Positions 1 to 64,000 of a DNA stretch of 64,000 bases are shown in pieces. The stretch covers positions 62,001 to 126,000 of the forward strand of contig CANGVA010000006.1 in the NCBI GenBank assembly GCA_947457395.1, written 5' to 3'. The translations under genes and the position numbers were made by a program. How positions within the stretch are numbered: position 1 is the stretch's first letter; each line of letters begins with the position of its first letter. This DNA is from Bacteroidota bacterium. GTDB lineage: Bacteria > Bacteroidota > Bacteroidia > UKL13-3. Under the pieces are notes generated by a model. It made no database searches. It was not told the origin of the DNA and saw only the letters and a list, made by a program, of their open reading frames with translations.

Positions 1-2826
1 TACCAGCATGGCTTTGCCTAAAAATGCACCTGTTTCTTTTTGCTCTTCCTGCTCTCCACCCATCTTTACGGTAACTCCTTGCGGCAGTGGATAACGGTTG
101 ATTAGCTTATCAATTTTTGCAACAATTTCATTGGCATTGTAACCTGTTAAGACATTTGATGAAATGGTAATCATTGGCTTTTCATCTGCACGCTTAATAC
201 CACCAAAAGTATTGTTGTATTGAATGCCTGCAACAGATGACAGCGGAATTTGTCTGATCTGGCCACCCATATTCATGTCCCTGAAAGTAATCTTCATATT
301 CATTATCGCATTCATGTTGGTACGTTGATCTTTTCTGGCTCTTATCTGAATAGGATATTCATCATTTGCGTCTTTAAATTTACTTGGTTTATCTAAGCCG
401 AATATGGCTTTGCGCAACTCCATTCCAACCTGAGCAGTGCTTATGTCTTCTCTGTTGGCACGCTCCCTGTCAACCATTATTAATACCTCCGGTTTGTTTG
501 ATTGTACATCTGACTTCAGTTCTTCAACTCCTGGAATCTGAAGCGAATCAAGGTAATGTTTGATTTCGGCTGCTGTTTTTACCAAGGTGTCAATTTGATC
601 GCCTGTTATTTCTATTGCAATTGGTTTACCTGTTGGTGGGCCTCCTTGTTCTTGTTCAACAATAATTTCAGCACCGGGGATGCCTTTTACCTCATTGCGT
701 ATAAGATCCAGATATTTTGCTGTTGATTCTCCATTGCGTTTTGCAAACTCTACAAAGGCAACCGTAACTTTTCCTAAATGCGGATTGGCATTAAAGTTTG
801 TTTCAAACTGTTGCGGATCACCTGCCCCAACTGCTACATTGGAGATTACTGATTCGACAATCGGATTATTTTCGCCAACAACTTTATAAACTCTGTCTTC
901 AACAATTTTGGTTATAGAATCGGAATATGCCTGATGCGTACCTATGGGCAGAGTGATGTAAGTGTAAACGAAGTTTGGCTCGGCCTGAGGGAAGAAGACC
1001 ACTTTAGGAGAACGCACTGCTGTTAAAGCAATGGTTAAGAAAAACAATACGATGGTTCCTAATGCCATCCAGATGGGGTTCTTTTTATAAAGAGTCCACT
1101 CAATAAATTGCTTGTACTTGTTTTGCACCTTTGGCCATGTTCTATCCTGAAAGTGCTTAATCCATTTATGAAGCACAAATCTATTGAGTGAATAAAGACC
1201 AAACATGGTGATTACAAAATTGCCGAAACCAAAATTTCCACCCAGATAAGAGAGTAAGGATACTGCGCCAAAAATGATGGTAATTATTTTATATTTTTTT
1301 GTGTTTCTGCGCTCGTTTTCTTCTTCCTCATGTGTTTTCATAAAGTCAACTGCAAAAACAGGATTAATTATATAAGCAACCAGCAAGGAGGCTAGCAGGG
1401 TTACAATGAGTGTTACAGGCAAAAAGAACATGAACTTGCCAATAACACCCTGCCAGAATGCCAAGGGAATAAATGGCGCAAGTGTGGTCATGGTTCCTGA
1501 AAAAACAGGAAGAAATACTTCGCCTGCAGCAAGTTTTGCAGCTTTCTTAATAGGCATTTTGCCGTTACCAAAAATACGGTGTGTGTTTTCAATTACCACA
1601 ATAGCATCATCCACTACAATTCCAAGGGCAAGAAGAAATGAAAACAGTACAATAAAGTTTAATTTAAAACCAATTACAGGAAAAACCAGAAAAGCCACTG
1701 CACATGATAGTGGAACAGACATGGCTACAAAGATTGCATTGGTTGCACCCATGAAAAACATGAGTATGATGGTAACAAGTATAAATCCAATGATAATTGT
1801 ATTTATCAGATCATGTAAAGTTACTCGTGTTTTTTCTGACTGGTCTCCGGTGATGGTTATTTTTAGACCAGGAGGAAATATGGTTGATTCATATTTTTCA
1901 GAGATGGTTCTAATTCTATCTGATGCCTCAAGCAGATTTTCACCGCCACGTTTAATAATATTTAGTGTAATCACGTTTTTATGGTCCAGGCGTGCATAAC
2001 TTTCTTTTTCCTTAAAATCATCTTTAATTTCTGCAATATCTTTCAGATAAACCGTTGCGCCTGTAGATCCTCTGATTACGATATCACCCAGTTTTCTGGC
2101 ATCTTTATACTGGCCAATTACATTAATAGAGCGTTTAATTCCGTCCATATCTACAGAACCTCCGGAAATAGTAACATTCTCACTTGCTATCGCACGGTTG
2201 ATATCATCAAAAGTAATACTGGCAATTTCTGCCTTCATTAAATCTACATTTACTTGTATCTCTCTTTCAAGCGCGCCCACCATATCTGCTCTGGTAATTT
2301 CTTTTAAGCCCTCTATTTCATCTTTTAGTTCATCGGCATATTTTTTCATTTTATCCAATGGCAGGTCGCCTGAGATATGAACATTCATAATGGGAATCTG
2401 AGAAACATCAATATCTGTAACACGTGGATCATCGGGTAGGTTATCCGGTAAATCTTTTTTTGCTTTATCTACCGCATCTTTTACACGCTGCAATGCAAGG
2501 TCTACATTCTGATCAGTATTGAATTCAACATTTACAATGGCAAAATCCTGAACCGAATTACTTTTTATCTTTTTTACTCCGGTAATGGTTTTTAACTGCT
2601 TTTCCAGTGGTTTGGTAACCAGTTGCTCCATATCCTTGGGCGAAGTTCCCGGATAAATGGTTGTGATGAGAATACTCGGGAATTTTACCTCGGGAAATTG
2701 TTCCTTTGGTAAACCGATATAGGAGAATAATCCGGCTAGTGTAATGATAATAGTAAGTACGTAAATACTAGTTTTGTTATCAATTGACCAGCTTGATGGT
2801 TTAAATTCTTTTTCTAAGTCCTTCAT
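1..2826 (-). CDS. RND efflux transporter, AcrB/HAE1-like (partial, C-terminus beyond left edge)
   Basis: Inner-membrane proton-driven pump of a tripartite efflux system. The ATG is at 2826 and the frame stays open to base 1, so about 942 residues are visible; the family usually exceeds 1,000. It begins MKDLEKEFKPSSWSIDNK, with a first membrane helix at about residues 17-37 and then the first periplasmic half. The proton-relay motif GIVVDDAI, with Asp406-Asp407, lies in the central membrane block, and a second large periplasmic half follows. The periplasmic adaptor gene lies 36 bases upstream and a TolC-type gene beyond it, so this is the last visible gene of a tetR-tolC-acrA-acrB run. The substrate cannot be told from sequence. 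Confidence 0.93.
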   Translation of the reverse strand, partial: MKDLEKEFKPSSWSIDNKTSIYVLTIIITLAGLFSYIGLPKEQFPEVKFPSILITTIYPGTSPKDMEQLVTKPLEKQLKTITGVKKIKSNSVQDFAIVNVEFNTDQNVDLALQRVKDAVDKAKKDLPDNLPDDPRVTDIDVSQIPIMNVHISGDLPLDKMKKYADELKDEIEGLKEITRADMVGALEREIQVNVDLMKAEIASITFDDINRAIASENVTISGGSVDMDGIKRSINVIGQYKDARKLGDIVIRGSTGATVYLKDIAEIKDDFKEKESYARLDHKNVITLNIIKRGGENLLEASDRIRTISEKYESTIFPPGLKITITGDQSEKTRVTLHDLINTIIIGFILVTIILMFFMGATNAIFVAMSVPLSCAVAFLVFPVIGFKLNFIVLFSFLLALGIVVDDAIVVIENTHRIFGNGKMPIKKAAKLAAGEVFLPVFSGTMTTLAPFIPLAFWQGVIGKFMFFLPVTLIVTLLASLLVAYIINPVFAVDFMKTHEEEENERRNTKKYKIITIIFGAVSLLSYLGGNFGFGNFVITMFGLYSLNRFVLHKWIKHFQDRTWPKVQNKYKQFIEWTLYKKNPIWMALGTIVLFFLTIALTAVRSPKVVFFPQAEPNFVYTYITLPIGTHQAYSDSITKIVEDRVYKVVGENNPIVESVISNVAVGAGDPQQFETNFNANPHLGKVTVAFVEFAKRNGESTAKYLDLIRNEVKGIPGAEIIVEQEQGGPPTGKPIAIEITGDQIDTLVKTAAEIKHYLDSLQIPGVEELKSDVQSNKPEVLIMVDRERANREDISTAQVGMELRKAIFGLDKPSKFKDANDEYPIQIRARKDQRTNMNAIMNMKITFRDMNMGGQIRQIPLSSVAGIQYNNTFGGIKRADEKPMITISSNVLTGYNANEIVAKIDKLINRYPLPQGVTVKMGGEQEEQKETGAFLGKAMLV

Positions 2827-2862
2827 AAAATATTTTTAACAGATGTGGAGATATTGCCCCAA

Positions 2863-4002
2863 TTAAAATTTTATAGCTTGGTTTTCCGTCAAATCCTGAA
2901 ATCCGGTTGTAATTAGTAATTCTCCTGCAGTTAAGCCGTTCAGTATTTCTGCTTTATCATTATACATTGATCCAACGGTTACCTCACGTTTTTGTGCAAT
3001 GGTTTTAGGTCCGTTTTTTTGTGCTACATAAACTACTTCTTTGCCATCTACTTTCTGTATGGTATTAACCGGAACAACTATAGCATTGGGTTTTTTATAA
3101 TCAACAATTTTGATTTGGGTTACCATATTAGGTCTGTATACATTCGAAGATGGCAATGCAATTTCAATGCTGAATGTACGAGTCATGGGGTTGATTACCT
3201 TGGCAGCATAACTCACTGCAGATGTTACCTGCTTGTTAATGTCAGGAAAAAACAACATGGCTGCGTCACCTGCTTTTACTGCACTTGAGTATGACTCAGA
3301 GATGTCTGCAACCACTTTTAACTTGCCAAAGTTTACTACTCTTACTGCCGGTATTCCCGGAGCAACAGTTTGACCAAGTTTTATGTATACTTCATCAATT
3401 GTTCCTTCTATCGGAGATAAGATTTTATACATCTTCTCAGTTTCTATCAATGAGTTTATTTGTTGCTCCAGCGTTTCTTTATTTGTTTTAGCTTGCAGGT
3501 ATTGAATTTCTGTTCCTACTTTTTGCTCCCAAAGATTTTTTTGCTTGTTATACAGTTCGGTAGCTAGTTTCAGATTTGTTTTGAGCCCTGCAATTTGCGC
3601 ATCAATAATTTCATGTTCAATCTCGGCAAGAATTTGTCCCTGCTTTACCACATCACCGGCTTTTACATTAAGTCGATAAATACTACCCGCCATTTTTGCT
3701 GTAAGCGTTACGTTTTCATCTCCTTGAACACTGCCTTGAACATCAATGCTATGTTCATATGCAGTTTCGGTTATAGGTGTAACAGCAATAAATTTAGATT
3801 TGCTATCATCGTTTTTAGATGAATCGCCTAGTGCTGCAATTTCCAGCTCCAGTGTTTTAATTTTGTCTGTAATACCTGCTTGTTCAGCTTTTAATTTTTC
3901 AAGCGCGGCTTTCTTTTCTTCAATAGAAGAAGGGCTCCCACCGCAGGATTCAATTGCAGTTAGTATGGCAAGGCCTGCCAGTAGAATGATTAAATTTTTC
4001 AT
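2863..4002 (-). CDS. RND efflux periplasmic adaptor, AcrA/HlyD-like lipoprotein
   Basis: Membrane fusion protein that links the RND pump to the outer-membrane channel. I chose the ATG at 4002, which begins MKNLIILLAGLAI, because it opens directly on a lipoprotein signal with Cys20 as the likely acylation site (AIESC is a loose lipobox). An in-frame ATG at 4026 would add eight polar residues. A short coiled coil (about residues 22-50) follows the cysteine. The two halves of a lipoyl-like domain flank an alpha-hairpin, and a beta-barrel and membrane-proximal domain make up the C-terminal half. It lies between the tolC-like and acrB-like genes with short gaps, so co-transcription is likely. Confidence 0.9.
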   Translation of the reverse strand: MKNLIILLAGLAILTAIESCGGSPSSIEEKKAALEKLKAEQAGITDKIKTLELEIAALGDSSKNDDSKSKFIAVTPITETAYEHSIDVQGSVQGDENVTLTAKMAGSIYRLNVKAGDVVKQGQILAEIEHEIIDAQIAGLKTNLKLATELYNKQKNLWEQKVGTEIQYLQAKTNKETLEQQINSLIETEKMYKILSPIEGTIDEVYIKLGQTVAPGIPAVRVVNFGKLKVVADISESYSSAVKAGDAAMLFFPDINKQVTSAVSYAAKVINPMTRTFSIEIALPSSNVYRPNMVTQIKIVDYKKPNAIVVPVNTIQKVDGKEVVYVAQKNGPKTIAQKREVTVGSMYNDKAEILNGLTAGELLITTGFQDLTENQAIKF

Positions 4003-4040
4003 ATAAGTTTGATTTGATATTTCCATAATTATTTAAATTG

Positions 4041-5369
4041 TTATTTGCCTAAGGCCGTTTCTAGGTCTGTTTTAGCTACTAGTAAATCATAAATTGCATT
4101 AAGATAATTTGTTTGTGCTGTTTTCAGATCTGTTTCGGCTTGTGAGAGTTCAAGGCTTGAGCCAACGCCATTTGTAAACTTTATATTTACCTTTTTATAT
4201 ATTTCTTCGGCTAGTTCCATGTTTTTTTTCTGCACCTGTATTTGCTCTTTGGCTCTCATATACTTTGTTCTGCTGGAAAAAACTTCTGTTTCTATAGCAC
4301 TTTCAAATTGTGATTTCTGGTTCTGTGACTTTCTTATATTAATGCTGGCCTGTTCAATTTGTGCATTCTTCATAAAACCATCAAAAATGGGAAGTGAAAT
4401 GTTTAGACCAACTTGTGTTCCCGGAAAGTATCTGTTGTTTAACTGCCCAAAATCAACAGCAAAGGCATTTTGCTGATGCTGCGCAAATGCAACCAGTGAA
4501 GGGGCATAACCAAACAGGTAACGTTTTTTATCTAACGTGTGCATTTTTATTTGCTGCTCAAGCATTTTATACTCGGGTCTGTTATTGTATATCACCTTTT
4601 CTTCTGTAAGTGCATCGGCACCTGCGAGGTTAGCGTAAATATCTTCCATCTTATCGGTTACAGAAATCGTTTGGCTACCCGGATAACCCATCTGAAGTTT
4701 AAGTAAGTAGTAGCTTATTTCTTTTGCATCCTGCAACTTCCCAGCCTGAACTTTGGTATTAGAATAAGTTAGTTCAATTCTATCTACATCTGTTTTTTCT
4801 ATCAACCCGTTTTTGTAAAGGGCATTCATGTCATTCAATATCTTCTCAAGGGTTTGAAGATTTTTATCAATGAGCTTTATATTCTCATCTGTAATTATTA
4901 CAAGGAAATAGGCTTTGGTAACATCTGCTGCTATTTGTTTATCGGTTCGTTCACTGTTTATTCGGGCAAGCATGGCGTACTCTTTAGCTGCTTTTAATCC
5001 CATCAGGAAAGTACCGTCAAACAGCAACTGGCTTGCACTGAGTGTACCATTAACTGAGTAATCAATTCCCTGCGGAAACTCAACAGTGGGGTTGGGGCCA
5101 AAGAATCCGGGATTTTTAATACCAATGGTTGGTATTTGTGGGGTATACACAAACCTTCCGCTTGCGCTGATCTGCGGTAAGCCCATTGCCCTAATTTCAT
5201 GTATCTTTTTGTGTGATGCATCTTGATCAAGACGGGCATTTTTTGCATTCACATTATTGCTTTTTGCATACTCAATAGCTTGCTTAAGGCTAAATGTATT
5301 TTCGTTTTGTGCCTGCGTTATCTGTTTAAAGATTCCAAGCACGGAAAAGAGAAACAAGACTTTTTTCAT
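4041..5369 (-). CDS. TolC family outer-membrane efflux protein
   Basis: Outer-membrane channel of the efflux system, 442 residues, typical of the family. A Sec signal peptide (MKKVLFLFSVLGIF, ending near QAQ) is followed by two homologous OEP repeats. Each carries long amphipathic helices that form the periplasmic tunnel, for example the Lys/Glu/Gln-rich stretches in the second half. The tetR-like gene ends 13 bases upstream and the adaptor follows 38 bases downstream. This places regulator, channel, adaptor and pump in one transcription unit. TolC proteins can serve several pumps, but the context points to the adjacent RND pair. Confidence 0.92.
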   Translation of the reverse strand: MKKVLFLFSVLGIFKQITQAQNENTFSLKQAIEYAKSNNVNAKNARLDQDASHKKIHEIRAMGLPQISASGRFVYTPQIPTIGIKNPGFFGPNPTVEFPQGIDYSVNGTLSASQLLFDGTFLMGLKAAKEYAMLARINSERTDKQIAADVTKAYFLVIITDENIKLIDKNLQTLEKILNDMNALYKNGLIEKTDVDRIELTYSNTKVQAGKLQDAKEISYYLLKLQMGYPGSQTISVTDKMEDIYANLAGADALTEEKVIYNNRPEYKMLEQQIKMHTLDKKRYLFGYAPSLVAFAQHQQNAFAVDFGQLNNRYFPGTQVGLNISLPIFDGFMKNAQIEQASINIRKSQNQKSQFESAIETEVFSSRTKYMRAKEQIQVQKKNMELAEEIYKKVNIKFTNGVGSSLELSQAETDLKTAQTNYLNAIYDLLVAKTDLETALGK

Positions 5370-5382
5370 TTTATAACAAGAT

Positions 5383-6003
5383 TTATTTTCTGTGTTTTAA
5401 TTTTTCTTCCAATAATTCCATTCCTTTTGGTGTACAAATAGCACGTAAATGATATTTGGTCATTTCCAGATGCATGGTTTTAAAATCCATTTCTTGCCTA
5501 TCGTAATTCTCGGGATCGGTAATAAATCCGATGAGGTAAACGAAAATACGGCAGGTTATATCCAGGTCAATATCTTTTCTGTACAAACCTTTTTTTCTTC
5601 CGTTTTCAAGGTTTTTCACTACCAGGTTATAAATATGATTTTTCCGGTTAACCTGAAGTTTATCCCATGCTGGCTTAAAATATTTTTTGAGGTCAAACAT
5701 GGCACTTGGATTAAGTGTACGTATAACATTGCCAATAAAGTCTGATATAGATAACATTGCGCTAATCGGGTCTTCGCTCTGATCAATCAGTTCATCACAA
5801 TTGCAGTTCATATCTATGATCTGATGGTCTACACAGCGGTCTACCAAATCATATTTGTCTTCAAAATGCTGATACAATGTTTTTTTAGATACCCCCAGTT
5901 CTCTGGAAATATCATCCATTGTGATACTCTTGAAGCCATAACGCATAAAGAGTATTTTGGCTTCCAATAGGATTTTGCTTTTTATTTCCTGTTCTTTTTC
6001 CAT
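5383..6003 (-). CDS. TetR/AcrR family transcriptional regulator
   Basis: Repressor-type regulator of 206 residues. The N-terminal helix-turn-helix spans about residues 8-52, with the recognition segment DDISRELGVSKKTLYQHF typical of TetR proteins. The C-terminal ligand-binding part is helical and diverged. It is the first gene of the efflux run and reads in the same direction, an arrangement that fits negative autoregulation of the pump. An inverted repeat over its presumed -33 element (6051-6078) is a plausible operator. The inducing ligand is unknown. Confidence 0.9.
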   Translation of the reverse strand: MEKEQEIKSKILLEAKILFMRYGFKSITMDDISRELGVSKKTLYQHFEDKYDLVDRCVDHQIIDMNCNCDELIDQSEDPISAMLSISDFIGNVIRTLNPSAMFDLKKYFKPAWDKLQVNRKNHIYNLVVKNLENGRKKGLYRKDIDLDITCRIFVYLIGFITDPENYDRQEMDFKTMHLEMTKYHLRAICTPKGMELLEEKLKHRK

Positions 6004-6024
6004 GAATATTTTCTATAGGCGGCT

Positions 6025-6078
6025 GCAAAGATAGAAACTAATCTGACATAGGAAACTATTTATATATTTAAAGTTTCC
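6025..6078 (-). promoter_or_regulatory. Promoter and probable TetR operator of the efflux operon
   Basis: On the minus strand a perfect Bacteroidota -7 box, TATCTTTG, lies at 6032-6025. A TTTC -33 element follows 19 bases upstream at 6055-6052. The -33 element sits inside the inverted repeat GGAAACT (6051-6057), 14 bases, AGTTTCC (6072-6078). A third half-site, GAAACTA, is at 6034-6040 between the two promoter elements. A dimeric regulator bound here would block polymerase, as expected for an autorepressing TetR. The binding itself is inferred. Confidence 0.6.
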
Positions 6079-6186
6079 AAATTTTATAGAGATAGATGCT
6101 CATTACGCTATTTTGCATGATACAGGTTTGGCTTTATGCCTGAAAAAACGCTAATTGCATGACCTAATAACAGATATCCGATTAGC

Positions 6187-6810
6187 ATGAATAAGCCTTA
6201 TTTAGTGGGAATTACAGGTGGAAGTGCCTCAGGTAAAACGCGTTTCCTCAAGGAGTTGGGTGCGTTGTTTGGCCCTCAGGAAGTTTGCATCCTTTCCCAG
6301 GACAATTATTATAAACCTGCCATTAACCATGTGCGTGACGAAAATGGTCAAATTAATTTTGATCTACCCGAATGTATTGATTTGGATGCATTTTATGCGG
6401 ATATTCTGAAATTGGGCAGAGGTGAGGAGGTCAAAAGAAGGGAGTATCGTTTTCAGCATGAGGAGCAATTAGGTGAATGGATGAGCTTTGAACCGGCACC
6501 TATTATCATTGTTGAGGGGCTGTTTATTTTTTACAGGCAAGATATTTTCAATCAATTTGATTTAAAGATTTTTATTGATGCCCAGGATGAGATTAAACTA
6601 AACAGAAGAATCAGCCGGGACACCGCTGAGCGCAATATCTCTGCCGACTACGTTTTATATCAATGGGAAAACCATGTGATGCCAGCTTACAGGCAATTTT
6701 TGCTTCCTTACAAAGAAAAAGCCGATATGATTATTAATAATAACAGCCATTTCCAAAATAGCCTGCGCGTGGTGGAAGATCACTTTAAGGTATGGCTTAA
6801 AAATTACTGA
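6187..6810 (+). CDS. udk: Uridine kinase
   Basis: Phosphorylates uridine (and usually cytidine) to the monophosphate in pyrimidine salvage. It has 207 residues, close to the usual size. The P-loop GGSASGKT is at residues 11-18. The SQDNYYKP segment and the PECIDLDAF segment match the nucleoside-binding regions of the uridine kinase/phosphoribulokinase family. An RRISRDTAERN lid motif lies near residue 140. It is divergent from tetR and followed by secDF after a 146-base gap that contains a promoter, so it is probably its own transcription unit. Confidence 0.9.
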   Translation: MNKPYLVGITGGSASGKTRFLKELGALFGPQEVCILSQDNYYKPAINHVRDENGQINFDLPECIDLDAFYADILKLGRGEEVKRREYRFQHEEQLGEWMSFEPAPIIIVEGLFIFYRQDIFNQFDLKIFIDAQDEIKLNRRISRDTAERNISADYVLYQWENHVMPAYRQFLLPYKEKADMIINNNSHFQNSLRVVEDHFKVWLKNY

Positions 6811-6860
6811 AATTCTATTAATAAGCTCATAATCAATATAGAGGCTAATAATTGATGAAC

Positions 6861-6892
6861 TTTGCAAAATCTTGAGTCATCCCTTATATTTG
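6861..6892 (+). promoter_or_regulatory. Promoter of secDF
   Basis: A textbook Bacteroidota sigma-A promoter. TTTG at 6861-6864 is followed after 20 bases by TATATTTG at 6885-6892. Transcription should begin a few bases downstream, leaving a leader of about 60 bases before the ATG at 6957. Confidence 0.75.
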
Positions 6893-6956
6893 CCCGCTTT
6901 GTATTTTTACAAAATTTTATAACCACTAACAAATCAGTTAATAATTAGAATATCAA

Positions 6957-9887
6957 ATGAAAAGTAAAGGAGCAGTAAAGTTATTCGCGATTGCCATGGC
7001 CGTTGTATCGGTATTTCAGCTTTCGTTTACATGGGTAACTTATCGAATTGAAAAAGAGGCAAAAGAGTTTGCCAATGGTGATGTGTTGAAAGAAAGAGCA
7101 TATCTTGATTCCATTGCACGTGAGCCGGTTTACAACTTAGGATTTGCAGAATATACCTACCTGCAGTGCAAAGAGCGCGAGCTAAACTTAGGTCTAGATT
7201 TGCAGGGTGGTATGAATGTAACCCTGGAAGTATCGCTAGGAGATATGGTACGTGCATTAGCCAATAACAATCCTGACCCGGCCTTTAACAAAGCCATTGA
7301 CCTTGCCATTGAAAAAATGAAAACAAGTCAGGCCGATTTTGTAACATTATTTGGCGAGGCTTATAAAGAAACTGTTCCTGATGGCCGTTTGGCTGCTATT
7401 TTCTCTAACCAGACCAATAAAGACCGAATTAAGGTTAGCTCCTCTAATGAAGAGGTGCTGGTTTATCTACGTGAAGAGGCAAATCAAGCTATTGATCGCT
7501 CTTTCCAAATTCTACGTGCTCGTATTGATAAGTTTGGCGTAACACAACCAAACATTCAAAAGCTGGAAGGTAGCGGCCGCATTTTGGTTGAATTGCCAGG
7601 TGTAGATAACCCAACACGTGTGCGCAAATTATTACAGGGAAGTGCCAAGCTTGAGTTTTGGGAAACATATGATAATGCAGAGGCATTTAAGCACCTTTCT
7701 TCTGCTAATGATATGTTAGCTAAAGTAATGAAGTCTGAAGGCGGAGTTAAAACAGACTCAGCTAAGTCTGATACCGCTGCCAGCAGCGCTCTTGCCGGTT
7801 TGGCAAAACCTGCTGTAGCTAAGCCTGATTCTACCAAGAAAGATACCGCAAACAAGGAGAAAACATTTGAAGAGTTCTCTGCTGAAAACCCATTATTCGC
7901 TTATCTGCGTCCATATGCCGATGAGAACAATATGCTTATAGCAAAAGGTTCTGCCTGTGGTATTGCTATGGTTAAAGACACTGCAAAAATCAATACCATG
8001 CTTAACCGTTTTGAGGTTCAGGCAGTATTGCCATCAACCATTAAGTTTTTCTGGGCATACAAAGGTTTTGGTAATAACAACGAAGCGGTAGTGCTCCATG
8101 CTGTGAAAGCAGGCAAGGATGGCAACCCATCTTTGGAAGGTGATAAGATTACAGATGCAAGAAGAGACGTTTCACAAACAGGTGAAATAGAGGTTGCCAT
8201 GAACATGAATGCAGAAGGTGCGCGCATCTGGAAAAATTTAACCAAACAAAATATTGGCAAAAGTATTGCTATAGTTTTGGATGACGTGGTGTACTCTGCT
8301 CCAACCGTGCAAAATGAAATACCGAATGGCCGCTCATCTATTACCGGTAGCTTCACTAATGAAGAAGCAGCCGACTTAGCCAATATTCTTAAATCAGGAA
8401 AACTACCTGCACCAACCCGTATTGTAGAAGAAGCAGTAGTAGGGCCAACTCTGGGTGCTGAATCTATTAATCAGGGATTATTGTCTATGGTTATTGCAAC
8501 CATCGTAATCCTTATTTTCATGGTTATTTATTATGGTAACTCTGGTTATATTGCGGATTTTGCTGTATTGGCAAACGTTTTCTTTATTATCGGTGTGCTT
8601 GCATCCTTAGGAGCAGCATTAACATTACCAGGAATTGCCGGTATTGTATTAACCATAGGTATGGCTGTAGATGCTAATGTTCTGATTAATGAACGTATTA
8701 AGGAGGAGTTACAAAATGCCCGTAGCATTAAAAATGCAGTGGCAGACGGATATGCCCATGCCAATTCATCAATTATTGATGCTAATTTAACAACACTCAT
8801 TGCCGGTTTTGTTTTATACGCTTTCGGAACAGGTCCGGTGCAAGGGTTTGCCATAACCTTAATCATAGGTATTCTATCATCTATGTTTACTGCTGTATTG
8901 CTTTCTCGCGTTATCACAGAGTGGAGATTAGAAAAAGGTGCTGTAGTAAATTATGTAACAGGGATATCAAAAAATCTGTTCCAAAATCTGAATTACAAAT
9001 TCGTTGAAAATCGTAAAAAATTCTACCTATTTTCAGGTGTCATTATCATCTCAGGTCTTGTATCTATTTTCACCAAAGGATTTACACTTGGTGTTGACTT
9101 TAAAGGGGGTTGGACCTATGTGGTGCAATTTGAAAATGATCAAACATCAACTGACATACGCGAAAAATTAAGCGGTGTGTTTGGTTCTGCTCCAGAAGTA
9201 AAAACCTTTGGCGCTGGTAATAAATTTAAGATTACCACCACTTATATGATTAATGAAACATCGGAAGGTGCCAGCGATATGGTAGAGACTAAGCTAAATG
9301 AAGGTCTATCTTCATTGGGGAAATCGCAAATTTTAAGTTCGGCAAAAGTAGGTCCAACTATTGCAAATGATATCAAAGTCGCGTCTATATGGGCTGCCAT
9401 CATCTCTCTGCTCGGGATAGGATTGTATATTTTAATCCGTTTCCGCAAATGGCAGTATGCATTGGGTGCTATTATTGCGCTTACGCATGACGTGTTAATG
9501 ATGCTTGGTTTCTATTCAATTTTTGATGGAATACTGCCATTTACCATGGAAGTTGATCAGGCGTTTATTGCTGCTGTATTAACCATCATTGGTTTCTCTA
9601 TCAATGACACGGTTGTGGTCTTTGATCGTATTCGTGAATTCCTTGGCACCCATCATCATGAAAATAATAGGGGTAAGGTAATTAATGATGCATTGAATAA
9701 TACATTAAACCGTACCATTATCACATCATTAACCGTGTTCCTCGTAGCATTGGTACTGTTTATTTTTGGTGGAGAGGTAATTAAAGGTTTTACTTTTGCG
9801 TTGTTGGTTGGTATAGTATTTGGTACATACTCATCTATTGGTATAGCCACACCAATTGTAATAGACTTTGATAAAAAGAAAGAATAA
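6957..9887 (+). CDS. secDF: Fused protein translocase subunit SecDF
   Basis: Proton-driven auxiliary subunit of the Sec translocase, which pulls exported proteins out on the periplasmic side. At 976 residues it fuses SecD and SecF, as is usual in Bacteroidota. The SecD motif LGLDLQGG is near residue 78 and the SecF motif GVDFKGG near residue 711. Each half supplies a six-helix membrane block, with VDANVLINERI in the first and INDTVVVFDRI in the second. Residues about 258-305 form a low-complexity Ala/Ser/Lys/Asp-rich insertion in the first periplasmic domain. A strong promoter precedes it and a strong terminator follows, so it is probably monocistronic. Confidence 0.96.
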   Translation: MKSKGAVKLFAIAMAVVSVFQLSFTWVTYRIEKEAKEFANGDVLKERAYLDSIAREPVYNLGFAEYTYLQCKERELNLGLDLQGGMNVTLEVSLGDMVRALANNNPDPAFNKAIDLAIEKMKTSQADFVTLFGEAYKETVPDGRLAAIFSNQTNKDRIKVSSSNEEVLVYLREEANQAIDRSFQILRARIDKFGVTQPNIQKLEGSGRILVELPGVDNPTRVRKLLQGSAKLEFWETYDNAEAFKHLSSANDMLAKVMKSEGGVKTDSAKSDTAASSALAGLAKPAVAKPDSTKKDTANKEKTFEEFSAENPLFAYLRPYADENNMLIAKGSACGIAMVKDTAKINTMLNRFEVQAVLPSTIKFFWAYKGFGNNNEAVVLHAVKAGKDGNPSLEGDKITDARRDVSQTGEIEVAMNMNAEGARIWKNLTKQNIGKSIAIVLDDVVYSAPTVQNEIPNGRSSITGSFTNEEAADLANILKSGKLPAPTRIVEEAVVGPTLGAESINQGLLSMVIATIVILIFMVIYYGNSGYIADFAVLANVFFIIGVLASLGAALTLPGIAGIVLTIGMAVDANVLINERIKEELQNARSIKNAVADGYAHANSSIIDANLTTLIAGFVLYAFGTGPVQGFAITLIIGILSSMFTAVLLSRVITEWRLEKGAVVNYVTGISKNLFQNLNYKFVENRKKFYLFSGVIIISGLVSIFTKGFTLGVDFKGGWTYVVQFENDQTSTDIREKLSGVFGSAPEVKTFGAGNKFKITTTYMINETSEGASDMVETKLNEGLSSLGKSQILSSAKVGPTIANDIKVASIWAAIISLLGIGLYILIRFRKWQYALGAIIALTHDVLMMLGFYSIFDGILPFTMEVDQAFIAAVLTIIGFSINDTVVVFDRIREFLGTHHHENNRGKVINDALNNTLNRTIITSLTVFLVALVLFIFGGEVIKGFTFALLVGIVFGTYSSIGIATPIVIDFDKKKE

Positions 9888-9911
9888 CAAGGCTTTCGGG
9901 CCTCAGTTTCT

Positions 9912-9941
9912 AAAAGGGCTGCCCCAACGGGCAGCCCTTTT
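9912..9941 (+). terminator. Intrinsic terminator after secDF
   Basis: A perfect 13-base-pair stem pairs 9912-9924 with 9929-9941 around the loop CAAC. The 3' arm ends in TTTT and the 5' arm begins with AAAA. It ends the secDF transcript. Confidence 0.9.
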
Positions 9942-10022
9942 GCTTTCCACAGATGTGCAGAACTATTAACAAAATACGTGTTATTCTGCTCTAATCTTGA
10001 AATGCTTATAAAAAGAGTACTT

Positions 10023-10697
10023 ATGACCGATTTATTATTGCAAGCTACCGTTCAGGTTGTGCCAGCAGAGCAGGAAGGATTATCCGTGCTGGGCCTTATT
10101 CTTAAAGGTGGATGGATTATGGTTCCCATCCTGTTTCTGTCTTTGGTTTCTGTTTTTCTGATGATCGAAAGAAGTTTATTTATCAGTAAAGCCAGTAAAA
10201 TTGACGTGAATCTGGTAAACAACGTAAAAGATTTATTGCATAAAGAAGACATCAAAGGGGCCATGACCTATTGCGAGCGTATTGGATCCCCATTTGCTGT
10301 TATTGTTCATAAAGGACTTTCGCGTTTGGGTTCTCCCATCAGAGATATTGAAAGTGCCATTGAAAATACGGCACGTGTTGAAGTGTATAAAATGGAGAAG
10401 AATGTAAACCTACTTGCAGCCATTGCTGCACTTGCACCCATGTTTGGTTTCTTGGGTACCGTAATTGGAATGATTCGCGCGTTCTATGATATCTCGCTTG
10501 CCGATAATATCAGCATTGGTGTTATTTCAAGTGGTATTTATGTAAAAATGATTACCTCAGCTGCGGGTCTTATTGTGGGTGTAGTTGCTTATATCTTCTA
10601 CACTTATCTCAATACCCGAATTGAAAGGGTTGTAAATAAAATGGAGGTAACGGCTATTGAGTTTATGGATATTCTATATAAACCTGTTGTAAAATGA
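10023..10697 (+). CDS. MotA/TolQ/ExbB proton channel family protein
   Basis: Membrane stator subunit that converts proton flow into work at the outer membrane, for TonB-type or Tol-type systems. I chose the ATG at 10023 (MTDLLLQATVQVV); an in-frame ATG at 9978 would add 15 residues. One membrane helix lies near residues 27-48. Two more, at about 120-145 and 170-192, frame the ExbB-type segments LAPMFGFLGTVIGMI and ITSAAGLIVGVVAY. The ExbD-like gene overlaps its stop by four bases (ATGA), a strong sign of coupled translation. No TonB, TolA or TolB gene lies nearby, so Tol and Ton roles cannot be separated. Confidence 0.88.
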   Translation: MTDLLLQATVQVVPAEQEGLSVLGLILKGGWIMVPILFLSLVSVFLMIERSLFISKASKIDVNLVNNVKDLLHKEDIKGAMTYCERIGSPFAVIVHKGLSRLGSPIRDIESAIENTARVEVYKMEKNVNLLAAIAALAPMFGFLGTVIGMIRAFYDISLADNISIGVISSGIYVKMITSAAGLIVGVVAYIFYTYLNTRIERVVNKMEVTAIEFMDILYKPVVK

Positions 10698-11101
10698 ATT
10701 TCAGAAAAAAGAAATATGTACATGCAGAAGTACAGGCAGGCGCATTGTCTGATATCCTGTTTTTTCTGATGCTGTTTTTTCTGATTATTTCAACACTTGC
10801 CAGCCCCAATGCTATTAAATTATTGCTACCCAAAGCCAAAACAGGTCAGTCAATCCCCAATCAGATTATCAATGTATCCATTTCTGCCGATTTGAAATAT
10901 TTTATTGATAAAGGAGAGGTAACCCTGGATCAGCTTGAAAGTGCCATCCTTTCAAAAGCCTCTTCACTTCAAAATCCTTCCATCGTACTGCGGATGGATA
11001 AAAGTATTTCTGTAGAAAGTATGATTTATGTAATTGATGTGCTTAATAGGGCAAAAGTACCTGTGGTGGTAGCGGTAGATAAGCCAGCAGCAGGCGAGTA
11101 G
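10694..11101 (+). CDS. ExbD/TolR family biopolymer transport protein
   Basis: Partner of the ExbB-like protein, 135 residues. A single membrane helix at about residues 18-38 begins with SDILFFLMLFFLI, whose Asp is the conserved proton-carrying residue of the family. The rest is a small periplasmic domain. Its ATG overlaps the stop of the ExbB-like gene by four bases. The OmpA-family gene follows 103 bases later on the same strand and may supply the peptidoglycan-binding partner, in a Pal-like role; that link is inference from position. Confidence 0.88.
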   Translation: MNFRKKKYVHAEVQAGALSDILFFLMLFFLIISTLASPNAIKLLLPKAKTGQSIPNQIINVSISADLKYFIDKGEVTLDQLESAILSKASSLQNPSIVLRMDKSISVESMIYVIDVLNRAKVPVVVAVDKPAAGE

Positions 11102-11204
11102 TGTAGCTGTGCAAAATGCTATACATACCTCCTTTGTTCTGAATAAGTAAGGCTTCGCATCACCTCATTTAATTTGTTATTTGCCCACGTAAATATTCAT
11201 ACAT

Positions 11205-12188
11205 ATGAAATCCTATATTATTTTGCTGTTTTCATTATTAGTTGTTGTAACAACAACCAGGGCCCAGCTGGATCCCAAAACACCCTACGAAGAACCAAAA
11301 ACATTTAAAGAGAAATCCTATAACTTTTTTCTTTCAAAAAGGCTTAAGCGAGCTATACATCAGCGTGATTCGTTGAATGATTTGGTTATAGCTTTTAATA
11401 AAGATACGGCAGAAAGGGGGCGCAATTACCGTTACCTCGACTCAGTTTTTAGAGAACTTACAGCCAGATATAATGATTGTAACGAAAAAAATAATGCATT
11501 AAAAAGCCAGTATGCTGAGTTGAATGCCAGGTATAATGAATTAATGAAGAAGAGCCTGAGTGAAGCTGAGCGCTTGAATAATGCACTCAAAATTAAGTCA
11601 GAGGAACTCACACAAAAGTCTGATGAATTGGAAAAACAGCGTAAGTTGCTTGAACAGCGCGAACGCAGATTGGCCGAGCTTGAGGCAACCCTCAGGGCAA
11701 AAGACTCTATTACTAATGCAATTAATGATTTGGTTAAAAAAGCATTACTGGGCTTTAACTCCGATGAGATTTCCGTTGAAATGAAAAATGGAAAAGTATA
11801 CGTATCGTTAAGTGATAAATTACTTTTTAAATCAGGTAGCGCAGAAGTAGAAGACAAAGGTAAACAGGCCTTGAAGAAACTTTCTGAGGTGTTAAATAAA
11901 AACAATGAAATTGATGTCGATATAGAAGGTCATACAGATAATGTACCGATTAAAACAGCTCGCTATGAAGATAATTGGGATTTAAGTGTGCATCGCGCCA
12001 CCAATATTGTTCGTACATTACAGGAGGAGTATGGTGTAAGTCCTAAACGTTTGACTGCCGTTGGTAAAGGGGAGTATATGCCAAAAGCTAGCAATGAAAC
12101 AGCCGAAGGCAGAGCCAAGAACAGAAGAACCGAGATTGTGCTTTCACCTAAACTTGATGAGTTATTTAAACTTATTAATAAAAGGTAA
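11205..12188 (+). CDS. OmpA family peptidoglycan-binding protein with coiled coil
   Basis: Envelope protein of 327 residues that probably anchors to peptidoglycan. It has a Sec signal peptide (MKSYIILLFSLLVVVTTTRAQ) and a long coiled coil at about residues 85-165, rich in Glu, Lys and Leu heptads. A C-terminal OmpA domain starts at about residue 195, with the binding motifs IEGHTDNVPI, WDLSVHRA and AKNRRTEIVLSP. It shares this design with the lipoprotein at 43559, but here the N-terminus has no lipobox cysteine. A strong terminator follows. It may be transcribed with the ExbB/ExbD pair. Confidence 0.87.
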   Translation: MKSYIILLFSLLVVVTTTRAQLDPKTPYEEPKTFKEKSYNFFLSKRLKRAIHQRDSLNDLVIAFNKDTAERGRNYRYLDSVFRELTARYNDCNEKNNALKSQYAELNARYNELMKKSLSEAERLNNALKIKSEELTQKSDELEKQRKLLEQRERRLAELEATLRAKDSITNAINDLVKKALLGFNSDEISVEMKNGKVYVSLSDKLLFKSGSAEVEDKGKQALKKLSEVLNKNNEIDVDIEGHTDNVPIKTARYEDNWDLSVHRATNIVRTLQEEYGVSPKRLTAVGKGEYMPKASNETAEGRAKNRRTEIVLSPKLDELFKLINKR

Positions 12189-12203
12189 CAATATGAATTT
12201 TTT

Positions 12204-12237
12204 AAAAAAACAGCCTGTGTTTGCAGGCTGTTTTTTT
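12204..12237 (+). terminator. Intrinsic terminator after the OmpA-family gene
   Basis: A 14-base-pair stem pairs 12204-12217 with 12224-12237. It has a GC-containing top (CAGCCTG/CAGGCTG), a six-base loop, and seven T in the 3' arm. Confidence 0.9.
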
Positions 12238-12369
12238 ATGTACAGAATAGCAATACAGCAAGCATAATAAGGTCTGTATGGTATGGTTTCAAACTCAAAT
12301 ATGGTAAAGTAAAAACTAAAGCGCATATTTGAATCCTAATAGTAAAGATAACCCACAATACAATTGATT

Positions 12370-12849
12370 ATGAAAATTGAATCAAACAAAGTTGTTTCCA
12401 TTCATTATACACTCACAGATAATGCCGGAACAGTTCTTGACTCTAGCAGCGGTAAGGATCCGCTTACCTATATTCAGGGAATCGGTAACCTCATAGCCGG
12501 CATGGAAGAAGGGTTGGAAGGGAAAACTGCCGGTGAGAAACTTACAATTAAGGTTAGCCCTGAAAAAGGTTATGGTATCAAGAATCAGGAATTGATACAG
12601 CAGGTTCCGATTGCTGCATTTGGTGGGCAAATGGTAAGTCCGGGTATGCAGTTTGAAGCAGGTTCACAAGAGCAACGTTTTTTAGTAACCGTTACTGAGG
12701 TTAACAATGATACCGTAACCATCGATGGCAACCATCCGTTGGCAGGGGTTGAATTAAACTTTGATGTAGAGGTAATTACCATCAGAGAAGCAACGGCTGA
12801 GGAGCTGGATCATGGCCATGTTCACAGCCCTGGTGGCCATCACCATTAA
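12370..12849 (+). CDS. FKBP-type peptidyl-prolyl isomerase, SlyD-like
   Basis: Prolyl isomerase and chaperone of about 159 residues. I chose the ATG at 12370 (MKIESNKVVSIHYTL) over an in-frame TTG two codons earlier. The FKBP core is interrupted by an insert-in-flap domain at about residues 68-125, as in SlyD. Family motifs include GIGNLIAGMEEGLEG and GNHPLAGVELNFDV. The tail HGHVHSPGGHHH is histidine-rich, as in SlyD proteins that bind nickel, so a metal role is possible. It has no signal peptide and is probably cytoplasmic. Confidence 0.92.
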   Translation: MKIESNKVVSIHYTLTDNAGTVLDSSSGKDPLTYIQGIGNLIAGMEEGLEGKTAGEKLTIKVSPEKGYGIKNQELIQQVPIAAFGGQMVSPGMQFEAGSQEQRFLVTVTEVNNDTVTIDGNHPLAGVELNFDVEVITIREATAEELDHGHVHSPGGHHH

Positions 12850-12945
12850 TTTTACTACTCCCAATATTTAACCTTAAAAGCCTGTAAATATATAATTTAC
12901 AAGATTTCTGGTATGGTACAATTTATTCATTTCTTTTATCCAATA

Positions 12946-12977
12946 TTCGACATGTTTCACAGAATCTTATATATTTG
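12946..12977 (+). promoter_or_regulatory. Promoter of the WG-repeat gene
   Basis: A perfect -7 box, TATATTTG, at 12970-12977. At the usual 20-base spacing upstream lies TTCG (12946-12949), a weak match to the TTTG -33 element. Transcription would start about 12 bases before the ATG at 12993. Confidence 0.5.
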
Positions 12978-12992
12978 GCCAAATTTTTTGTA

Positions 12993-13385
12993 ATGAGATA
13001 TTGTTTACTCATCATTTTTGTATTTGCTTTCGCCACCCTTGGTTTCAGTCAGAAAAAAGGCAAACCCAAAACGGGTTATGATAAAATACATCCTTTTAAA
13101 AATGGTATTGCTAAAGTAGAAAAGGATGGTAAGGAAGGTTTTATCAATACCGGAGGCGAGGAATTTGTACCCTGTAAATACGATGCAATTTATCCCTGGG
13201 AGAAAGGCAGGGCCAAAGTAGAGATAGCTAATAAATATGGATTTATAAATGAACAGGGAGAAGAGTATATTCCTGTTAAATATGACTTTATAGGTTCTTT
13301 TAAAAATGGGTTGGCCATTGTTTCATTAGGAGGCCGCAGGGGTATTATCAATGAAGTAGGAGAAGAGGTGGTGCCACTTGAGTGA
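12993..13385 (+). CDS. Secreted WG-repeat protein
   Basis: Small exported protein of 130 residues, function unknown. I chose the ATG at 12993, which begins a signal peptide (MRYCLLIIFVFAFATLGFSQ); a TTG 18 bases earlier overlaps the -7 promoter box and is unlikely. After the signal it carries about three WG-type repeats of roughly 26 residues. Each has the pattern KNG-AKVE-GK-GFIN--GEE--P-KYD, and the last is GRRGIINEVGEEVVPLE. Such repeats are common in secreted Bacteroidota proteins. The stop lies two bases from the convergent photolyase stop. Confidence 0.82.
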   Translation: MRYCLLIIFVFAFATLGFSQKKGKPKTGYDKIHPFKNGIAKVEKDGKEGFINTGGEEFVPCKYDAIYPWEKGRAKVEIANKYGFINEQGEEYIPVKYDFIGSFKNGLAIVSLGGRRGIINEVGEEVVPLE

Positions 13386-13387
13386 GC

Positions 13388-14770
13388 TCATTTTATTGAT
13401 TCCTTAAATCTGTTCTCGGCAATCTTCATTGATTCTTCTAAATCCACTATTGGTTTATGTGCGGCTGAAAGGTAGCCATCTTTATCAAGCCAGTATTTGC
13501 GATACATACCAGATTTATCATATGTATCTGCTTGCTTGTCAATATTAAAGTATCTGAATATGCGGGCATCATTCCCTACACCTGCAATATAGGCCCAATT
13601 GCCATAATTGCTGCATGCGTCATAATCAATTAATACCGATTCAAACCAGGCTGCTCCCCACAACCAGTTTATGCCAAGGTTTTTGCATAGAAAACTTGCC
13701 ACATTTTGCCTGCCCCTGTTGCTCATAAATCCTGTGTGAAGCAATTCCCTCATATTGGCATCAATAAATGGGAAGCCGGTTTTACCCAGTCTCCATTTTT
13801 CAAATAATTCAATATCTTCAACCCAAGAGATGGATTGATTTTTAATACCTTCTTTTTTGAAGTAAGCAGCACCAAATTTGCGCATAGAAAATCGAAAAAA
13901 ATCCCGCCACAATAATTCAAACAACAGCCAGTAGGTAGAGTCATTTTTTACCTGAGTCGATTCAAATACTTTAAGTTCATCCATTACGCGTGCAGGACTT
14001 AAGCAGCCCGAAGCAAGCCAAGGTGAAAAGTGGCTGCTGAAATCACTACCCAGAAGCCCGTTTCTGGTTTCTTTATAGGTTGCTACCAGCTTTGTTTCCC
14101 AAAAATAGTACTGTAAGCGTTTGAGTGCGGCAGTTTCCCCACCGGCAAACAAGTAATCCCTGTCTACATGCTCTTCTTTATCAAAACCCAGCGCTTGAAG
14201 GTTGCAAGTTAATTTCGGTAAATTATGCGGTATGACACTCAATTTCCTTATTTCAGATAAAGATGTTCTGTAAACGGCTTTTCTTTCAACTGCCTTTCTA
14301 AAATCCGTGAATAATTCAGGTATATTATTTTTTGTAAAAGGCAGTTCATCCGGGTGCAAAAGTGTATTGCCCCAAAATAATTTGAGTTCAATTTTTTCTT
14401 TTAGTAGTTTATCTGCCAGCGCTTTTTGTTCCTGTTGTTCTTCGTATGCGGGTTCATCATGCGCAACTACCTGATGTATCTGCAATTTCCTGCATAATGC
14501 GGGTATGGTATCAACAGGGTTACCAATTGTAATAATCAGATCACCACCAATTTTACGCAATTTGGTTCGTAGCTCCTCCACGCTTTCCATCATAAACCGA
14601 GCCCTGAATGCGCCTATTCTTCTGAAACCAAATTTATTTTTTTTAAAATGTTCCGGATTGAAATTGTACATGCCAATCATTCTCGTGCCATTTTCTGCAG
14701 CTGTTTGCAGCGGTTCATGGTCATGCAAACGCAGGTCGTTTCTAAAGTATACCAGGATGTTTTGATGCAT
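13388..14770 (-). CDS. Cryptochrome/photolyase family protein, CRY-DASH type
   Basis: Blue-light flavoprotein that repairs cyclobutane pyrimidine dimers, or senses light. CRY-DASH proteins mainly repair single-stranded DNA. The ATG at 14770 (MHQNILVYFRNDLRLHDHEPL) is right for the family; an in-frame ATG at 14833 would reach across the neighbour's start. The protein has 460 residues. The N-terminal photolyase fold is followed by FAD-binding motifs: LLWRDFFRF, GFPFIDANMREL, GRQNVASFL and the CRY-DASH-like SNYGNWAYIAGVGNDAR. It is divergent from the YheT-like gene by 45 bases. Confidence 0.93.
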   Translation of the reverse strand: MHQNILVYFRNDLRLHDHEPLQTAAENGTRMIGMYNFNPEHFKKNKFGFRRIGAFRARFMMESVEELRTKLRKIGGDLIITIGNPVDTIPALCRKLQIHQVVAHDEPAYEEQQEQKALADKLLKEKIELKLFWGNTLLHPDELPFTKNNIPELFTDFRKAVERKAVYRTSLSEIRKLSVIPHNLPKLTCNLQALGFDKEEHVDRDYLFAGGETAALKRLQYYFWETKLVATYKETRNGLLGSDFSSHFSPWLASGCLSPARVMDELKVFESTQVKNDSTYWLLFELLWRDFFRFSMRKFGAAYFKKEGIKNQSISWVEDIELFEKWRLGKTGFPFIDANMRELLHTGFMSNRGRQNVASFLCKNLGINWLWGAAWFESVLIDYDACSNYGNWAYIAGVGNDARIFRYFNIDKQADTYDKSGMYRKYWLDKDGYLSAAHKPIVDLEESMKIAENRFKESIK

Positions 14771-14806
14771 GCATACAATAACCACGCTAAGCTGTGTTTT
14801 GTTTAA

Positions 14807-14814
14807 TACCTTTG
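14807..14814 (+). promoter_or_regulatory. Possible -7 promoter box directly before the YheT-like start
   Basis: TACCTTTG matches the Bacteroidota -7 consensus exactly and ends one base before the ATG at 14816. No good -33 element is present at the usual distance. If used, the mRNA would be nearly or fully leaderless. Confidence 0.35.
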
Positions 14815-14815
14815 C

Positions 14816-15790
14816 ATGGTGCCACAAATACAATCTTCATTTGCCACTAATGGTTTGTTTGCCAACAAACACTTTTCAACCATTTATCCGGCATTATTCA
14901 GAAAGGTAAGACTCATATACAAGAGAAAGCGAATGGAAACACCGGATGGCGATTTTTTTGATGCAGATTTGCTTACCGGTAGTGGTCAAAATCATTTGTT
15001 ATTGATGCATGGCTTGGAAGGTAGCAGTGCTTCCGGTTATATAATGGGAATGGCAGATAGTTTTAACCGGCAGGGATTCCATGTTCATGCACTTAATTTC
15101 AGATCTTGCAGCGGTGAGATGAACCGCAAGGCTATATCCTATCATTCAGGCTTTACGGCCGATGTCAGATGGTATATCCTACAACTCCTAATAAATGAAC
15201 CCAAGGCACGCATTTATTTATGTGGTTTTAGTTTAGGTGGTAATGCATTGCTAAAATATCTGGCAGAAGAGGGTGCGGGTATAGCCCCACAGATAATAGC
15301 AGCCTGTGCATTTTCTGTACCGGTTGATCTGGCTTCTTCTGCTGAGGTTTTGGCAAGCAGAGAGAACAAAGTGTATATGCAGCGATTTTTATATAGCCTA
15401 AAAAGTAAAATAAAACAGAAAGCGGCATTATTCCCTAAGCAGATTGATGCTTCATACCTGAGTGGGGTAAATAACTTTCGCGATTTTGATAATCATTACA
15501 CAGCACCATTACATGGTTATGTAGATGCCGCAGACTACTGGGAGCAATGCAGCAGTAAATTTGTATTACATCGGATAACTATTCCGGTATTGCTGCTTAA
15601 TGCAGTAAATGATCCGTTTCTGCATCCCTCCTGTTTCCCTCAGGCCCATGAGCTTAATCAGGCAAATATTTTTTTAGAATACCCTGCTAATGGCGGACAT
15701 GTTGGGTTTAAAACAGGATGGAACGGTACTTATTGGATAGAACAAAGGGCTGCAGACTTTTTTAAAACCATTTCAGCATATGATGAATAA
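14816..15790 (+). CDS. Alpha/beta hydrolase, YheT family
   Basis: Predicted serine hydrolase of 324 residues; the substrate is unknown. The start shows the YheT-type N-terminus, with FANKHFSTIYPALFRKV at about residues 16-32. The nucleophile elbow GFSLGGNALLKYL is near residue 139, the oxyanion-side motif HGLEGSSASGY near 64, and the catalytic-His region NGGHVGF near 297. It overlaps the maf start by 11 bases, so the two are probably co-translated. Confidence 0.88.
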   Translation: MVPQIQSSFATNGLFANKHFSTIYPALFRKVRLIYKRKRMETPDGDFFDADLLTGSGQNHLLLMHGLEGSSASGYIMGMADSFNRQGFHVHALNFRSCSGEMNRKAISYHSGFTADVRWYILQLLINEPKARIYLCGFSLGGNALLKYLAEEGAGIAPQIIAACAFSVPVDLASSAEVLASRENKVYMQRFLYSLKSKIKQKAALFPKQIDASYLSGVNNFRDFDNHYTAPLHGYVDAADYWEQCSSKFVLHRITIPVLLLNAVNDPFLHPSCFPQAHELNQANIFLEYPANGGHVGFKTGWNGTYWIEQRAADFFKTISAYDE

Positions 15791-16358
15791 AGAATTAAAA
15801 CTGATTTTAGCTTCCAAATCTCCGCGCAGGCATGAGCTTATAAAGGGAATTGAGGTAAATGCAGAAATAAAAACGTACGAGGTTGACGAATCTTTCCCCG
15901 ATCAATTAAAGGCTGGAGAAATTGCCCTGCATCTGGCAGAGAAAAAAGCCAATGCTTATCCGGATGCATTACTTGAGCATCAAATACTACTCACGGCCGA
16001 CACCATTGTATGGATTAATAACCGGGTACTTAATAAACCTGCAGATGAAAAGGAGGCGTTTGAAATGTTACAAATGCTAAGAGGTGCCAAGCACGAGGTT
16101 TATACCGGTGTTTGTTTGCGATCAAACAACCAGCAGTTTATATTTGTTGAATGCAGTGAGGTTTGGTGCCGCAATATTTCTGATGAGCATATCCATCATT
16201 ATATCAAACAGTACAAACCATTTGATAAGGCAGGAAGTTATGGTATTCAGGATTGGTTTGGATATACAGCCGTTGAAAAAATTAACGGTTGCTTTTTTAA
16301 TGTTATGGGATTGCCTATTGGCAAAGTATATGAATACCTAAGTAAATTTGATTTCTAA
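15780..16358 (+). CDS. maf: Maf family nucleotide pyrophosphatase
   Basis: House-cleaning enzyme that hydrolyses non-canonical or pyrimidine nucleoside triphosphates (dTTP/UTP type). It has 192 residues, normal for the family. The substrate-binding motif ASKSPRR is at residues 11-17, the motif LTADTIVW near 80, and a KAGSYGIQDW segment near 152. Two adjacent ATG codons (15780 and 15783) are both possible starts. It overlaps the upstream hydrolase gene, and its stop overlaps the stop of the convergent MCE gene by three bases. Confidence 0.93.
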   Translation: MMNKELKLILASKSPRRHELIKGIEVNAEIKTYEVDESFPDQLKAGEIALHLAEKKANAYPDALLEHQILLTADTIVWINNRVLNKPADEKEAFEMLQMLRGAKHEVYTGVCLRSNNQQFIFVECSEVWCRNISDEHIHHYIKQYKPFDKAGSYGIQDWFGYTAVEKINGCFFNVMGLPIGKVYEYLSKFDF

Positions 16359-17362
16359 CGGCCTTTATCTTTATCTCTTTTTTCATCGGCTTTGTCTGCC
16401 CGTTTGTTTCCGCCAAAAACAGAGAAGGATACATATCTTCCAGGATATTCCTGCATGTCTTTAAGCAGTGCAGCCAATTCTGCAGATGATTTAGTCAGGT
16501 TATCATATAGTGCTTTGTCGTTAGCCATTTTACCAAGAGAACCTTCGCCCTTATTGATTTTTTCTAAAGTAGTGGCAAATTCTTTCATCACATTTCTTGT
16601 ATGATTAATGGTATTAGCCAAATCGGCAGCCGCAACAGAATCAGTTATGCGTGCTATGTTTTTCAATGAACGCCCAATTGCCTCATTATTATTTTTAAGA
16701 TTTCTGGTAATTTGTTCAATATGCTCAAACATATCCTTTAGCTTATCATATTCTTCTGTTGTAAGCTGGTCAAAACGTGCTGAAATCTGATTAAGGTGAC
16801 TAAGTGTGCCGGAAAAATCATTAATGCCTCTGGCAAGTTTCTGCGTACCGGTTGAGTCAAATACCTCATTCATGCTTTGTAATACCTTGTCAAGCGTTAC
16901 CAGCACTTGTTCGCTCTTATCTTTGAGTGGCGACATCATTTTAGAAACGGAACTGGAGAAAGATTCTTCTATCTCACCAGAAAGTGTGTCTTTATTACCT
17001 AGAATAACTGATGATTCAGATAATTGCAGGTCAATCATTTTGGTACCAAGCAGATCCTGTGAACTGATGAGGGCCTTGGTCCCATTCGGTAATTTGATGG
17101 ATTGATCAACAATTAATGTTACAACAATTTTGCTTGCATCGCCTGCTCGAAGCATACCAATATCTTCTACCTGACCAACCTTAAGGCCATTAATGGTTAC
17201 TTGGGTAGACTTTACAATTCCAGACACGTTATTATAAACAGCGTAGTAAGTATTATATCCTTTAAGCGGGCTATAACCTCTTAAAAAATTATAACCCAAT
17301 ATAAGTATACTTATTCCAAGAATGGAAAAAATACCTACACGTACTTCTCTGCTAATTTTCAC
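16355..17362 (-). CDS. MlaD/MCE family protein
   Basis: Probable substrate-binding part of a lipid transport system at the inner membrane. An N-terminal membrane helix (about residues 9-27) is followed by one MCE domain at about residues 36-115, with the pattern GLKVGQVEDIGML. A long helical C-terminal region of about 200 residues probably forms a coiled-coil extension. The last residues are strongly charged (KRADKADEKRDKDKGR). No ATPase or permease gene (MlaF/MlaE type) lies in the window. The amidase gene is 70 bases upstream on the same strand. Confidence 0.9.
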   Translation of the reverse strand: MKISREVRVGIFSILGISILILGYNFLRGYSPLKGYNTYYAVYNNVSGIVKSTQVTINGLKVGQVEDIGMLRAGDASKIVVTLIVDQSIKLPNGTKALISSQDLLGTKMIDLQLSESSVILGNKDTLSGEIEESFSSSVSKMMSPLKDKSEQVLVTLDKVLQSMNEVFDSTGTQKLARGINDFSGTLSHLNQISARFDQLTTEEYDKLKDMFEHIEQITRNLKNNNEAIGRSLKNIARITDSVAAADLANTINHTRNVMKEFATTLEKINKGEGSLGKMANDKALYDNLTKSSAELAALLKDMQEYPGRYVSFSVFGGNKRADKADEKRDKDKGR

Positions 17363-17379
17363 TATTAATTTCTTTTGGG

Positions 17380-17410
17380 CAAAAATAAACGCAAAAACGG
17401 GTTAAACAAT
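17380..17410 (-). promoter_or_regulatory. Possible promoter of the MCE gene
   Basis: On the minus strand TATTTTTG, a perfect -7 box, lies at 17387-17380. ATTG at 17410-17407 sits 19 bases upstream as a weak -33 element. It could give the MCE gene a transcript apart from the amidase gene. Confidence 0.4.
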
Positions 17411-17432
17411 TATCAAATCAAATATAGAAAGC

Positions 17433-18215
17433 CTATTTAGTTGCTTCTACACGCCTTTTATAATGAGCAACTGCTTTTGCTATGGCACCTGCCAATTCTG
17501 TTTGCCCACTTTCAGAGGTAAGATATGCCCTTTCTTGTTTATTGCTTAAAAATCCGGTTTCTATTAAGATACTTGGCATTTTACTTTTCCATAATACCAT
17601 TAAACCTGCTTGCTTTACCCCCCTGCTTGTTCTGTTAATTTCAGTAAAGTTTTGTTCTACCAGTGAGGCCAATTTCAGGCTTTGCTCCAGATAGGCACTT
17701 TGCATAAATGAAAAATAAATATGTGCTTCAGGTGAGTTGGGGTCAAAACCTTCATATTTTTCCTGATAGTCTTTTTCCAGCAAAATAACCTCATTTTCTC
17801 TTTTAGCTACCTCCAGGTTTCCTTCCGATTTATGCAAACCCATGGAAAAAGTTTCTGTTCCAAATACCTCTGTTTTTTTATTGGCGTTGCAATGTATAGA
17901 CACAAAAAGATCGGCATTGTTCCTGTTTGCAATACCTGCTCTTTCCCATAATTCTACAAAATTATCAGAGTCGCGGGTATACACTACTTTTACATCAGGT
18001 AGCTCAGCCTCAATGGCTTTGCCTACCTTTAAAGCCACTTGCAGGGTAACTTCTTTTTCTTTTGCTCCCCCATACATACACCCCGCATCATGCCCGCCAT
18101 GACCTGCATCTACAATAACGGTACGAACTTTGTTACCAATTAAACCCAATGGTTTATAGGCACATAGCAATGCGGATAAAATTATTATTGAAGCTATGCG
18201 GCTAAATTTCACCAT
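17433..18215 (-). CDS. N-acetylmuramoyl-L-alanine amidase (Amidase_3)
   Basis: Zinc enzyme that cleaves the amide between MurNAc and the stem peptide, used in cell separation and wall turnover. The ATG at 18215 opens a signal peptide (MVKFSRIASIIILSALLCAY); an in-frame ATG at 18245 would add ten residues. The fold motifs are VDAGHGGHDAG (zinc His), SIHCNANKK (zinc His) and IETGFLSNKQE (catalytic Glu), and the acidic zinc ligand lies in the KEKEVTLQVA segment. It is divergent from the LptD-like gene and upstream of the MCE gene. The three form an envelope group. Confidence 0.92.
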   Translation of the reverse strand: MVKFSRIASIIILSALLCAYKPLGLIGNKVRTVIVDAGHGGHDAGCMYGGAKEKEVTLQVALKVGKAIEAELPDVKVVYTRDSDNFVELWERAGIANRNNADLFVSIHCNANKKTEVFGTETFSMGLHKSEGNLEVAKRENEVILLEKDYQEKYEGFDPNSPEAHIYFSFMQSAYLEQSLKLASLVEQNFTEINRTSRGVKQAGLMVLWKSKMPSILIETGFLSNKQERAYLTSESGQTELAGAIAKAVAHYKRRVEATK

Positions 18216-18238
18216 ATTTTTAACTTTAATTAGCTTTG
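18207..18238 (+). promoter_or_regulatory. Promoter of the LptD-like gene
   Basis: TTTC at 18207-18210, 20 bases, then the perfect -7 box TAGCTTTG at 18231-18238. The predicted transcript start near 18242 rules out the in-frame TTG at 18236. It leaves a leader of about 54 bases before the GTG at 18296. Confidence 0.6.
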
Positions 18239-18295
18239 CGGTCATTGGTATTAATACATTACAATTTTAAGCAAACCTCCACAATACTTAAATCA

Positions 18296-20974
18296 GTGGC
18301 TTTTAAACTTTTGCCATGTTTTCTGTTAATGTGTTCAGTTGCGTATGCACAAACCAAGCCCAAAAATCAAACCAAACCCAAAAAATCAAAACAAAAACTA
18401 GAGCAGGTAAAGAGTGTTACTGCTCCCTTTGCACAAATAATAGATTCTCTTTCAGAGGAGGAGGCAAATATTTTTGATCCAATGGATACGGTTAAGTTGG
18501 TTAAGTCTTCTTCGGCAATGAATGCCAAAGTTAAATATACTTGCCGCGATTCTATGCCCTATTATGCCGATGAAAAAACAATTTATCTTTATGGTGATGC
18601 CGTTGTGAATTTTGAAGATATGGAGCTCAAGGCAGATTTTATTAAGATTGAGTTAGCCAAAAACTTGGTTATTGCCAGCGGCAGGCAGGATACCAATGGC
18701 AACTGGATTGGTAAACCATTATTTAAGCAAGCACAAACCGACTATAAGGTCGATGTCATCAAATACAATTACAAAACCAAAAGAGGTTATTTAAGTGAAT
18801 TACGCACCAAAGAAGGTGAGGGTTATATTCATGGCTCTGATGTGATTAAGGATGAGGAGAACACCATGGGTGTGCAAAGTGCAAAATACACTACTTGTGA
18901 ACTGGAGCACCCACATTACTATATCGGTGCATCTAAAATTAAAGTCATACCGGATAAAAAAGTAGTTACAGGTCCTGCTAACTTGCTTATTGAAGATGTA
19001 AGAACACCGCTGGTTCTGCCCTTTGGAATTTTTTCTATTAAGCGTGGTCAGTCGTCAGGCATCATCGTACCTCAGTACGGAAGTTCTTTTGGTCGTGGTT
19101 TTTTTCTAAGAGATGGTGGTTATTATTTTGGTTTAGGCGAACGGATGGATATGCGTCTCACAGGCGATATTTTTACCAATGCCAGCTGGGCCTTACGTTC
19201 AGGTATAAATTATGCGAACCGATACAAATTCAGGGGTAATCTGCTTTTTAATTTTGCCGATAACAGATTTGGTAATGAAGAAGATCTGAACTTTAACCGT
19301 TCAAAAGATTTCCAGTTAACATGGCTGCACAGTTCAGATCCAAAAGCAAGGCCCAATACATCATTTAATGCAAACGTAAATATTGTAAGTGTGAACCGTG
19401 AGGGTAATTCTTATTTAACCAACAACTCATATAACCCAAACAATATCATCACCAATCAGCTTACTTCCAGTATTGCTTTTAATAAGTCATTTAAGAACGG
19501 ACGTTATAATTTTTCTACCAACGCTCGTATGGCACAAAATACGCAAACCAGGGATGTTGGTGTGTCGTTCCCTGATTTTACTTTTACAGTAGCCAGTTTT
19601 GCACCGTTAAAACCACGTAGCAAATCAAGTGCGGATAAGTGGTATGAGAATATCACAATGAATTACACCATGTCGTTCAGAAATGACATCAATACCAAGG
19701 ATAGTATTTTCTTCAAGGGGCGCAGTAGTTCGGAATGGCTCAGTTTTCTTGATACTGCTGCTCGCTTTGGTTTCAGACATGATATTCCTGTTCAAACATC
19801 TTTTAAACTATTTAAATATTATACACTATCTGCCGGTACCGGTTTTAATGAAGTATGGTATTTTCAAACCATAGAAAAAACGGTTGATCCGTTAACCAAT
19901 CAGGTTATTACCAAACGCGTAAATGGTTTCGATAGGGCATTCACTTATTCACCAAGGGTTGCCATCAATACACGCTATTACGGGATGAAACAATTTCAAA
20001 AAGGTTCTATTAAAGCCATCAGGCATGTTGTTACACCAACACTTGATTTTACTTATACACCTGATTTTAGTGAGGCAAGCTGGGGCTATTTTAAAAGCAT
20101 ACGCGATACAGCCGGTCGCGAGATAAAGTACTCTCGTTTTGAGCAAGGGATTTTTGGTGGGCCGGGAGTGGGTAGGCAGGGAAATATTGGCTTTGCATTG
20201 GATAACAATATTGAAATGAAAGTGATGCGAGGTAAGGATACTGCCAGAAAAGAAACCAAGGTGCAAATTTTTGAGAGCATTAGAGCCGGTGCAGCTTATA
20301 ATATTTTTGCCGATTCGCTTAACCTGAGTACCATTGATTTAAGCGCACGTACCAGACTTTTCAATAATATTCAACTCATCACCGGTGCCACGTTAGACCC
20401 ATATCTTAATGAGGAAATCACATCAGCTTCCGGTTTCAAATCTATCACACGACTCAATCGTTTTTACCTAAGTGAGAATGGCAGCTTGGGTGTAATTAGC
20501 AGAGCCAATATTGGTCTGACAGCAAGTTTTAGTCCTGAAACCTTTAAGCAAAAGAGTTCAGGTAAAAAAGCCTACGAAGGGGAGTTGAGATATATCAATG
20601 ATAATCCGGGTGAGTATTATGATTTTAATGTGCCCTGGAACTTGAATCTGAATTATACTGTTACCTATGATCGCTTTAGGAATTTGAATGATAAAACTAC
20701 ATCTAATTATGTGCAAACGCTAAATTTTAGCGGAGATTTAAACCTCACACAAAACTGGAAAATCGGGTATAGCTCAGGTTATGATTTACAAAATAGGGAA
20801 CTCACTTTTACATCCATAGATTTTGTCAGACAATTACATTGCTGGGAGTTTAAGCTCAACTGGATTCCGGTTGGCTTCAGGCAAAGTTTTTTATTTACCA
20901 TCAATGTTAAATCAAGTTTGCTGCAGGATTTGCGAATGACCAGACGAAGAGACTGGTTTGACCGCAGAATTTAA
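18296..20974 (+). CDS. LptD-like outer-membrane LPS assembly protein
   Basis: Putative outer-membrane beta-barrel that inserts lipopolysaccharide. No ATG sits at a sensible start. A GTG at 18296 begins a normal signal peptide (AFKLLPCFLLMCSVAYAQ after the first residue) and lies behind a good promoter, so I chose it. That gives 892 residues; an in-frame TTG at 18236 would add 20. An OstA-like N-terminal beta-jellyroll (YGDAVVNFEDMELKADFIKI region) is followed by a long barrel ending in alternating aromatic strands. The final residue is not the usual Phe. Its partner LptE is not in the window. Confidence 0.83.
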   Translation: MAFKLLPCFLLMCSVAYAQTKPKNQTKPKKSKQKLEQVKSVTAPFAQIIDSLSEEEANIFDPMDTVKLVKSSSAMNAKVKYTCRDSMPYYADEKTIYLYGDAVVNFEDMELKADFIKIELAKNLVIASGRQDTNGNWIGKPLFKQAQTDYKVDVIKYNYKTKRGYLSELRTKEGEGYIHGSDVIKDEENTMGVQSAKYTTCELEHPHYYIGASKIKVIPDKKVVTGPANLLIEDVRTPLVLPFGIFSIKRGQSSGIIVPQYGSSFGRGFFLRDGGYYFGLGERMDMRLTGDIFTNASWALRSGINYANRYKFRGNLLFNFADNRFGNEEDLNFNRSKDFQLTWLHSSDPKARPNTSFNANVNIVSVNREGNSYLTNNSYNPNNIITNQLTSSIAFNKSFKNGRYNFSTNARMAQNTQTRDVGVSFPDFTFTVASFAPLKPRSKSSADKWYENITMNYTMSFRNDINTKDSIFFKGRSSSEWLSFLDTAARFGFRHDIPVQTSFKLFKYYTLSAGTGFNEVWYFQTIEKTVDPLTNQVITKRVNGFDRAFTYSPRVAINTRYYGMKQFQKGSIKAIRHVVTPTLDFTYTPDFSEASWGYFKSIRDTAGREIKYSRFEQGIFGGPGVGRQGNIGFALDNNIEMKVMRGKDTARKETKVQIFESIRAGAAYNIFADSLNLSTIDLSARTRLFNNIQLITGATLDPYLNEEITSASGFKSITRLNRFYLSENGSLGVISRANIGLTASFSPETFKQKSSGKKAYEGELRYINDNPGEYYDFNVPWNLNLNYTVTYDRFRNLNDKTTSNYVQTLNFSGDLNLTQNWKIGYSSGYDLQNRELTFTSIDFVRQLHCWEFKLNWIPVGFRQSFLFTINVKSSLLQDLRMTRRRDWFDRRI

Positions 20975-21044
20975 TTCATTGCAGAATTAGTAGGAATGAC
21001 CTTTATTTGAACTCTTAACAACCAATTAAATAGAACTCTCAATA

Positions 21045-22124
21045 ATGAAATACGTAGAACTAAATGATTTACATGTATCGCTTGGAGCGAAGATGATTGA
21101 ATTTGCAGGATACAATATGCCTGTTTTGTATAATAACCTGATACAGGAACATTTGGCTGTAAGAAACAGTGTGGGTGTTTTTGATGTAAGCCATATGGGT
21201 GAATTTTTGTTAACTGGCGAAAAGGCATTGGACCTGATTCAATTGGTTACATCAAATGATGCATCAAAGCTAACTGATGGGAAAGTGCAGTATAGCTGCT
21301 TGCCAAATGATAAGGGTGGTATTGTTGATGATTTGCTTGTGTACCGCAAAAGTGCTAACGTGTATTTTCTGGTGGTGAATGCCTCCAATATTGAAAAAGA
21401 TTGGAATTGGATTAGTAAGCACAACACCTTTGGTGTAGAAATGAAAAACGTAAGTGATGAGTTGAGTTTACTTGCAGTTCAGGGCCCAAATGCTATTAAG
21501 GTAATACAAAAATTAACTGATACAGAACTTTCTTCCATGGAATATTACACGTTTACAACAGGCTCTGTTGCAGACTGTGCGGACGTGATAATATCCAATA
21601 CCGGATACACAGGTGCAGGTGGTTTTGAGTTGTATGTAAATAATAAAGATGCACGAAAATTATGGGATGCTTTGTTTGAGGCAGGAAAGGAATTTAATAT
21701 GATGCCTTGTGGTCTAGGTGCAAGAGACACATTGAGGCTGGAGAAAGGTTTTTGTCTATACGGCAATGACATAAATGATGAAACTTCACCTATTGAGGCA
21801 GGTTTAGGCTGGATAACCAAATTCACCAAAAATTTCATAAGTGCTGATCATCATAAAGCACTTAAAGAAAATGGTGCTATTAAAAAGCTGGTAGGTTTTG
21901 AAATGTTGGAAAGGGGCGGTATACCTCGTCAGCATCACATCATCAAAGATGCAGCAGGAAATGCAATAGGAGAGGTTACTTCCGGAACCCAATCGCCTTC
22001 ATTAAGTAAAGCCATTGGTATGGGTTATGTAGCTGCTGCCTTCTCAAAACCGGATACAGAAATTTATATTGAGATTAGGGACAAGGCCATTAAAGCTAAG
22101 GTGGTAAAAGTTCCCTTTTTATAG
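21045..22124 (+). CDS. gcvT: Glycine cleavage system aminomethyltransferase (T protein)
   Basis: Transfers the methylene group from the lipoyl arm of H protein to tetrahydrofolate and releases ammonia. It has 359 residues, normal length. Motifs include [10 protein letters not shown] near residue 44, [16 protein letters not shown] near 183, [14 protein letters not shown] near 225, and [18 protein letters not shown] near 240. The C-terminal barrel contains [12 protein letters not shown]. The genes for the P and H proteins are not nearby, as is common in Bacteroidota. It is followed closely by a small BamE-like gene. Confidence 0.96.
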
Positions 22125-22158
22125 CAATTCTAAAGGGCTCATTGTCCTTTTTTAGTTG

Positions 22159-22509
22159 ATGTATATCAAATACTTATATAGCCTGCTTTTGTTTTGTTCA
22201 CCTGTATTGTTGTTTGCCCAGCAAGCAGAGGAAGAAAGGAAACATATTGGCAGAGCAAAAATAGGTATGAGTGAGAACGAATTATTAAAAGTTGCAGGTG
22301 ATCCTGAAAGAAAAGAACGCTTTAAAACTATTAAGATGGGTTTATCTGATACCACATGTTATTGGCTTTATCAAAATGAGATAACTGTAATTCTGCGCAA
22401 TCACAATATCGAGAAAATTGAAAGAGACAGGAATGGTCTTTTACTGAAGATTCAGGAATGGGCTGATCCTAAAAACAAGGATGGTATAAAACTTATTTAT
22501 GGCAAATAA
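22159..22509 (+). CDS. Small exported protein, SmpA/BamE-like fold (hypothetical)
   Basis: Protein of 116 residues with a signal peptide (MYIKYLYSLLLFCSPVLLFAQ). I chose the ATG at 22159; a TTG directly before it is also in frame. The mature part has the IGMSENELLKVAGDPERKE motif. That resembles the helix-Gly-Asp-Pro segment of SmpA/OmlA and other BamE-like domains, followed by two beta-strands (TTCYWLYQNEITVIL). It has no lipobox cysteine. The stop overlaps the start of the comB-like gene by 11 bases. The function is unknown. Confidence 0.7.
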   Translation: MYIKYLYSLLLFCSPVLLFAQQAEEERKHIGRAKIGMSENELLKVAGDPERKERFKTIKMGLSDTTCYWLYQNEITVILRNHNIEKIERDRNGLLLKIQEWADPKNKDGIKLIYGK

Positions 22510-23212
22510 TATTGAAGTTGTTTATACACCAGCCCTATTGCCTATGCATGAGGTGAAAGGTAAAACCGTAGTGGTTATTGATATCTTGCGAGCTACCTCC
22601 TCTGTTTGTGTAGCATTTCAAACAGGCGTAGGAAAGGTTTTGCCGGTAGCCACCCCGGAAGAGTGTATGGTGTTTAAGGAGTTTGATTTTTTGTGCGCAG
22701 CTGAAAGGAACACCTTAAAGTTAGACGGATTTGATTTAGGTAATTCTCCTTTTGAGTATCAAAATCCACTGATTGCAGGCAGGAATATTGCTTTAACCAC
22801 TACCAATGGAACCAAGGCAATAAAAATGGCAAAAGAGCTGCATGCCTCAAACATTTTAATTGGCTCGTTTTTGAACCTGAGTGCATTGTGTGATAAATTA
22901 TCAACTATAAATCAATCGGTAATATTGCTCTGTGCAGGTTGGAAAGACAGATTTAATCTGGAAGATACTTTGTTTGCAGGAGCTGTGGTGAATGAATTAT
23001 CAGCCATCTTTGAAACAGATTGTGATGCGGCACTTGCAGCAAGACAATTATTTCTCTCCATGCAAGATAATCTGGAACATTGGGTGCGCCAATCTTCTCA
23101 TGCCAAACGTTTTCAATTGCTGCACCTGCAAACAGATGATGTAGCTTTTTGCTTGCAGAGAAATACGGTTAACCTAGTTCCGATGCTGCATGGTGAATAC
23201 ATTATTGTCTAG
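22499..23212 (+). CDS. comB: 2-phosphosulfolactate phosphatase family protein (ComB)
   Basis: Mg-dependent phosphatase family that in methanogens makes sulfolactate in coenzyme M synthesis. Bacterial members are common, and their role is often undefined. It has 237 residues. Conserved segments are VVVIDILRATSSVCVAF at about residues 24-40, AERNTLKLDGFDLGNSP, ALTTTNGTKAI, and LLCAGWKDRFNLEDTLFAGAV. The start overlaps the upstream gene by 11 bases. No other sulfolactate or coenzyme M genes are nearby, so the substrate stays open. Confidence 0.87.
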   Translation: MANNIEVVYTPALLPMHEVKGKTVVVIDILRATSSVCVAFQTGVGKVLPVATPEECMVFKEFDFLCAAERNTLKLDGFDLGNSPFEYQNPLIAGRNIALTTTNGTKAIKMAKELHASNILIGSFLNLSALCDKLSTINQSVILLCAGWKDRFNLEDTLFAGAVVNELSAIFETDCDAALAARQLFLSMQDNLEHWVRQSSHAKRFQLLHLQTDDVAFCLQRNTVNLVPMLHGEYIIV

Positions 23213-23534
23213 CGTTGCTATTTGCTTTGAGAGATTTGTAGGAGCTCACTAGTTCATTTACACACATTATAACTACCAAAGGCAATGCAATAAATGATAG
23301 TTTATTATACTGCGCTGCTGCCTCAAAATCAAAATGCAGTAAATGTTGCACAGCTCTGGTCATGCCGCAACCGTAGCATTCCACATTGGCAAGCACAACA
23401 GAAAGGCACATTGGTGGGCCATAATCAAAATAATCGGCTGGTAAAATAAGTAAGGTAATTAATGCAGCAGGTAAACCAATTGCCAGGAAGTAAAATTTAT
23501 ACTTACGCAACCTATCCTTATATTGTCTCATCAT
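23202..23534 (-). CDS. DUF2752 family membrane protein
   Basis: Small membrane protein of 110 residues, function unknown. It begins MMRQYKDRLRKYKFY, and a second ATG at 23531 is an equal choice. The DUF2752 signature is present: CYGCGMTRAVQHLLHFDFEAA, with paired cysteines, after a first membrane helix (about residues 15-33). A second membrane helix at about 80-98 is followed by a polar tail. It is convergent with comB and overlaps its 3' end by 11 bases. Confidence 0.85.
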   Translation of the reverse strand: MMRQYKDRLRKYKFYFLAIGLPAALITLLILPADYFDYGPPMCLSVVLANVECYGCGMTRAVQHLLHFDFEAAAQYNKLSFIALPLVVIMCVNELVSSYKSLKANSNARQ

Positions 23535-23544
23535 ACTGTCCGTT

Positions 23545-24423
23545 TTATTTTATTAATTTAATATATGCCGATTCGCCTTTTTTTAGTTTAGTCATGAGTG
23601 TGGTAGATTTCTCTCCATCCCTAACCGTTATACTTGCGGTATTAGGTGGGTTTTTCCCATCATTATTAGCCAAAAGTTTCACCACGCAGCTATCTCCATT
23701 AAAAGGCAAAACCAGTTTTTTCTTCTGGTACGAAATAGTAAATTTCTCCAATACTTCAAGATCGTTTATATAGAGTGTCACCTCGTCCTGATCATCTGCT
23801 GAGCCATCCCATAATTCAATTATCAGATCCTTACTTTTCCATTTAATGCTCAGTTGCTCCTCTTTTTCTAATATGGTTAAATTTGATTTTAATTTTAAAT
23901 CCGCGTACAATGTTTTTAACTTCTGTAATGAATCTTCTTTACTAATATATTTGGGTTGCAGAACTTCTTTAGCCATTTCATCAACAAAGTCTTCTGATAC
24001 CAAATAAATATTACCATTAGTACATGGTTTGCCATCAGGGAATTTACCTGTAAAGACCCCCTGTATTATTTTTTTATCAATTACAGCACGAATCTTTAAG
24101 TTATGAACTTCAATAAAGCAGAATGTAGATTTATCGGATTTGGATTTAGTAGAAATATTTTCTGTTTCCTTAAACGATAGCAGATTTTTCTTGCCATCAA
24201 GGATGCCCGTTATGCGGGTTTTGGTATTATCCTTGCCATAAATATCTGTAATGGTATACCCTTCAATTGCGCCATTGGGTAGTTGTTTAAAGCTAACTTT
24301 TAACGGAATGATAACTTTACCGGGCAGTTCTAATGTTCCTAAAAAGTTAATAACTTTATCGTCTTGACAATGAACGTTGTTAATGTAAAATATGAACAGT
24401 ATGGAAATTATAAATTGCTTCAT
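23545..24423 (-). CDS. Secreted protein of unknown function
   Basis: Protein of 292 residues with a signal peptide (MKQFIISILFIFYINNVHCQ). The first half looks like a beta-rich domain that begins NFLGTLELPGKVIIPLKVSF. The C-terminal 90 residues carry a pattern seen in many secreted Bacteroidota proteins: VTLYINDLEVLEKF followed by LLANNDGKNPPNTASITV. No catalytic motif is visible. It lies 10 bases upstream of the DUF2752 gene on the same strand, so the two may be co-transcribed. Confidence 0.75.
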   Translation of the reverse strand: MKQFIISILFIFYINNVHCQDDKVINFLGTLELPGKVIIPLKVSFKQLPNGAIEGYTITDIYGKDNTKTRITGILDGKKNLLSFKETENISTKSKSDKSTFCFIEVHNLKIRAVIDKKIIQGVFTGKFPDGKPCTNGNIYLVSEDFVDEMAKEVLQPKYISKEDSLQKLKTLYADLKLKSNLTILEKEEQLSIKWKSKDLIIELWDGSADDQDEVTLYINDLEVLEKFTISYQKKKLVLPFNGDSCVVKLLANNDGKNPPNTASITVRDGEKSTTLMTKLKKGESAYIKLIK

Positions 24424-24480
24424 TCTGTCTAATATCGTTAATTGTACACGTAATTTATTTAAAACTTAATTTTAACAACT

Positions 24481-24879
24481 ATGAAAACAACATTGCGTAA
24501 TTCAGCATTGCTAGTTGCCTTTTTCTTTGTAGGTAACATTGCACAGGCTTCTTTCCCGTACAAAGAAAATGCAAAAGAGCAAAAGAAAACAGAAAATGTA
24601 ACCACTGTTTCAAAAAATGAAGTAGTTAACAAAGAAATTTCTAACACTGATTTGAAGGCTGAAACATCAAAAGTAGAAGCATCTAACGGTTTCTTCAAAA
24701 AAGCACTGGAAGAAAAGTGGATAGCGCTTTTGCTTTGGTTCTTTTTGGGTGGATTAGCAGCTCACAGATGGTATAAAAAGAAGCCGGCCATCAACAATAT
24801 TCTTTATATTATCACATTAGGTGGTTGCGGTATTTGGGCTATCATTGACTTGATCAATATCTTAACAGATAACTTCTAA
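24481..24879 (+). CDS. TM2 domain-containing membrane protein
   Basis: Protein of 132 residues. A signal-like helix ([23 protein letters not shown]) precedes a polar, Lys/Glu/Thr-rich stretch to about residue 78. A TM2 domain then has two helices, [19 protein letters not shown] and [20 protein letters not shown], joined by a short basic loop. TM2 proteins are widespread small membrane proteins without an agreed function. It is divergent from the secreted-protein gene at 24423 and ends at a strong terminator. Confidence 0.85.
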
Positions 24880-24900
24880 TACTAATCTAATTAACATGTT

Positions 24901-24928
24901 AAAGGCTACCCATAACCGGGTAGCCTTT
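24901..24928 (+). terminator. Intrinsic terminator after the TM2 gene
   Basis: A perfect 11-base-pair stem (24901-24911 with 24918-24928), loop ATAACC, followed by ATTTTT. The T tract also forms a perfect -7 box (TATTTTTG, 24928-24935) that could start the helicase transcript, though no -33 element accompanies it. Confidence 0.88.
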
Positions 24929-24955
24929 ATTTTTGCCTATACTTGCGTATTATTT

Positions 24956-26212
24956 ATGCAATTTAGCGAACTACAAATCATCGAACCCATTTTGTCTGCC
25001 CTGAGCAGGCAAGGATACACTACTCCAACTCCTATTCAGCAACAATCTATACCGCCAGCTTTGCAGGGCACGGATATTTTAGGCTGCGCACAAACGGGCA
25101 CCGGCAAAACAGCAGCATTTGCCATTCCGGTTCTTCAGCTTATGCACCAAAAGTATGGCGCACTTAAAGGCACCAGGCCTATACGTGCATTAATTTTAAC
25201 ACCCACCCGTGAATTGGCTATTCAAATAGAGGAGAGCCTGCAGGATTATGGTAAAAACCTGGGCTTGCGCCACCTGGTTATTTTTGGAGGTGTAGGGCAA
25301 ACACCACAAACCGATGCATTAAAAAGAGGTGTAGATATTCTGGTGGCAACACCCGGTCGCTTGCTCGACCTAATGAATCAAAAGTATATTTCCTTGCAGC
25401 ATATCGAATTTTTTGTACTGGATGAAGCAGACCGTATGTTGGATATGGGCTTTATACATGATGTAAAAAAAGTTATAGCAAAATTACCTGCCCGCAAGCA
25501 AACCTTGTTTTTTTCTGCAACTATGCCACCTGAGATTCAGAAATTATCCGATACGCTTTTGTATAATCCGGTAAAAGTAGAGGTAACCCCTGTTTCATCA
25601 ACTGCAGAGAAAGTTAAGCAGGAGGTTTACTTTGTTGATAAGCCCAATAAGCGTCACCTGCTTATTCATTTAATGGATGAGCTAAACATTATGCAGGCTT
25701 TAATTTTTGTGCGAACCAAACATGGGTCAGATAGGGTTGCCAGAGAATTGAATAAGGCAGGTATTAAAGCCGATTCTATTCATGGTGATAAATCTCAGGG
25801 AGCAAGGCAGCGTGCGTTGAGCCAATTTAAAGAAAAACAAATACGTGCATTGGTAGCTACTGATATAGCTGCACGGGGAATAGATATTGATGAGTTGGCA
25901 TTTGTGTTTAACTATGATATGCCCAATGTACCTGAAAGTTATGTGCATCGCATTGGCCGAACAGGCAGGGCAGGAGCCAGTGGCCTTGCTATTTCTTTTT
26001 GCGATGCAGAGGAAAAAGCTTATCTCAAGGATATCGAAAAACTCATCCATAAAACCATTCCGGTAATCAAGGATCATGCATGGCCACTTACACAATCTGT
26101 GCAGGATATAAAAGTAGCGCAGGAACAGGCCAAGGCGCGTTTTAAGGAAATGAAAAAATCAGGAAAACCATCAGGACAATCGGCAAGTAGGTGGAAAGGG
26201 AAAAGGCGTTAA
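24956..26212 (+). CDS. DEAD-box RNA helicase, RhlE-like
   Basis: ATP-dependent RNA helicase for ribosome assembly or RNA decay. I chose the ATG at 24956 ([21 protein letters not shown]), giving 418 residues; a longer frame from 24896 would run through the terminator. Motifs in order are Q motif (TPIQQQSIP), [19 protein letters not shown]-binding-like [15 protein letters not shown], and [10 protein letters not shown]. The C-terminal tail is basic ([14 protein letters not shown]). It resembles the RhlE subgroup, but subgroup naming is tentative. Confidence 0.92.
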
Positions 26213-26429
26213 ACCAGCTGTTAGTAAATCTTGATCGTTGTATTTGTCAGTTATTTTCATAGCTTTACCTAATACTAAGGCTAACACGTTTTTGTAGGGC
26301 ATAGCAAATAAATTCATCGTTATCGAATTTACTTGCGATTTTCAATAGGATTCGACTCAACAACCAAGTCAGCTTTTTGCATTCTAGTATTGTCTAGTTT
26401 GCTCTCTCACTGAATAATTAAGTTGTCGT

Positions 26430-27326
26430 ATGAGTTACATAAAAGCAGGTTTTTCCCTAGAAAATGCACTTTCGGTAAATACCCGAAACAAAGCTGAGCG
26501 TGCTATTTTAACCATAGCTATACTCAGTTTTATCTGTCATCTGGCTCTTATTTGTATGGCACATCTGGATTTGATAGCAATAAATAAAAGTGCCGAGTTG
26601 ATGAAAAGCCCAATATCTGCTATTTATACGCCATTTTCATTTATATTAATTTATGAGGTATATCTATTAATCTATTATTTACCTCAGTCGTTAACCATTT
26701 ATATTACGAAGCAGTATGAAATCATTCTGTTAATCATCATGCGGAGGCTTTTTAAAGACTTATCTAATCTTAAGATTACATCTGACTGGTTCTCCATACC
26801 ATATGATTTGCAATTTACTTATGATATCCTTACCTCATTATTATTGTTTGCTTTGATTTTCCTTTTTTACAAGCAAAGCAGAAATAAGTATGCTGCTATA
26901 AAAGCAGATGATTCAGATATTACAGGTGCTGCCCGATATAAACATATAAAGAACAGCATTGCATCATGGCTTGTTCCTGTGGTGCTAATGCTTGCCATCT
27001 ACTCGTTTATTAATTGGGTAGCTGATGTTATGTTTACTTTCGAAAGATCAGGTACCACATTTAAAAATATAAATAATGTATTCTTTGAGCATTTCTTTAC
27101 CATTCTTGTCATTGTTGATGTTCTTTTGCTACTTGTTTCTTTTTTTTATACCGATAAGTTTCACCTCATAGCCAGAAACTCCGGATTTATCATTTCTACC
27201 ATACTAATTCGTCTTTCATTTACCGTAGAGGGCCTTATGAATAATATATTGGTATTTGTTGCAGTATTATTCGGGCTTTTAATCCTTATGATTTATAATA
27301 AGTTTGAAGAGGCAGCTGAGTCGTAA
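26430..27326 (+). CDS. Polytopic membrane protein of unknown function
   Basis: Protein of 298 residues that I do not recognise. A cytoplasmic N-terminus (MSYIKAGFSLENALSVNTRNKAER) is followed by about seven or eight hydrophobic helices, for example ILTIAILSFICHLALICM, TSLLLFALIFLFY, WLVPVVLMLAIYSFINWV and FFTILVIVDVLLLLVSFFY. A polar loop at about residues 150-175 carries charged residues. No transporter or enzyme motif is visible. A 217-base gap precedes it, and mfd follows behind its own promoter. The gene therefore stands alone. Confidence 0.72.
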   Translation: MSYIKAGFSLENALSVNTRNKAERAILTIAILSFICHLALICMAHLDLIAINKSAELMKSPISAIYTPFSFILIYEVYLLIYYLPQSLTIYITKQYEIILLIIMRRLFKDLSNLKITSDWFSIPYDLQFTYDILTSLLLFALIFLFYKQSRNKYAAIKADDSDITGAARYKHIKNSIASWLVPVVLMLAIYSFINWVADVMFTFERSGTTFKNINNVFFEHFFTILVIVDVLLLLVSFFYTDKFHLIARNSGFIISTILIRLSFTVEGLMNNILVFVAVLFGLLILMIYNKFEEAAES

Positions 27327-27355
27327 GCGGCTAGAATAGAAACATTGAGCCTTAA

Positions 27356-27387
27356 TTTCAGAGAATAGAAAAACACCTGTATATTTG
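27356..27387 (+). promoter_or_regulatory. Promoter of mfd
   Basis: TTTC at 27356-27359, 20 bases, then the perfect -7 box TATATTTG at 27380-27387. The predicted transcript start near 27391 leaves a leader of only about 17 bases before the TTG start at 27408. Confidence 0.65.
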
Positions 27388-27407
27388 CCCACTTAAGTTT
27401 GGTGTAG

Positions 27408-30400
27408 TTGAATTTACAGGCCTTATTGGATACATATAGCGCAAGTAAGCAATTTGCGCATATTGCAGGAAAGCTCGCATCACCCACCCCCTCCGCGCTT
27501 CACCTGAGGGGATTGGTGGGCTCTGCAGCGTCTGTTCTGGCTGCTTCACTTTTTCAAAAAACAAATAAAACACAGGTATTTATTTTTAACGATACCGAGG
27601 AGGCTAGGTATTTTTTTACCGATCTTGAAAACTTGCTCGAAGGGAAAACCATTTTATTTTTACCCGCTTCCTATAAACGCAGTTTTCAAATTACCCAACC
27701 TGATAATGGCTTAATACTAGAAAGAGCAGAAGCATTGAGCAGACTCAACCAGCATGCCACTACAGGTGAGTTAATTGTAACAACCGCAGAAGCAATTGCA
27801 GAATTGGTAATAAGTGAGGGCGATTTAACCCGCAATACTTTTGAGCTTAAAGTTGGTCATCCGTTTGATATTGAATTCTTTATTGATTTCTTAACCGAGC
27901 ATCATTTCGAGAGAAGTGATTTTGTGTATGAAGCAGGCTTTTTTAGCATACGTGGTGGTATTATTGATGTGTTTTCTTTTAGTAACGATAAGCCCTATAG
28001 AATTGAATTAAACGGAGATCAGATAGAAAGTATTCGAACATTTGACCCTGATTCACAATTGTCGTTAAAAAAAGTAGATCGGTTTTTCATTATCCCTAAC
28101 GTTCAAAAGGAGTTAGATTATACCCAACGCCTTCATTTTTTTAACTACCTTCCTGAGGATAGTGTTTTATGGTTTAAAGATTATCAATTTTCTTTTGATC
28201 AGATAAATGCAGGCAGGGAAAAGGCTCTCCAAATATTTGAGCAGCATCAGCCAAAAGATAGTGAAGATAAATTGCTGGCTGTTGAGGATATATATGCAAC
28301 CTCTGCCGATATCAAAAATGCCATTAAGCAATTTGACAAAATAGTACATGGAAACATTTGTGCACTTGCATCTGCCGAGCTGCTCGATTTTAATATGGCA
28401 CCGCAGCCTTCTTTTCATAAAAATTTCAAATTACTCATACAAAATCTCAAGCAAAACCAGCAAGGTGAATTTGTAAACCTGATTTTTTCCGATAGCGCGA
28501 GGCAGGTAGAACGATTGTATACCATTTTTGAAGACTTAGATAAGGAGGTTGTTTTTCAGCCAATATACCATGCACTTTCGGCAGGTTTTGTAGATAAGGA
28601 TTTGAAATTGGCATGCTACACTGAACATCAGGTTTTCGACAGGTTTTATCGCGGGCATTCCAGAGCATCCAGCAGCAAAAGTAAAATTATAACTTTAAAG
28701 GAGTTAAGAGAACTAAAACCTGGTGATTATGTAACACATATTGATCACGGAATAGGAAAATTTGCCGGATTAGAAAAAATTGAAATCAACGGGAGATTGC
28801 AAGAGGCCGTGAGGTTGGTTTATCGTGACAATGATTTGCTTTATGTAAGTATCAATTCTCTTCATAAAATATCTAAGTATATTGGTAAGGATGGTACTGA
28901 ACCACGGGTTCATAAACTTGGTAGTGATGTTTGGGAGAAGGTAAAGAATAATACCAAGAAAAAAGTAAAGGATATTGCCCGCGATTTAATAAAATTATAT
29001 GCCAAACGAAAAGCGCAAGATGGTTATGCATTTGCACCGGATAATTATTTGCAGGTAGAGCTTGAAGCATCTTTTATGTACGAAGATACACCAGACCAAA
29101 GCAGGGCTACCTCCGATGTAAAGAAAGACATGGAAACCCCGCACCCTATGGATAGACTGGTTTGTGGTGATGTGGGTTTTGGAAAAACAGAAGTTGCGAT
29201 TAGGGCTGCTTTTAAAGCTGTTTGTGATAGTAAACAGGTTGCGGTGTTGGTTCCAACAACCATTTTAGCTAATCAGCATTACCGCACTTTTAAAGAACGG
29301 CTCAAGGATTTTCCTTGTAATATTGATTACCTCAATAGGTTTCGCTCTGCTGCTGAGCAAAAGGCTGTACTTCAAAAGGCCAGGGAGGGAAAACTTGATA
29401 TATTAATTGGTACCCATAAACTATTGAGCAAAGAGCTAAAGTTTAAAGATTTAGGATTACTCATTATTGATGAAGAGCAGAAATTTGGCGTAGCAGCAAA
29501 GGAAAAATTAAAGGCTATAAAAACCAATGTTGACACACTTACATTAACAGCTACTCCTATTCCTCGCACGTTACATTTTTCTCTGATGGGCGCAAGAGAC
29601 TTGTCAATTATTAATACACCTCCAGCCAACAGGCAACCGGTAACCACTGAACTCCATGCCTATTCAGATGAACTGATGCGTGAAGTAGTAATGAATGAAG
29701 TGGAAAGAGGCGGACAGGTTTTTGTGGTTCATCATCGGGTTAAGGATATTTATGAGTTGGCCGATAGAATAGCAGCGCTTTGTCCCGGTATTAAAGTTGG
29801 TGTGGCACACGGACAATTAGAAGGAGATAAGCTGGAGGATGTAATGATTAAATTTATTGAAGCAGATTATGATGTGTTGGTAGCTACTACTATTATTGAG
29901 TCAGGTCTGGATATACCCAATGCCAATACCATCATTATTAACAATGCGCATATGTTTGGTCTCAGCGATATTCATCAAATGCGGGGAAGGGTAGGCCGTT
30001 CCAACAAAAAAGCATTTTGTTATTTAATGGTCCCATCTATGCTTACCTTAACCAATGATGCACGAAGAAGGCTTCAGTCAATTGAAGAGTTTAGTGATTT
30101 GGGTAGTGGTTTCAATGTAGCCATGCGCGATTTGGATATACGCGGGGCAGGCAATTTACTGGGAGGGGAGCAAAGTGGTTTTATTGCAGAAATAGGCTTT
30201 GAAATGTATAACAAGATTCTTGATGAGGCTGTTCAGGAATTGAAGGAGGAAGAATTTACCGAACTATTTAAGGAAGAGCAAACGCATAAAATAGAATCAA
30301 AAGACTGTACCATAGAGACAGATTTGGAAGCCCTGATACCAGATAGTTATGTGCGTAACATCAGTGAACGTTTAAGCTTATACAATGAGCTATCCAATGC

Positions 30401-30764
30401 ACATGATGAAGCTGCACTTGATAAATTTGCTATACAAATAAAAGACCGGTTCGGCCCGCTGCCATCTCAGGTATTAGATCTGATAGAGTTTATCAGGCTA
30501 AGGGAAACCGCAAAGAAACTAGGGCTTGAAAAACTGGTTTTGAAGAATAATGCCATGGCAGCTCATTTCCCGGACGAGAAAAAGCAACATTATTATCAGT
30601 CGGAAGTATTCTCAAAAATATTAAACTTTGTGCAGCAAAACCCGCAGCGATGCAAGTTTAAGCAAACACCAAAGAATCTCGTAATTGGTATACAGCATGT
30701 TGCAGGTATTGCTCATGCCAAAGCCATACTAAATGAACTATATAATACTGTATTTTTAAAATAA
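27408..30764 (+). CDS. mfd: Transcription-repair coupling factor Mfd
   Basis: DNA translocase that removes RNA polymerase stalled at lesions and recruits UvrA. It has 1,118 residues, normal for Bacteroidota. The start is a TTG at 27408, directly after an in-frame TAG, so no upstream start is possible and no ATG follows for many codons. The N-terminus (NLQALLDTYSASKQF) fits the family. The order is UvrB-like N-terminal part, RNA-polymerase-interaction domain (LKPGDYVTHIDHGIGKFAGL near residue 435), then helicase motifs GDVGFGKTE near 586 and DEEQ near 687, and a C-terminal TRCF domain. A DinB-like gene follows 12 bases later. Confidence 0.96.
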   Translation: MNLQALLDTYSASKQFAHIAGKLASPTPSALHLRGLVGSAASVLAASLFQKTNKTQVFIFNDTEEARYFFTDLENLLEGKTILFLPASYKRSFQITQPDNGLILERAEALSRLNQHATTGELIVTTAEAIAELVISEGDLTRNTFELKVGHPFDIEFFIDFLTEHHFERSDFVYEAGFFSIRGGIIDVFSFSNDKPYRIELNGDQIESIRTFDPDSQLSLKKVDRFFIIPNVQKELDYTQRLHFFNYLPEDSVLWFKDYQFSFDQINAGREKALQIFEQHQPKDSEDKLLAVEDIYATSADIKNAIKQFDKIVHGNICALASAELLDFNMAPQPSFHKNFKLLIQNLKQNQQGEFVNLIFSDSARQVERLYTIFEDLDKEVVFQPIYHALSAGFVDKDLKLACYTEHQVFDRFYRGHSRASSSKSKIITLKELRELKPGDYVTHIDHGIGKFAGLEKIEINGRLQEAVRLVYRDNDLLYVSINSLHKISKYIGKDGTEPRVHKLGSDVWEKVKNNTKKKVKDIARDLIKLYAKRKAQDGYAFAPDNYLQVELEASFMYEDTPDQSRATSDVKKDMETPHPMDRLVCGDVGFGKTEVAIRAAFKAVCDSKQVAVLVPTTILANQHYRTFKERLKDFPCNIDYLNRFRSAAEQKAVLQKAREGKLDILIGTHKLLSKELKFKDLGLLIIDEEQKFGVAAKEKLKAIKTNVDTLTLTATPIPRTLHFSLMGARDLSIINTPPANRQPVTTELHAYSDELMREVVMNEVERGGQVFVVHHRVKDIYELADRIAALCPGIKVGVAHGQLEGDKLEDVMIKFIEADYDVLVATTIIESGLDIPNANTIIINNAHMFGLSDIHQMRGRVGRSNKKAFCYLMVPSMLTLTNDARRRLQSIEEFSDLGSGFNVAMRDLDIRGAGNLLGGEQSGFIAEIGFEMYNKILDEAVQELKEEEFTELFKEEQTHKIESKDCTIETDLEALIPDSYVRNISERLSLYNELSNAHDEAALDKFAIQIKDRFGPLPSQVLDLIEFIRLRETAKKLGLEKLVLKNNAMAAHFPDEKKQHYYQSEVFSKILNFVQQNPQRCKFKQTPKNLVIGIQHVAGIAHAKAILNELYNTVFLK

Positions 30765-30776
30765 AGGACCATCACT

Positions 30777-31286
30777 ATGAAACGACCAGAACAGGGAACT
30801 TACCCGGCCTACTACGACACCTATATCATGAAAATTAAGGACGATAATATAATGGATGCGTTACTTACCGAGCATTACGAAACAATTGATTTGCTTACTT
30901 CACTTGATGAGGAGACGCTACAATTTCGTTATGAATCTGGTAAATGGACAATTCGTGAGATAGTGCAACATCTGATTGACACGGAAAGAATATTTTGTTA
31001 TCGTGCGCTTACCATAGCCCGAAATGATAAAACATCCATACCCGGATTTGATGAAAACATGTATGTTGAAACATCAACTGCTATTTTCAGAGATATGAAT
31101 GATATGGCTAGAGAATTTTCTGTTTTACGCGCATCCACGATTGAGTTGTTTAAAAGTTTACCTGAATCTGTACTTGATAGGAGTGGCACCGCAAATGGGA
31201 ATCAGGTAACGGTAAGGGCACTTCTTTTTGCATTGTTGGGTCATGAAATACATCACCGTAAGGTAATAGAAGATAAGTATCTGTAG
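30777..31286 (+). CDS. DinB superfamily protein
   Basis: Four-helix-bundle protein of 169 residues of the DinB/YfiT type, often metal-binding and sometimes a thiol-dependent transferase. The histidines expected to bind metal are visible in REIVQHLIDTERIF and LLGHEIHHRKV. An AAAGGA-like ribosome site lies 9 bases before the ATG. The gene begins 12 bases after mfd and is probably on its transcript, which would link it to damage conditions only by position. No substrate can be assigned. Confidence 0.85.
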   Translation: MKRPEQGTYPAYYDTYIMKIKDDNIMDALLTEHYETIDLLTSLDEETLQFRYESGKWTIREIVQHLIDTERIFCYRALTIARNDKTSIPGFDENMYVETSTAIFRDMNDMAREFSVLRASTIELFKSLPESVLDRSGTANGNQVTVRALLFALLGHEIHHRKVIEDKYL

Positions 31287-31322
31287 TCTACAACTAAGCA
31301 GTTCCCTAATCTACTAATGGGG

Positions 31323-32198
31323 ATGAAGTTTAATATGCAAAATTATTCAACATGTCTTTTAGTTATTACGTTTGCATGTTATTGCAGTGTTTTAAGTGCG
31401 CAAACGGACAGCACTTCTATTAAATCATTTCCTCAAACTAAAGAATCTGTATCAACAGATTCTACGCTCTACTATACATTTAAGGATGCAAGTATAGGGC
31501 GTGCGTTACAAAATCCGTTTTGGTATGTCATCTCAACCATTGCTCCCATGTTTAATATAGGTGTAGGTTATACCTATATCAGCCCCACTCAATCATTTGC
31601 CAAAAAAGTTAATTCTGCATCAGCATTTACATTTGATATTGCCATGAACCTCACGCGTATTTTTGCCGACCCGGATGCATTGTATCAATTTTATGCTGGA
31701 GTGAATATGGATTTTACCAACTTTGGGGAGTCAAGTCCCTTTAAAAGAATAAATGGTGATACGACCTATACTTTTAGTATTAAAAACACAATGGAGGTTG
31801 TATCGCCTTATTTGGAGGTAGAGTATAATGGAGAATATATTTCTCCATTTTTTACATTGGGATACAGTCGTATATTTTTAAATCCGGTTTTAGCCGCGGC
31901 AGAACAGGTGAAAACTGCCACTATGAATGTTACAGTGTATGATGGAGTGGCGCTAGCTGATTTAACTTCTAACGGATTTCGTATCGGTACCGGATTAAAG
32001 TTTAGATATCATTTTAAAAATCATCCATATCGAGCCTTGATGCTTTGTTTGAGAGGTGAATTTGTTGCCGCAACAGAAACGCAGATGGTAAATATGGCAA
32101 CAGTGTCCTTTGATAAAAGCGGCAAAGCCTCTTTTCAATATACACCTGTTTCACCTTCGTGGGCTCAATTGTCATCCATGCTCAGGTATAACTTTTAA
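31323..32198 (+). CDS. Exported, probably outer-membrane, protein of unknown function
   Basis: Protein of about 291 residues. The ATG at 31323 begins a signal peptide (MKFNMQNYSTCLLVITFACYCSVLSAQ); another ATG lies two codons earlier. Alternating hydrophobic and polar strands with many aromatic residues, and an end in SSMLRYNF with a terminal Phe, suggest an outer-membrane beta-barrel. I see no named domain. It converges with the DUF4249 gene, stop to stop, with three bases between them. Confidence 0.68.
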   Translation: MKFNMQNYSTCLLVITFACYCSVLSAQTDSTSIKSFPQTKESVSTDSTLYYTFKDASIGRALQNPFWYVISTIAPMFNIGVGYTYISPTQSFAKKVNSASAFTFDIAMNLTRIFADPDALYQFYAGVNMDFTNFGESSPFKRINGDTTYTFSIKNTMEVVSPYLEVEYNGEYISPFFTLGYSRIFLNPVLAAAEQVKTATMNVTVYDGVALADLTSNGFRIGTGLKFRYHFKNHPYRALMLCLRGEFVAATETQMVNMATVSFDKSGKASFQYTPVSPSWAQLSSMLRYNF

Positions 32199-32201
32199 TC
32201 A

Positions 32202-33107
32202 TTATTTGATTATTAATTGTCTGTAATCAACCGCATAGCCGGTAAAGGTTCCGATAGCGCCTGTTACATTGGATTTTAAAATCACAGGAGTTGAGAAAGG
32301 ATTACCGCTATCATTTGCGCGGCTGTATGATTGCCAGAATAAGAATTCTTTTCTGCCAATTTGCGAAAAGTACAGATTTAAGGTATCGTTTGTTTTAAAT
32401 GGCCTGAAGAATGAATAGCTCCTGTATTGGTCGTTTAAAAATTCATCATCAAAAGTGCGGAAAGTTTCTGCAGCGCCCCAACCAAGTAGCAAATTACCAA
32501 AGCTCCCTTTGATAAAGGCCAGACGATAATTATTTCGCTCAGGGGGGTCTTGCCAGTAAAAATTTACAAATGCATCATACCTTCCACTGTCATCAGGCTC
32601 TCCTCTGTTTTCATATTTAATGGTATCTAATCTGATAACTTTGGGTATAAATGTTTTCCCTGTTACCAACCTTCCGTCAGGCAAACTAATCTCCAGTGCA
32701 TAAGGCGTACTTTCTTTGCCGGTAAATGCAGGGTTCACGTATATCCCTGCAAGATTATCTATTAATGGATTGTTAAAGAAATTAAGAATGATGCTGTCTG
32801 CTCCGGGAATGCCATAAATATTAAAGAATTGAGTTGCCGGCCCGTCATAAATGGTATCTGTGCCGGATATGCGCCCTTCTCTTATAATTACATTTGCATC
32901 TTTTACACCGCCTACGGTAAGATCAGGTTTAAAATAATCCAGACTTTTGGTTACATAAACATAATTTAAGTTAGATAACAACTGGTTGATACTAGCTTCT
33001 ACAACCAACTGCTCTTTTGAGCCTGGTCTACTCACATCAATTTCTTTCTCACAACTATAAAGTATGGTTGTGATTATTCCTAATATGATATAAAGTACGC
33101 TTCTCAT
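32202..33107 (-). CDS. DUF4249 family outer-membrane lipoprotein
   Basis: Protein of 301 residues with a lipoprotein signal (MRSVLYIILGIITTILYSCEKE, Cys19) followed by the DUF4249 pattern: EIDVSRPGSKEQLVVEASIN, then beta-rich repeats. DUF4249 lipoproteins occur almost always beside a TonB-dependent receptor. Here the receptor gene ends one base upstream, so the pair is one operon. By analogy with SusD-like partners it may cap or supply substrate to the receptor; that is inference. The ligand is unknown. Confidence 0.88.
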   Translation of the reverse strand: MRSVLYIILGIITTILYSCEKEIDVSRPGSKEQLVVEASINQLLSNLNYVYVTKSLDYFKPDLTVGGVKDANVIIREGRISGTDTIYDGPATQFFNIYGIPGADSIILNFFNNPLIDNLAGIYVNPAFTGKESTPYALEISLPDGRLVTGKTFIPKVIRLDTIKYENRGEPDDSGRYDAFVNFYWQDPPERNNYRLAFIKGSFGNLLLGWGAAETFRTFDDEFLNDQYRSYSFFRPFKTNDTLNLYFSQIGRKEFLFWQSYSRANDSGNPFSTPVILKSNVTGAIGTFTGYAVDYRQLIIK

Positions 33108-33108
33108 C

Positions 33109-35502
33109 TTATAAAAATTTAAAGTTCCATGCTACTGAAGGCAAAATAGGAAACAGATATACCATGTATGCTTTTACCTCTTGTCTTTCTATATCAGGTA
33201 AAAAGTAAATGAAGAATGGATTAGCTCGGTTATAAACATTGTAGATAGAGAAATTCCATGCAGACTCCCACCGCTTGGTTTTTTTATGGGTGTAAGTGAA
33301 TGCAATATCAGCACGGTGATAGGCAGGTAATCGGTAATCATTTATTTTATCATACAAATCAATGAATTCAAAAATAGGTTCTCCGGTTTGGGTATTAAAG
33401 CCAATTCTGAAAGGCATTCTTGATGTTGGGAGCGTAACTGCATTGCCTGTGCCAAAAACAAATACAAAATTCATGGTCCATTTTTTACTTAACTCCTGTG
33501 TGAGCACTACTGATATATCGTGCGTTCGGTCATATCTATAGAAGAAAGGATCTCCATTATTTAATTCATCAAACTGTCGTGTTGTTCTGCTCCAGGTATA
33601 GCCAATCCATCCGGTAGTTTTGCCGAATTTTTTCTTCAGAAAAAATTCGATGCCATATGAAAGTCCCTGACCCGGAATTACTGAGCTTTCAAGATTTTGA
33701 TTGAAGAATAGTCTTGTGCCCGGTTTAAACTCAATTTGATTATACATGGGTTTATAATACGCTTCAACAGAACTTTCGTATTCGTTGTTTTTGAAATTGC
33801 GGAAATATCCGATGGCACCCTGATAGGCCAGTTGTGGTTTAACCTTGCCAGAACTTGGAATCCATAAATCAGCCGGAAAGGCCGCACCTGATGTGGTGGC
33901 TAAATGTAAGAATTGATAAGTTTGGGTGAAGGATGCTTTGATAGATGATTCTGAATTAAGCAAATAGGTTGCGGCTATTCTGGGTTCTGCCCCATGATAA
34001 AAAGCAATGCTTTCATTTGGTTTCCATTCTTTTTCTATACCGGTGCGAATGTTTTCATCATTAAATGAGTACTGTGTATAAGGTCCTACCATATTAAAGC
34101 CAACATATCGCAATCCTGCATTAACAGTTAATCTATTGTTCAGTTGCCACTCATCTTGCAGGTAGATGGCTCCTTCGTGTGCATACTGACTGGCAATTTT
34201 TTCGCTTATATTGATGGTGCCTGCCTGCCCGTTGGCTATGCCGGGTTGAAAGGTATGAAAGGTATAATGTGCTCCGTATCTGAGCTTGTGTTTGGTGCCG
34301 GCAAGGTGCTGAAAATCGTATTTTACATTCCAGTCTGTAATTCCGCTGCTGGCATTAAACTCAATTTTAAATTCATTTTGTCCAAATTCAAACTTATTGG
34401 TTAGGTCATACTTATTATAAACTACACTGAGATTTGAAAATATTTTATTACTGAACACGTGGTTCCAGCGTAATGAGGCCATTGCATTACCCCAGCCGAT
34501 GCTTACCTTAAAATCTGTATTTCTGGGGCTGGTAAAAGTAAAAATATCTCTGCCGATATAGCCGGAGAAGAAGATGCGGTCTTTATCTGAAAATACGTAA
34601 TTAGCCTTTGCATTTAAATCGTAAAAGTAGTAGCCGTTACTGCTAAGGCTATCGGCAAGGAAGGGCCGCACAATTGCATCAATATAAGTTCTTCTGCCAG
34701 ATACAATAAAAGAGCTCTTGCCTTTCTTTATCGGACCTTCAACAGATATGCGGGATGCAATTAGGCCTACTCCGCCATTTACCTGATATTTTTGATTATT
34801 GCCTTCTTTCAGGCTCACATTTAAAATAGATGAGAGTCTACCTCCATACTGCGCAGGCATTCCACCTTTAATAATTTCTACATTCCTTATTGCATCGGTG
34901 TTAAATACAGATAGGAAACCCAGTAAGTGAGATGGATTATAAATAACTCCTTCATCCATTAAAACCAAATTCTGATCCGGGCCACCACCTCGCACATAAA
35001 AACCTGTGCTGGCCTCACCTCCAGATTTGATGCCGGGCAAAAGGGTAATGGCTTTGAGCACATCGGGCTCACCCATAATAACCGGAAGTTCTTTAATTTT
35101 ATCACCGGTAATTTCCAGTCTGCTCATCTCTGTACTCTTTACATTGCGATCGGTGCGATCGCTTGTAATAACAACTTCTTTTGTTTCCAGTGCAGCATCA
35201 GAAAGAGGAAAGTTAATTTTGGTATTTTCTCTCAAGTTTATCTTTAACTCTTTTGGGCGAAAACCAATGTACGAAACTACCAGCGTGTATTTACCCTCAG
35301 GTAAATTCAGCACAAAGAAACCGTATTCATTTGTTGTAGCCCCGGTTTTTATCTCTTTAACCATAATGGTTGCCCCTATCAATGATTCACCGTTGGAAGA
35401 ATCTTTTACATAACCAGAAATAGAGTAGCGCTGCTGCGCAACTACGTTTAAGCTACCTGCAAGAACTAAAATTAATAGATATAAAAAGCGAAAAACGTGC
35501 AT
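33109..35502 (-). CDS. TonB-dependent receptor with carboxypeptidase-like N-terminal domain
   Basis: Outer-membrane active transporter of 797 residues. A signal peptide (about residues 1-22, ending VVAQQ) is followed by a CarboxypepD_reg-like domain (SISGYVKDSSNGESLIGATI). A plug domain starts near residue 110 (TDRNVKSTEMSRLEI, then GFYVRGGGPDQNLVLMDEG), and a 22-strand-type barrel ends in SVAWNFKFL. There is no adjacent anti-sigma factor. The ExbB/ExbD pair at 10023-11101 could energise it, but TonB itself is not in the window. Confidence 0.93.
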   Translation of the reverse strand: MHVFRFLYLLILVLAGSLNVVAQQRYSISGYVKDSSNGESLIGATIMVKEIKTGATTNEYGFFVLNLPEGKYTLVVSYIGFRPKELKINLRENTKINFPLSDAALETKEVVITSDRTDRNVKSTEMSRLEITGDKIKELPVIMGEPDVLKAITLLPGIKSGGEASTGFYVRGGGPDQNLVLMDEGVIYNPSHLLGFLSVFNTDAIRNVEIIKGGMPAQYGGRLSSILNVSLKEGNNQKYQVNGGVGLIASRISVEGPIKKGKSSFIVSGRRTYIDAIVRPFLADSLSSNGYYFYDLNAKANYVFSDKDRIFFSGYIGRDIFTFTSPRNTDFKVSIGWGNAMASLRWNHVFSNKIFSNLSVVYNKYDLTNKFEFGQNEFKIEFNASSGITDWNVKYDFQHLAGTKHKLRYGAHYTFHTFQPGIANGQAGTINISEKIASQYAHEGAIYLQDEWQLNNRLTVNAGLRYVGFNMVGPYTQYSFNDENIRTGIEKEWKPNESIAFYHGAEPRIAATYLLNSESSIKASFTQTYQFLHLATTSGAAFPADLWIPSSGKVKPQLAYQGAIGYFRNFKNNEYESSVEAYYKPMYNQIEFKPGTRLFFNQNLESSVIPGQGLSYGIEFFLKKKFGKTTGWIGYTWSRTTRQFDELNNGDPFFYRYDRTHDISVVLTQELSKKWTMNFVFVFGTGNAVTLPTSRMPFRIGFNTQTGEPIFEFIDLYDKINDYRLPAYHRADIAFTYTHKKTKRWESAWNFSIYNVYNRANPFFIYFLPDIERQEVKAYMVYLFPILPSVAWNFKFL

Positions 35503-35539
35503 GAATGAAATTAGAAATGCTCAATGTTTTATTCTGCCA

Positions 35540-35547
35540 CAAATGTA
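35540..35547 (-). promoter_or_regulatory. Possible -7 promoter box of the TonB-receptor operon
   Basis: On the minus strand TACATTTG, a perfect -7 box, lies about 38 bases before the receptor ATG at 35502. No clear TTTG element is found 19-21 bases upstream. Confidence 0.4.
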
Positions 35548-35684
35548 ATGATACCAAACCATTTTGAAGCTGATTTTATTCATACTTGCACACTTTTGAA
35601 TGAGGCCATATCAAATTAGGAGACCTGCAGCATACTCTGGTTTCAAAAGCATACATATAACTTTGGTTTTTAATTTAGTCAGTA

Positions 35685-36251
35685 CTAAAAAGTATAGCCA
35701 AACCTCAATGAACCCAACATAAAGGGTGATTCGCCAACTTCTTTCGTTAATGTCTTATCTTCATATATTGGCCACGGATTAGATTTATAAACAACACCCT
35801 CAATACCAAACTGAGGTATTATATAGAGTTTATTTTTAGCAAACCGGAATTTGTAACCTATATAACCCGTCATTGCCCAATCGAAACTTCGATATGTTTT
35901 ACCGGTGGTTACATGGTTTTGTAATACACCAAGACCTGTTGACTGAGAAAATTCAAGATGAAATCCTTTCCAAAAATATTGTCTGTATCCTGTAACTAAG
36001 CTGTAGTCGGCAAAGCGACCTTCCGTTTCTCTATCGTTTGGGAAAAGAAAATTTACACCAACTAATACATCACCACGCAGTTGTCCATTCTGCCATAAGG
36101 TGACAGCCAATTGAGTTCTTGATGCACCCGGAAAAAACGGCCAAAGAATATCTGTTTCGATAGAATATTTACTTTCCTTTGGCTCTGTTTGTGCAAATAG
36201 ATTTGTAGTTAGTAAACTAACTATTCCGATAATAATAATGTGTTTTTTCAT
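35685..36251 (-). CDS. Exported beta-barrel-like protein of unknown function
   Basis: Protein of 188 residues when started at the ATG at 36251, which begins a signal peptide (MKKHIIIIGIVSLLTTNLFAQ); an in-frame ATG at 36281 would add ten residues. The mature part alternates hydrophobic and polar residues and is rich in Tyr, Trp and Phe. It ends in MLGSLRFGYTF, with the terminal Phe typical of outer-membrane barrels; DUF3575-like or OmpW-like folds are possible. It lies 67 bases from the stop of the Crp-type regulator on the same strand and may depend on it. Confidence 0.68.
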   Translation of the reverse strand: MKKHIIIIGIVSLLTTNLFAQTEPKESKYSIETDILWPFFPGASRTQLAVTLWQNGQLRGDVLVGVNFLFPNDRETEGRFADYSLVTGYRQYFWKGFHLEFSQSTGLGVLQNHVTTGKTYRSFDWAMTGYIGYKFRFAKNKLYIIPQFGIEGVVYKSNPWPIYEDKTLTKEVGESPFMLGSLRFGYTF

Positions 36252-36347
36252 TGTGTCAATAATTAAAATATTTATGGACACAAAGGTGAAACCTTGACCG
36301 GCTAATTCTCCTTGACCAAAGTCAATAAATACATTTGACGTGTAAAA

Positions 36348-36911
36348 TTATTTACGTGCTCGTATACGGCTTAAGGTTTCGGGCGTTATGCCTAAATATG
36401 AGGCCAGCATATATTGCGGTATTTCTAAAAGCAGTTTAGAATTTCTTTTTACAAGTTCATTATATCTGTCGGCAGGGGTTTGAAACATAAAAGAGTCTAG
36501 CCTATCTGCAACCGTTAAATATAGATTTTCAGCAATGAGCCTGCCAAGTCGTTCAAATGTTTGATGTTTGTCATACAATTGCTTTAGCTGTTCTAATTTG
36601 ATCTTGTAAATTACACCATCAGCCAGTGCTTCTATATTATGTTCGGATGGCTTTCCTGTAAGGAAGCTACGGTAATTGGATACAAAATCACCAGAAAAGA
36701 AAAATGCTGTAATTCTTTCTGCATCATCATTAAACGAATAAAACCTAAATATACCCTCATGAATAAAAGCAATAAAATCACATCTTTCGTTTTCTTTAAG
36801 AAGCAGATTTTTTTTCTTTATAGTTTCCTTTGTAAGACAAACTTGAAGATCTTGCCACTCATTCTCGCTTAATGTAATAAACTTTTCAAAGTGTTTTCTT
36901 AAGGCTTCCAT
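36348..36911 (-). CDS. Crp/Fnr family transcriptional regulator
   Basis: Regulator of 187 residues. A cyclic-nucleotide-binding-type beta-barrel spans about residues 12-120 (KKNLLLKENERCDFIAFIHEG, then FSGDFVSNYRSFLTG). The C-terminal helix-turn-helix (IPQYMLASYLGITPETLSRIR, residues about 163-183) is short. The arginine and glutamate of a cAMP pocket are not obvious, so the ligand may differ. No Fe-S cysteines of the FNR type are seen. It lies upstream of the exported barrel-like gene, which is a candidate target. Confidence 0.87.
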   Translation of the reverse strand: MEALRKHFEKFITLSENEWQDLQVCLTKETIKKKNLLLKENERCDFIAFIHEGIFRFYSFNDDAERITAFFFSGDFVSNYRSFLTGKPSEHNIEALADGVIYKIKLEQLKQLYDKHQTFERLGRLIAENLYLTVADRLDSFMFQTPADRYNELVKRNSKLLLEIPQYMLASYLGITPETLSRIRARK

Positions 36912-36986
36912 TATTACGTTAATTATGTTTGTTCGTTATCCCCGTAGTGCCATTTTTGGCAGTATGTTATTGCAGGCACCCAAATT

Positions 36987-37553
36987 TCAGCGCCAGCGTA
37001 GCGTTTGCAGCATATGAAGGATGTCCGTTTTTAAAAAATTGAGCGAAGGTTGTATGGAATCAAGATTGGTTTTTTCATTAAAGTATAATGCGCCTCTGAG
37101 ATAATGTTGATTACTGTCTGTAACATAAAACTGAAAATTAGTGGCTGTATTACCGCTTAATTCATACAGCATTCCATTAAGGTAAGCATTGCCAATTATT
37201 GTTTCATAAATTTCATCAGCTTTAATGGTATGCTTATATACAAGTGTTCTGCTATCTTCAACCACTTTGTACAATGCTTTCTTGCTTTGAATAGGCACAT
37301 AGCTTAGATGAAGTGTAGCATTGAAAGGAAGATAATTAATATTAAACCAGCATTTATCTGCCATAGGATGGTTATCCTTTTTAGCTATTGAATAAACGGG
37401 TATTTCACAGGTAAATCGGCAATCGTTGGTAAATGGCTCATATTTCCTTTCCGGGAAAATGATTCGTTGGAAACCCCTGGGTTTCGGCACGTAAGCCGGT
37501 TCACACGCAGCAAAAAAAAGTAATACCATGCATGAAGCCAGCATATTCCTCAT
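36987..37553 (-). CDS. gldD: Gliding motility lipoprotein GldD
   Basis: Lipoprotein needed for gliding motility in Flavobacterium; its biochemical role is not settled. It has 188 residues. The lipoprotein signal is MRNMLASCMVLLFFAACEP with Cys17. The mature start has the GldD pattern PKPRGFQRIIFPERKYEPF, and CWFNINYLPFNATLHLSY follows. The ATG overlaps the gldE stop by four bases. The order mutY-ssb-gldE-gldD matches that described in Flavobacterium, which supports the name. Confidence 0.92.
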   Translation of the reverse strand: MRNMLASCMVLLFFAACEPAYVPKPRGFQRIIFPERKYEPFTNDCRFTCEIPVYSIAKKDNHPMADKCWFNINYLPFNATLHLSYVPIQSKKALYKVVEDSRTLVYKHTIKADEIYETIIGNAYLNGMLYELSGNTATNFQFYVTDSNQHYLRGALYFNEKTNLDSIQPSLNFLKTDILHMLQTLRWR

Positions 37554-38911
37554 GCCTGTTCCTCCTCATTCAATATTTCAACTTTAACCCTTCTTATTCT
37601 TCGTTTATCAACGGATTCTATGTGAAAACGGAACTGTTTAAACGGAATAATTTGCTCTTGTTCAGGCAGTTCACCAGATATTTCAAGTAGCATACCTCCT
37701 ACCGTGTCTGCTTCGTTCCTTACTTCCTCAAAAACTTCTGTATCAACTTCCATAAATCGACACATATCGTTTATGAGCATTTTTGCTTCAAATACATAAG
37801 TATTTTGATTGATACGAGAGTAGTAGGTTTCATCCTCATCAAACTCATCATTAATCTCACCAAAAATTTCTTCTAGAATATCCTCCATACTTACGATGCC
37901 TGATGTTCCACCAAACTCATCTACTACAATTGCTAAGTGCACCCGTTTGCTTTGAAACTCTTTAAGCAAATCGTCAATCTTTTTACTTTCCGGAACAAAA
38001 TAAGGTCTCCTTACCAATTGCTGCCATTGGTATTCATCACTTTCCTGCAGCTTAGGCAATAAATCTTTAATATACAGTACACCGGTTATATTATCCAGGT
38101 TGTCATCATAAACGGGCATCCTGGAGTACCCCCACTCAGTAATTTTTGTTTTTACTTCATTAAAATGTAGTGTTTGACTCAGTGCAGAAATATCGGGGCG
38201 CTGACGCATGATTTGTGTTACACTGGTATTCCCAAAATTTACGATAGATTTTAATATAATCTTTTCTTCTTTCGGGGTATCCTCCTCTGCTGTAATATCA
38301 ATAGCATGGGTTAGTTCATCCACGCTTAATACATGCCCTTTTTTGGTAATTCTCTTATCTATAATTGAAGTTGATTTAACCAGCAAATATACAAGTGGGT
38401 AAAGTACCTTGTTAAGCGTGAACATCGGAAGTGCCACAAACTTTGCTACACGTACATTGTTTTGAGAAGCATAAATTTTAGGCATTACCTCGCCAAAAAG
38501 AACCAGAATAAAAGTTACCAAAATAACCTCTATTAAAAATGCAATGAGGTGATTATCTCCAAAATTAAATAGAACTGAAATAACAATTGTAGAGAGCATT
38601 ACAATTGCTATGTTTACAAATGTATTTGCTATGAGTATGGTGGCCAGTAAACTTTTAGGGTGCGATAGCAGATACTGAACTGATGAACTTGCTCTTGATT
38701 TCTCTTCAGAGAGGGCCTCCTTATCTGATATACTTAGCGAGAAAAAAGCATTTTCAGAGCTGGATATTATGGCAGAGCACAAAATTAATACAACGATAAT
38801 TCCACCACAAATCAAGGCAGTTAGAATTTCTCCGGCCGATAGGTTTTGATTGACAATAGAAAAAATTTGCAGTGTGATATAAGATGGGGGCTCCCCCTGC
38901 ATACTATCCAA
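37550..38911 (-). CDS. gldE: Gliding motility-associated protein GldE (CNNM/CBS domain protein)
   Basis: Membrane protein of 453 residues, a paralogue of HlyC/CorC transporters that is linked to gliding through gldD. The layout is an N-terminal CNNM (DUF21) domain with about three membrane helices (for example ALICGGIIVVLILCSAIISS), two CBS domains at about residues 215-340, and a C-terminal CorC_HlyC domain (ADTVGGMLLEISGELPEQEQ). The start could be ATG 38911 or 38902. The gldD start overlaps the stop by four bases, so translation is coupled. Confidence 0.92.
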   Translation of the reverse strand: MDSMQGEPPSYITLQIFSIVNQNLSAGEILTALICGGIIVVLILCSAIISSSENAFFSLSISDKEALSEEKSRASSSVQYLLSHPKSLLATILIANTFVNIAIVMLSTIVISVLFNFGDNHLIAFLIEVILVTFILVLFGEVMPKIYASQNNVRVAKFVALPMFTLNKVLYPLVYLLVKSTSIIDKRITKKGHVLSVDELTHAIDITAEEDTPKEEKIILKSIVNFGNTSVTQIMRQRPDISALSQTLHFNEVKTKITEWGYSRMPVYDDNLDNITGVLYIKDLLPKLQESDEYQWQQLVRRPYFVPESKKIDDLLKEFQSKRVHLAIVVDEFGGTSGIVSMEDILEEIFGEINDEFDEDETYYSRINQNTYVFEAKMLINDMCRFMEVDTEVFEEVRNEADTVGGMLLEISGELPEQEQIIPFKQFRFHIESVDKRRIRRVKVEILNEEEQA

Positions 38912-38963
38912 AATGATTATTAATTGTTTAATGCAAATATATACAACTTAGCCGAACTATTGC

Positions 38964-39404
38964 TTAAAACGGCAGGTCATCCTCATGCGATGCTTGAGGG
39001 TGATTTGTTTGATTGGTATGGCCGTTTTCCGGTTGGTGTGTCTGCTCATCATTGGAATCAGCTGAATCCGACTGGGTTCGGCCACCCAACAGGGTTAGAC
39101 TTGTGGCTCTTATTTTCTTGCCAATTCGCTCTTGGCCTTCTTTATCTGTCCAGCGTTCGGTTCTTAGTTTTCCTTCCAAATAAACCTGGTTACCTTTTTT
39201 TAGATATTTCTCAGCAATACGTGCCAGCGAGTCCCATACTTCAATATTGTGCCACTCGGTGTCGGTTTGGCGTTCACCATTTCTATTCGTGTATGTTTCA
39301 CTGGTGGCAACGGTAAAGTTGGCAACAATTTTATTGTTATCAAGGTATCTAACCTCAGGGTTTTTACCCAAGTTGCCAAGTAGTATTACTTTGTTTACCG
39401 ACAT
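38964..39404 (-). CDS. ssb: Single-stranded DNA-binding protein
   Basis: Binds single-stranded DNA in replication, repair and recombination. It has 146 residues. The OB-fold covers about residues 1-105, starting MSVNKVILLGNLGKNPEVRY. It is followed by a flexible Gln/Asn/His-rich linker and the acidic tip DDLPF that recruits partner proteins. It lies 10 bases after mutY and 52 bases before gldE, in a conserved Bacteroidota order. Confidence 0.96.
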   Translation of the reverse strand: MSVNKVILLGNLGKNPEVRYLDNNKIVANFTVATSETYTNRNGERQTDTEWHNIEVWDSLARIAEKYLKKGNQVYLEGKLRTERWTDKEGQERIGKKIRATSLTLLGGRTQSDSADSNDEQTHQPENGHTNQTNHPQASHEDDLPF

Positions 39405-39414
39405 ATTTACTATA

Positions 39415-40482
39415 TTAGGTTAGTTGCTGCTGCAAGTTATAATATTTCAAAAACTTATCAAACAAACGGTGTACGGCAAACTTGCTTATATCTTTCCAGC
39501 CTGCTTTAACATAAGGTGGTTTAGTCTGCAAAGAAGAGGCTTTGCATGCAACAACCCAGAAAACTGCATATATGGTTTGGTGTGTAAGCTGATGTTTGCA
39601 TTCATAAACCTTGTTTAGCCGTATTGGCTTTTTTGTTTTAAAAAGGGCTAATTTGTTTATTTCTGCCATCAGTATTTTATTATCAATGATGGAAGTGCTT
39701 TCAATACTTGGAGGTTCATATAAGTTGTGCCAAATGCCCTTGCCCGATCTTTTTTGTAATATGGTAAAATTAACCGCATCAGCTACAATAAAATTTAGGT
39801 ACCTCATAACCGGTTTTTTCTTCGGGTTTTTTATCGGCAGCTGCAGATGATTGCCCTCTTGGTATGAAATACATTGTAATCTGAGCGGGCAGTTTTCGCA
39901 ATCAGGTTTTTGGGGTTTGCAAATCAATGCGCCCAACTCCATCATTGCCTGGTTATGTGTTGCAGGATTCTTTTTATTTAGCACCTCATTTGCAATTCGG
40001 GCAAATAATTTTTTGCCGTTATGGCTGTTAATGGGCTCTTTTATATTGAATAATCGGGATAATACACGGTATACATTGCCATCAACCACTGCATGCGCTT
40101 CATTTGAAGCAAAGGATGAGATGGCAGCTGCAGTATAAGGTCCTATGCCTTTTAACTGAATGAGGCTTGCATAATCAGACGGAAATTTACCCTGATGCAT
40201 TTCAACCACTAGTTTAGCAGTTTGCATCATATTGGTGGCCCTGCTATAATAGCCTAACCCTTGCCACATTTTCATTACCTTTTCTTCAGGAGCGCGTGCC
40301 AGCTGTTCAATATTTTTAAAAGCGGCACTAAATTTCAGATAATAAGGCAATCCTTGCTCAACGCGAGTTTGCTGTAAAATAACCTCTGAAAGCCATATCA
40401 AATAAGGATCATTGGTTTGGCGCCAGGGTAGTTCTCTTTTATATTGATTGTACCATTGATACAGGGGTGCTAATGCGTTCAT
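39415..40482 (-). CDS. mutY: A/G-specific adenine glycosylase MutY
   Basis: Removes adenine mispaired with 8-oxoguanine. It has 355 residues, normal length. The catalytic Glu33 is in SEVILQQTRVEQG. The helix-hairpin-helix LKGIGPYTAAAI is at residues 110-121, with the catalytic Asp134 in VVDGNVYRV. The four Fe-S cysteines are C188, C195, C198 and C204. The C-terminal NUDIX-like domain reads 8-oxoG. It is the first gene of mutY-ssb-gldE-gldD and divergent from the HU gene. Confidence 0.96.
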   Translation of the reverse strand: MNALAPLYQWYNQYKRELPWRQTNDPYLIWLSEVILQQTRVEQGLPYYLKFSAAFKNIEQLARAPEEKVMKMWQGLGYYSRATNMMQTAKLVVEMHQGKFPSDYASLIQLKGIGPYTAAAISSFASNEAHAVVDGNVYRVLSRLFNIKEPINSHNGKKLFARIANEVLNKKNPATHNQAMMELGALICKPQKPDCENCPLRLQCISYQEGNHLQLPIKNPKKKPVMRYLNFIVADAVNFTILQKRSGKGIWHNLYEPPSIESTSIIDNKILMAEINKLALFKTKKPIRLNKVYECKHQLTHQTIYAVFWVVACKASSLQTKPPYVKAGWKDISKFAVHRLFDKFLKYYNLQQQLT

Positions 40483-40549
40483 TTTATGCCTGCAAGTTAT
40501 ATTATACCGAAAAATTTACACTTATATGTGCATTTTGTTTTGAAATTCA

Positions 40550-40557
40550 TACATTTG
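40550..40557 (+). promoter_or_regulatory. Probable -7 promoter box of the HU operon
   Basis: TACATTTG is a perfect -7 box 78 bases before the HU ATG. The expected -33 element is weak (TGTG at 40527-40530), while TTTG copies at 40534 and 40539 are too close. Confidence 0.45.
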
Positions 40558-40635
40558 CAACCCTGTTTGTAAAAAAGCAAGGATTAACTTAAACAACTGA
40601 AAATAAAATCATAACAACTAAATTTTTTTAAAACA

Positions 40636-40950
40636 ATGACAAAAGCAGAAGTAATTGCAGAGATTTCAACCAAAACCGGCATTGATAAAGCCCAGGTTCA
40701 GGAAGCCGTTGAATCATTTTTCAAAGTAGTTAGAACTTCAATGGTAGAAGGTAAAAATGTATATTTCCGTGGATTCGGAAGTTTTGTGATTAAGAAAAGA
40801 GCCAAGAAAATTGCCAGAAACATTTCTAAAAACACCGCAATGGTGATTGATGAGCACTATATTCCAAGTTTCAAACCGGCTAAAACGTTTGTAGATAAAA
40901 TCAAGAAAAGCGAAACGGTAAAAGCCAAAGCAGCTAAACTTACTGCTTAA
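40636..40950 (+). CDS. HU/IHF family DNA-binding protein
   Basis: Nucleoid protein that bends DNA, 104 residues. The HU fold is plain: MTKAEVIAEISTKTGIDKAQ (helices), then VYFRGFGSFVIKKRAKKIARN, the beta-arm region. The tail is longer than in classic HU (about 90 residues), with an Ala/Lys-rich end (KSETVKAKAAKLTA) of a kind seen in Bacteroidota HU proteins. The TPR gene follows 6 bases later and the small basic protein after that, so they form one run that leads to RNase E/G. Confidence 0.93.
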   Translation: MTKAEVIAEISTKTGIDKAQVQEAVESFFKVVRTSMVEGKNVYFRGFGSFVIKKRAKKIARNISKNTAMVIDEHYIPSFKPAKTFVDKIKKSETVKAKAAKLTA

Positions 40951-40956
40951 TCAGGC

Positions 40957-41763
40957 ATGAGGAAAAATCAGTTATTCTTACTGCTTGTTGTTGCCGCTAT
41001 TGCAGGTTTTTTGTTTTACATGGGCTATAAAACGCCCAAGGCCACTATTGAAAAAAGCAGCACAGAATCTAAAGGGTTTGACTTTACTGATTATTTGAAT
41101 ACAGCTTCGCAAAAGCTGGATTCAGGGTTTAAAAATAAGCTAGAAGCCATTGGTGATAATAATAAAGACACCCTGGTACTTCAGCAAAAAATTGTTCTTT
41201 GGGATTCGGCAGGTTATCCATTCATAGCAGCGCATTATTTGCATGATTTAGCTGAAATAATGCAGGATGAGCGAACTTGGTTTGCTGCAGGTAGTAAATT
41301 TTACATGTTGGCTGCTTCTGAGGCAGACTCTCTTATCGCAATACGTGCTGCAGAGGAAGCTAAACATGCATTGGAGGAGGTGATTAAAATTAACACCAAT
41401 AACCTCGATGCAAAAAATGCACTAGCTGCTTGTTATATAGAAGTTGATCAGGATGTAATGAAAGGTGTAAGTCTGTTAAAAGAAGTTGTAGAAAAGGACT
41501 CGAATAATATACAGGCTATCTATACCTTAGGCATGCTTTCAGTTCAGTCTAACCAGCTTGAAAAGGCAAGAGAAAGGTTTGAGAAACTCATCCGCTTGCA
41601 GCCATTTAACGCAGAATACTATTTCTACTTGGCAGAGATTTATGCCAAAACAGGAGATACCCAAACAGCCATCAGAACATACGAAAAGTGCAAAACACTG
41701 CTAACCGATAAGGAAGCAAAAAAAGAAGTAGATACAATTATTAAAAAACTTAAAAACATTTAA
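40957..41763 (+). CDS. Membrane-anchored TPR protein
   Basis: Protein of 268 residues. A single N-terminal membrane helix (MRKNQLFLLLVVAAIAGFLFYMGY) precedes a periplasmic or extracytoplasmic part. The C-terminal half holds about three to four tetratricopeptide repeats, for example NNLDAKNALAACYIEVDQD, NIQAIYTLGMLSVQSNQ and NAEYYFYLAEIYAKTGD. TPRs bind proteins, and the partner is unknown. It sits between HU and the small basic protein with gaps of six and five bases, so co-transcription is near certain. Confidence 0.85.
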   Translation: MRKNQLFLLLVVAAIAGFLFYMGYKTPKATIEKSSTESKGFDFTDYLNTASQKLDSGFKNKLEAIGDNNKDTLVLQQKIVLWDSAGYPFIAAHYLHDLAEIMQDERTWFAAGSKFYMLAASEADSLIAIRAAEEAKHALEEVIKINTNNLDAKNALAACYIEVDQDVMKGVSLLKEVVEKDSNNIQAIYTLGMLSVQSNQLEKARERFEKLIRLQPFNAEYYFYLAEIYAKTGDTQTAIRTYEKCKTLLTDKEAKKEVDTIIKKLKNI

Positions 41764-41768
41764 CGCCT

Positions 41769-41858
41769 ATGCCAAGCGGTAAGAAAAGAAAAAGACATAA
41801 AATAGCCACCCACAAGCGCAAGAAACGTTTGAGGAAAAACAGGCATAAGAAGAAATAA
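41769..41858 (+). CDS. 29-residue highly basic protein, possible ribosome-associated protein
   Basis: ATG at 41769, TAA at 41856-41858. The product starts MPSGKKRKRHKIATHKRKKR and ends LRKNRHKKK. Nineteen of 29 residues are Lys, Arg or His and none is acidic. Such composition is typical of tiny ribosomal proteins of the THX type. It begins five bases after the TPR stop in the same operon and lies upstream of RNase E/G. I recall similar short proteins in other Bacteroidota at this place, but cannot check it. Structures of a Bacteroidota ribosome have shown an extra small protein (bL38, as I recall). Whether this is the same protein I do not know. Confidence 0.75.
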   Translation: MPSGKKRKRHKIATHKRKKRLRKNRHKKK

Positions 41859-41886
41859 TACATTTTGACGTTATTCTTTATTGGTG

Positions 41887-41920
41887 ATACCGTTAGGTTG
41901 CATTTTGCACCAAACGGTAT
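41887..41920 (+). promoter_or_regulatory. Stem-loop in the leader of the RNase E/G gene
   Basis: ATACCGTT (41887-41894) pairs perfectly with AACGGTAT (41913-41920). Inside, GGT/ACC and GCA/TGC extend the stem around a TTT loop with one mismatch and one bulge. No T tract follows, so a terminator is unlikely. A leader hairpin before an RNase gene could serve processing or autoregulation; that is inference. Confidence 0.5.
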
Positions 41921-41944
41921 TGCTCTATTTAATCCTGTTGCATT

Positions 41945-43504
41945 GTGAGTCATGAATTAATCGTTAATACGCATCCAGGCGGAGGAGTTGAGATTGCACT
42001 GCTTCGCAACAAAAAACTGATCGAGCTTCATCATGAAAAAGCTGACAGCAATTTTGCTGTTGGTGATGTTTATCTCGGTACGGTTAATAAACTCATGCCC
42101 GGATTAAATGCTGCGTTTGTTGATGTCGGACATGAGAAAGATGCATTTCTTCACTATCTGGATCTGGGTCCTCAGGTAAAATCCTTTATCAAGCATACAC
42201 GGGTGCTCCTTAATAATAAACAGGCATCTGTATGGCCCAAAAAGCGAGATAATGAGATTGACATCATAAAGTCAGGCAAAATAGGGCAGGTTCTTGCAAG
42301 AAACCAACAAGTGGTGGTGCAGGTTGCCAAAGAACCAATTTCAAATAAGGGACCTCGCCTTACCTCACAACTATCATTTGCAGGCCGCTATTTGGTGCTC
42401 ATCCCTTTTGATGATACTGTTTCAATATCAAAGAAAATTGTTAAGTCAGAAGAGCGTTCAAGATTAAAGAAACTGGTATTGGGTATTAGGCCCGAAAATT
42501 TCGGGGTAATTGTTAGAACGGTTGCAGAAGGTCAGGAAACTGCTGATCTTGAATCAGACCTAAGAGATTTGCTAAAACGTTGGGAGGTAATGTGTGAGCA
42601 ATTAAAGAATGCAACACCACCCCAGCGCATTTTAGGCGAAAGCGACAGGTCATTAACTCTTATCAGAGATTTGGTTAATGATGACTTTACAGGTATACAT
42701 GTAAACGATCAATATCTGTATAACCAGATAAAGAACTACATGAAAGCCAAAGCACCTGAATTGGAGAAAATTGTGAGGCACTACCAAAACAGTAAGCAGG
42801 GTATATTTGAATATTTTGGCATTGATAAGCAAATTAAATCTTCTTTTGGGAGGCAGGTAAACTTCCTAGTTGGTAGCTATCTTGTAATTGATCATACAGA
42901 GGCACTTCATGTAATTGATGTAAACAGCGGAAATATTGCAGGAAAAGAAATTAATCAGGAAGAGAATGCACTGAAGGTTAATCTGGAAGCAGCGGATGAA
43001 ATAGCACGCCAACTAAGATTAAGAGACATGGGTGGCATCATTGTGGTTGATTTTATAGATCAGAAAACAGCAGGTAATCGCAAAATGGTGTATGAAAGAT
43101 TAAAGGTGGAAATGAAAAGTGATCGTGCCAAGCACAAAATCCTTCCAATGAGCCCTTTTGGTTTAGTGCAAATCACCAGACAGCGTGTAAGGCCCGAAAT
43201 GGCCATTGTAACAAATGAAAAATGCCCAACTTGTAAGGGTACCGGTGAAATTTCTTCGAGTGTAGTTATTCTTGATGAAATTGAAAATAGGGTAAAATAT
43301 CTGATACAAAATATGAATATGTCCGGTATAAGCTTGCATGTTCATCCATACATAGCCGCTTTTCTAACCAAAGGCTATTTCAACTCACCACGTTTTAAGT
43401 GGTTTTTTAAGTATAAAAAGTTTATTAAAATTACACCTGTGCAGTCGTTTCAATTCGGTGAATATAGATTCTTTAACTCTGTCGGTGAGGAAATTGCAGT
43501 ATAG
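41945..43504 (+). CDS. rng: Ribonuclease E/G family protein
   Basis: Endoribonuclease for rRNA processing and mRNA decay, 519 residues, RNase G size. The start is a GTG at 41945 (SHELIVNTHPGGGVEIALL after the first residue); no ATG fits. The S1 domain spans about residues 36-130 (VGDVYLGTVNKLMPGLNAAFVDVG region). The catalytic DNase I-like domain carries IDVNSGNIAGKEI and GGIIVVDFID. The zinc-link motif CPTCKGTGE has Cys427 and Cys430. A leader hairpin lies just upstream. Confidence 0.94.
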   Translation: MSHELIVNTHPGGGVEIALLRNKKLIELHHEKADSNFAVGDVYLGTVNKLMPGLNAAFVDVGHEKDAFLHYLDLGPQVKSFIKHTRVLLNNKQASVWPKKRDNEIDIIKSGKIGQVLARNQQVVVQVAKEPISNKGPRLTSQLSFAGRYLVLIPFDDTVSISKKIVKSEERSRLKKLVLGIRPENFGVIVRTVAEGQETADLESDLRDLLKRWEVMCEQLKNATPPQRILGESDRSLTLIRDLVNDDFTGIHVNDQYLYNQIKNYMKAKAPELEKIVRHYQNSKQGIFEYFGIDKQIKSSFGRQVNFLVGSYLVIDHTEALHVIDVNSGNIAGKEINQEENALKVNLEAADEIARQLRLRDMGGIIVVDFIDQKTAGNRKMVYERLKVEMKSDRAKHKILPMSPFGLVQITRQRVRPEMAIVTNEKCPTCKGTGEISSSVVILDEIENRVKYLIQNMNMSGISLHVHPYIAAFLTKGYFNSPRFKWFFKYKKFIKITPVQSFQFGEYRFFNSVGEEIAV

Positions 43505-43531
43505 TTTTAGAGTTAATTTAAAACATTCTCT

Positions 43532-43539
43532 TATATTTG
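43532..43539 (+). promoter_or_regulatory. -7 promoter box of the OmpA lipoprotein gene
   Basis: TATATTTG is a perfect -7 box 19 bases before the ATG at 43559. The -33 element is weak (a T-rich stretch at 43505-43509, about 22 bases upstream). Confidence 0.5.
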
Positions 43540-43558
43540 GATTAAACCTGCCATCGAA

Positions 43559-44416
43559 ATGAAATACAGGCTCCTTATTCCAATTTTAGCATTAACACTA
43601 TTTTCTTCTTGCGTTTCTCAGCGCAAATACAATGATATGTATGCATTGTGGGTGCTTGCCGATGGGCAATACCAGCTAATGAAGCAACAGATTGCTGCCA
43701 ATAATAAAAATTGCAATCAGTTGGTATTGGATGCCAATGTGTTAAGGCAAGAAGTGATTCGTTTGAAACGTGATTCCGTTGTGATTGATTCGGTTTTCAG
43801 GTACTATGTGGATACAACCGAGAAAGTTAAAGTGAGTTTAACCAAGGAACTGCAAGGCCAAACATCACGTCTAAGTCAATCAACTGCCAAAGTTGTTGAG
43901 CTGGAAGATTTGCTGCAAAGGAAAGATTCTATTATGAATACTACTCGAGAGCGGCTGGCTGCAGCCTTGATCGGTTTTAAAGATAAGGGAATAAGCGTGC
44001 AAACCATTGGAGGTAAAGTATATATATCCCTTGATGAACGTCTTCTATTTCAATCAGGGCAAATAGACGTAAACCCAGCAGGTCGACAGGCACTGTTAGA
44101 AGTAGCCTCAGCCTTAAATCAAGATACAACTACCATTTTAACAGTTGAAGGACATACCGATGATGTTGAGTACAAGGGAAAGAATAAACTACTAAAAGAT
44201 AATTGGGATATTAGTGTTTTAAGGGCAACCTCTGTTGTAAGAATACTACAACATAATGGCAAAGTTAAACCAACACGTTTTATTGCAGCAGGTAGGGCAG
44301 AGTTCTATCCTGTTGACCCGGCCAAAACTCCTGAATCCAGGAGAAAAAATAGAAGGATTGAAATTATTCTTACACCTGACCTCGAAGAAATCGTAAAACT
44401 ATTACAGATTAAGTAA
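43559..44416 (+). CDS. OmpA family outer-membrane lipoprotein
   Basis: Protein of 285 residues. A lipoprotein signal (MKYRLLIPILALTLFSSCVSQ, Cys18) precedes a helical, coiled-coil region (about residues 30-130). A C-terminal OmpA domain has VEGHTDDVEYKGKN, WDISVLRATSVV and RRKNRRIEIIL. It resembles the OmpA-family protein at 11205, with about the same build (coiled coil then OmpA domain), but is a lipoprotein. Probably it links outer membrane and peptidoglycan. A terminator follows. Confidence 0.9.
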   Translation: MKYRLLIPILALTLFSSCVSQRKYNDMYALWVLADGQYQLMKQQIAANNKNCNQLVLDANVLRQEVIRLKRDSVVIDSVFRYYVDTTEKVKVSLTKELQGQTSRLSQSTAKVVELEDLLQRKDSIMNTTRERLAAALIGFKDKGISVQTIGGKVYISLDERLLFQSGQIDVNPAGRQALLEVASALNQDTTTILTVEGHTDDVEYKGKNKLLKDNWDISVLRATSVVRILQHNGKVKPTRFIAAGRAEFYPVDPAKTPESRRKNRRIEIILTPDLEEIVKLLQIK

Positions 44417-44420
44417 TTAA

Positions 44421-44452
44421 AAAAGCCGACTAGTTTTAACTAGCCGGCTTTT
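44421..44452 (+). terminator. Intrinsic terminator after the OmpA lipoprotein gene
   Basis: AAAAGCCG (44421-44428) pairs with CGGCTTTT (44445-44452), and CTAGTT (44430-44435) with AACTAG (44438-44443). One A-C mismatch separates the two helices, and the 3' arm ends in TTTT. Confidence 0.82.
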
Positions 44453-44647
44453 ACGTTTTATCAATGAAAAAAGTATTTGCATGTTAAGTATGCAAAACTG
44501 TGCCACACTTTTTTATTTCAGTATTTAATTTTATAAATATTTGATAAATAGTGAGATATATTTTCATTTTTACCTGTTGTGCAATACGCATCACCAAATT
44601 GCACTAATTTTCATACACTTGTACACTGTAAATAGACACTCAATAAA

Positions 44648-44977
44648 ATGGAATCATTAAATGATATTCAAAAAACTGTAGATCAGTGGATTAAAACTAC
44701 GGGAGTTAGGTATTTTGATGAACTAACCAATACAGCCATACTGATGGAGGAGGTAGGTGAAGTAGCCCGCATCATGGCAAGAAAATATGGAGAACAATCA
44801 TTTAAGGAATCAGATAAAGAGGTGGACCTTGGGGATGAAATGGCCGATGTATTATTTGTTTTGGTTTGCCTGGCCAACCAAACAGGCATTGATTTAACAG
44901 AGGCAATGAAAAAGAATATCTTAAAAAAAACAGTACGCGATTCCGACAGGCATCATAGTAACGAGAAGCTAAAATAA
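44648..44977 (+). CDS. MazG-like nucleotide pyrophosphohydrolase
   Basis: All-alpha NTP pyrophosphatase of 109 residues that probably removes abnormal nucleotides. The metal-binding pattern is LMEEVGEVARIMARKYGEQ with a second acidic helix DLGDEMADVLFVLVCLANQ, giving the E-x2-E-(x)n-D-x3-D set. It is a single-domain form, shorter than E. coli MazG and nearer the dCTPase/MazG-like group. A 230-base gap precedes it, holding the terminator of the OmpA gene and AT-rich DNA without a clear promoter. Confidence 0.9.
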   Translation: MESLNDIQKTVDQWIKTTGVRYFDELTNTAILMEEVGEVARIMARKYGEQSFKESDKEVDLGDEMADVLFVLVCLANQTGIDLTEAMKKNILKKTVRDSDRHHSNEKLK

Positions 44978-45045
44978 ATTATGAGACCATTTTCTTATTC
45001 GGTAATTAACTAATTCTTCTCATTTTTAAAGATGACCTAAATCAG

Positions 45046-45075
45046 ATTGATGAACGGTACAATACGATAATTTTG
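45046..45075 (+). promoter_or_regulatory. Promoter of the eRF1-domain-like gene
   Basis: ATTG (45046-45049), 18 bases, then TAATTTTG at 45068-45075, a perfect -7 box. The ATG lies 24 bases downstream. Confidence 0.5.
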
Positions 45076-45098
45076 TCGAATATTAATTCAGTTGCATC

Positions 45099-45527
45099 AT
45101 GAAAACAGAAATCAAAATGGCGGTGTTTATCGACCATACTTCAGCCCGGCTTATCAGCTGTGAAGATGGAGTGGCCCAATTTACTGAAACGATTGAAAGT
45201 GGAAAGGAGTCACATGTAAGACATAAGGGAGAAGGAAGCAATCAGGCCCGTTTCGGTTCAGATCCATATCAAGGATCTAATAATGAGTATAGTACAAACA
45301 TGCAAGAGCAGGAAATCAGAAGAACTTATTTTCATAAAGTACAACAAAAACTCCTGCCTTTTGATGAGATATTGCTATTTGGTGCAGGTCAGGCTAAAAA
45401 AGAAATGCATAACTATTTGATGGAGCAAGGCGCTTTTAGAAATAAAACCATCAATCTGCAAAACAGTGATTATTTAACAGATAACCAATTGTTGGAAATG
45501 GTTCGTAACTACTTCAATGGTAATTGA
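45099..45527 (+). CDS. eRF1 domain 3-like protein (hypothetical)
   Basis: Protein of 142 residues with no signal peptide. It starts with a strand-turn-strand unit (MAVFIDHTSARLISCEDG) as in host-attachment and release-factor-like proteins. The second half reads PFDEILLFGAGQAKKEMHNYL and then TDNQLLEMVRNYF, which resembles domain 3 of eRF1/Pelota. A low-complexity Ser/Gly/Asn-rich linker of about 35 residues joins the halves. A ribosome-linked role is possible. The family link is by eye, and a remote-homology search would settle it. Confidence 0.55.
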   Translation: MKTEIKMAVFIDHTSARLISCEDGVAQFTETIESGKESHVRHKGEGSNQARFGSDPYQGSNNEYSTNMQEQEIRRTYFHKVQQKLLPFDEILLFGAGQAKKEMHNYLMEQGAFRNKTINLQNSDYLTDNQLLEMVRNYFNGN

Positions 45528-45559
45528 ACACTAGATTACCTCTTAAAGAGTAGACTTTG

Positions 45560-46408
45560 TTAACCTGCAGCCACAGTTTTTCTGCTCAATATTTCCTTGT
45601 ATACACCATCCCATAATGCAATGCGTGCTTTTAACGATGCAATGGTGGCATTTTCTGCCTCAACCCAATATTGCTCATTTGTGCCACACAGGTTTGAAGT
45701 CATTTGTAAGGCAAGGTGGCTGTGGTGGTCTCCGTCAACTTCAATATGCCTGTCAAGGTAATATTTAAACACGCGTATGCTTTCCGGAAATTTGTTGTTC
45801 AAATCATTTACAATTGATATAAACATAGATGGGATGAGGTCTTCTCTTCCAAAAGTAAAAATGGCTGATTGCAGATATTCTTTCCCGCTATTGATTATTT
45901 GAAATGTAAAATTTACAAACTGTTGTGCCGCAGCAGGCACGTCAGAATTGGCAAAGGCTTTTTCAAAATCACCACTGTTTTTTAATTCCTGAATAAACTG
46001 TAGGATATGGTTTGTGTTGGCTCCGCATTGATTCATTGCATCAAGATATAATTCAAAATGGCTTTTACGGTTTCCTTGCAAATCAACATCAGCTTCTTCG
46101 CCCACCACTATTTCGTTTATCAGGAAACGGGTATTGGCATCACCTTTCGGAAACCAGGGCACGGCCGTGCAGGTTAAGTTATTTTGCAACGTTTTGAGTA
46201 TGGACATAAAGTCCCAAACTGCAAAAACATGGTATTGCATAAAAATCTTAAGATCATCAATATCTTTTATTGCATCATAAACTTTGTGATGAATAATTTC
46301 CTGTCTAAGGGGTTCAATGGATTTACGTATTTTTTCAATTGGCGCGCTCATTTCTGCTTGCATATCAACTTGTTTCTTTGAATGTATAGATTGTATCATT
46401 CTTAACAT
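45560..46408 (-). CDS. DUF3050 family protein
   Basis: Protein of up to 282 residues. The longest start is 46408; the ATG at 46363 (MQAEMSAPIEKIRKSIEPL) or the next one is more like the family. The DUF3050 pattern is clear: PLRQEIIHHKVYDAIKDI, then FMQYHVFAVWDFMSILKTLQ and DANTRFLINEIVVGEEAD. The conserved His and Glu residues lie on helices as in heme-oxygenase-like folds, so a di-iron or heme-type enzyme is possible; that is inference. It stands alone between the eRF1-like gene and the SDR gene. Confidence 0.87.
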   Translation of the reverse strand: MLRMIQSIHSKKQVDMQAEMSAPIEKIRKSIEPLRQEIIHHKVYDAIKDIDDLKIFMQYHVFAVWDFMSILKTLQNNLTCTAVPWFPKGDANTRFLINEIVVGEEADVDLQGNRKSHFELYLDAMNQCGANTNHILQFIQELKNSGDFEKAFANSDVPAAAQQFVNFTFQIINSGKEYLQSAIFTFGREDLIPSMFISIVNDLNNKFPESIRVFKYYLDRHIEVDGDHHSHLALQMTSNLCGTNEQYWVEAENATIASLKARIALWDGVYKEILSRKTVAAG

Positions 46409-46513
46409 GCATAGATTCCTAAAGTTTGCCCGTTGTCATTAAAATGAGGTACTTTTTTGCAATAGCATCAATGTGCTATGATAATCCCTATTGCTTTATG
46501 ATATTTTAATACC

Positions 46514-47269
46514 TCATTGTGTAGTCCAACCTCCATCAACGGCTATGGCCTGACCTGTAATAAATGAAGCAGCGTCAGAGCAAAGAAAAATAACTGTTTC
46601 TGCAATTTCTTCCGGCTTCCCAATTCTACCTATGGGTTCGCCTGCAGCCAGTTGTGTAATAGCTTCAGGGTTACCTGCCGTATATCTATCAATCATGGGA
46701 GTATGAATAATGCCAGGGCAAACAGCATTAATTCTAATTTGTTGTTTTGCAAAATCCAGTGCTGCATTTTTGGTTAGGCCAACCACTGCATGTTTGGATG
46801 CAACATAAGCCGGTGCACCTGCAAAACCCACTAAGCCAGCAATAGATGCATTGTTTACAATAACTCCACCACCTCGTTGCAGCATTTCCGTTAATTGGTA
46901 TTTCATGCACCACCACACACCTTTTAGATTTACATTCATTGTTTTATCCCAGCTTTCATTGGTGCATGTACTAGCCAGGCCAGGGGTCCCTTCAATACCT
47001 GCATTGTTAAACGCAAAATCCACTTTCCCGAACGTAGAAATGGTTTTCGATATCAGATTTTTGATGTCCTCTTCGCTTGTAACATCACACAAAACAAATA
47101 ATGCTTCTCCGCCTAATTCTTTAATGCTATTTTCAGTAGTTTGGTCGGCAGCCATATCTGCCAAAACTACCTTAGCGCCTCTTTTGGCAAATGCTATTGC
47201 CGTGGCTCGGCCAATGCCAAATGCACTACCGGTTACAATTGCTACTTTATTTTTAAAAATTTGTTCCAT
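46514..47269 (-). CDS. Short-chain dehydrogenase/reductase (SDR), classical
   Basis: NAD(P)-dependent oxidoreductase of 251 residues. The nucleotide motif TGSAFGIG is at residues 13-20, NNAG at 88-91, the catalytic Ser142, Tyr155 and Lys159 (YVASK), and a C-terminal [10 protein letters not shown]. Asp38 after the second strand (VVLADMA) favours NAD over NADP. The substrate cannot be told, and no pathway genes adjoin it. Confidence 0.92.
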
Positions 47270-47439
47270 ACTTGATTTGATAATGTGCTAATGGTGCAAG
47301 CAACAATAACGGATACAAAATTCGCTGTTAGGAAAAACAAATTTTATGAGGATAATCAGTAAGCTAGTAAATAGATAGGCAATTAACGCAAATGCTCCTA
47401 TGATGATAACCTAATATCTGTAGCAGTTTGGTGCCCGAG

Positions 47440-48705
47440 TTAACGCACCATGATGGTTTGCTCCCTATCAGGACCTACAGAAATTACACTTAATTTCTGA
47501 CCTACCTGCTCTGCCACATAATCCATGTATTGACGAAAAGTTTCAGGCAGATCATCATAATGTCTGATGCCGGTTAAATCCTCATTCCAACCTTTAAAGG
47601 TTTTGTAATTTGGGTTAATAACCGCATCCTGAATGCTGTAGGGTATTTCTGTAGTGAGTGTGCCATTAATATCGTAAGCATCACAAACCGGTACTTCGGC
47701 AAAGCCACTCAATACATCACTCTTGGTACAGATTAAATCGGTTACTCCATTGAGCATAATGGAGTAGCGCAGCGTTGGTAAATCAAGCCATCCAGTTCTG
47801 CGCGGCCTGCCTGTTGTAGCGCCAAACTCAAACCCTTTTTGCCTTAAAAATTCTCCGGTTTCATTATCAAGTTCAGTTGGGAAAGGCCCGCTGCCAACTC
47901 TGGTGCAATAAGCTTTAAAAATGCCAAATACTTTTTTAATTTGTTGAGGTGCCACACCTAACCCTGAGCATGCTCCACCTGTGATGGTATTTGATGAAGT
48001 AACAAATGGATAAGTACCAAAATCAATATCAAGTAAAGTTCCTTGAGCACCCTCGGCTAAAACTTTCTTGCCTTTAGAAATAAGGTGATTGATAAAGTAT
48101 TCAGTTGATACAATCTGAAACTGTTTTAAGAATTCAATGGCTTCAAAAAAGGCAGGTTCATGATCGGCCAGGTTATAGGCAAAGCCGAATCTATCAAGTA
48201 ACTCACGGTGGTGTGAAACAACCGTATCATATTTTGATTTAAAATTTGAACTGATGATATCTCCTATACGTAAGCCACTGCGACCTATCTTGTCCTGATA
48301 CGTAGGGCTGATACCGCGTAAAGTAGATCCAATTTTGTGTTCACCTTTTTTTGCTTCGCTGGCTGCATCCACCAATCGATGAGTGGGTAAAATAAGGTGT
48401 GCCTTTTCTGAAATATATAGGTTCTTTTTAGGGTTGGCTCCAGCTGCCGAAATTTTTTCAATTTCTTTTTTAAGTGTAACGGGGTCAATTACCACACCAT
48501 TGCCAATGATATTAATGCAGTGCTCATGAAAAATTCCTGAAGGTATGGTATTCAATACATGCTTTTGCCCATTAAATTCTAGCGAATGCCCGGCATTTGG
48601 TCCTCCCTGAAAACGAGCCACCACATCATATTGCGGTGTTAGTACATCAACAATTTTTCCTTTTCCTTCGTCTCCCCACTGAAGACCCAATACAACATCT
48701 ATCAT
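47440..48705 (-). CDS. purA: Adenylosuccinate synthetase
   Basis: Joins IMP and aspartate with GTP in the first committed step to AMP. It has 421 residues, normal length. The P-loop WGDEGKGK is at residues 10-17. The IMP-binding region GSTLRGISPTYQDK is near 127, the catalytic-His region QGGPNAGHS near 34, and TGRPRRTGWLD near 296. It lies 23 bases downstream of fur on the same strand, so the two are probably one operon. Confidence 0.97.
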   Translation of the reverse strand: MIDVVLGLQWGDEGKGKIVDVLTPQYDVVARFQGGPNAGHSLEFNGQKHVLNTIPSGIFHEHCINIIGNGVVIDPVTLKKEIEKISAAGANPKKNLYISEKAHLILPTHRLVDAASEAKKGEHKIGSTLRGISPTYQDKIGRSGLRIGDIISSNFKSKYDTVVSHHRELLDRFGFAYNLADHEPAFFEAIEFLKQFQIVSTEYFINHLISKGKKVLAEGAQGTLLDIDFGTYPFVTSSNTITGGACSGLGVAPQQIKKVFGIFKAYCTRVGSGPFPTELDNETGEFLRQKGFEFGATTGRPRRTGWLDLPTLRYSIMLNGVTDLICTKSDVLSGFAEVPVCDAYDINGTLTTEIPYSIQDAVINPNYKTFKGWNEDLTGIRHYDDLPETFRQYMDYVAEQVGQKLSVISVGPDREQTIMVR

Positions 48706-48728
48706 GTTAAATATTTATTTAGTTCGGT

Positions 48729-49214
48729 TTATATATTTTCTTTAATCACTTCTTTCTTGCAGGTAAGGCACTTGTTTTTATCATCCGTCTTGGGTGAGCC
48801 AAACAAATGCAGCGAATGGTTTTCTACCTCAAATTGCAGCAAATCTCCCATGGTGCTCCGGATTTGCTGAATACGTGGATCGCAAAATTCCAAGATTTTA
48901 TTACAATGATTACAAATCAGGTGATCATGCTGTCTAAAACCATATGCTTTTTCATATAGAGCCAAATTTTTTCCAAACTGGTGTTTTACAACCAATCCTG
49001 CATCAAGCAATAAATCAAGTGTATTATAAACGGTGGCACGGCTAACCCGATAGTTTCGGTTTTTCATATGCACAAACAAGGTTTCTACATCAAAGTGCTC
49101 CTTGTTAGAATATATTTCATCCAAAATATGAAAGCGCTCAGGTGTTTTGCGTTGCTGGTTTTTTTCCAGATATGCAATAAACTGTTGTTTAACTTCTTCT
49201 TTTGCCGAGTTCAC
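48729..49214 (-). CDS. Fur family metal-dependent regulator
   Basis: Fur-family repressor of 161 residues. The N-terminal winged helix is at about residues 10-85, with YRVSRATVYNTLDLLLDAGLV in the recognition region. The C-terminal dimer domain binds metal, with HDHLICNHCNKILEF (CxxC) and a second CLTCKKE. Two CxxC motifs imply a structural zinc. Fur, PerR and Zur cannot be told apart here. The gene is upstream of purA, an arrangement that PerR regulates in some other bacteria (established for Bacillus). Tandem TTATAA repeats lie in the divergent intergenic region. Confidence 0.92.
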   Translation of the reverse strand: MNSAKEEVKQQFIAYLEKNQQRKTPERFHILDEIYSNKEHFDVETLFVHMKNRNYRVSRATVYNTLDLLLDAGLVVKHQFGKNLALYEKAYGFRQHDHLICNHCNKILEFCDPRIQQIRSTMGDLLQFEVENHSLHLFGSPKTDDKNKCLTCKKEVIKENI

Positions 49215-49275
49215 CGTCTGTGTTTTAAAGGGGCAAATTAAAACACAAAAATGGCTTTATAAAACTTTGCAACAA

Positions 49276-49297
49276 TAAGTTATAAGTAAGTTATAAG
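49276..49297. repeat. Tandem TAAGTTATAAG repeat in the fur upstream region
   Basis: The 11-mer TAAGTTATAAG occurs twice in a row (49276-49286 and 49287-49297), between the divergent fur and T9SS-cargo genes. Each copy holds the palindrome TTATAA (49280-49285 and 49291-49296). This recalls, loosely, the TTATAA halves of PerR/Fur boxes, though the spacing is two bases wider. Confidence 0.5.
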
Positions 49298-49344
49298 TAG
49301 TTGATATTGTATGCGTTCGATTCAGCTATAACACTTATGATTAT

Positions 49345-50190
49345 ATGAAAGGCTTTTGTATCTTGCACCACATGCGACTGGTTTTAGTTATTCTGGCGTG
49401 GGTATGGTTTTTAGGTTGCCGAGCCCAACGTATATTTTCATTTGAGCCGGATAGCTTAGGTTATACCGGCTGGCAGATACTGGGAGGCAGGTGTGGTATA
49501 ACCAACCTCAAATTGGTTGGTTTAATCCCCTTTACTGCAACAGATGGCAATTATTTTATGGCTCTTGAGAATGATTCCTCAGCACCACAGCCTAAAGGCA
49601 GTGTATCAGCCATAATTGCACTTACTGAAATGCCACAGAGTATAAGTTTTGATTATTTTTATTTGCCTTATTTGGCAAAACAAGTTGGTCTGTTACAATT
49701 CCAATTTTATAAAAATGGTGCTGAAGTATCAGCAGGTTTTGATACCATACGCCCTGTTTTTGCCGGAAGGGATACCATTGATTTACAATGGCAAAGAAGG
49801 CAATTTGATCTGCCTTTGCTTACCCAATTACCAGATAGCTGCAGGCTGCAATGGTGGGCAGATGTAACAACTCCTTTTTCGGGTAAGCCCTTGTTACTGC
49901 TTGATAATTTGCAGTGGAGTAAATGGAAGGTTGGTTTGGCTGAAGCAAAAGCAAACACGTTAAAGATTTTTCCAAATCCGGCAAGCTCAAACTTTACAAT
50001 TGGCCTACAAGGGCTGGCACTTGAGTTTGTTAGCATCAAAAATCTTTCGGGACAATTAGAGGCTGTTTGGAAACAACCTGATCCGACCAAGCCTATCGAC
50101 ATCCAATTCCTCAATTCAGGCATATATATTATTGAATGTACTACCGCAAATAATTTACATTTTTCCCAAAAACTGGTGGTATGCAAATAA
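49345..50190 (+). CDS. Secreted protein with T9SS type A sorting domain
   Basis: Protein of 281 residues, or 272 from the ATG at 49372, which gives a neater signal peptide (MRLVLVILAWVWFLGCRAQ). The middle part is beta-rich with a jelly-roll-like pattern (FDYFYLPYLAKQVGLLQF); its ligand is unknown. The C-terminal 75 residues are a type IX secretion sorting domain: LKIFPNPASSNFTIGL, then a GIYIIECTT strand and the end FSQKLVVCK. It should cross the outer membrane through T9SS, in line with gldD/gldE nearby. The end overlaps the acetyltransferase start by ten bases. Confidence 0.85.
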   Translation: MKGFCILHHMRLVLVILAWVWFLGCRAQRIFSFEPDSLGYTGWQILGGRCGITNLKLVGLIPFTATDGNYFMALENDSSAPQPKGSVSAIIALTEMPQSISFDYFYLPYLAKQVGLLQFQFYKNGAEVSAGFDTIRPVFAGRDTIDLQWQRRQFDLPLLTQLPDSCRLQWWADVTTPFSGKPLLLLDNLQWSKWKVGLAEAKANTLKIFPNPASSNFTIGLQGLALEFVSIKNLSGQLEAVWKQPDPTKPIDIQFLNSGIYIIECTTANNLHFSQKLVVCK

Positions 50191-50717
50191 TAGTTTCAGA
50201 TGATTTGTATTTGAGTCCGTTCACCGATGAGGATATACCCGGATTACTAGATTGCCTGAACAGGCCAGAAATTATAGACAACCTGCTAACACTTCCTTTT
50301 CCATATACCAGAAATAATGCGGAATTATTTTTGTCGCACAATGCAGAATTATTTGACAAATATGGTCTGCATCTGAATTATGCCATACGCCTGATGAAAA
50401 ACCATGCATTGATTGGTAGTATTGGATTACAATTATATAACGAAATGCACCGCAAGCATAGGGCAAAGGTAGGTTATTACCTGCTTCCGCAGTTTCAGGG
50501 TAAAGGCATCATGACCCGCTGTCTTAACACCTTTACATTATGGGCTTTGCATACATTTAAGCCTGCACGTATTTCTGCAACGATTTTTATACATAATATT
50601 GCAAGTGAAAAGGTAGCCTTGAAATGCGGATACATATTGGAGGCTACACTATTAAAATATTATAAAAAAAATGGCCAGTACATCGACACAAAACTCTACA
50701 CCATCTACAATGAATAA
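50181..50717 (+). CDS. GNAT family N-acetyltransferase, RimJ/RimL-like
   Basis: Acetyltransferase of 178 residues. The GNAT fold is plain: an N-terminal [20 protein letters not shown] with conserved acidic residues, a central [26 protein letters not shown] holding the acetyl-CoA pyrophosphate loop (QFQGKG), and a C-terminal [18 protein letters not shown]. RimJ/RimL proteins acetylate ribosomal or other N-termini, but this group also takes small molecules. The start overlaps the T9SS-cargo stop, and its stop overlaps the carboxyltransferase start. Confidence 0.9.
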
Positions 50718-52248
50718 AAGAGAATTATTAAACCAAATGCGTGAAAAAGCTTTAGAAGGCGGAGGTGCAGCCCGCATAGAGGCCCAGCATAAAAAAGGTA
50801 AACTCACCGCAAGAGAACGCATTCATTTTTTGCTTGATGAAGGCTCATTTGAAGAAATTGGGGCCTTAGTTACGCATCGGAGCAAGGATTTTGGAATGGA
50901 TAAGCAGCAGATTTTAGGAGATGGTGTTGTAACAGGTTATGGAACCATTAATGGCAGACTGGTTTATGTTTTTTCTCAGGATTTTACTGTGTTTGGCGGC
51001 TCCCTTAGTGAAACCCATGCCGAGAAAATTTGTAAACTCATGGAACTTGCCTTGAAAAACGGTGCTCCGGTAATTGGTTTAAATGATTCCGGTGGCGCAC
51101 GTATTCAGGAAGGAGTGGTTTCACTAGGCGGTTATGCTGATATTTTTTATCGCAATACTTTGGCCAGTGGTGTGGTTCCGCAGATATCAGCCATTATGGG
51201 GCCATGCGCAGGAGGAGCTGTTTATAGCCCTGCCATCACAGATTTTATAATGATGGTTGAAAACACGTCATATATGTTTGTTACAGGGCCAAACGTAGTA
51301 AAAACTGTAACACATGAGGAAGTAACCTCTGAGGAACTGGGGGGAGCTTCTGTTCACTCCAGCAAAAGCGGGGTGGCCCACTTTACTGCTGCCAATGAAA
51401 TTGATTGTATTCAGCAGCTAAAAAAGCTACTCAGCTATTTGCCCCAAAATTGCGAAGAACAACCACCAGCTGTTGCATACAATCCTGCCAGAGAATTAAG
51501 GGAAGGCCTAAAAAACCTAGTACCTGAAAATCCAAATCAGCCTTATGATATGCGTGAAGTGATTGAGCAGATTGCAGATGAAGGCTCTTTTTATGAAGTG
51601 CACAAAAACTTTGCAGAGAATATTGTGGTGGGTTTTGCCCGACTTGCAGGAAGAAGCATTGGAATTGTTGGCAATCAACCTTCACAACTAGCAGGATGTC
51701 TGGATATACATGCATCGCAAAAGGCAGCAAGGTTTGTGCGTTTTTGCGATTCATTCAATATTCCGTTGCTTGTATTTGAAGATGTACCGGGATTTTTACC
51801 GGGAACAGATCAGGAGTGGAATGCCATTATCACCAATGGAGCGAAGCTATTATATGCTTTCTGCGAAGCCACAGTTCCGCGCGTTACTGTTATTACACGC
51901 AAGGCATATGGAGGGGCATATGATGTGATGAACAGCAAACATATAGGTGCCGATATGAATTTTGCATGGCCAACTGCAGAAATTGCTGTGATGGGTGCCA
52001 AAGGTGCTGCCGAAATTATTTTTAAAAAAGAAATTGACGGTGCCGCTGACCATGCTGCAGAACTGGCCAAAAAAGAAAAAGAATATGGCGATTTATTTGC
52101 CAACCCTTATCGTGCAGCCGAAAGAGGTTTTGTAGATGAGGTAATATTCCCTGAAGAAACGCGTTTGAAATTAATCAAAGCATTTAAAATGCTCGAAAAT
52201 AAAGTAGCCAACTTGCCAAGAAAAAAACATGGAAACATTCCGCTTTAA
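50710..52248 (+). CDS. Acyl-CoA carboxylase carboxyltransferase subunit (propionyl/methylmalonyl-CoA type)
   Basis: Carboxyltransferase of about 512 residues. I chose the ATG at 50710 ([19 protein letters not shown]); an in-frame ATG at 50671 lies inside the upstream gene. It has the two crotonase-type domains of PccB, with [18 protein letters not shown] and [18 protein letters not shown] in the first and [20 protein letters not shown] in the second. Biotin subunit genes are not in the window. The likely reaction is propionyl-CoA to methylmalonyl-CoA, or the decarboxylase direction. The DUF4139 gene starts inside its last 20 bases. Confidence 0.92.
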
Positions 52249-53869
52249 TAAGTATCTGATTGCCGTATCTGTGCTCCTTTCTTCCTGCTGGTTTTGCGGT
52301 ATGCTATATGCCTCAGAGCCGGAGCAACGCGTAAATTCAAATATTACAAACGTTACGGTTTTTCTTAACCAGGCACAAATTACCCGTAGTGCAAAAATCA
52401 GTTTAAATGCAGGCGTGACACAACTGGTTTTCGACCGTATTTCACCGTATGTGAACCTCAACAGTCTTCAAGTGAAGACAGAAAGCAATGTTAGTTTACT
52501 GTCAGTTTCGCAACGCAATAACTTTCTGAAAGATGAAGAAAAACCGAAACTCATTATTGATTTGGAAGATTCACTTCAAGTTATTAAGCAACAACTTGAA
52601 ACTGTAAGAATTAAGAAAGAAGCGCTTTATCTTGAAAAAGAAGTTCTCCTTAGTAATAAACAAATTGGTGGTGTAAATAGTGGAGTAAAAATAGAGGACT
52701 TGGAGGATGCGCTTGCACTATTTAGAAAACGCAGTATTGAAATTGGAGAAGAGTTACTAAAGCATACCAATAATGAGATTAGGCTGAAGTTAATTCAGCA
52801 GAAACTCCAGGCACAGTGGGATTCATACAACAACGGAAGAAGCAATATTGTAGAAGTGGTAGTTACGCTTAAAACCCTTTCGGCTGTTAATAACACTAGA
52901 ATTGAGCTTACATATTTAACAGGCAATGCGGCATGGAAACCCTTTTATGATATACGTGTAAAGGATACCAAAAGTGCACTACAATTGGTTAGCAAAGCAT
53001 ATATAACACAGGCAACAGGTGAAGATTGGAATAATGTAATTCTGAAGCTTAGTACAAATAATCCCAATGAAGGCAGCACTAAGCCGGAGTTAAATACGCT
53101 TTACCTAAGAACACAATCGCCCATTGTTTATCAAAAGCGAGAAATCATGGCATTGCCTCAGCGCAAAGCATCAGAAGTTGAAACACTAGCCGGGGTAGAC
53201 TCAAGGGCATCAGAAGCTCCAATGCTCTTCTATTCACAGGGAAATGCAATAGAGTTGCAAAGTGAGGCCAATATTGAGTTTAACGTTACCTCAGCATATA
53301 GCATACCTACTGATAATAATCCGCACCAAGTAGATTTAACTGTAAACAATATACATGCTGTTTATGCTTACGGGGCGGTACCAAAATTGGATAAAGATGC
53401 ATTTGTTACTGCAAAAGTATCTGGGAATGATTTGGTAAATCAGATAAGCGGAGACGCTAATGTGTATTTTGACGGAACATATACCGGAAAAACATATATC
53501 AATGGTACCTCCAGTGATTCATTACTGCTCTCCCTAGGGCGTGATAAACGTATCCAAATTCAACGTACCTTGCTTAAGGATTTTAGTAGTAAATCATTTT
53601 CCGGAGGAACAAGAAAGGAACTTAGCACCTGGGAGGTAAGCATCAGAAATACCCGTAAAGAGCCAATTGTAATTGTTGTAGAGGATCAGATACCGCTCTC
53701 CACAGAGAAGGAAATTGAAGTAAAACTCCTCTCAAATGGTGGAGCAGCATACGAGGAAACTACTGGTAAGCTTACCTGGGTTTTATTTTTGGAGGGAGAA
53801 AAATCTCAGTCGGTTAAATTTAGCTTTGAAGTAAAATATCCAAAAGAAAAGTTGATTAATCCGTATTAA
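52229..53869 (+). CDS. DUF4139 domain protein (mucoidy inhibitor-like)
   Basis: Exported protein of 546 residues. A signal peptide (about residues 8-29, ending MLYAS) is followed by a DUF4140 N-terminal domain ([19 protein letters not shown]). Next comes a coiled coil at about residues 105-195 and a C-terminal DUF4139 beta-rich domain ([21 protein letters not shown]). Such proteins have unclear roles at the cell surface. The gene overlaps the stop of the carboxyltransferase gene by 20 bases in another frame, so its translation may be coupled. A terminator follows closely. Confidence 0.88.
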
Positions 53870-53891
53870 TGTCAAACAATTAATAAATTCG

Positions 53892-53916
53892 AAGGCGCAT
53901 TGAATGCGCCTTTTTT
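53892..53916 (+). terminator. Intrinsic terminator after the DUF4139 gene, abutting the GH3 start
   Basis: AAGGCGCAT (53892-53900) pairs with ATGCGCCTT (53904-53912) around the loop TGA; six T follow (53911-53916). The ATG of the GH3 gene starts at the next base, 53917. The stem therefore occupies the place of that gene's ribosome site. Confidence 0.85.
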
Positions 53917-55419
53917 ATGGGAATAAAGTCATGGCTTGCAATACCGTTTGCACAATATATTTACGCTAAAGTGAAGCGAGATGCTGCTCGTGCAGTTGAA
54001 ACGCAGCAGCAAATTTTAAAACAACTTCTGGCGGATGCCTCAAACACCTTGTTTGGTAAAGACCATCACTTTAGTCAAATAAAAAATTATCATGATTATA
54101 AAAATCATGTTCCGGTTAGAGATTATGAAGGTCTGCGTAAATACTTTGACAGACTTACTGAGGGGGAAGAGAATATTTTATGGCCGGGCAAACCGCTTTA
54201 TTTTGCCAAAACCAGTGGCACTACTTCCGGTGTAAAGTATATACCCATAACCAAAGATGCCATTCCCTACCACATCAACTCAGCGCGTAATGCCTTGCTT
54301 TGTTATATTGCCCAAACTAAAAACGCATCTTTTGTTGATGGCAAGCTTATCTTTCTTTCGGGCAGTCCGGTGCTGGATAAGAAGGGTGGTGTACTTACGG
54401 GCAGATTAAGTGGTATTGTCAATCATCATGTGCCTGCATATCTTAGAACAAACCAAATGCCCTCTTTCAATACCAACTGTATAGAAGACTGGGAAAATAA
54501 AGTGGCACAAATTGTAGAAGAAACCTATCAGCAGAACATGACCCTCATCAGTGGAATTCCCCCCTGGGTTCAAATGTATTTTGATAAGCTGACAGAAAAA
54601 TCAGGTGGTAAAACAATAAGCGAAATTTTTAAGGGATTACAACTGTTTGTTTACGGAGGTGTGAATTATGAACCATATCGAACAAAAATAGAGCAAAGCA
54701 TTGGTAAAAAAATTGATACCATCGAAACGTATCCTGCAAGCGAAGGTTTTATTGCCTATCAGGATTCACAGACAGAGGAAGGTTTGCTGTTGCTTACCAA
54801 TAATGGTATGTTTTATGAATTTATCCCTACTGAAACCTATTTTGATAATGAACCGGTTAGATTAAGTTTGGAAGAGGTTGAGCTAAATAAAAATTATGCT
54901 TTGGTACTTAATACCAATTCTGGCTTGTTTGGATATAGCATTGGTGATACCATTAAATTCATAAGTAAGAATCCATACCGTATTCTGGTTACAGGCCGTA
55001 TCAAACACTTTATCTCTGCATTTGGTGAGCACGTTATTGGTGAGGAAGTAGAACATGCGCTGCTGGAAGCTGCAAGCAAGCATCAGGCAAGCATCACTGA
55101 ATTTACTGTTGCTCCGCAGGTAACTCCACCGGATGGAGGAATGCCTTATCATGAATGGTTTATTGAGTTTCAAAAGCCGCCTACAAATATTAACGACTTT
55201 GCCCAGGATATGGATATGGCTTTACAGCGCAAGAATATTTATTATAAGGATTTAATTTCAGGTAGCATCCTTAGGCCACTTGTTATTTCCCCGCTGGCTA
55301 AAAATAGCTTTATCCAATACATGAAAGAAGAAGGTAAGCTTGGTGGGCAAAATAAAGTACCAAGGTTAAGTAATAATAGACTTATTGCCGATAAGTTAAA
55401 TGCTTATATTGCAAAGTGA
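53917..55419 (+). CDS. GH3 auxin-responsive promoter family protein
   Basis: Acyl-adenylate-forming protein of 500 residues. In plants GH3 enzymes join jasmonate or auxin to amino acids; bacterial members have no settled substrate. The fold is complete: N-terminus MGIKSWLAIPFAQYIYAK and the ATP motif FAKTSGTTSGVKYIP near residue 98. Further on are YGGVNYEPYR, TYPASEGFIAYQ and a C-terminal domain with VTGRIKHFISAFGEHV. No ATG follows for over 180 codons, so the start at 53917 stands. It directly follows a terminator T tract, and no promoter is visible. Confidence 0.9.
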   Translation: MGIKSWLAIPFAQYIYAKVKRDAARAVETQQQILKQLLADASNTLFGKDHHFSQIKNYHDYKNHVPVRDYEGLRKYFDRLTEGEENILWPGKPLYFAKTSGTTSGVKYIPITKDAIPYHINSARNALLCYIAQTKNASFVDGKLIFLSGSPVLDKKGGVLTGRLSGIVNHHVPAYLRTNQMPSFNTNCIEDWENKVAQIVEETYQQNMTLISGIPPWVQMYFDKLTEKSGGKTISEIFKGLQLFVYGGVNYEPYRTKIEQSIGKKIDTIETYPASEGFIAYQDSQTEEGLLLLTNNGMFYEFIPTETYFDNEPVRLSLEEVELNKNYALVLNTNSGLFGYSIGDTIKFISKNPYRILVTGRIKHFISAFGEHVIGEEVEHALLEAASKHQASITEFTVAPQVTPPDGGMPYHEWFIEFQKPPTNINDFAQDMDMALQRKNIYYKDLISGSILRPLVISPLAKNSFIQYMKEEGKLGGQNKVPRLSNNRLIADKLNAYIAK

Positions 55420-55486
55420 ACTATTTAAATGAGTGATTGCTCGCTAATAAGGTTGTGTGATATTTAAGTTCAGCAGATAAAAATAA

Positions 55487-56635
55487 ATGAAAAATAAGAT
55501 AGCCATATTAGGCAGCACAGGTTCCATAGGAACACAGGCTTTAGAGATAGTAAGAGAGCAGTCTGATAAACTGGAGGTGGAATTGCTAACTGGTAACAGC
55601 AACGCAGACCTTCTTATTGAGCAGGCTTTAGAGTTTAAGCCCAATCATATAGTAATTGCCGATGAAACTAAGTATGCTCAGGTAAAACACGCATTGGCTA
55701 ATGAGGATATAAAAGTTTTTGCAGGAAGTAAAGCAATTGCAGAGATAATGGATATAACCTCTGCCGATACTGTACTAACAGCAATGGTTGGCTACAGCGG
55801 TTTGCTCCCAACAATTAGGGCTATTAAAAACAGAAAGCGCATAGCACTTGCAAATAAGGAAACGCTGGTTGTGGCTGGTGAATTGATAACAAAATTGTGC
55901 GAAGAAAATGGTGTAAGTTTGATACCAGTTGATTCTGAACACTCGGCCATTTTTCAATGTCTGGTAGGAGAGGACCTAGATAGTATTGATAAAATTATAC
56001 TTACCGCCAGCGGTGGTCCTTTCAGGGGTAAATCACGTGAGCAACTTGCAGAAGTTACCAAAGCCCAGGCATTAAAACATCCAAACTGGAACATGGGTGC
56101 TAAAATCACCATCGACTCCGCAACATTAATGAACAAAGGGCTGGAGGTAATTGAAGCAAAATGGCTTTTTGGTCTGAAGCCAAAACAGATTGAGGCAGTT
56201 ATTCATCCCCAAAGTATTATTCATAGCATGGTAGAGTTTAATGATGGTAGTATAAAAGCCCAAATGGGCTTACCGGATATGAAATTGCCAATTCATTATG
56301 CGTTCTTTTTTCCTTACAGGATACCGTCTGACTTTAAGCGCATGAGCTTTTCAGAGGTAAGCAACCTAACGTTTGAGCAACCGGATTTACATACATTTAA
56401 AAACCTAGCTCTTGCTTATGATGCTATGGATAAAGGTGGGAATATGGCATGTATGCTCAATGCCGCTAACGAAATAGCAGTAGATGCTTTCTTAAAAGAT
56501 AAAATTAAATTTCTAAAAATTGCCGATATCAATGAGGCATGTATGAGCAAGGTTCAGTTTGTTAAACACCCAACTCTAGAAGATTATATTCAAACAGATA
56601 AGGAGGCAAGGGAAGTGGCAAAGTCATTATTGTAG
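55487..56635 (+). CDS. dxr: 1-deoxy-D-xylulose 5-phosphate reductoisomerase
   Basis: NADPH-dependent second step of the MEP isoprenoid pathway. It has 382 residues. GSTGSIG, the NADPH motif, is at residues 9-15. ALANKETLVVAGEL is near 122. The metal site PVDSEHSAIFQCL is near 146, ASGGPFRGKS near 168, and MNKGLEVIEAKWLFGL near 215. It has its own short leader and is followed by rseP after 57 bases, an order common in bacteria. Confidence 0.97.
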   Translation: MKNKIAILGSTGSIGTQALEIVREQSDKLEVELLTGNSNADLLIEQALEFKPNHIVIADETKYAQVKHALANEDIKVFAGSKAIAEIMDITSADTVLTAMVGYSGLLPTIRAIKNRKRIALANKETLVVAGELITKLCEENGVSLIPVDSEHSAIFQCLVGEDLDSIDKIILTASGGPFRGKSREQLAEVTKAQALKHPNWNMGAKITIDSATLMNKGLEVIEAKWLFGLKPKQIEAVIHPQSIIHSMVEFNDGSIKAQMGLPDMKLPIHYAFFFPYRIPSDFKRMSFSEVSNLTFEQPDLHTFKNLALAYDAMDKGGNMACMLNAANEIAVDAFLKDKIKFLKIADINEACMSKVQFVKHPTLEDYIQTDKEAREVAKSLL

Positions 56636-56692
56636 AAAATACCGCTTGTTTGTTTTTTTACCTATTTTCGCATCACTTTTAAAACAGAATAA

Positions 56693-58018
56693 ATGCAAGG
56701 ACTTATCATGGCTGCCCAGCTTATTGCGGGCATTTCACTATTGGTTATTTTACACGAACTTGGTCATTATTGGGCTGCAAGGGCTTTCGGTATTAAGGTA
56801 GAAAAGTTCTACCTGTTTTTCGATGCATGGGGTAAAAAAATATTCAGCATAAAACGAGGTGAAACAGAATGGGGTATCGGATGGTTGCCGCTTGGTGGCT
56901 ATGTAAAGATTGCGGGTATGATTGATGAAAGCATGGATAAGGAAGCAATGAAACTACCCGCTCAGCCCTGGGAGTTTAGGAGCAAGCCCGCTTGGCAGCG
57001 AATGATTGTGATGGTTGGTGGTGTGGTAATGAATATTATTGCAGGTGTTTTTATTTTTGCCATGATGTCCTACTATTATGGAGAGAAATATACGTTAAAC
57101 AAATCTCTTACACATGGTGTTGTAGCCTCTGATTTAGCTGAAAAAGTAGGTTTTAAAGATGGTGATAGGCTAAAAAGTGTAAATGGTAAAACGATTGTTT
57201 ATTTTGAAAATGCATTCAGCTCTTCCGAAATATTGGGTGAAAATACGACTTATGTAGTTGAACGGAATGGAAATGATACCAGCATCATTCTACCTTCAAC
57301 ATTCGCAAAAGAATATGCAGAGTCCGAAAAACTCGATTTTATCTCACCTCGATTTGAATTTACTATTGGAGAAGCAATTAGCGGATTACCTGCTGAAAAA
57401 GCAGGATTGAAGCCGGGTGACCGCATTCTGCTCGTGAATAACAATCCTGTACCTTATTTTGATTTGCTGCAGTCTGCATTAAAGGAGTTGGCAGGTAAGT
57501 CAGCAACTTTTGTTATCTTAAGAAATGAAGATACCATTACTGCAGACATGGAGATAACTCCTGAGGGTAAAATTGGAATTGCACCAAATCCGCAAGCAAT
57601 ACAATATGATACCATACAACCTTCATTCTTTGCATCATTCCCAATTGGTGTTAAAAAAGCAGTTGAAACGATTTCTGCTCAGGTGAAAGGGTGGGGTAGA
57701 ATTATGAGTGGTGATATTCCTGCAAATAAGGCTGTTCAGGGCCCTATTGGTATTGCTAAATTTTATGGTGGAGAATGGATATGGAGCAGATTTTGGCTTT
57801 TTACAGCACTTATCTCACTTGGTCTTGCTTTTATGAATATCCTCCCAATACCTGCATTGGATGGAGGTCACGTGGTACTGCTCATTCTGGAGATGATTAT
57901 TGGCAGGCCGCTAAGTGATAAAGCCATGGAGCGTATCCAAACAGTAGGAATGATTATTTTGCTTTCCCTGATGATTTTGATTTTTGGAAACGACATTTGG
58001 CAACTTATTGCCAAATAG
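56693..58018 (+). CDS. rseP: RseP-type site-2 protease (M50)
   Basis: Intramembrane zinc metalloprotease that cleaves anti-sigma factors and remnant signal peptides. It has 441 residues. The catalytic HELGH is at residues 21-25 in the first membrane helix, and the second metal motif LDGGH is near residue 390. Two PDZ domains lie between, at about 125-205 and 210-300. The C-terminal helices end with IILLSLMILIFGNDIW. It sits next to dxr as in many genomes. Its substrate here is not evident. Confidence 0.95.
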   Translation: MQGLIMAAQLIAGISLLVILHELGHYWAARAFGIKVEKFYLFFDAWGKKIFSIKRGETEWGIGWLPLGGYVKIAGMIDESMDKEAMKLPAQPWEFRSKPAWQRMIVMVGGVVMNIIAGVFIFAMMSYYYGEKYTLNKSLTHGVVASDLAEKVGFKDGDRLKSVNGKTIVYFENAFSSSEILGENTTYVVERNGNDTSIILPSTFAKEYAESEKLDFISPRFEFTIGEAISGLPAEKAGLKPGDRILLVNNNPVPYFDLLQSALKELAGKSATFVILRNEDTITADMEITPEGKIGIAPNPQAIQYDTIQPSFFASFPIGVKKAVETISAQVKGWGRIMSGDIPANKAVQGPIGIAKFYGGEWIWSRFWLFTALISLGLAFMNILPIPALDGGHVVLLILEMIIGRPLSDKAMERIQTVGMIILLSLMILIFGNDIWQLIAK

Positions 58019-58046
58019 TTGTGGATTACTAACGTAAACCAACACC

Positions 58047-58074
58047 TAATTTTGTTTATATTTAATATATAAAC
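58047..58074 (+). promoter_or_regulatory. -7 promoter box and AT-rich inverted repeat
   Basis: TAATTTTG (58047-58054) is a perfect -7 box, 23 bases before the ATG at 58077, with no good -33 element. The inverted repeat GTTTATAT (58054-58061), five bases, ATATAAAC (58067-58074) fills the predicted leader and could fold in the mRNA or bind a protein. Confidence 0.4.
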
Positions 58075-58076
58075 AA

Positions 58077-58862
58077 ATGCAAAGACTTTGGCCTATCTTG
58101 CTGTTACTATGCATCACACGTGTGTATGCGCAAACAAATACGCCCTTACGCACCAAGGAAGATACATCCGGCATTTCATCAAAAATCTTGCTGGTTCCAT
58201 TTCAGCCAATGATGTATTTTAGCGATGCCGATCAGGATTTATCCAGATTTTCTAAAATGGGGGAGCCTCAGATAAGGAATGAGTTAAGGAACCAGCTTGA
58301 TCTAAATATTTATCATCAATTATTGCCTGCTTTTGATGTAGTTGATTTGTTGAGAGCAAATAGTTTAGATGGAGAAAAAGATTTGAATAGAATATACGCC
58401 TGTACGCGTTATACCCTATACAGCAGCAAGCAAAAGAAGGCGTATATGGAGGAGAAAGGCAAAGAAGAAACTAGCAGGGTTAAGGCATTTTTGGAAAAGT
58501 ATTCCAGAAAATCAAAAGATCAAACCTTTTGGATTTGTGATTCTGCAGTGATGCTGGGCATGCTAACCGAGCGTGAAATTTTTCCATACCTTTTTAGAAA
58601 GTATAATCATCAGTATATTTTATTTATTACACAATTTGAAATAGGCACCAGTAATAAAAACACCATTGAATGGTTAAAGCAGGATTACAAAAGAGAATAT
58701 ACCATACATTATAACTTGTTTGATAAAACCGGTGATCTCTTGCGCGCTGAAACATTAACAATTAAGGCCGGCCCTGAGAATAATGTTAAACAGATTGCAG
58801 ATCTTTACCTAAGAGTAATTGGTGCACGCTTAAAAGAAATCATGATTGTAGCCGAAAAATGA
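58077..58862 (+). CDS. Exported protein of unknown function
   Basis: Protein of 261 residues with a signal peptide (MQRLWPILLLLCITRVYAQ). I do not recognise a domain. The mature part begins KILLVPFQPMMYFSDADQD. Charged, helical stretches (KQKKAYMEEKGKEETSRVKA) follow, and the second half looks like mixed alpha/beta (YILFITQFEIGTSNKN). Its stop overlaps the start of the Smr gene by four bases (ATGA), so the two are co-translated although one is exported and the other is not. Confidence 0.75.
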   Translation: MQRLWPILLLLCITRVYAQTNTPLRTKEDTSGISSKILLVPFQPMMYFSDADQDLSRFSKMGEPQIRNELRNQLDLNIYHQLLPAFDVVDLLRANSLDGEKDLNRIYACTRYTLYSSKQKKAYMEEKGKEETSRVKAFLEKYSRKSKDQTFWICDSAVMLGMLTEREIFPYLFRKYNHQYILFITQFEIGTSNKNTIEWLKQDYKREYTIHYNLFDKTGDLLRAETLTIKAGPENNVKQIADLYLRVIGARLKEIMIVAEK

Positions 58863-59812
58863 GTAGAGTAAAACTTGGAGACAGAGTAAGGTTTGTGAAT
58901 GAAAATATGCAGGGCGTAGTAACACGCCTTGAAGGAAATACAGCCGGAGTAACCATAGAGGATGATTTTGAGATACCTGTGCTGGTTTCAGAAATAGTAA
59001 GAATTGAGGATGTATTCAATAAGCCTCAGGAAGCAAAAGGAGTTACGCAGAAGCCACATTTTGTTAAAATACACTATGGTATACATATTGCGTTTGATAA
59101 GCTAACAGATACGGAATATGACTTTTACCTTCATAATTCAGAAACAGACTGTATCCAGTGTGTAGTCTATCAGTATCAAGATAAGAAGTATCACCTGAGC
59201 TGGAAGTCTGAAGCAGAATTGGAGCAAACCGTTAAACTGGCTCGTCTAAATATTATCGATTTTCAGGAGTGGAATCATCTTTTTTTTCAGATTAGTTTTT
59301 TACCTCAGATGCATGAAGGAAGCATCAACCCCCCGATCTACAAGCAATTTAGAATCTCTCAGAAGGAATTTTTTGCAGCTTTTAAAAGTTGCTACTTCCT
59401 TAATAAGCAAGCAATTTGTTTCAGGCTTGATGATCCGCTTTCTGCCGCTGATATAACAAGACTTAAGGAGCGCGATTTCTCAGCTGCATCAACCGGAACC
59501 CAATCAACTATAATTCATACAGTTACAACTGATAGCGAAATTGATTTACATGCCGATAAACTGATTAAGGAATTAACAGGACTTTCCGCATCTGAGATTT
59601 TATCTATTCAAATGCAGGCTGCAGAGAAAGCACTTGAAAGTGCTTTTATTTCTAAAAAACAAAAGATAGTTTTTATTCATGGTGTTGGCAACCATTTCCT
59701 TAAGAATAAGATAAAGAATATGCTATCAGCAAATAAGTTATGGGTAAAGGAGTTTAAAGCTGCTGATTCGATTAAATATGGAGGCGGTGCTACAGAAGTT
59801 TGGCTAAAATAG
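58859..59812 (+). CDS. Smr domain protein with N-terminal DUF2027
   Basis: Protein of 317 residues. The N-terminal part (MSRVKLGDRVRFVNENMQG) is the DUF2027 type seen in Bacteroidota Smr proteins. The C-terminal Smr domain, from about residue 232, carries EIDLHADKLIKEL and FIHGVGNHFLKNKI. Smr domains nick DNA or bind nucleic acid and ribosomes; they also occur in MutS2, which this is not. The ATG overlaps the preceding stop. A small lipoprotein gene follows 32 bases later. Confidence 0.9.
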   Translation: MSRVKLGDRVRFVNENMQGVVTRLEGNTAGVTIEDDFEIPVLVSEIVRIEDVFNKPQEAKGVTQKPHFVKIHYGIHIAFDKLTDTEYDFYLHNSETDCIQCVVYQYQDKKYHLSWKSEAELEQTVKLARLNIIDFQEWNHLFFQISFLPQMHEGSINPPIYKQFRISQKEFFAAFKSCYFLNKQAICFRLDDPLSAADITRLKERDFSAASTGTQSTIIHTVTTDSEIDLHADKLIKELTGLSASEILSIQMQAAEKALESAFISKKQKIVFIHGVGNHFLKNKIKNMLSANKLWVKEFKAADSIKYGGGATEVWLK

Positions 59813-59844
59813 GATTTGGCAGTATTTTTGAGAAGCAGTATAGT

Positions 59845-60009
59845 ATGAAAATAATCAGACTAGTTCTTTTAGCAGGCTTATTTATCAGCATTGCCTGCAA
59901 CAGTGCCCAAAAAGCTGAAGCAGAAAAAAGAAGACAGCAGAAGAAATTGGAACAAATGGAGAAAGATAGAGAAGACTTCAAGCGTACAAATGAAAAAGAC
60001 CTGAAATAA
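59845..60009 (+). CDS. Small lipoprotein (54 residues)
   Basis: I chose the ATG at 59845 (MKIIRLVLLAGLFISIACNSA), which opens a lipoprotein signal with Cys18; a longer frame from 59800 overlaps the Smr gene and would put 15 residues before the signal. The mature part of 37 residues is highly charged (KAEAEKRRQQKKLEQMEKDR), probably a short helix. It has no known family. Its last codons lie inside the terminator stem that follows. Confidence 0.65.
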   Translation: MKIIRLVLLAGLFISIACNSAQKAEAEKRRQQKKLEQMEKDREDFKRTNEKDLK

Positions 60010-60023
60010 TCAGGTCTTTTTCA
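59991..60023. terminator. Bidirectional terminator between the small lipoprotein and response-regulator genes
   Basis: A perfect 14-base-pair stem (59991-60004 with 60010-60023) around AATAA, which holds the TAA of the upstream gene. The stem ends in a run of five A on one side and five T on the other, so it can stop transcripts from both strands, here the convergent genes ending at 60009 and 60025. Confidence 0.85.
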
Positions 60024-60024
60024 T

Positions 60025-60489
60025 TTATGATAGCAATTTTTGTCTCAGCAAAAACTCAAGTTGATCATTGGATCGCATAAGTTTTTCATTCAAAATCTTT
60101 TCATTGATGCGTTCCACATAAAGTTTATAGGCATTATTAATGGTGTTAACCAATTCTTCTTCATTCCAAGGCTTGCTCAGATAATGAAATATTTTACCCT
60201 TATTGATAGCATCAATAACTGCGCCCATATCAGAATATCCTGTCAATAGTATTCTCATAGGTTCAGGATATTTATCAATAATAGATTCCAGAAACTCAAC
60301 TCCGGTCATTTCAGGCATGCGCTGATCAGTTATGATAATTGCCAAATCCGGATGCTGATTCATGAGGCTTATTGCCTCTGCAGCGCTGATAGCCGTTAGT
60401 ACATCGTACCTCAGGCGGAACGTAGCCTTAAAGGAGAAAAGATTGTTCTCCTCATCATCTACATATAATATTTTGATTTTCTCCGACAT
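60025..60489 (-). CDS. Stand-alone response regulator (receiver plus coiled coil)
   Basis: Receiver-domain protein of 154 residues. I chose the ATG at 60489 (MSEKIKILYVDDEENNLFSF); a longer frame to 60561 would run across the promoter. The acidic pair is D11-D12, the phosphoacceptor Asp55 is in IIITDQRMPE, Thr83 is in LLTGYSD, and Lys106 is in YLSKPW. The C-terminal 45 residues are a coiled coil without a DNA-binding or enzyme domain. It likely relays a signal by protein contact. It is divergent from the ThiF-like gene, and a histidine kinase gene lies 2 kb away. Confidence 0.9.
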   Translation of the reverse strand: MSEKIKILYVDDEENNLFSFKATFRLRYDVLTAISAAEAISLMNQHPDLAIIITDQRMPEMTGVEFLESIIDKYPEPMRILLTGYSDMGAVIDAINKGKIFHYLSKPWNEEELVNTINNAYKLYVERINEKILNEKLMRSNDQLEFLLRQKLLS

Positions 60490-60529
60490 TTGCTTTACAT
60501 TGAATTTTGTAGAAACAAATACAACAGAA

Positions 60530-60562
60530 CAAAAGTAATGTTTTTCAATAATTAAAAACAAG
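60530..60562 (-). promoter_or_regulatory. Promoter of the response-regulator gene
   Basis: On the minus strand TACTTTTG (60537-60530) is a perfect -7 box, with CTTG (60562-60559) 21 bases upstream. The predicted leader is about 37 bases. Confidence 0.5.
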
Positions 60563-60571
60563 CATAACGGA

Positions 60572-61645
60572 ATGATAGTGAACCACTATAAACCAGAAAT
60601 ACTAGACCTTGCCAATTCAGTTGATGCTGAAAGATTCAATAAACTTGTTACGCTTCATAATATTCTCGTGCTAGATACAATTGAGGTGCAGCTATCTGAA
60701 TGGATAAGGCTAAGCCGGCCATCGGAGAACTTTACATCAGCGCAACTGCAAGATTTAGTCGTTGCTACCTTCAAGGGTAAACCTAGTAATGAATATGGTA
60801 ATTGGGTTTATTATCCTTGGCTTAAAACTGCTGTTCACCTGTTACCGGAAGATGAATTTATTGAGGTCCGAACCAATAGGAATAAGCTTAAAATAACTCG
60901 AGAAGAACAGGGCCTACTCTCAAAAAAAACCATAGGCATAATTGGAATGTCAGTTGGACAGGCCGTTGCAATAACCTGTGCTATGGAGCGGATAGCAGGC
61001 GAGATTAGAATTGCCGACTTTGATTCTATTGAGCTTAGTAACCTTAATCGCATACGCGCTGGAGTACATCAGATTGGTTATAATAAAGCCATGCTTGCTG
61101 CCAGAAGTATCGCAGAAATGGATCCCTATATAAAGGTAAAAGTTGTTCCAGAGGGAATTAATTCTTCAAACTTGGATGGTTTCTTAATAGATAACGATGG
61201 AAAACTGGATGCGCTCATAGAAGTATGCGACAGCCTTGATATTAAACTAAAGTCCAGATTGAAGGCACGTGTAATGCAAATACCTGTTATTATGGATACC
61301 AATGACCGTGGCATGATTGATATAGAAAGATTTGATCTGGAGCCTCGAAGACAACTATTCCATGGAATTGTTCCCGAAGATGAGTTAATTTTAGCTCTAA
61401 ATCAACCACAGGAACAACGACTGCAAACACTTATGAAATTGGTTTCTTATGAACATACATCTGAAGCGCTAAAAAAATCAATGTTGCAGATTGGCAAAGA
61501 AATTATCACTTGGCCACAACTTGCCTCTGCTGTCCATTTGGGAGCAGGTACAGCCTGCGAGGTTCTAAGAAAAATTCTACTTGGTAATAAGGTGCCTTCA
61601 GGCCGCTATTATATTGATATTGATGATATTATTAAAACAGCATAG
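60572..61645 (+). CDS. ThiF/E1-like adenylating protein, Rv1355c-type N-terminal half
   Basis: Protein of 357 residues. A family-specific N-terminal region of about 115 residues is followed by a ThiF/E1 fold: nucleotide loop IGIIGMSVGQ at residues 121-130, RIADFDSIELSNLNRIRAG at 146-164, GYNKA at 169-173, and DTNDRGMIDIERFD at 242-255. The pattern matches Rv1355c-type proteins, which I recall as a ThiF domain fused to a nitroreductase; the nitroreductase half is absent here. The zinc CxxC pairs are absent and only Cys136, Cys219 and Cys329 occur, so a classic E1 thioester is doubtful. It may adenylate a carboxylate. Confidence 0.75.
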   Translation: MIVNHYKPEILDLANSVDAERFNKLVTLHNILVLDTIEVQLSEWIRLSRPSENFTSAQLQDLVVATFKGKPSNEYGNWVYYPWLKTAVHLLPEDEFIEVRTNRNKLKITREEQGLLSKKTIGIIGMSVGQAVAITCAMERIAGEIRIADFDSIELSNLNRIRAGVHQIGYNKAMLAARSIAEMDPYIKVKVVPEGINSSNLDGFLIDNDGKLDALIEVCDSLDIKLKSRLKARVMQIPVIMDTNDRGMIDIERFDLEPRRQLFHGIVPEDELILALNQPQEQRLQTLMKLVSYEHTSEALKKSMLQIGKEIITWPQLASAVHLGAGTACEVLRKILLGNKVPSGRYYIDIDDIIKTA

Positions 61646-61703
61646 GATTTAAGTTGTTTAGTTACTATTATTCGACTTATTTAAATGTTATAGCCTGTTG
61701 TAA

Positions 61704-62420
61704 ATGGTAAAAATTCGCGCCTTCCGTGCAATTGAGAATCCAGAACGTTGCGAGCGTTTCATGGAGGGCCACAGGCGTGTGTTGGATGCTGTTGGTGTAA
61801 AAAAGGTAACATCTTCTAACGATGAGTGGGCAACCTTACCTTCTACCTATGTTATTTTGGCTGAATCAATGGATGGTGAAAAGGTATATGGGGGAGCCAG
61901 ATTGCAGGTTGCAGATGGTTTAAATCCTTTGCCACTCGAATCAGCAGCCGGATCAATGGATGAAAGAGTGTATGATCTGGTAAGAAAATATCAGCCAAAT
62001 GGTACAGCAGAAGTTTGTGGCTTATGGAATTCAATTGAAGTGGCCGGTATGGGTATCGGAAGTATCTTTTTGATTAGAGCTGCACTGGCTATTAGTGAAC
62101 AGCTTTCACTTAATAGCATGTTTGCTTTGTGCTCACCATATACTGCCAGAATCGCAGGTAACTATGGTTTTCAGGTTGAACGATCTGTTGGTAATGATGG
62201 CACGTTTTACTACCCAAAAATTGATTTGCTTGCAACAATTGTACTTCAAAAGGATGCCCCCAATTTAACAAATGCAAGTGAGCTTGAAACAAGTCGTATT
62301 TTTAATTTGAGAAAGAACCCTGCTCAAAGCGTATTGGAGCAGGCCAAACGTGGTACCGTAGAAATTGATTATGACTTACGGGTTAAGGCTGTGAAAGCTG
62401 CTTTTGCGAAAATGTATTAG
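61704..62420 (+). CDS. GNAT-fold protein resembling acyl-amino-acid or acyl-homoserine-lactone synthases
   Basis: Cytoplasmic protein of 238 residues. The first half resembles the autoinducer-synthase or FeeM-type GNAT layout: HRRVLDAVGVKKV at residues 23-35, VYGGARLQ with Arg66, AEVCGLWNS with Glu103, and a GMGIGS loop at 115-120 in place of the usual acyl-carrier or CoA loop. IAGNYGFQVE at 150-159 is a usual GNAT C-terminal motif. It starts 58 bases after the ThiF gene and ends nine bases before the histidine-kinase gene. The substrate is unknown, and the synthase likeness is by eye. Confidence 0.6.
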   Translation: MVKIRAFRAIENPERCERFMEGHRRVLDAVGVKKVTSSNDEWATLPSTYVILAESMDGEKVYGGARLQVADGLNPLPLESAAGSMDERVYDLVRKYQPNGTAEVCGLWNSIEVAGMGIGSIFLIRAALAISEQLSLNSMFALCSPYTARIAGNYGFQVERSVGNDGTFYYPKIDLLATIVLQKDAPNLTNASELETSRIFNLRKNPAQSVLEQAKRGTVEIDYDLRVKAVKAAFAKMY

Positions 62421-62429
62421 TTTAGTCTG

Positions 62430-64000
62430 ATGTTTAGAAGCATTTTTATACTATTATTAACCGCTCTTGGTTTATTGGTTCATAACCACTCAAAAGCTTT
62501 TGATATAAAAGGTAGTAGTTCTGAATTTATAACTGATTTTAAAATTTTTCTGGATTCAACCAACCAAATGTCACTTCAGGAGGTTATAAAACATAACCAA
62601 TTTAAATCAAATATAAACAGTAGTGTGCCAAGTCTAGGTGTAACAAAACATGCCTACTGGCTTTGTCTAAATGTAAGCAATCTATCACCTTTTACTAGCC
62701 TTGTTTTCGAGGTATCTTACCCAATTCTCGACCTGCTTGAGTTTTATCACCTTCAAAATGATAGTGTGCAATTTAAGATAGTAACAGGCGAACGCTTGCC
62801 ATTTAGCAGCAGAAAGAATACCAGTGAGACTTTTGTATTTCCGCTTAATCTAAAACCGGGAGCCAATGCTACGTATTACTTCAAGGTTGAGAGTGGTGAA
62901 CAAATTATTTTTCCTGCTAAAATTTTAACCAATGAGGAATTGTATGAACGCAAACAAAATATAGCCATATTCAACGGTATATATTTCGGTATAGTGTTGG
63001 TTATGTTTCTTTACAACATTTTTTTATTTCTTGCCCTCAGAGATAGTAGCTATGGCTATTATGTTTTGTATATCTTTTTCGTTGGACTTACCCAGGCTAT
63101 TCTTAATGGTTATGCGTTTAAGTATTTCTGGCCTAATAATACCTGGCTTGCGCAGCATGCAATTTTACTTGGAGGCTCATTATCGGGTCTAACTACCATT
63201 TTCTTTGTACGCGATTTCTTGCAGACTAAAATCTTTTCTCCACGCTTTAATCTGTTGCTTACAGGCTTCGCAGGTATTTATGTAATTACCATGTTTCTAT
63301 GTTTTATTGGTGAACTACAGCTTTCATATCAACTTATCAATGCAAATGCCGGACTTGGATCTTTCATTCTATTATTCTCAGCTATTAATATCAATCTTAA
63401 GTATGAAACAAGGAGCTCTAGATTTTTCATTATTGCCTGGAGTATATTTTTGATTTCGGTAATCATTTTTGTGGCCAAGGATCTTGGATTATTTCCTTAT
63501 AATAGCTTTACGGTAAGTGGGCTACAGATTGGTTCTGCTATTGTTGTTACGTTCCTCTCGTTCGCATTGGCAGATAAAATCAATACATACAGAAAGGAAA
63601 AAGAACTTTCCCAAGCCGAGGCATTATCAATTGCACTAGAAAACGAACGAATAATTGCAGAGCAAAATATTCTACTTGAAGATAAGGTCTTAACAAGAAC
63701 AACGGAACTTAAAAAAACCAATGATGAGCTAAATAATACGCTAAAGAATTTAAAAGACACCCAAAGTCAGCTTGTTGAACAGGAAAAGATGGCCTCACTG
63801 GGGCAACTTACTGCCGGTATCGCCCATGAAATTAATAATCCTATAAATTTTGTAACATCTAGTATTAAACCCCTTAAAAGAGATATTGATCTGTTAATAG
63901 AGTTGTCTGCCAAGATAGAGAATTTAGGAGTTGATGGAATCGATAGTGAAAAACGTAAATTGGTTATTGCAAAGTTGAAAAACGAGTATGATTATAAATT
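62430..64000 (+). CDS. 7TMR-DISM histidine kinase (partial, C-terminus beyond right edge)
   Basis: Sensor kinase; 523 residues are visible and the frame is open at the right edge. A signal peptide (MFRSIFILLLTALGLLVHNHS) precedes a 7TMR-DISMED2-like extracytoplasmic domain at about residues 35-160. A seven-helix 7TMR-DISM block spans about 175-390, and a coiled coil runs at about 395-455. The HisKA start is GQLTAGIAHEINNPINFV, with the phosphoacceptor His466. The ATPase domain lies past the edge. The gene follows the GNAT-fold gene by nine bases and is the likely partner of the divergent receiver protein. Confidence 0.9.
   Translation, partial: MFRSIFILLLTALGLLVHNHSKAFDIKGSSSEFITDFKIFLDSTNQMSLQEVIKHNQFKSNINSSVPSLGVTKHAYWLCLNVSNLSPFTSLVFEVSYPILDLLEFYHLQNDSVQFKIVTGERLPFSSRKNTSETFVFPLNLKPGANATYYFKVESGEQIIFPAKILTNEELYERKQNIAIFNGIYFGIVLVMFLYNIFLFLALRDSSYGYYVLYIFFVGLTQAILNGYAFKYFWPNNTWLAQHAILLGGSLSGLTTIFFVRDFLQTKIFSPRFNLLLTGFAGIYVITMFLCFIGELQLSYQLINANAGLGSFILLFSAININLKYETRSSRFFIIAWSIFLISVIIFVAKDLGLFPYNSFTVSGLQIGSAIVVTFLSFALADKINTYRKEKELSQAEALSIALENERIIAEQNILLEDKVLTRTTELKKTNDELNNTLKNLKDTQSQLVEQEKMASLGQLTAGIAHEINNPINFVTSSIKPLKRDIDLLIELSAKIENLGVDGIDSEKRKLVIAKLKNEYDYK

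Follow-up and report, generated by a model that had tools for sequence, protein, structure and literature searches.

The small ribosomal subunit protein bS22 has been described in several published ribosome structures. In Borrelia burgdorferi, it lies in a pocket formed by helices h2, h27, h44, and h45 of the 16S rRNA, touches H68 of the 23S rRNA, has a reported Lys/Arg content of 61%, and closely resembles the F. johnsoniae protein, which is likewise shown in the 16S pocket (PMC10618245). The same protein was described in C. acnes, with a bridge at H67 and a link to mS38 and eL41, and the C. acnes and F. johnsoniae sequences are 37% identical (PMC10085706). The actinobacterial proteins (M. 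smegmatis and C. acnes, 33 aa) are highly basic helices occupying the same pocket in published structures (PMC10085706, PMC6133939). Binding in the h27/h44/h45 pocket has been established for the proteins of F. johnsoniae, Borrelia, and actinobacteria (PMC10618245, PMC10085706). The mitochondrial protein mS38 (AURKAIP1/Cox24) and eL41/eS32 occupy the corresponding ribosomal site (PMC10618245, PMC6582356), bS22 being the bacterial counterpart; mS38 is longer, eL41 is shorter and unbent, and common origin versus convergence is debated. mS38 stabilizes h44, and yeast mitochondria need it to initiate translation normally (PMC6582356).

The window analyzed here is a stretch of 64,000 nucleotides from a Bacteroidota bacterium (contig CANGVA010000006.1). 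Table 1 lists the features around one short gene in it. The open reading frame (ORF) runs from an ATG at 41769 to a TAA at 41856-41858 and has 29 codons, encoding the peptide MPSGKKRKRHKIATHKRKKRLRKNRHKKK. The TPR ORF ends at 41763, leaving 5 nt between its stop and the ATG, so the clean 29-codon frame set five bases after the TPR stop in the sequence-only reading was borne out. That reading had also counted 19 basic and no acidic residues; the lack of Asp and Glu stands, and the basic count was a small miscount, since the peptide has 17 Lys/Arg (17/29, 59%) and 3 His, 20 basic residues in all. The peptide thus has the size and composition of the Bacteroidota and spirochaete type of bS22 (about 30 residues, about 60% Lys/Arg).

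Table 1. Features at the bS22 locus, in window coordinates.
Feature	Position	Strand	Basis
HU-family DNA-binding protein, conserved upstream neighbor	40636..40950	+	PF00216, E 5.6e-24; syntenic
TPR protein between HU and bS22	40957..41763	+	Pfam TPR
bS22 translation start region, overlapping the TPR gene end	41748..41768	+	Sequence; no Shine-Dalgarno
bS22 gene, 29 aa (small-subunit ribosomal protein of the AURKAIP1/COX24 type)	41769..41858	+	ORF; full-length match to 7jil_5, 9i5v_10, and 8fmw_V; kept in 288/296 phylum genomes
Hairpin between bS22 and RNase E/G, lacking a strong U tract	41883..41924	+	Fold of the gap
RNase E/G, conserved downstream neighbor	41945..43504	+	PF10150, E 1.8e-97

The peptide was compared with all PDB chains using phmmer, and matches over 28 to 29 residues, its full length, were obtained with three chains: 7jil_5 (E 2.3e-10, 29/29 residues, 90% identical), 9i5v_10 (E 4.4e-10, named as an AURKAIP1/COX24 domain-containing protein), and 8fmw_V (E 3e-6, 28 residues, the Borrelia chain named 30S ribosomal protein bS22). 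A seven-sequence profile found the same three matches at E 1e-15 to 8e-14; these bacterial bS22 sequences were the only ones returned, and no mS38 chain matched up to E 10. The Pfam model COX24_C (PF08213) did not match the peptide in hmmscan up to E 10, a search of the genome with PF08213 gave nothing, and no model in the whole of Pfam and NCBIfam matched the peptide. As the curated models were all silent, the family was recognized from solved structures. The Bacteroidota bS22 (7jil chain 5; also in 9oz9, 9ozn, 9ozz, and 9p0e) has the same length, the MPSGKKRKRHK start, the ATHKRKKR core, and the NRHKKK end, and differs at I12V, L21A, and K23A and by one extra C-terminal residue. The Borrelia burgdorferi protein (8fmw chain V; PMC10618245) is 75% identical over 28 residues and has the THKRKK and NRHKK cores in common, whereas its start is MPCGRKRKLKKIS and a GUG start codon has been reported for it (PMC10618245). 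The actinobacterial proteins were too distant for sequence detection in this analysis.

The comparison with proteins of Bacteroidota ribosome structures that the sequence-only reading had proposed therefore gave an end-to-end match at 90% identity (7jil chain 5), and its suggestion of a ribosome or RNA role gained support from full-length matches to chains of solved ribosomes named 30S S22 or bS22. With a probability of roughly 0.97, the gene encodes ribosomal protein bS22, a basic helix in a 16S pocket that bridges to the 23S rRNA and most likely stabilizes h44 and the 70S particle. The protein has been described previously and is not new. The PDB sequence of 7jil_5 and of entries 9oz9, 9ozn, 9ozz, and 9p0e is named both S22 and L38. 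One molecule name of this matching sequence, "50S ribosomal protein L38," would make the peptide the large-subunit protein bL38, which is very unlikely given that the Borrelia chain named bS22 aligns over 28 residues and that PMC10618245 treats bS22 and bL38 as separate proteins and locates bS22 of F. johnsoniae in the pocket of the 16S rRNA. The naming conflict is settled as bS22 by the Borrelia chain and PMC10618245.

In the same-genus relative (L002), bS22 differs from the window at 3 of 87 coding bases, all third-position and all synonymous, against 30 of 86 bases in the adjacent noncoding gap and 138 of 807 in the TPR gene. Beyond the genus, 20 loci from same-family genomes were fetched, and 18 of them encode an identical peptide, although the neighboring TPR protein is only 32-54% identical; two more same-family genomes, outside those 20 loci, have a peptide 90% identical. 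When 21 comparisons are pooled, differences occur at about 78% of synonymous sites, and the small nonsynonymous figure comes nearly all from path-counting across the two codon boxes of Ser or Arg and in Leu codons, a reading adopted because all but two of the compared peptides are identical. A peptide search found the peptide and its start in 40/40 related genomes, and the gene in 288/296 genomes sampled across the phylum, mostly with one match per genome; such a search favors similar peptides, but with counts this high, sampling cannot account for the conservation. The 29-codon gene is therefore real, nearly invariant across Bacteroidota, usually single-copy, and under purifying selection. 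Conservation of the peptide and its start, and an excess of synonymous change, had been named beforehand as what a real gene should show, and both were found.

That the frame is spurious, a chance product of an A-rich run of lysine codons, would fit its shortness, its low complexity, and the silence of Pfam and NCBIfam. This explanation was ruled out, its probability being practically nil, because amino acids are conserved while synonymous sites diverge and because the peptide matches solved structures. Named loci were collected using a degenerate DNA pattern and included records named Bacteroidota, Spirochaetes, Marinimicrobiota, KSB1, WOR-3, Chlorobiota, and Ignavibacteria; because the pattern fixes THKRKK and NRHKK, part of the residue conservation that these loci show is built in.

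The place of the gene between a TPR gene and RNase E/G, near HU, was confirmed by Pfam (PF00216, TPR, and PF10150). RNase E/G lies less than 700 bases downstream of bS22 in 30/30 close loci, counting that of the window's own genome, and all 29 close loci with enough sequence have HU within 2 kb upstream. For named records with enough flank, RNase E/G was found downstream in 84/97 and HU upstream in 85/93. Many records from Flavobacteriales and Bacteroidales have HU directly 5' of bS22 with a gap of about 20-40 bases, and a TPR gene stands between them in the lineage of the window and in Chitinophagaceae- and Cytophagales-like genomes. The order HU-(TPR)-bS22-RNase E/G is thus widely conserved. 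HU is also directly 5' of bS22, at 10-83 bases, in records of Marinimicrobiota (L106, L112) and KSB1 (L139), and on this adjacency the linkage may predate Bacteroidota; no RNase E/G was detected 3' of bS22 in L112 or L139, and the L106 record ends too early to show whether one follows. One contig titled as a Streptomyces griseus MAG (L104) carries the Bacteroidota order TPR-bS22-RNase E/G and is probably mislabeled or from a contaminated bin. Where profile models fail, the gene order offers annotators a simple guide to bS22, which is easily missed in annotation. The case confirms that core ribosomal genes can be shorter than the usual gene length cut-offs.

Peptide and profile searches did not find bS22 in three near-complete genomes of the genus g125 (G185, G233, and G237) and three of the genus g105 (G265, G312, and G324), and no short basic ORF was found upstream of RNase E/G in these six (L182-L184 and L186-L188). 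Three other g105 genomes carry bS22, yet the region upstream of RNase E/G is without it, so the gene is elsewhere there. Two further absences came from fragmented assemblies and carry little weight. Two genera thus appear to contain species without bS22, through loss or divergence beyond detection, and the protein seems not to be universal in the phylum. Genomes that appear to lack it offer a natural test of its function.

The start region of bS22 overlaps the TPR gene end, so translational coupling of the two genes is possible. Across 177 loci, positions -14 to -11 before the start are A-rich and 60% have A at -3, in agreement with the initiation motif of F. johnsoniae (PMC6847099). A Shine-Dalgarno sequence was sought before bS22 and was absent in 29/30 close loci; several loci bearing one belong to phyla other than Bacteroidota, among them spirochaetes and KSB1. 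In Flavobacteriales, the bS21 gene is reported to have a Shine-Dalgarno sequence (PMC9976891). Control of bS22 of this rpsU-like type was considered and dropped on the counts just given.

The ORF, the purifying selection on it, its end-to-end match to ribosomal chains, and the conserved gene order come from the present analysis, and the binding site and bridge from published structures of other species. By analogy with these structures, the short, almost wholly basic helix would sit in the 30S subunit in the 16S pocket of h2, h27, h44, and h45, under the decoding region, and its contact with 23S H67/H68 would form an extra intersubunit bridge. It would most likely stabilize upper h44 and the 70S particle. 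We infer that bS22 is produced in this organism and placed in the same way, and any exact effect on initiation or decoding is presumed likewise.

A mainly extra-ribosomal peptide, acting as a free cationic antimicrobial or by binding nucleic acids, would be consistent with the finding that the free C. acnes bS22 peptide inhibits bacterial growth and cell-free translation (PMC10085706), but is scarcely credible for a protein that is nearly invariant across the phylum, linked to housekeeping genes, present in solved ribosomes, and, at 29 residues, without a secretion signal. Any role of bS22 in the ribosome is set in a phylum that makes little use of Shine-Dalgarno pairing. It is conceivable, though rather unlikely, that HU, bS22, and RNase E/G are an old unit held together by co-regulation with ribosome output, and that bS22, by h45 and the anti-Shine-Dalgarno region, aids Shine-Dalgarno-independent initiation in this phylum; if so, altered initiation is expected in lineages that lost bS22.

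The hairpin before RNase E/G (Table 1) is a candidate terminator, attenuator, or processing site. When the gap was folded in both the window and the same-genus relative, the stem was kept and the loop had diverged; the whole-region z-score was only -1.5. Strong hairpins 3' of the bS22 stop also occur in many relatives (gaps of L002-L030), at a similar position and with unrelated sequences.
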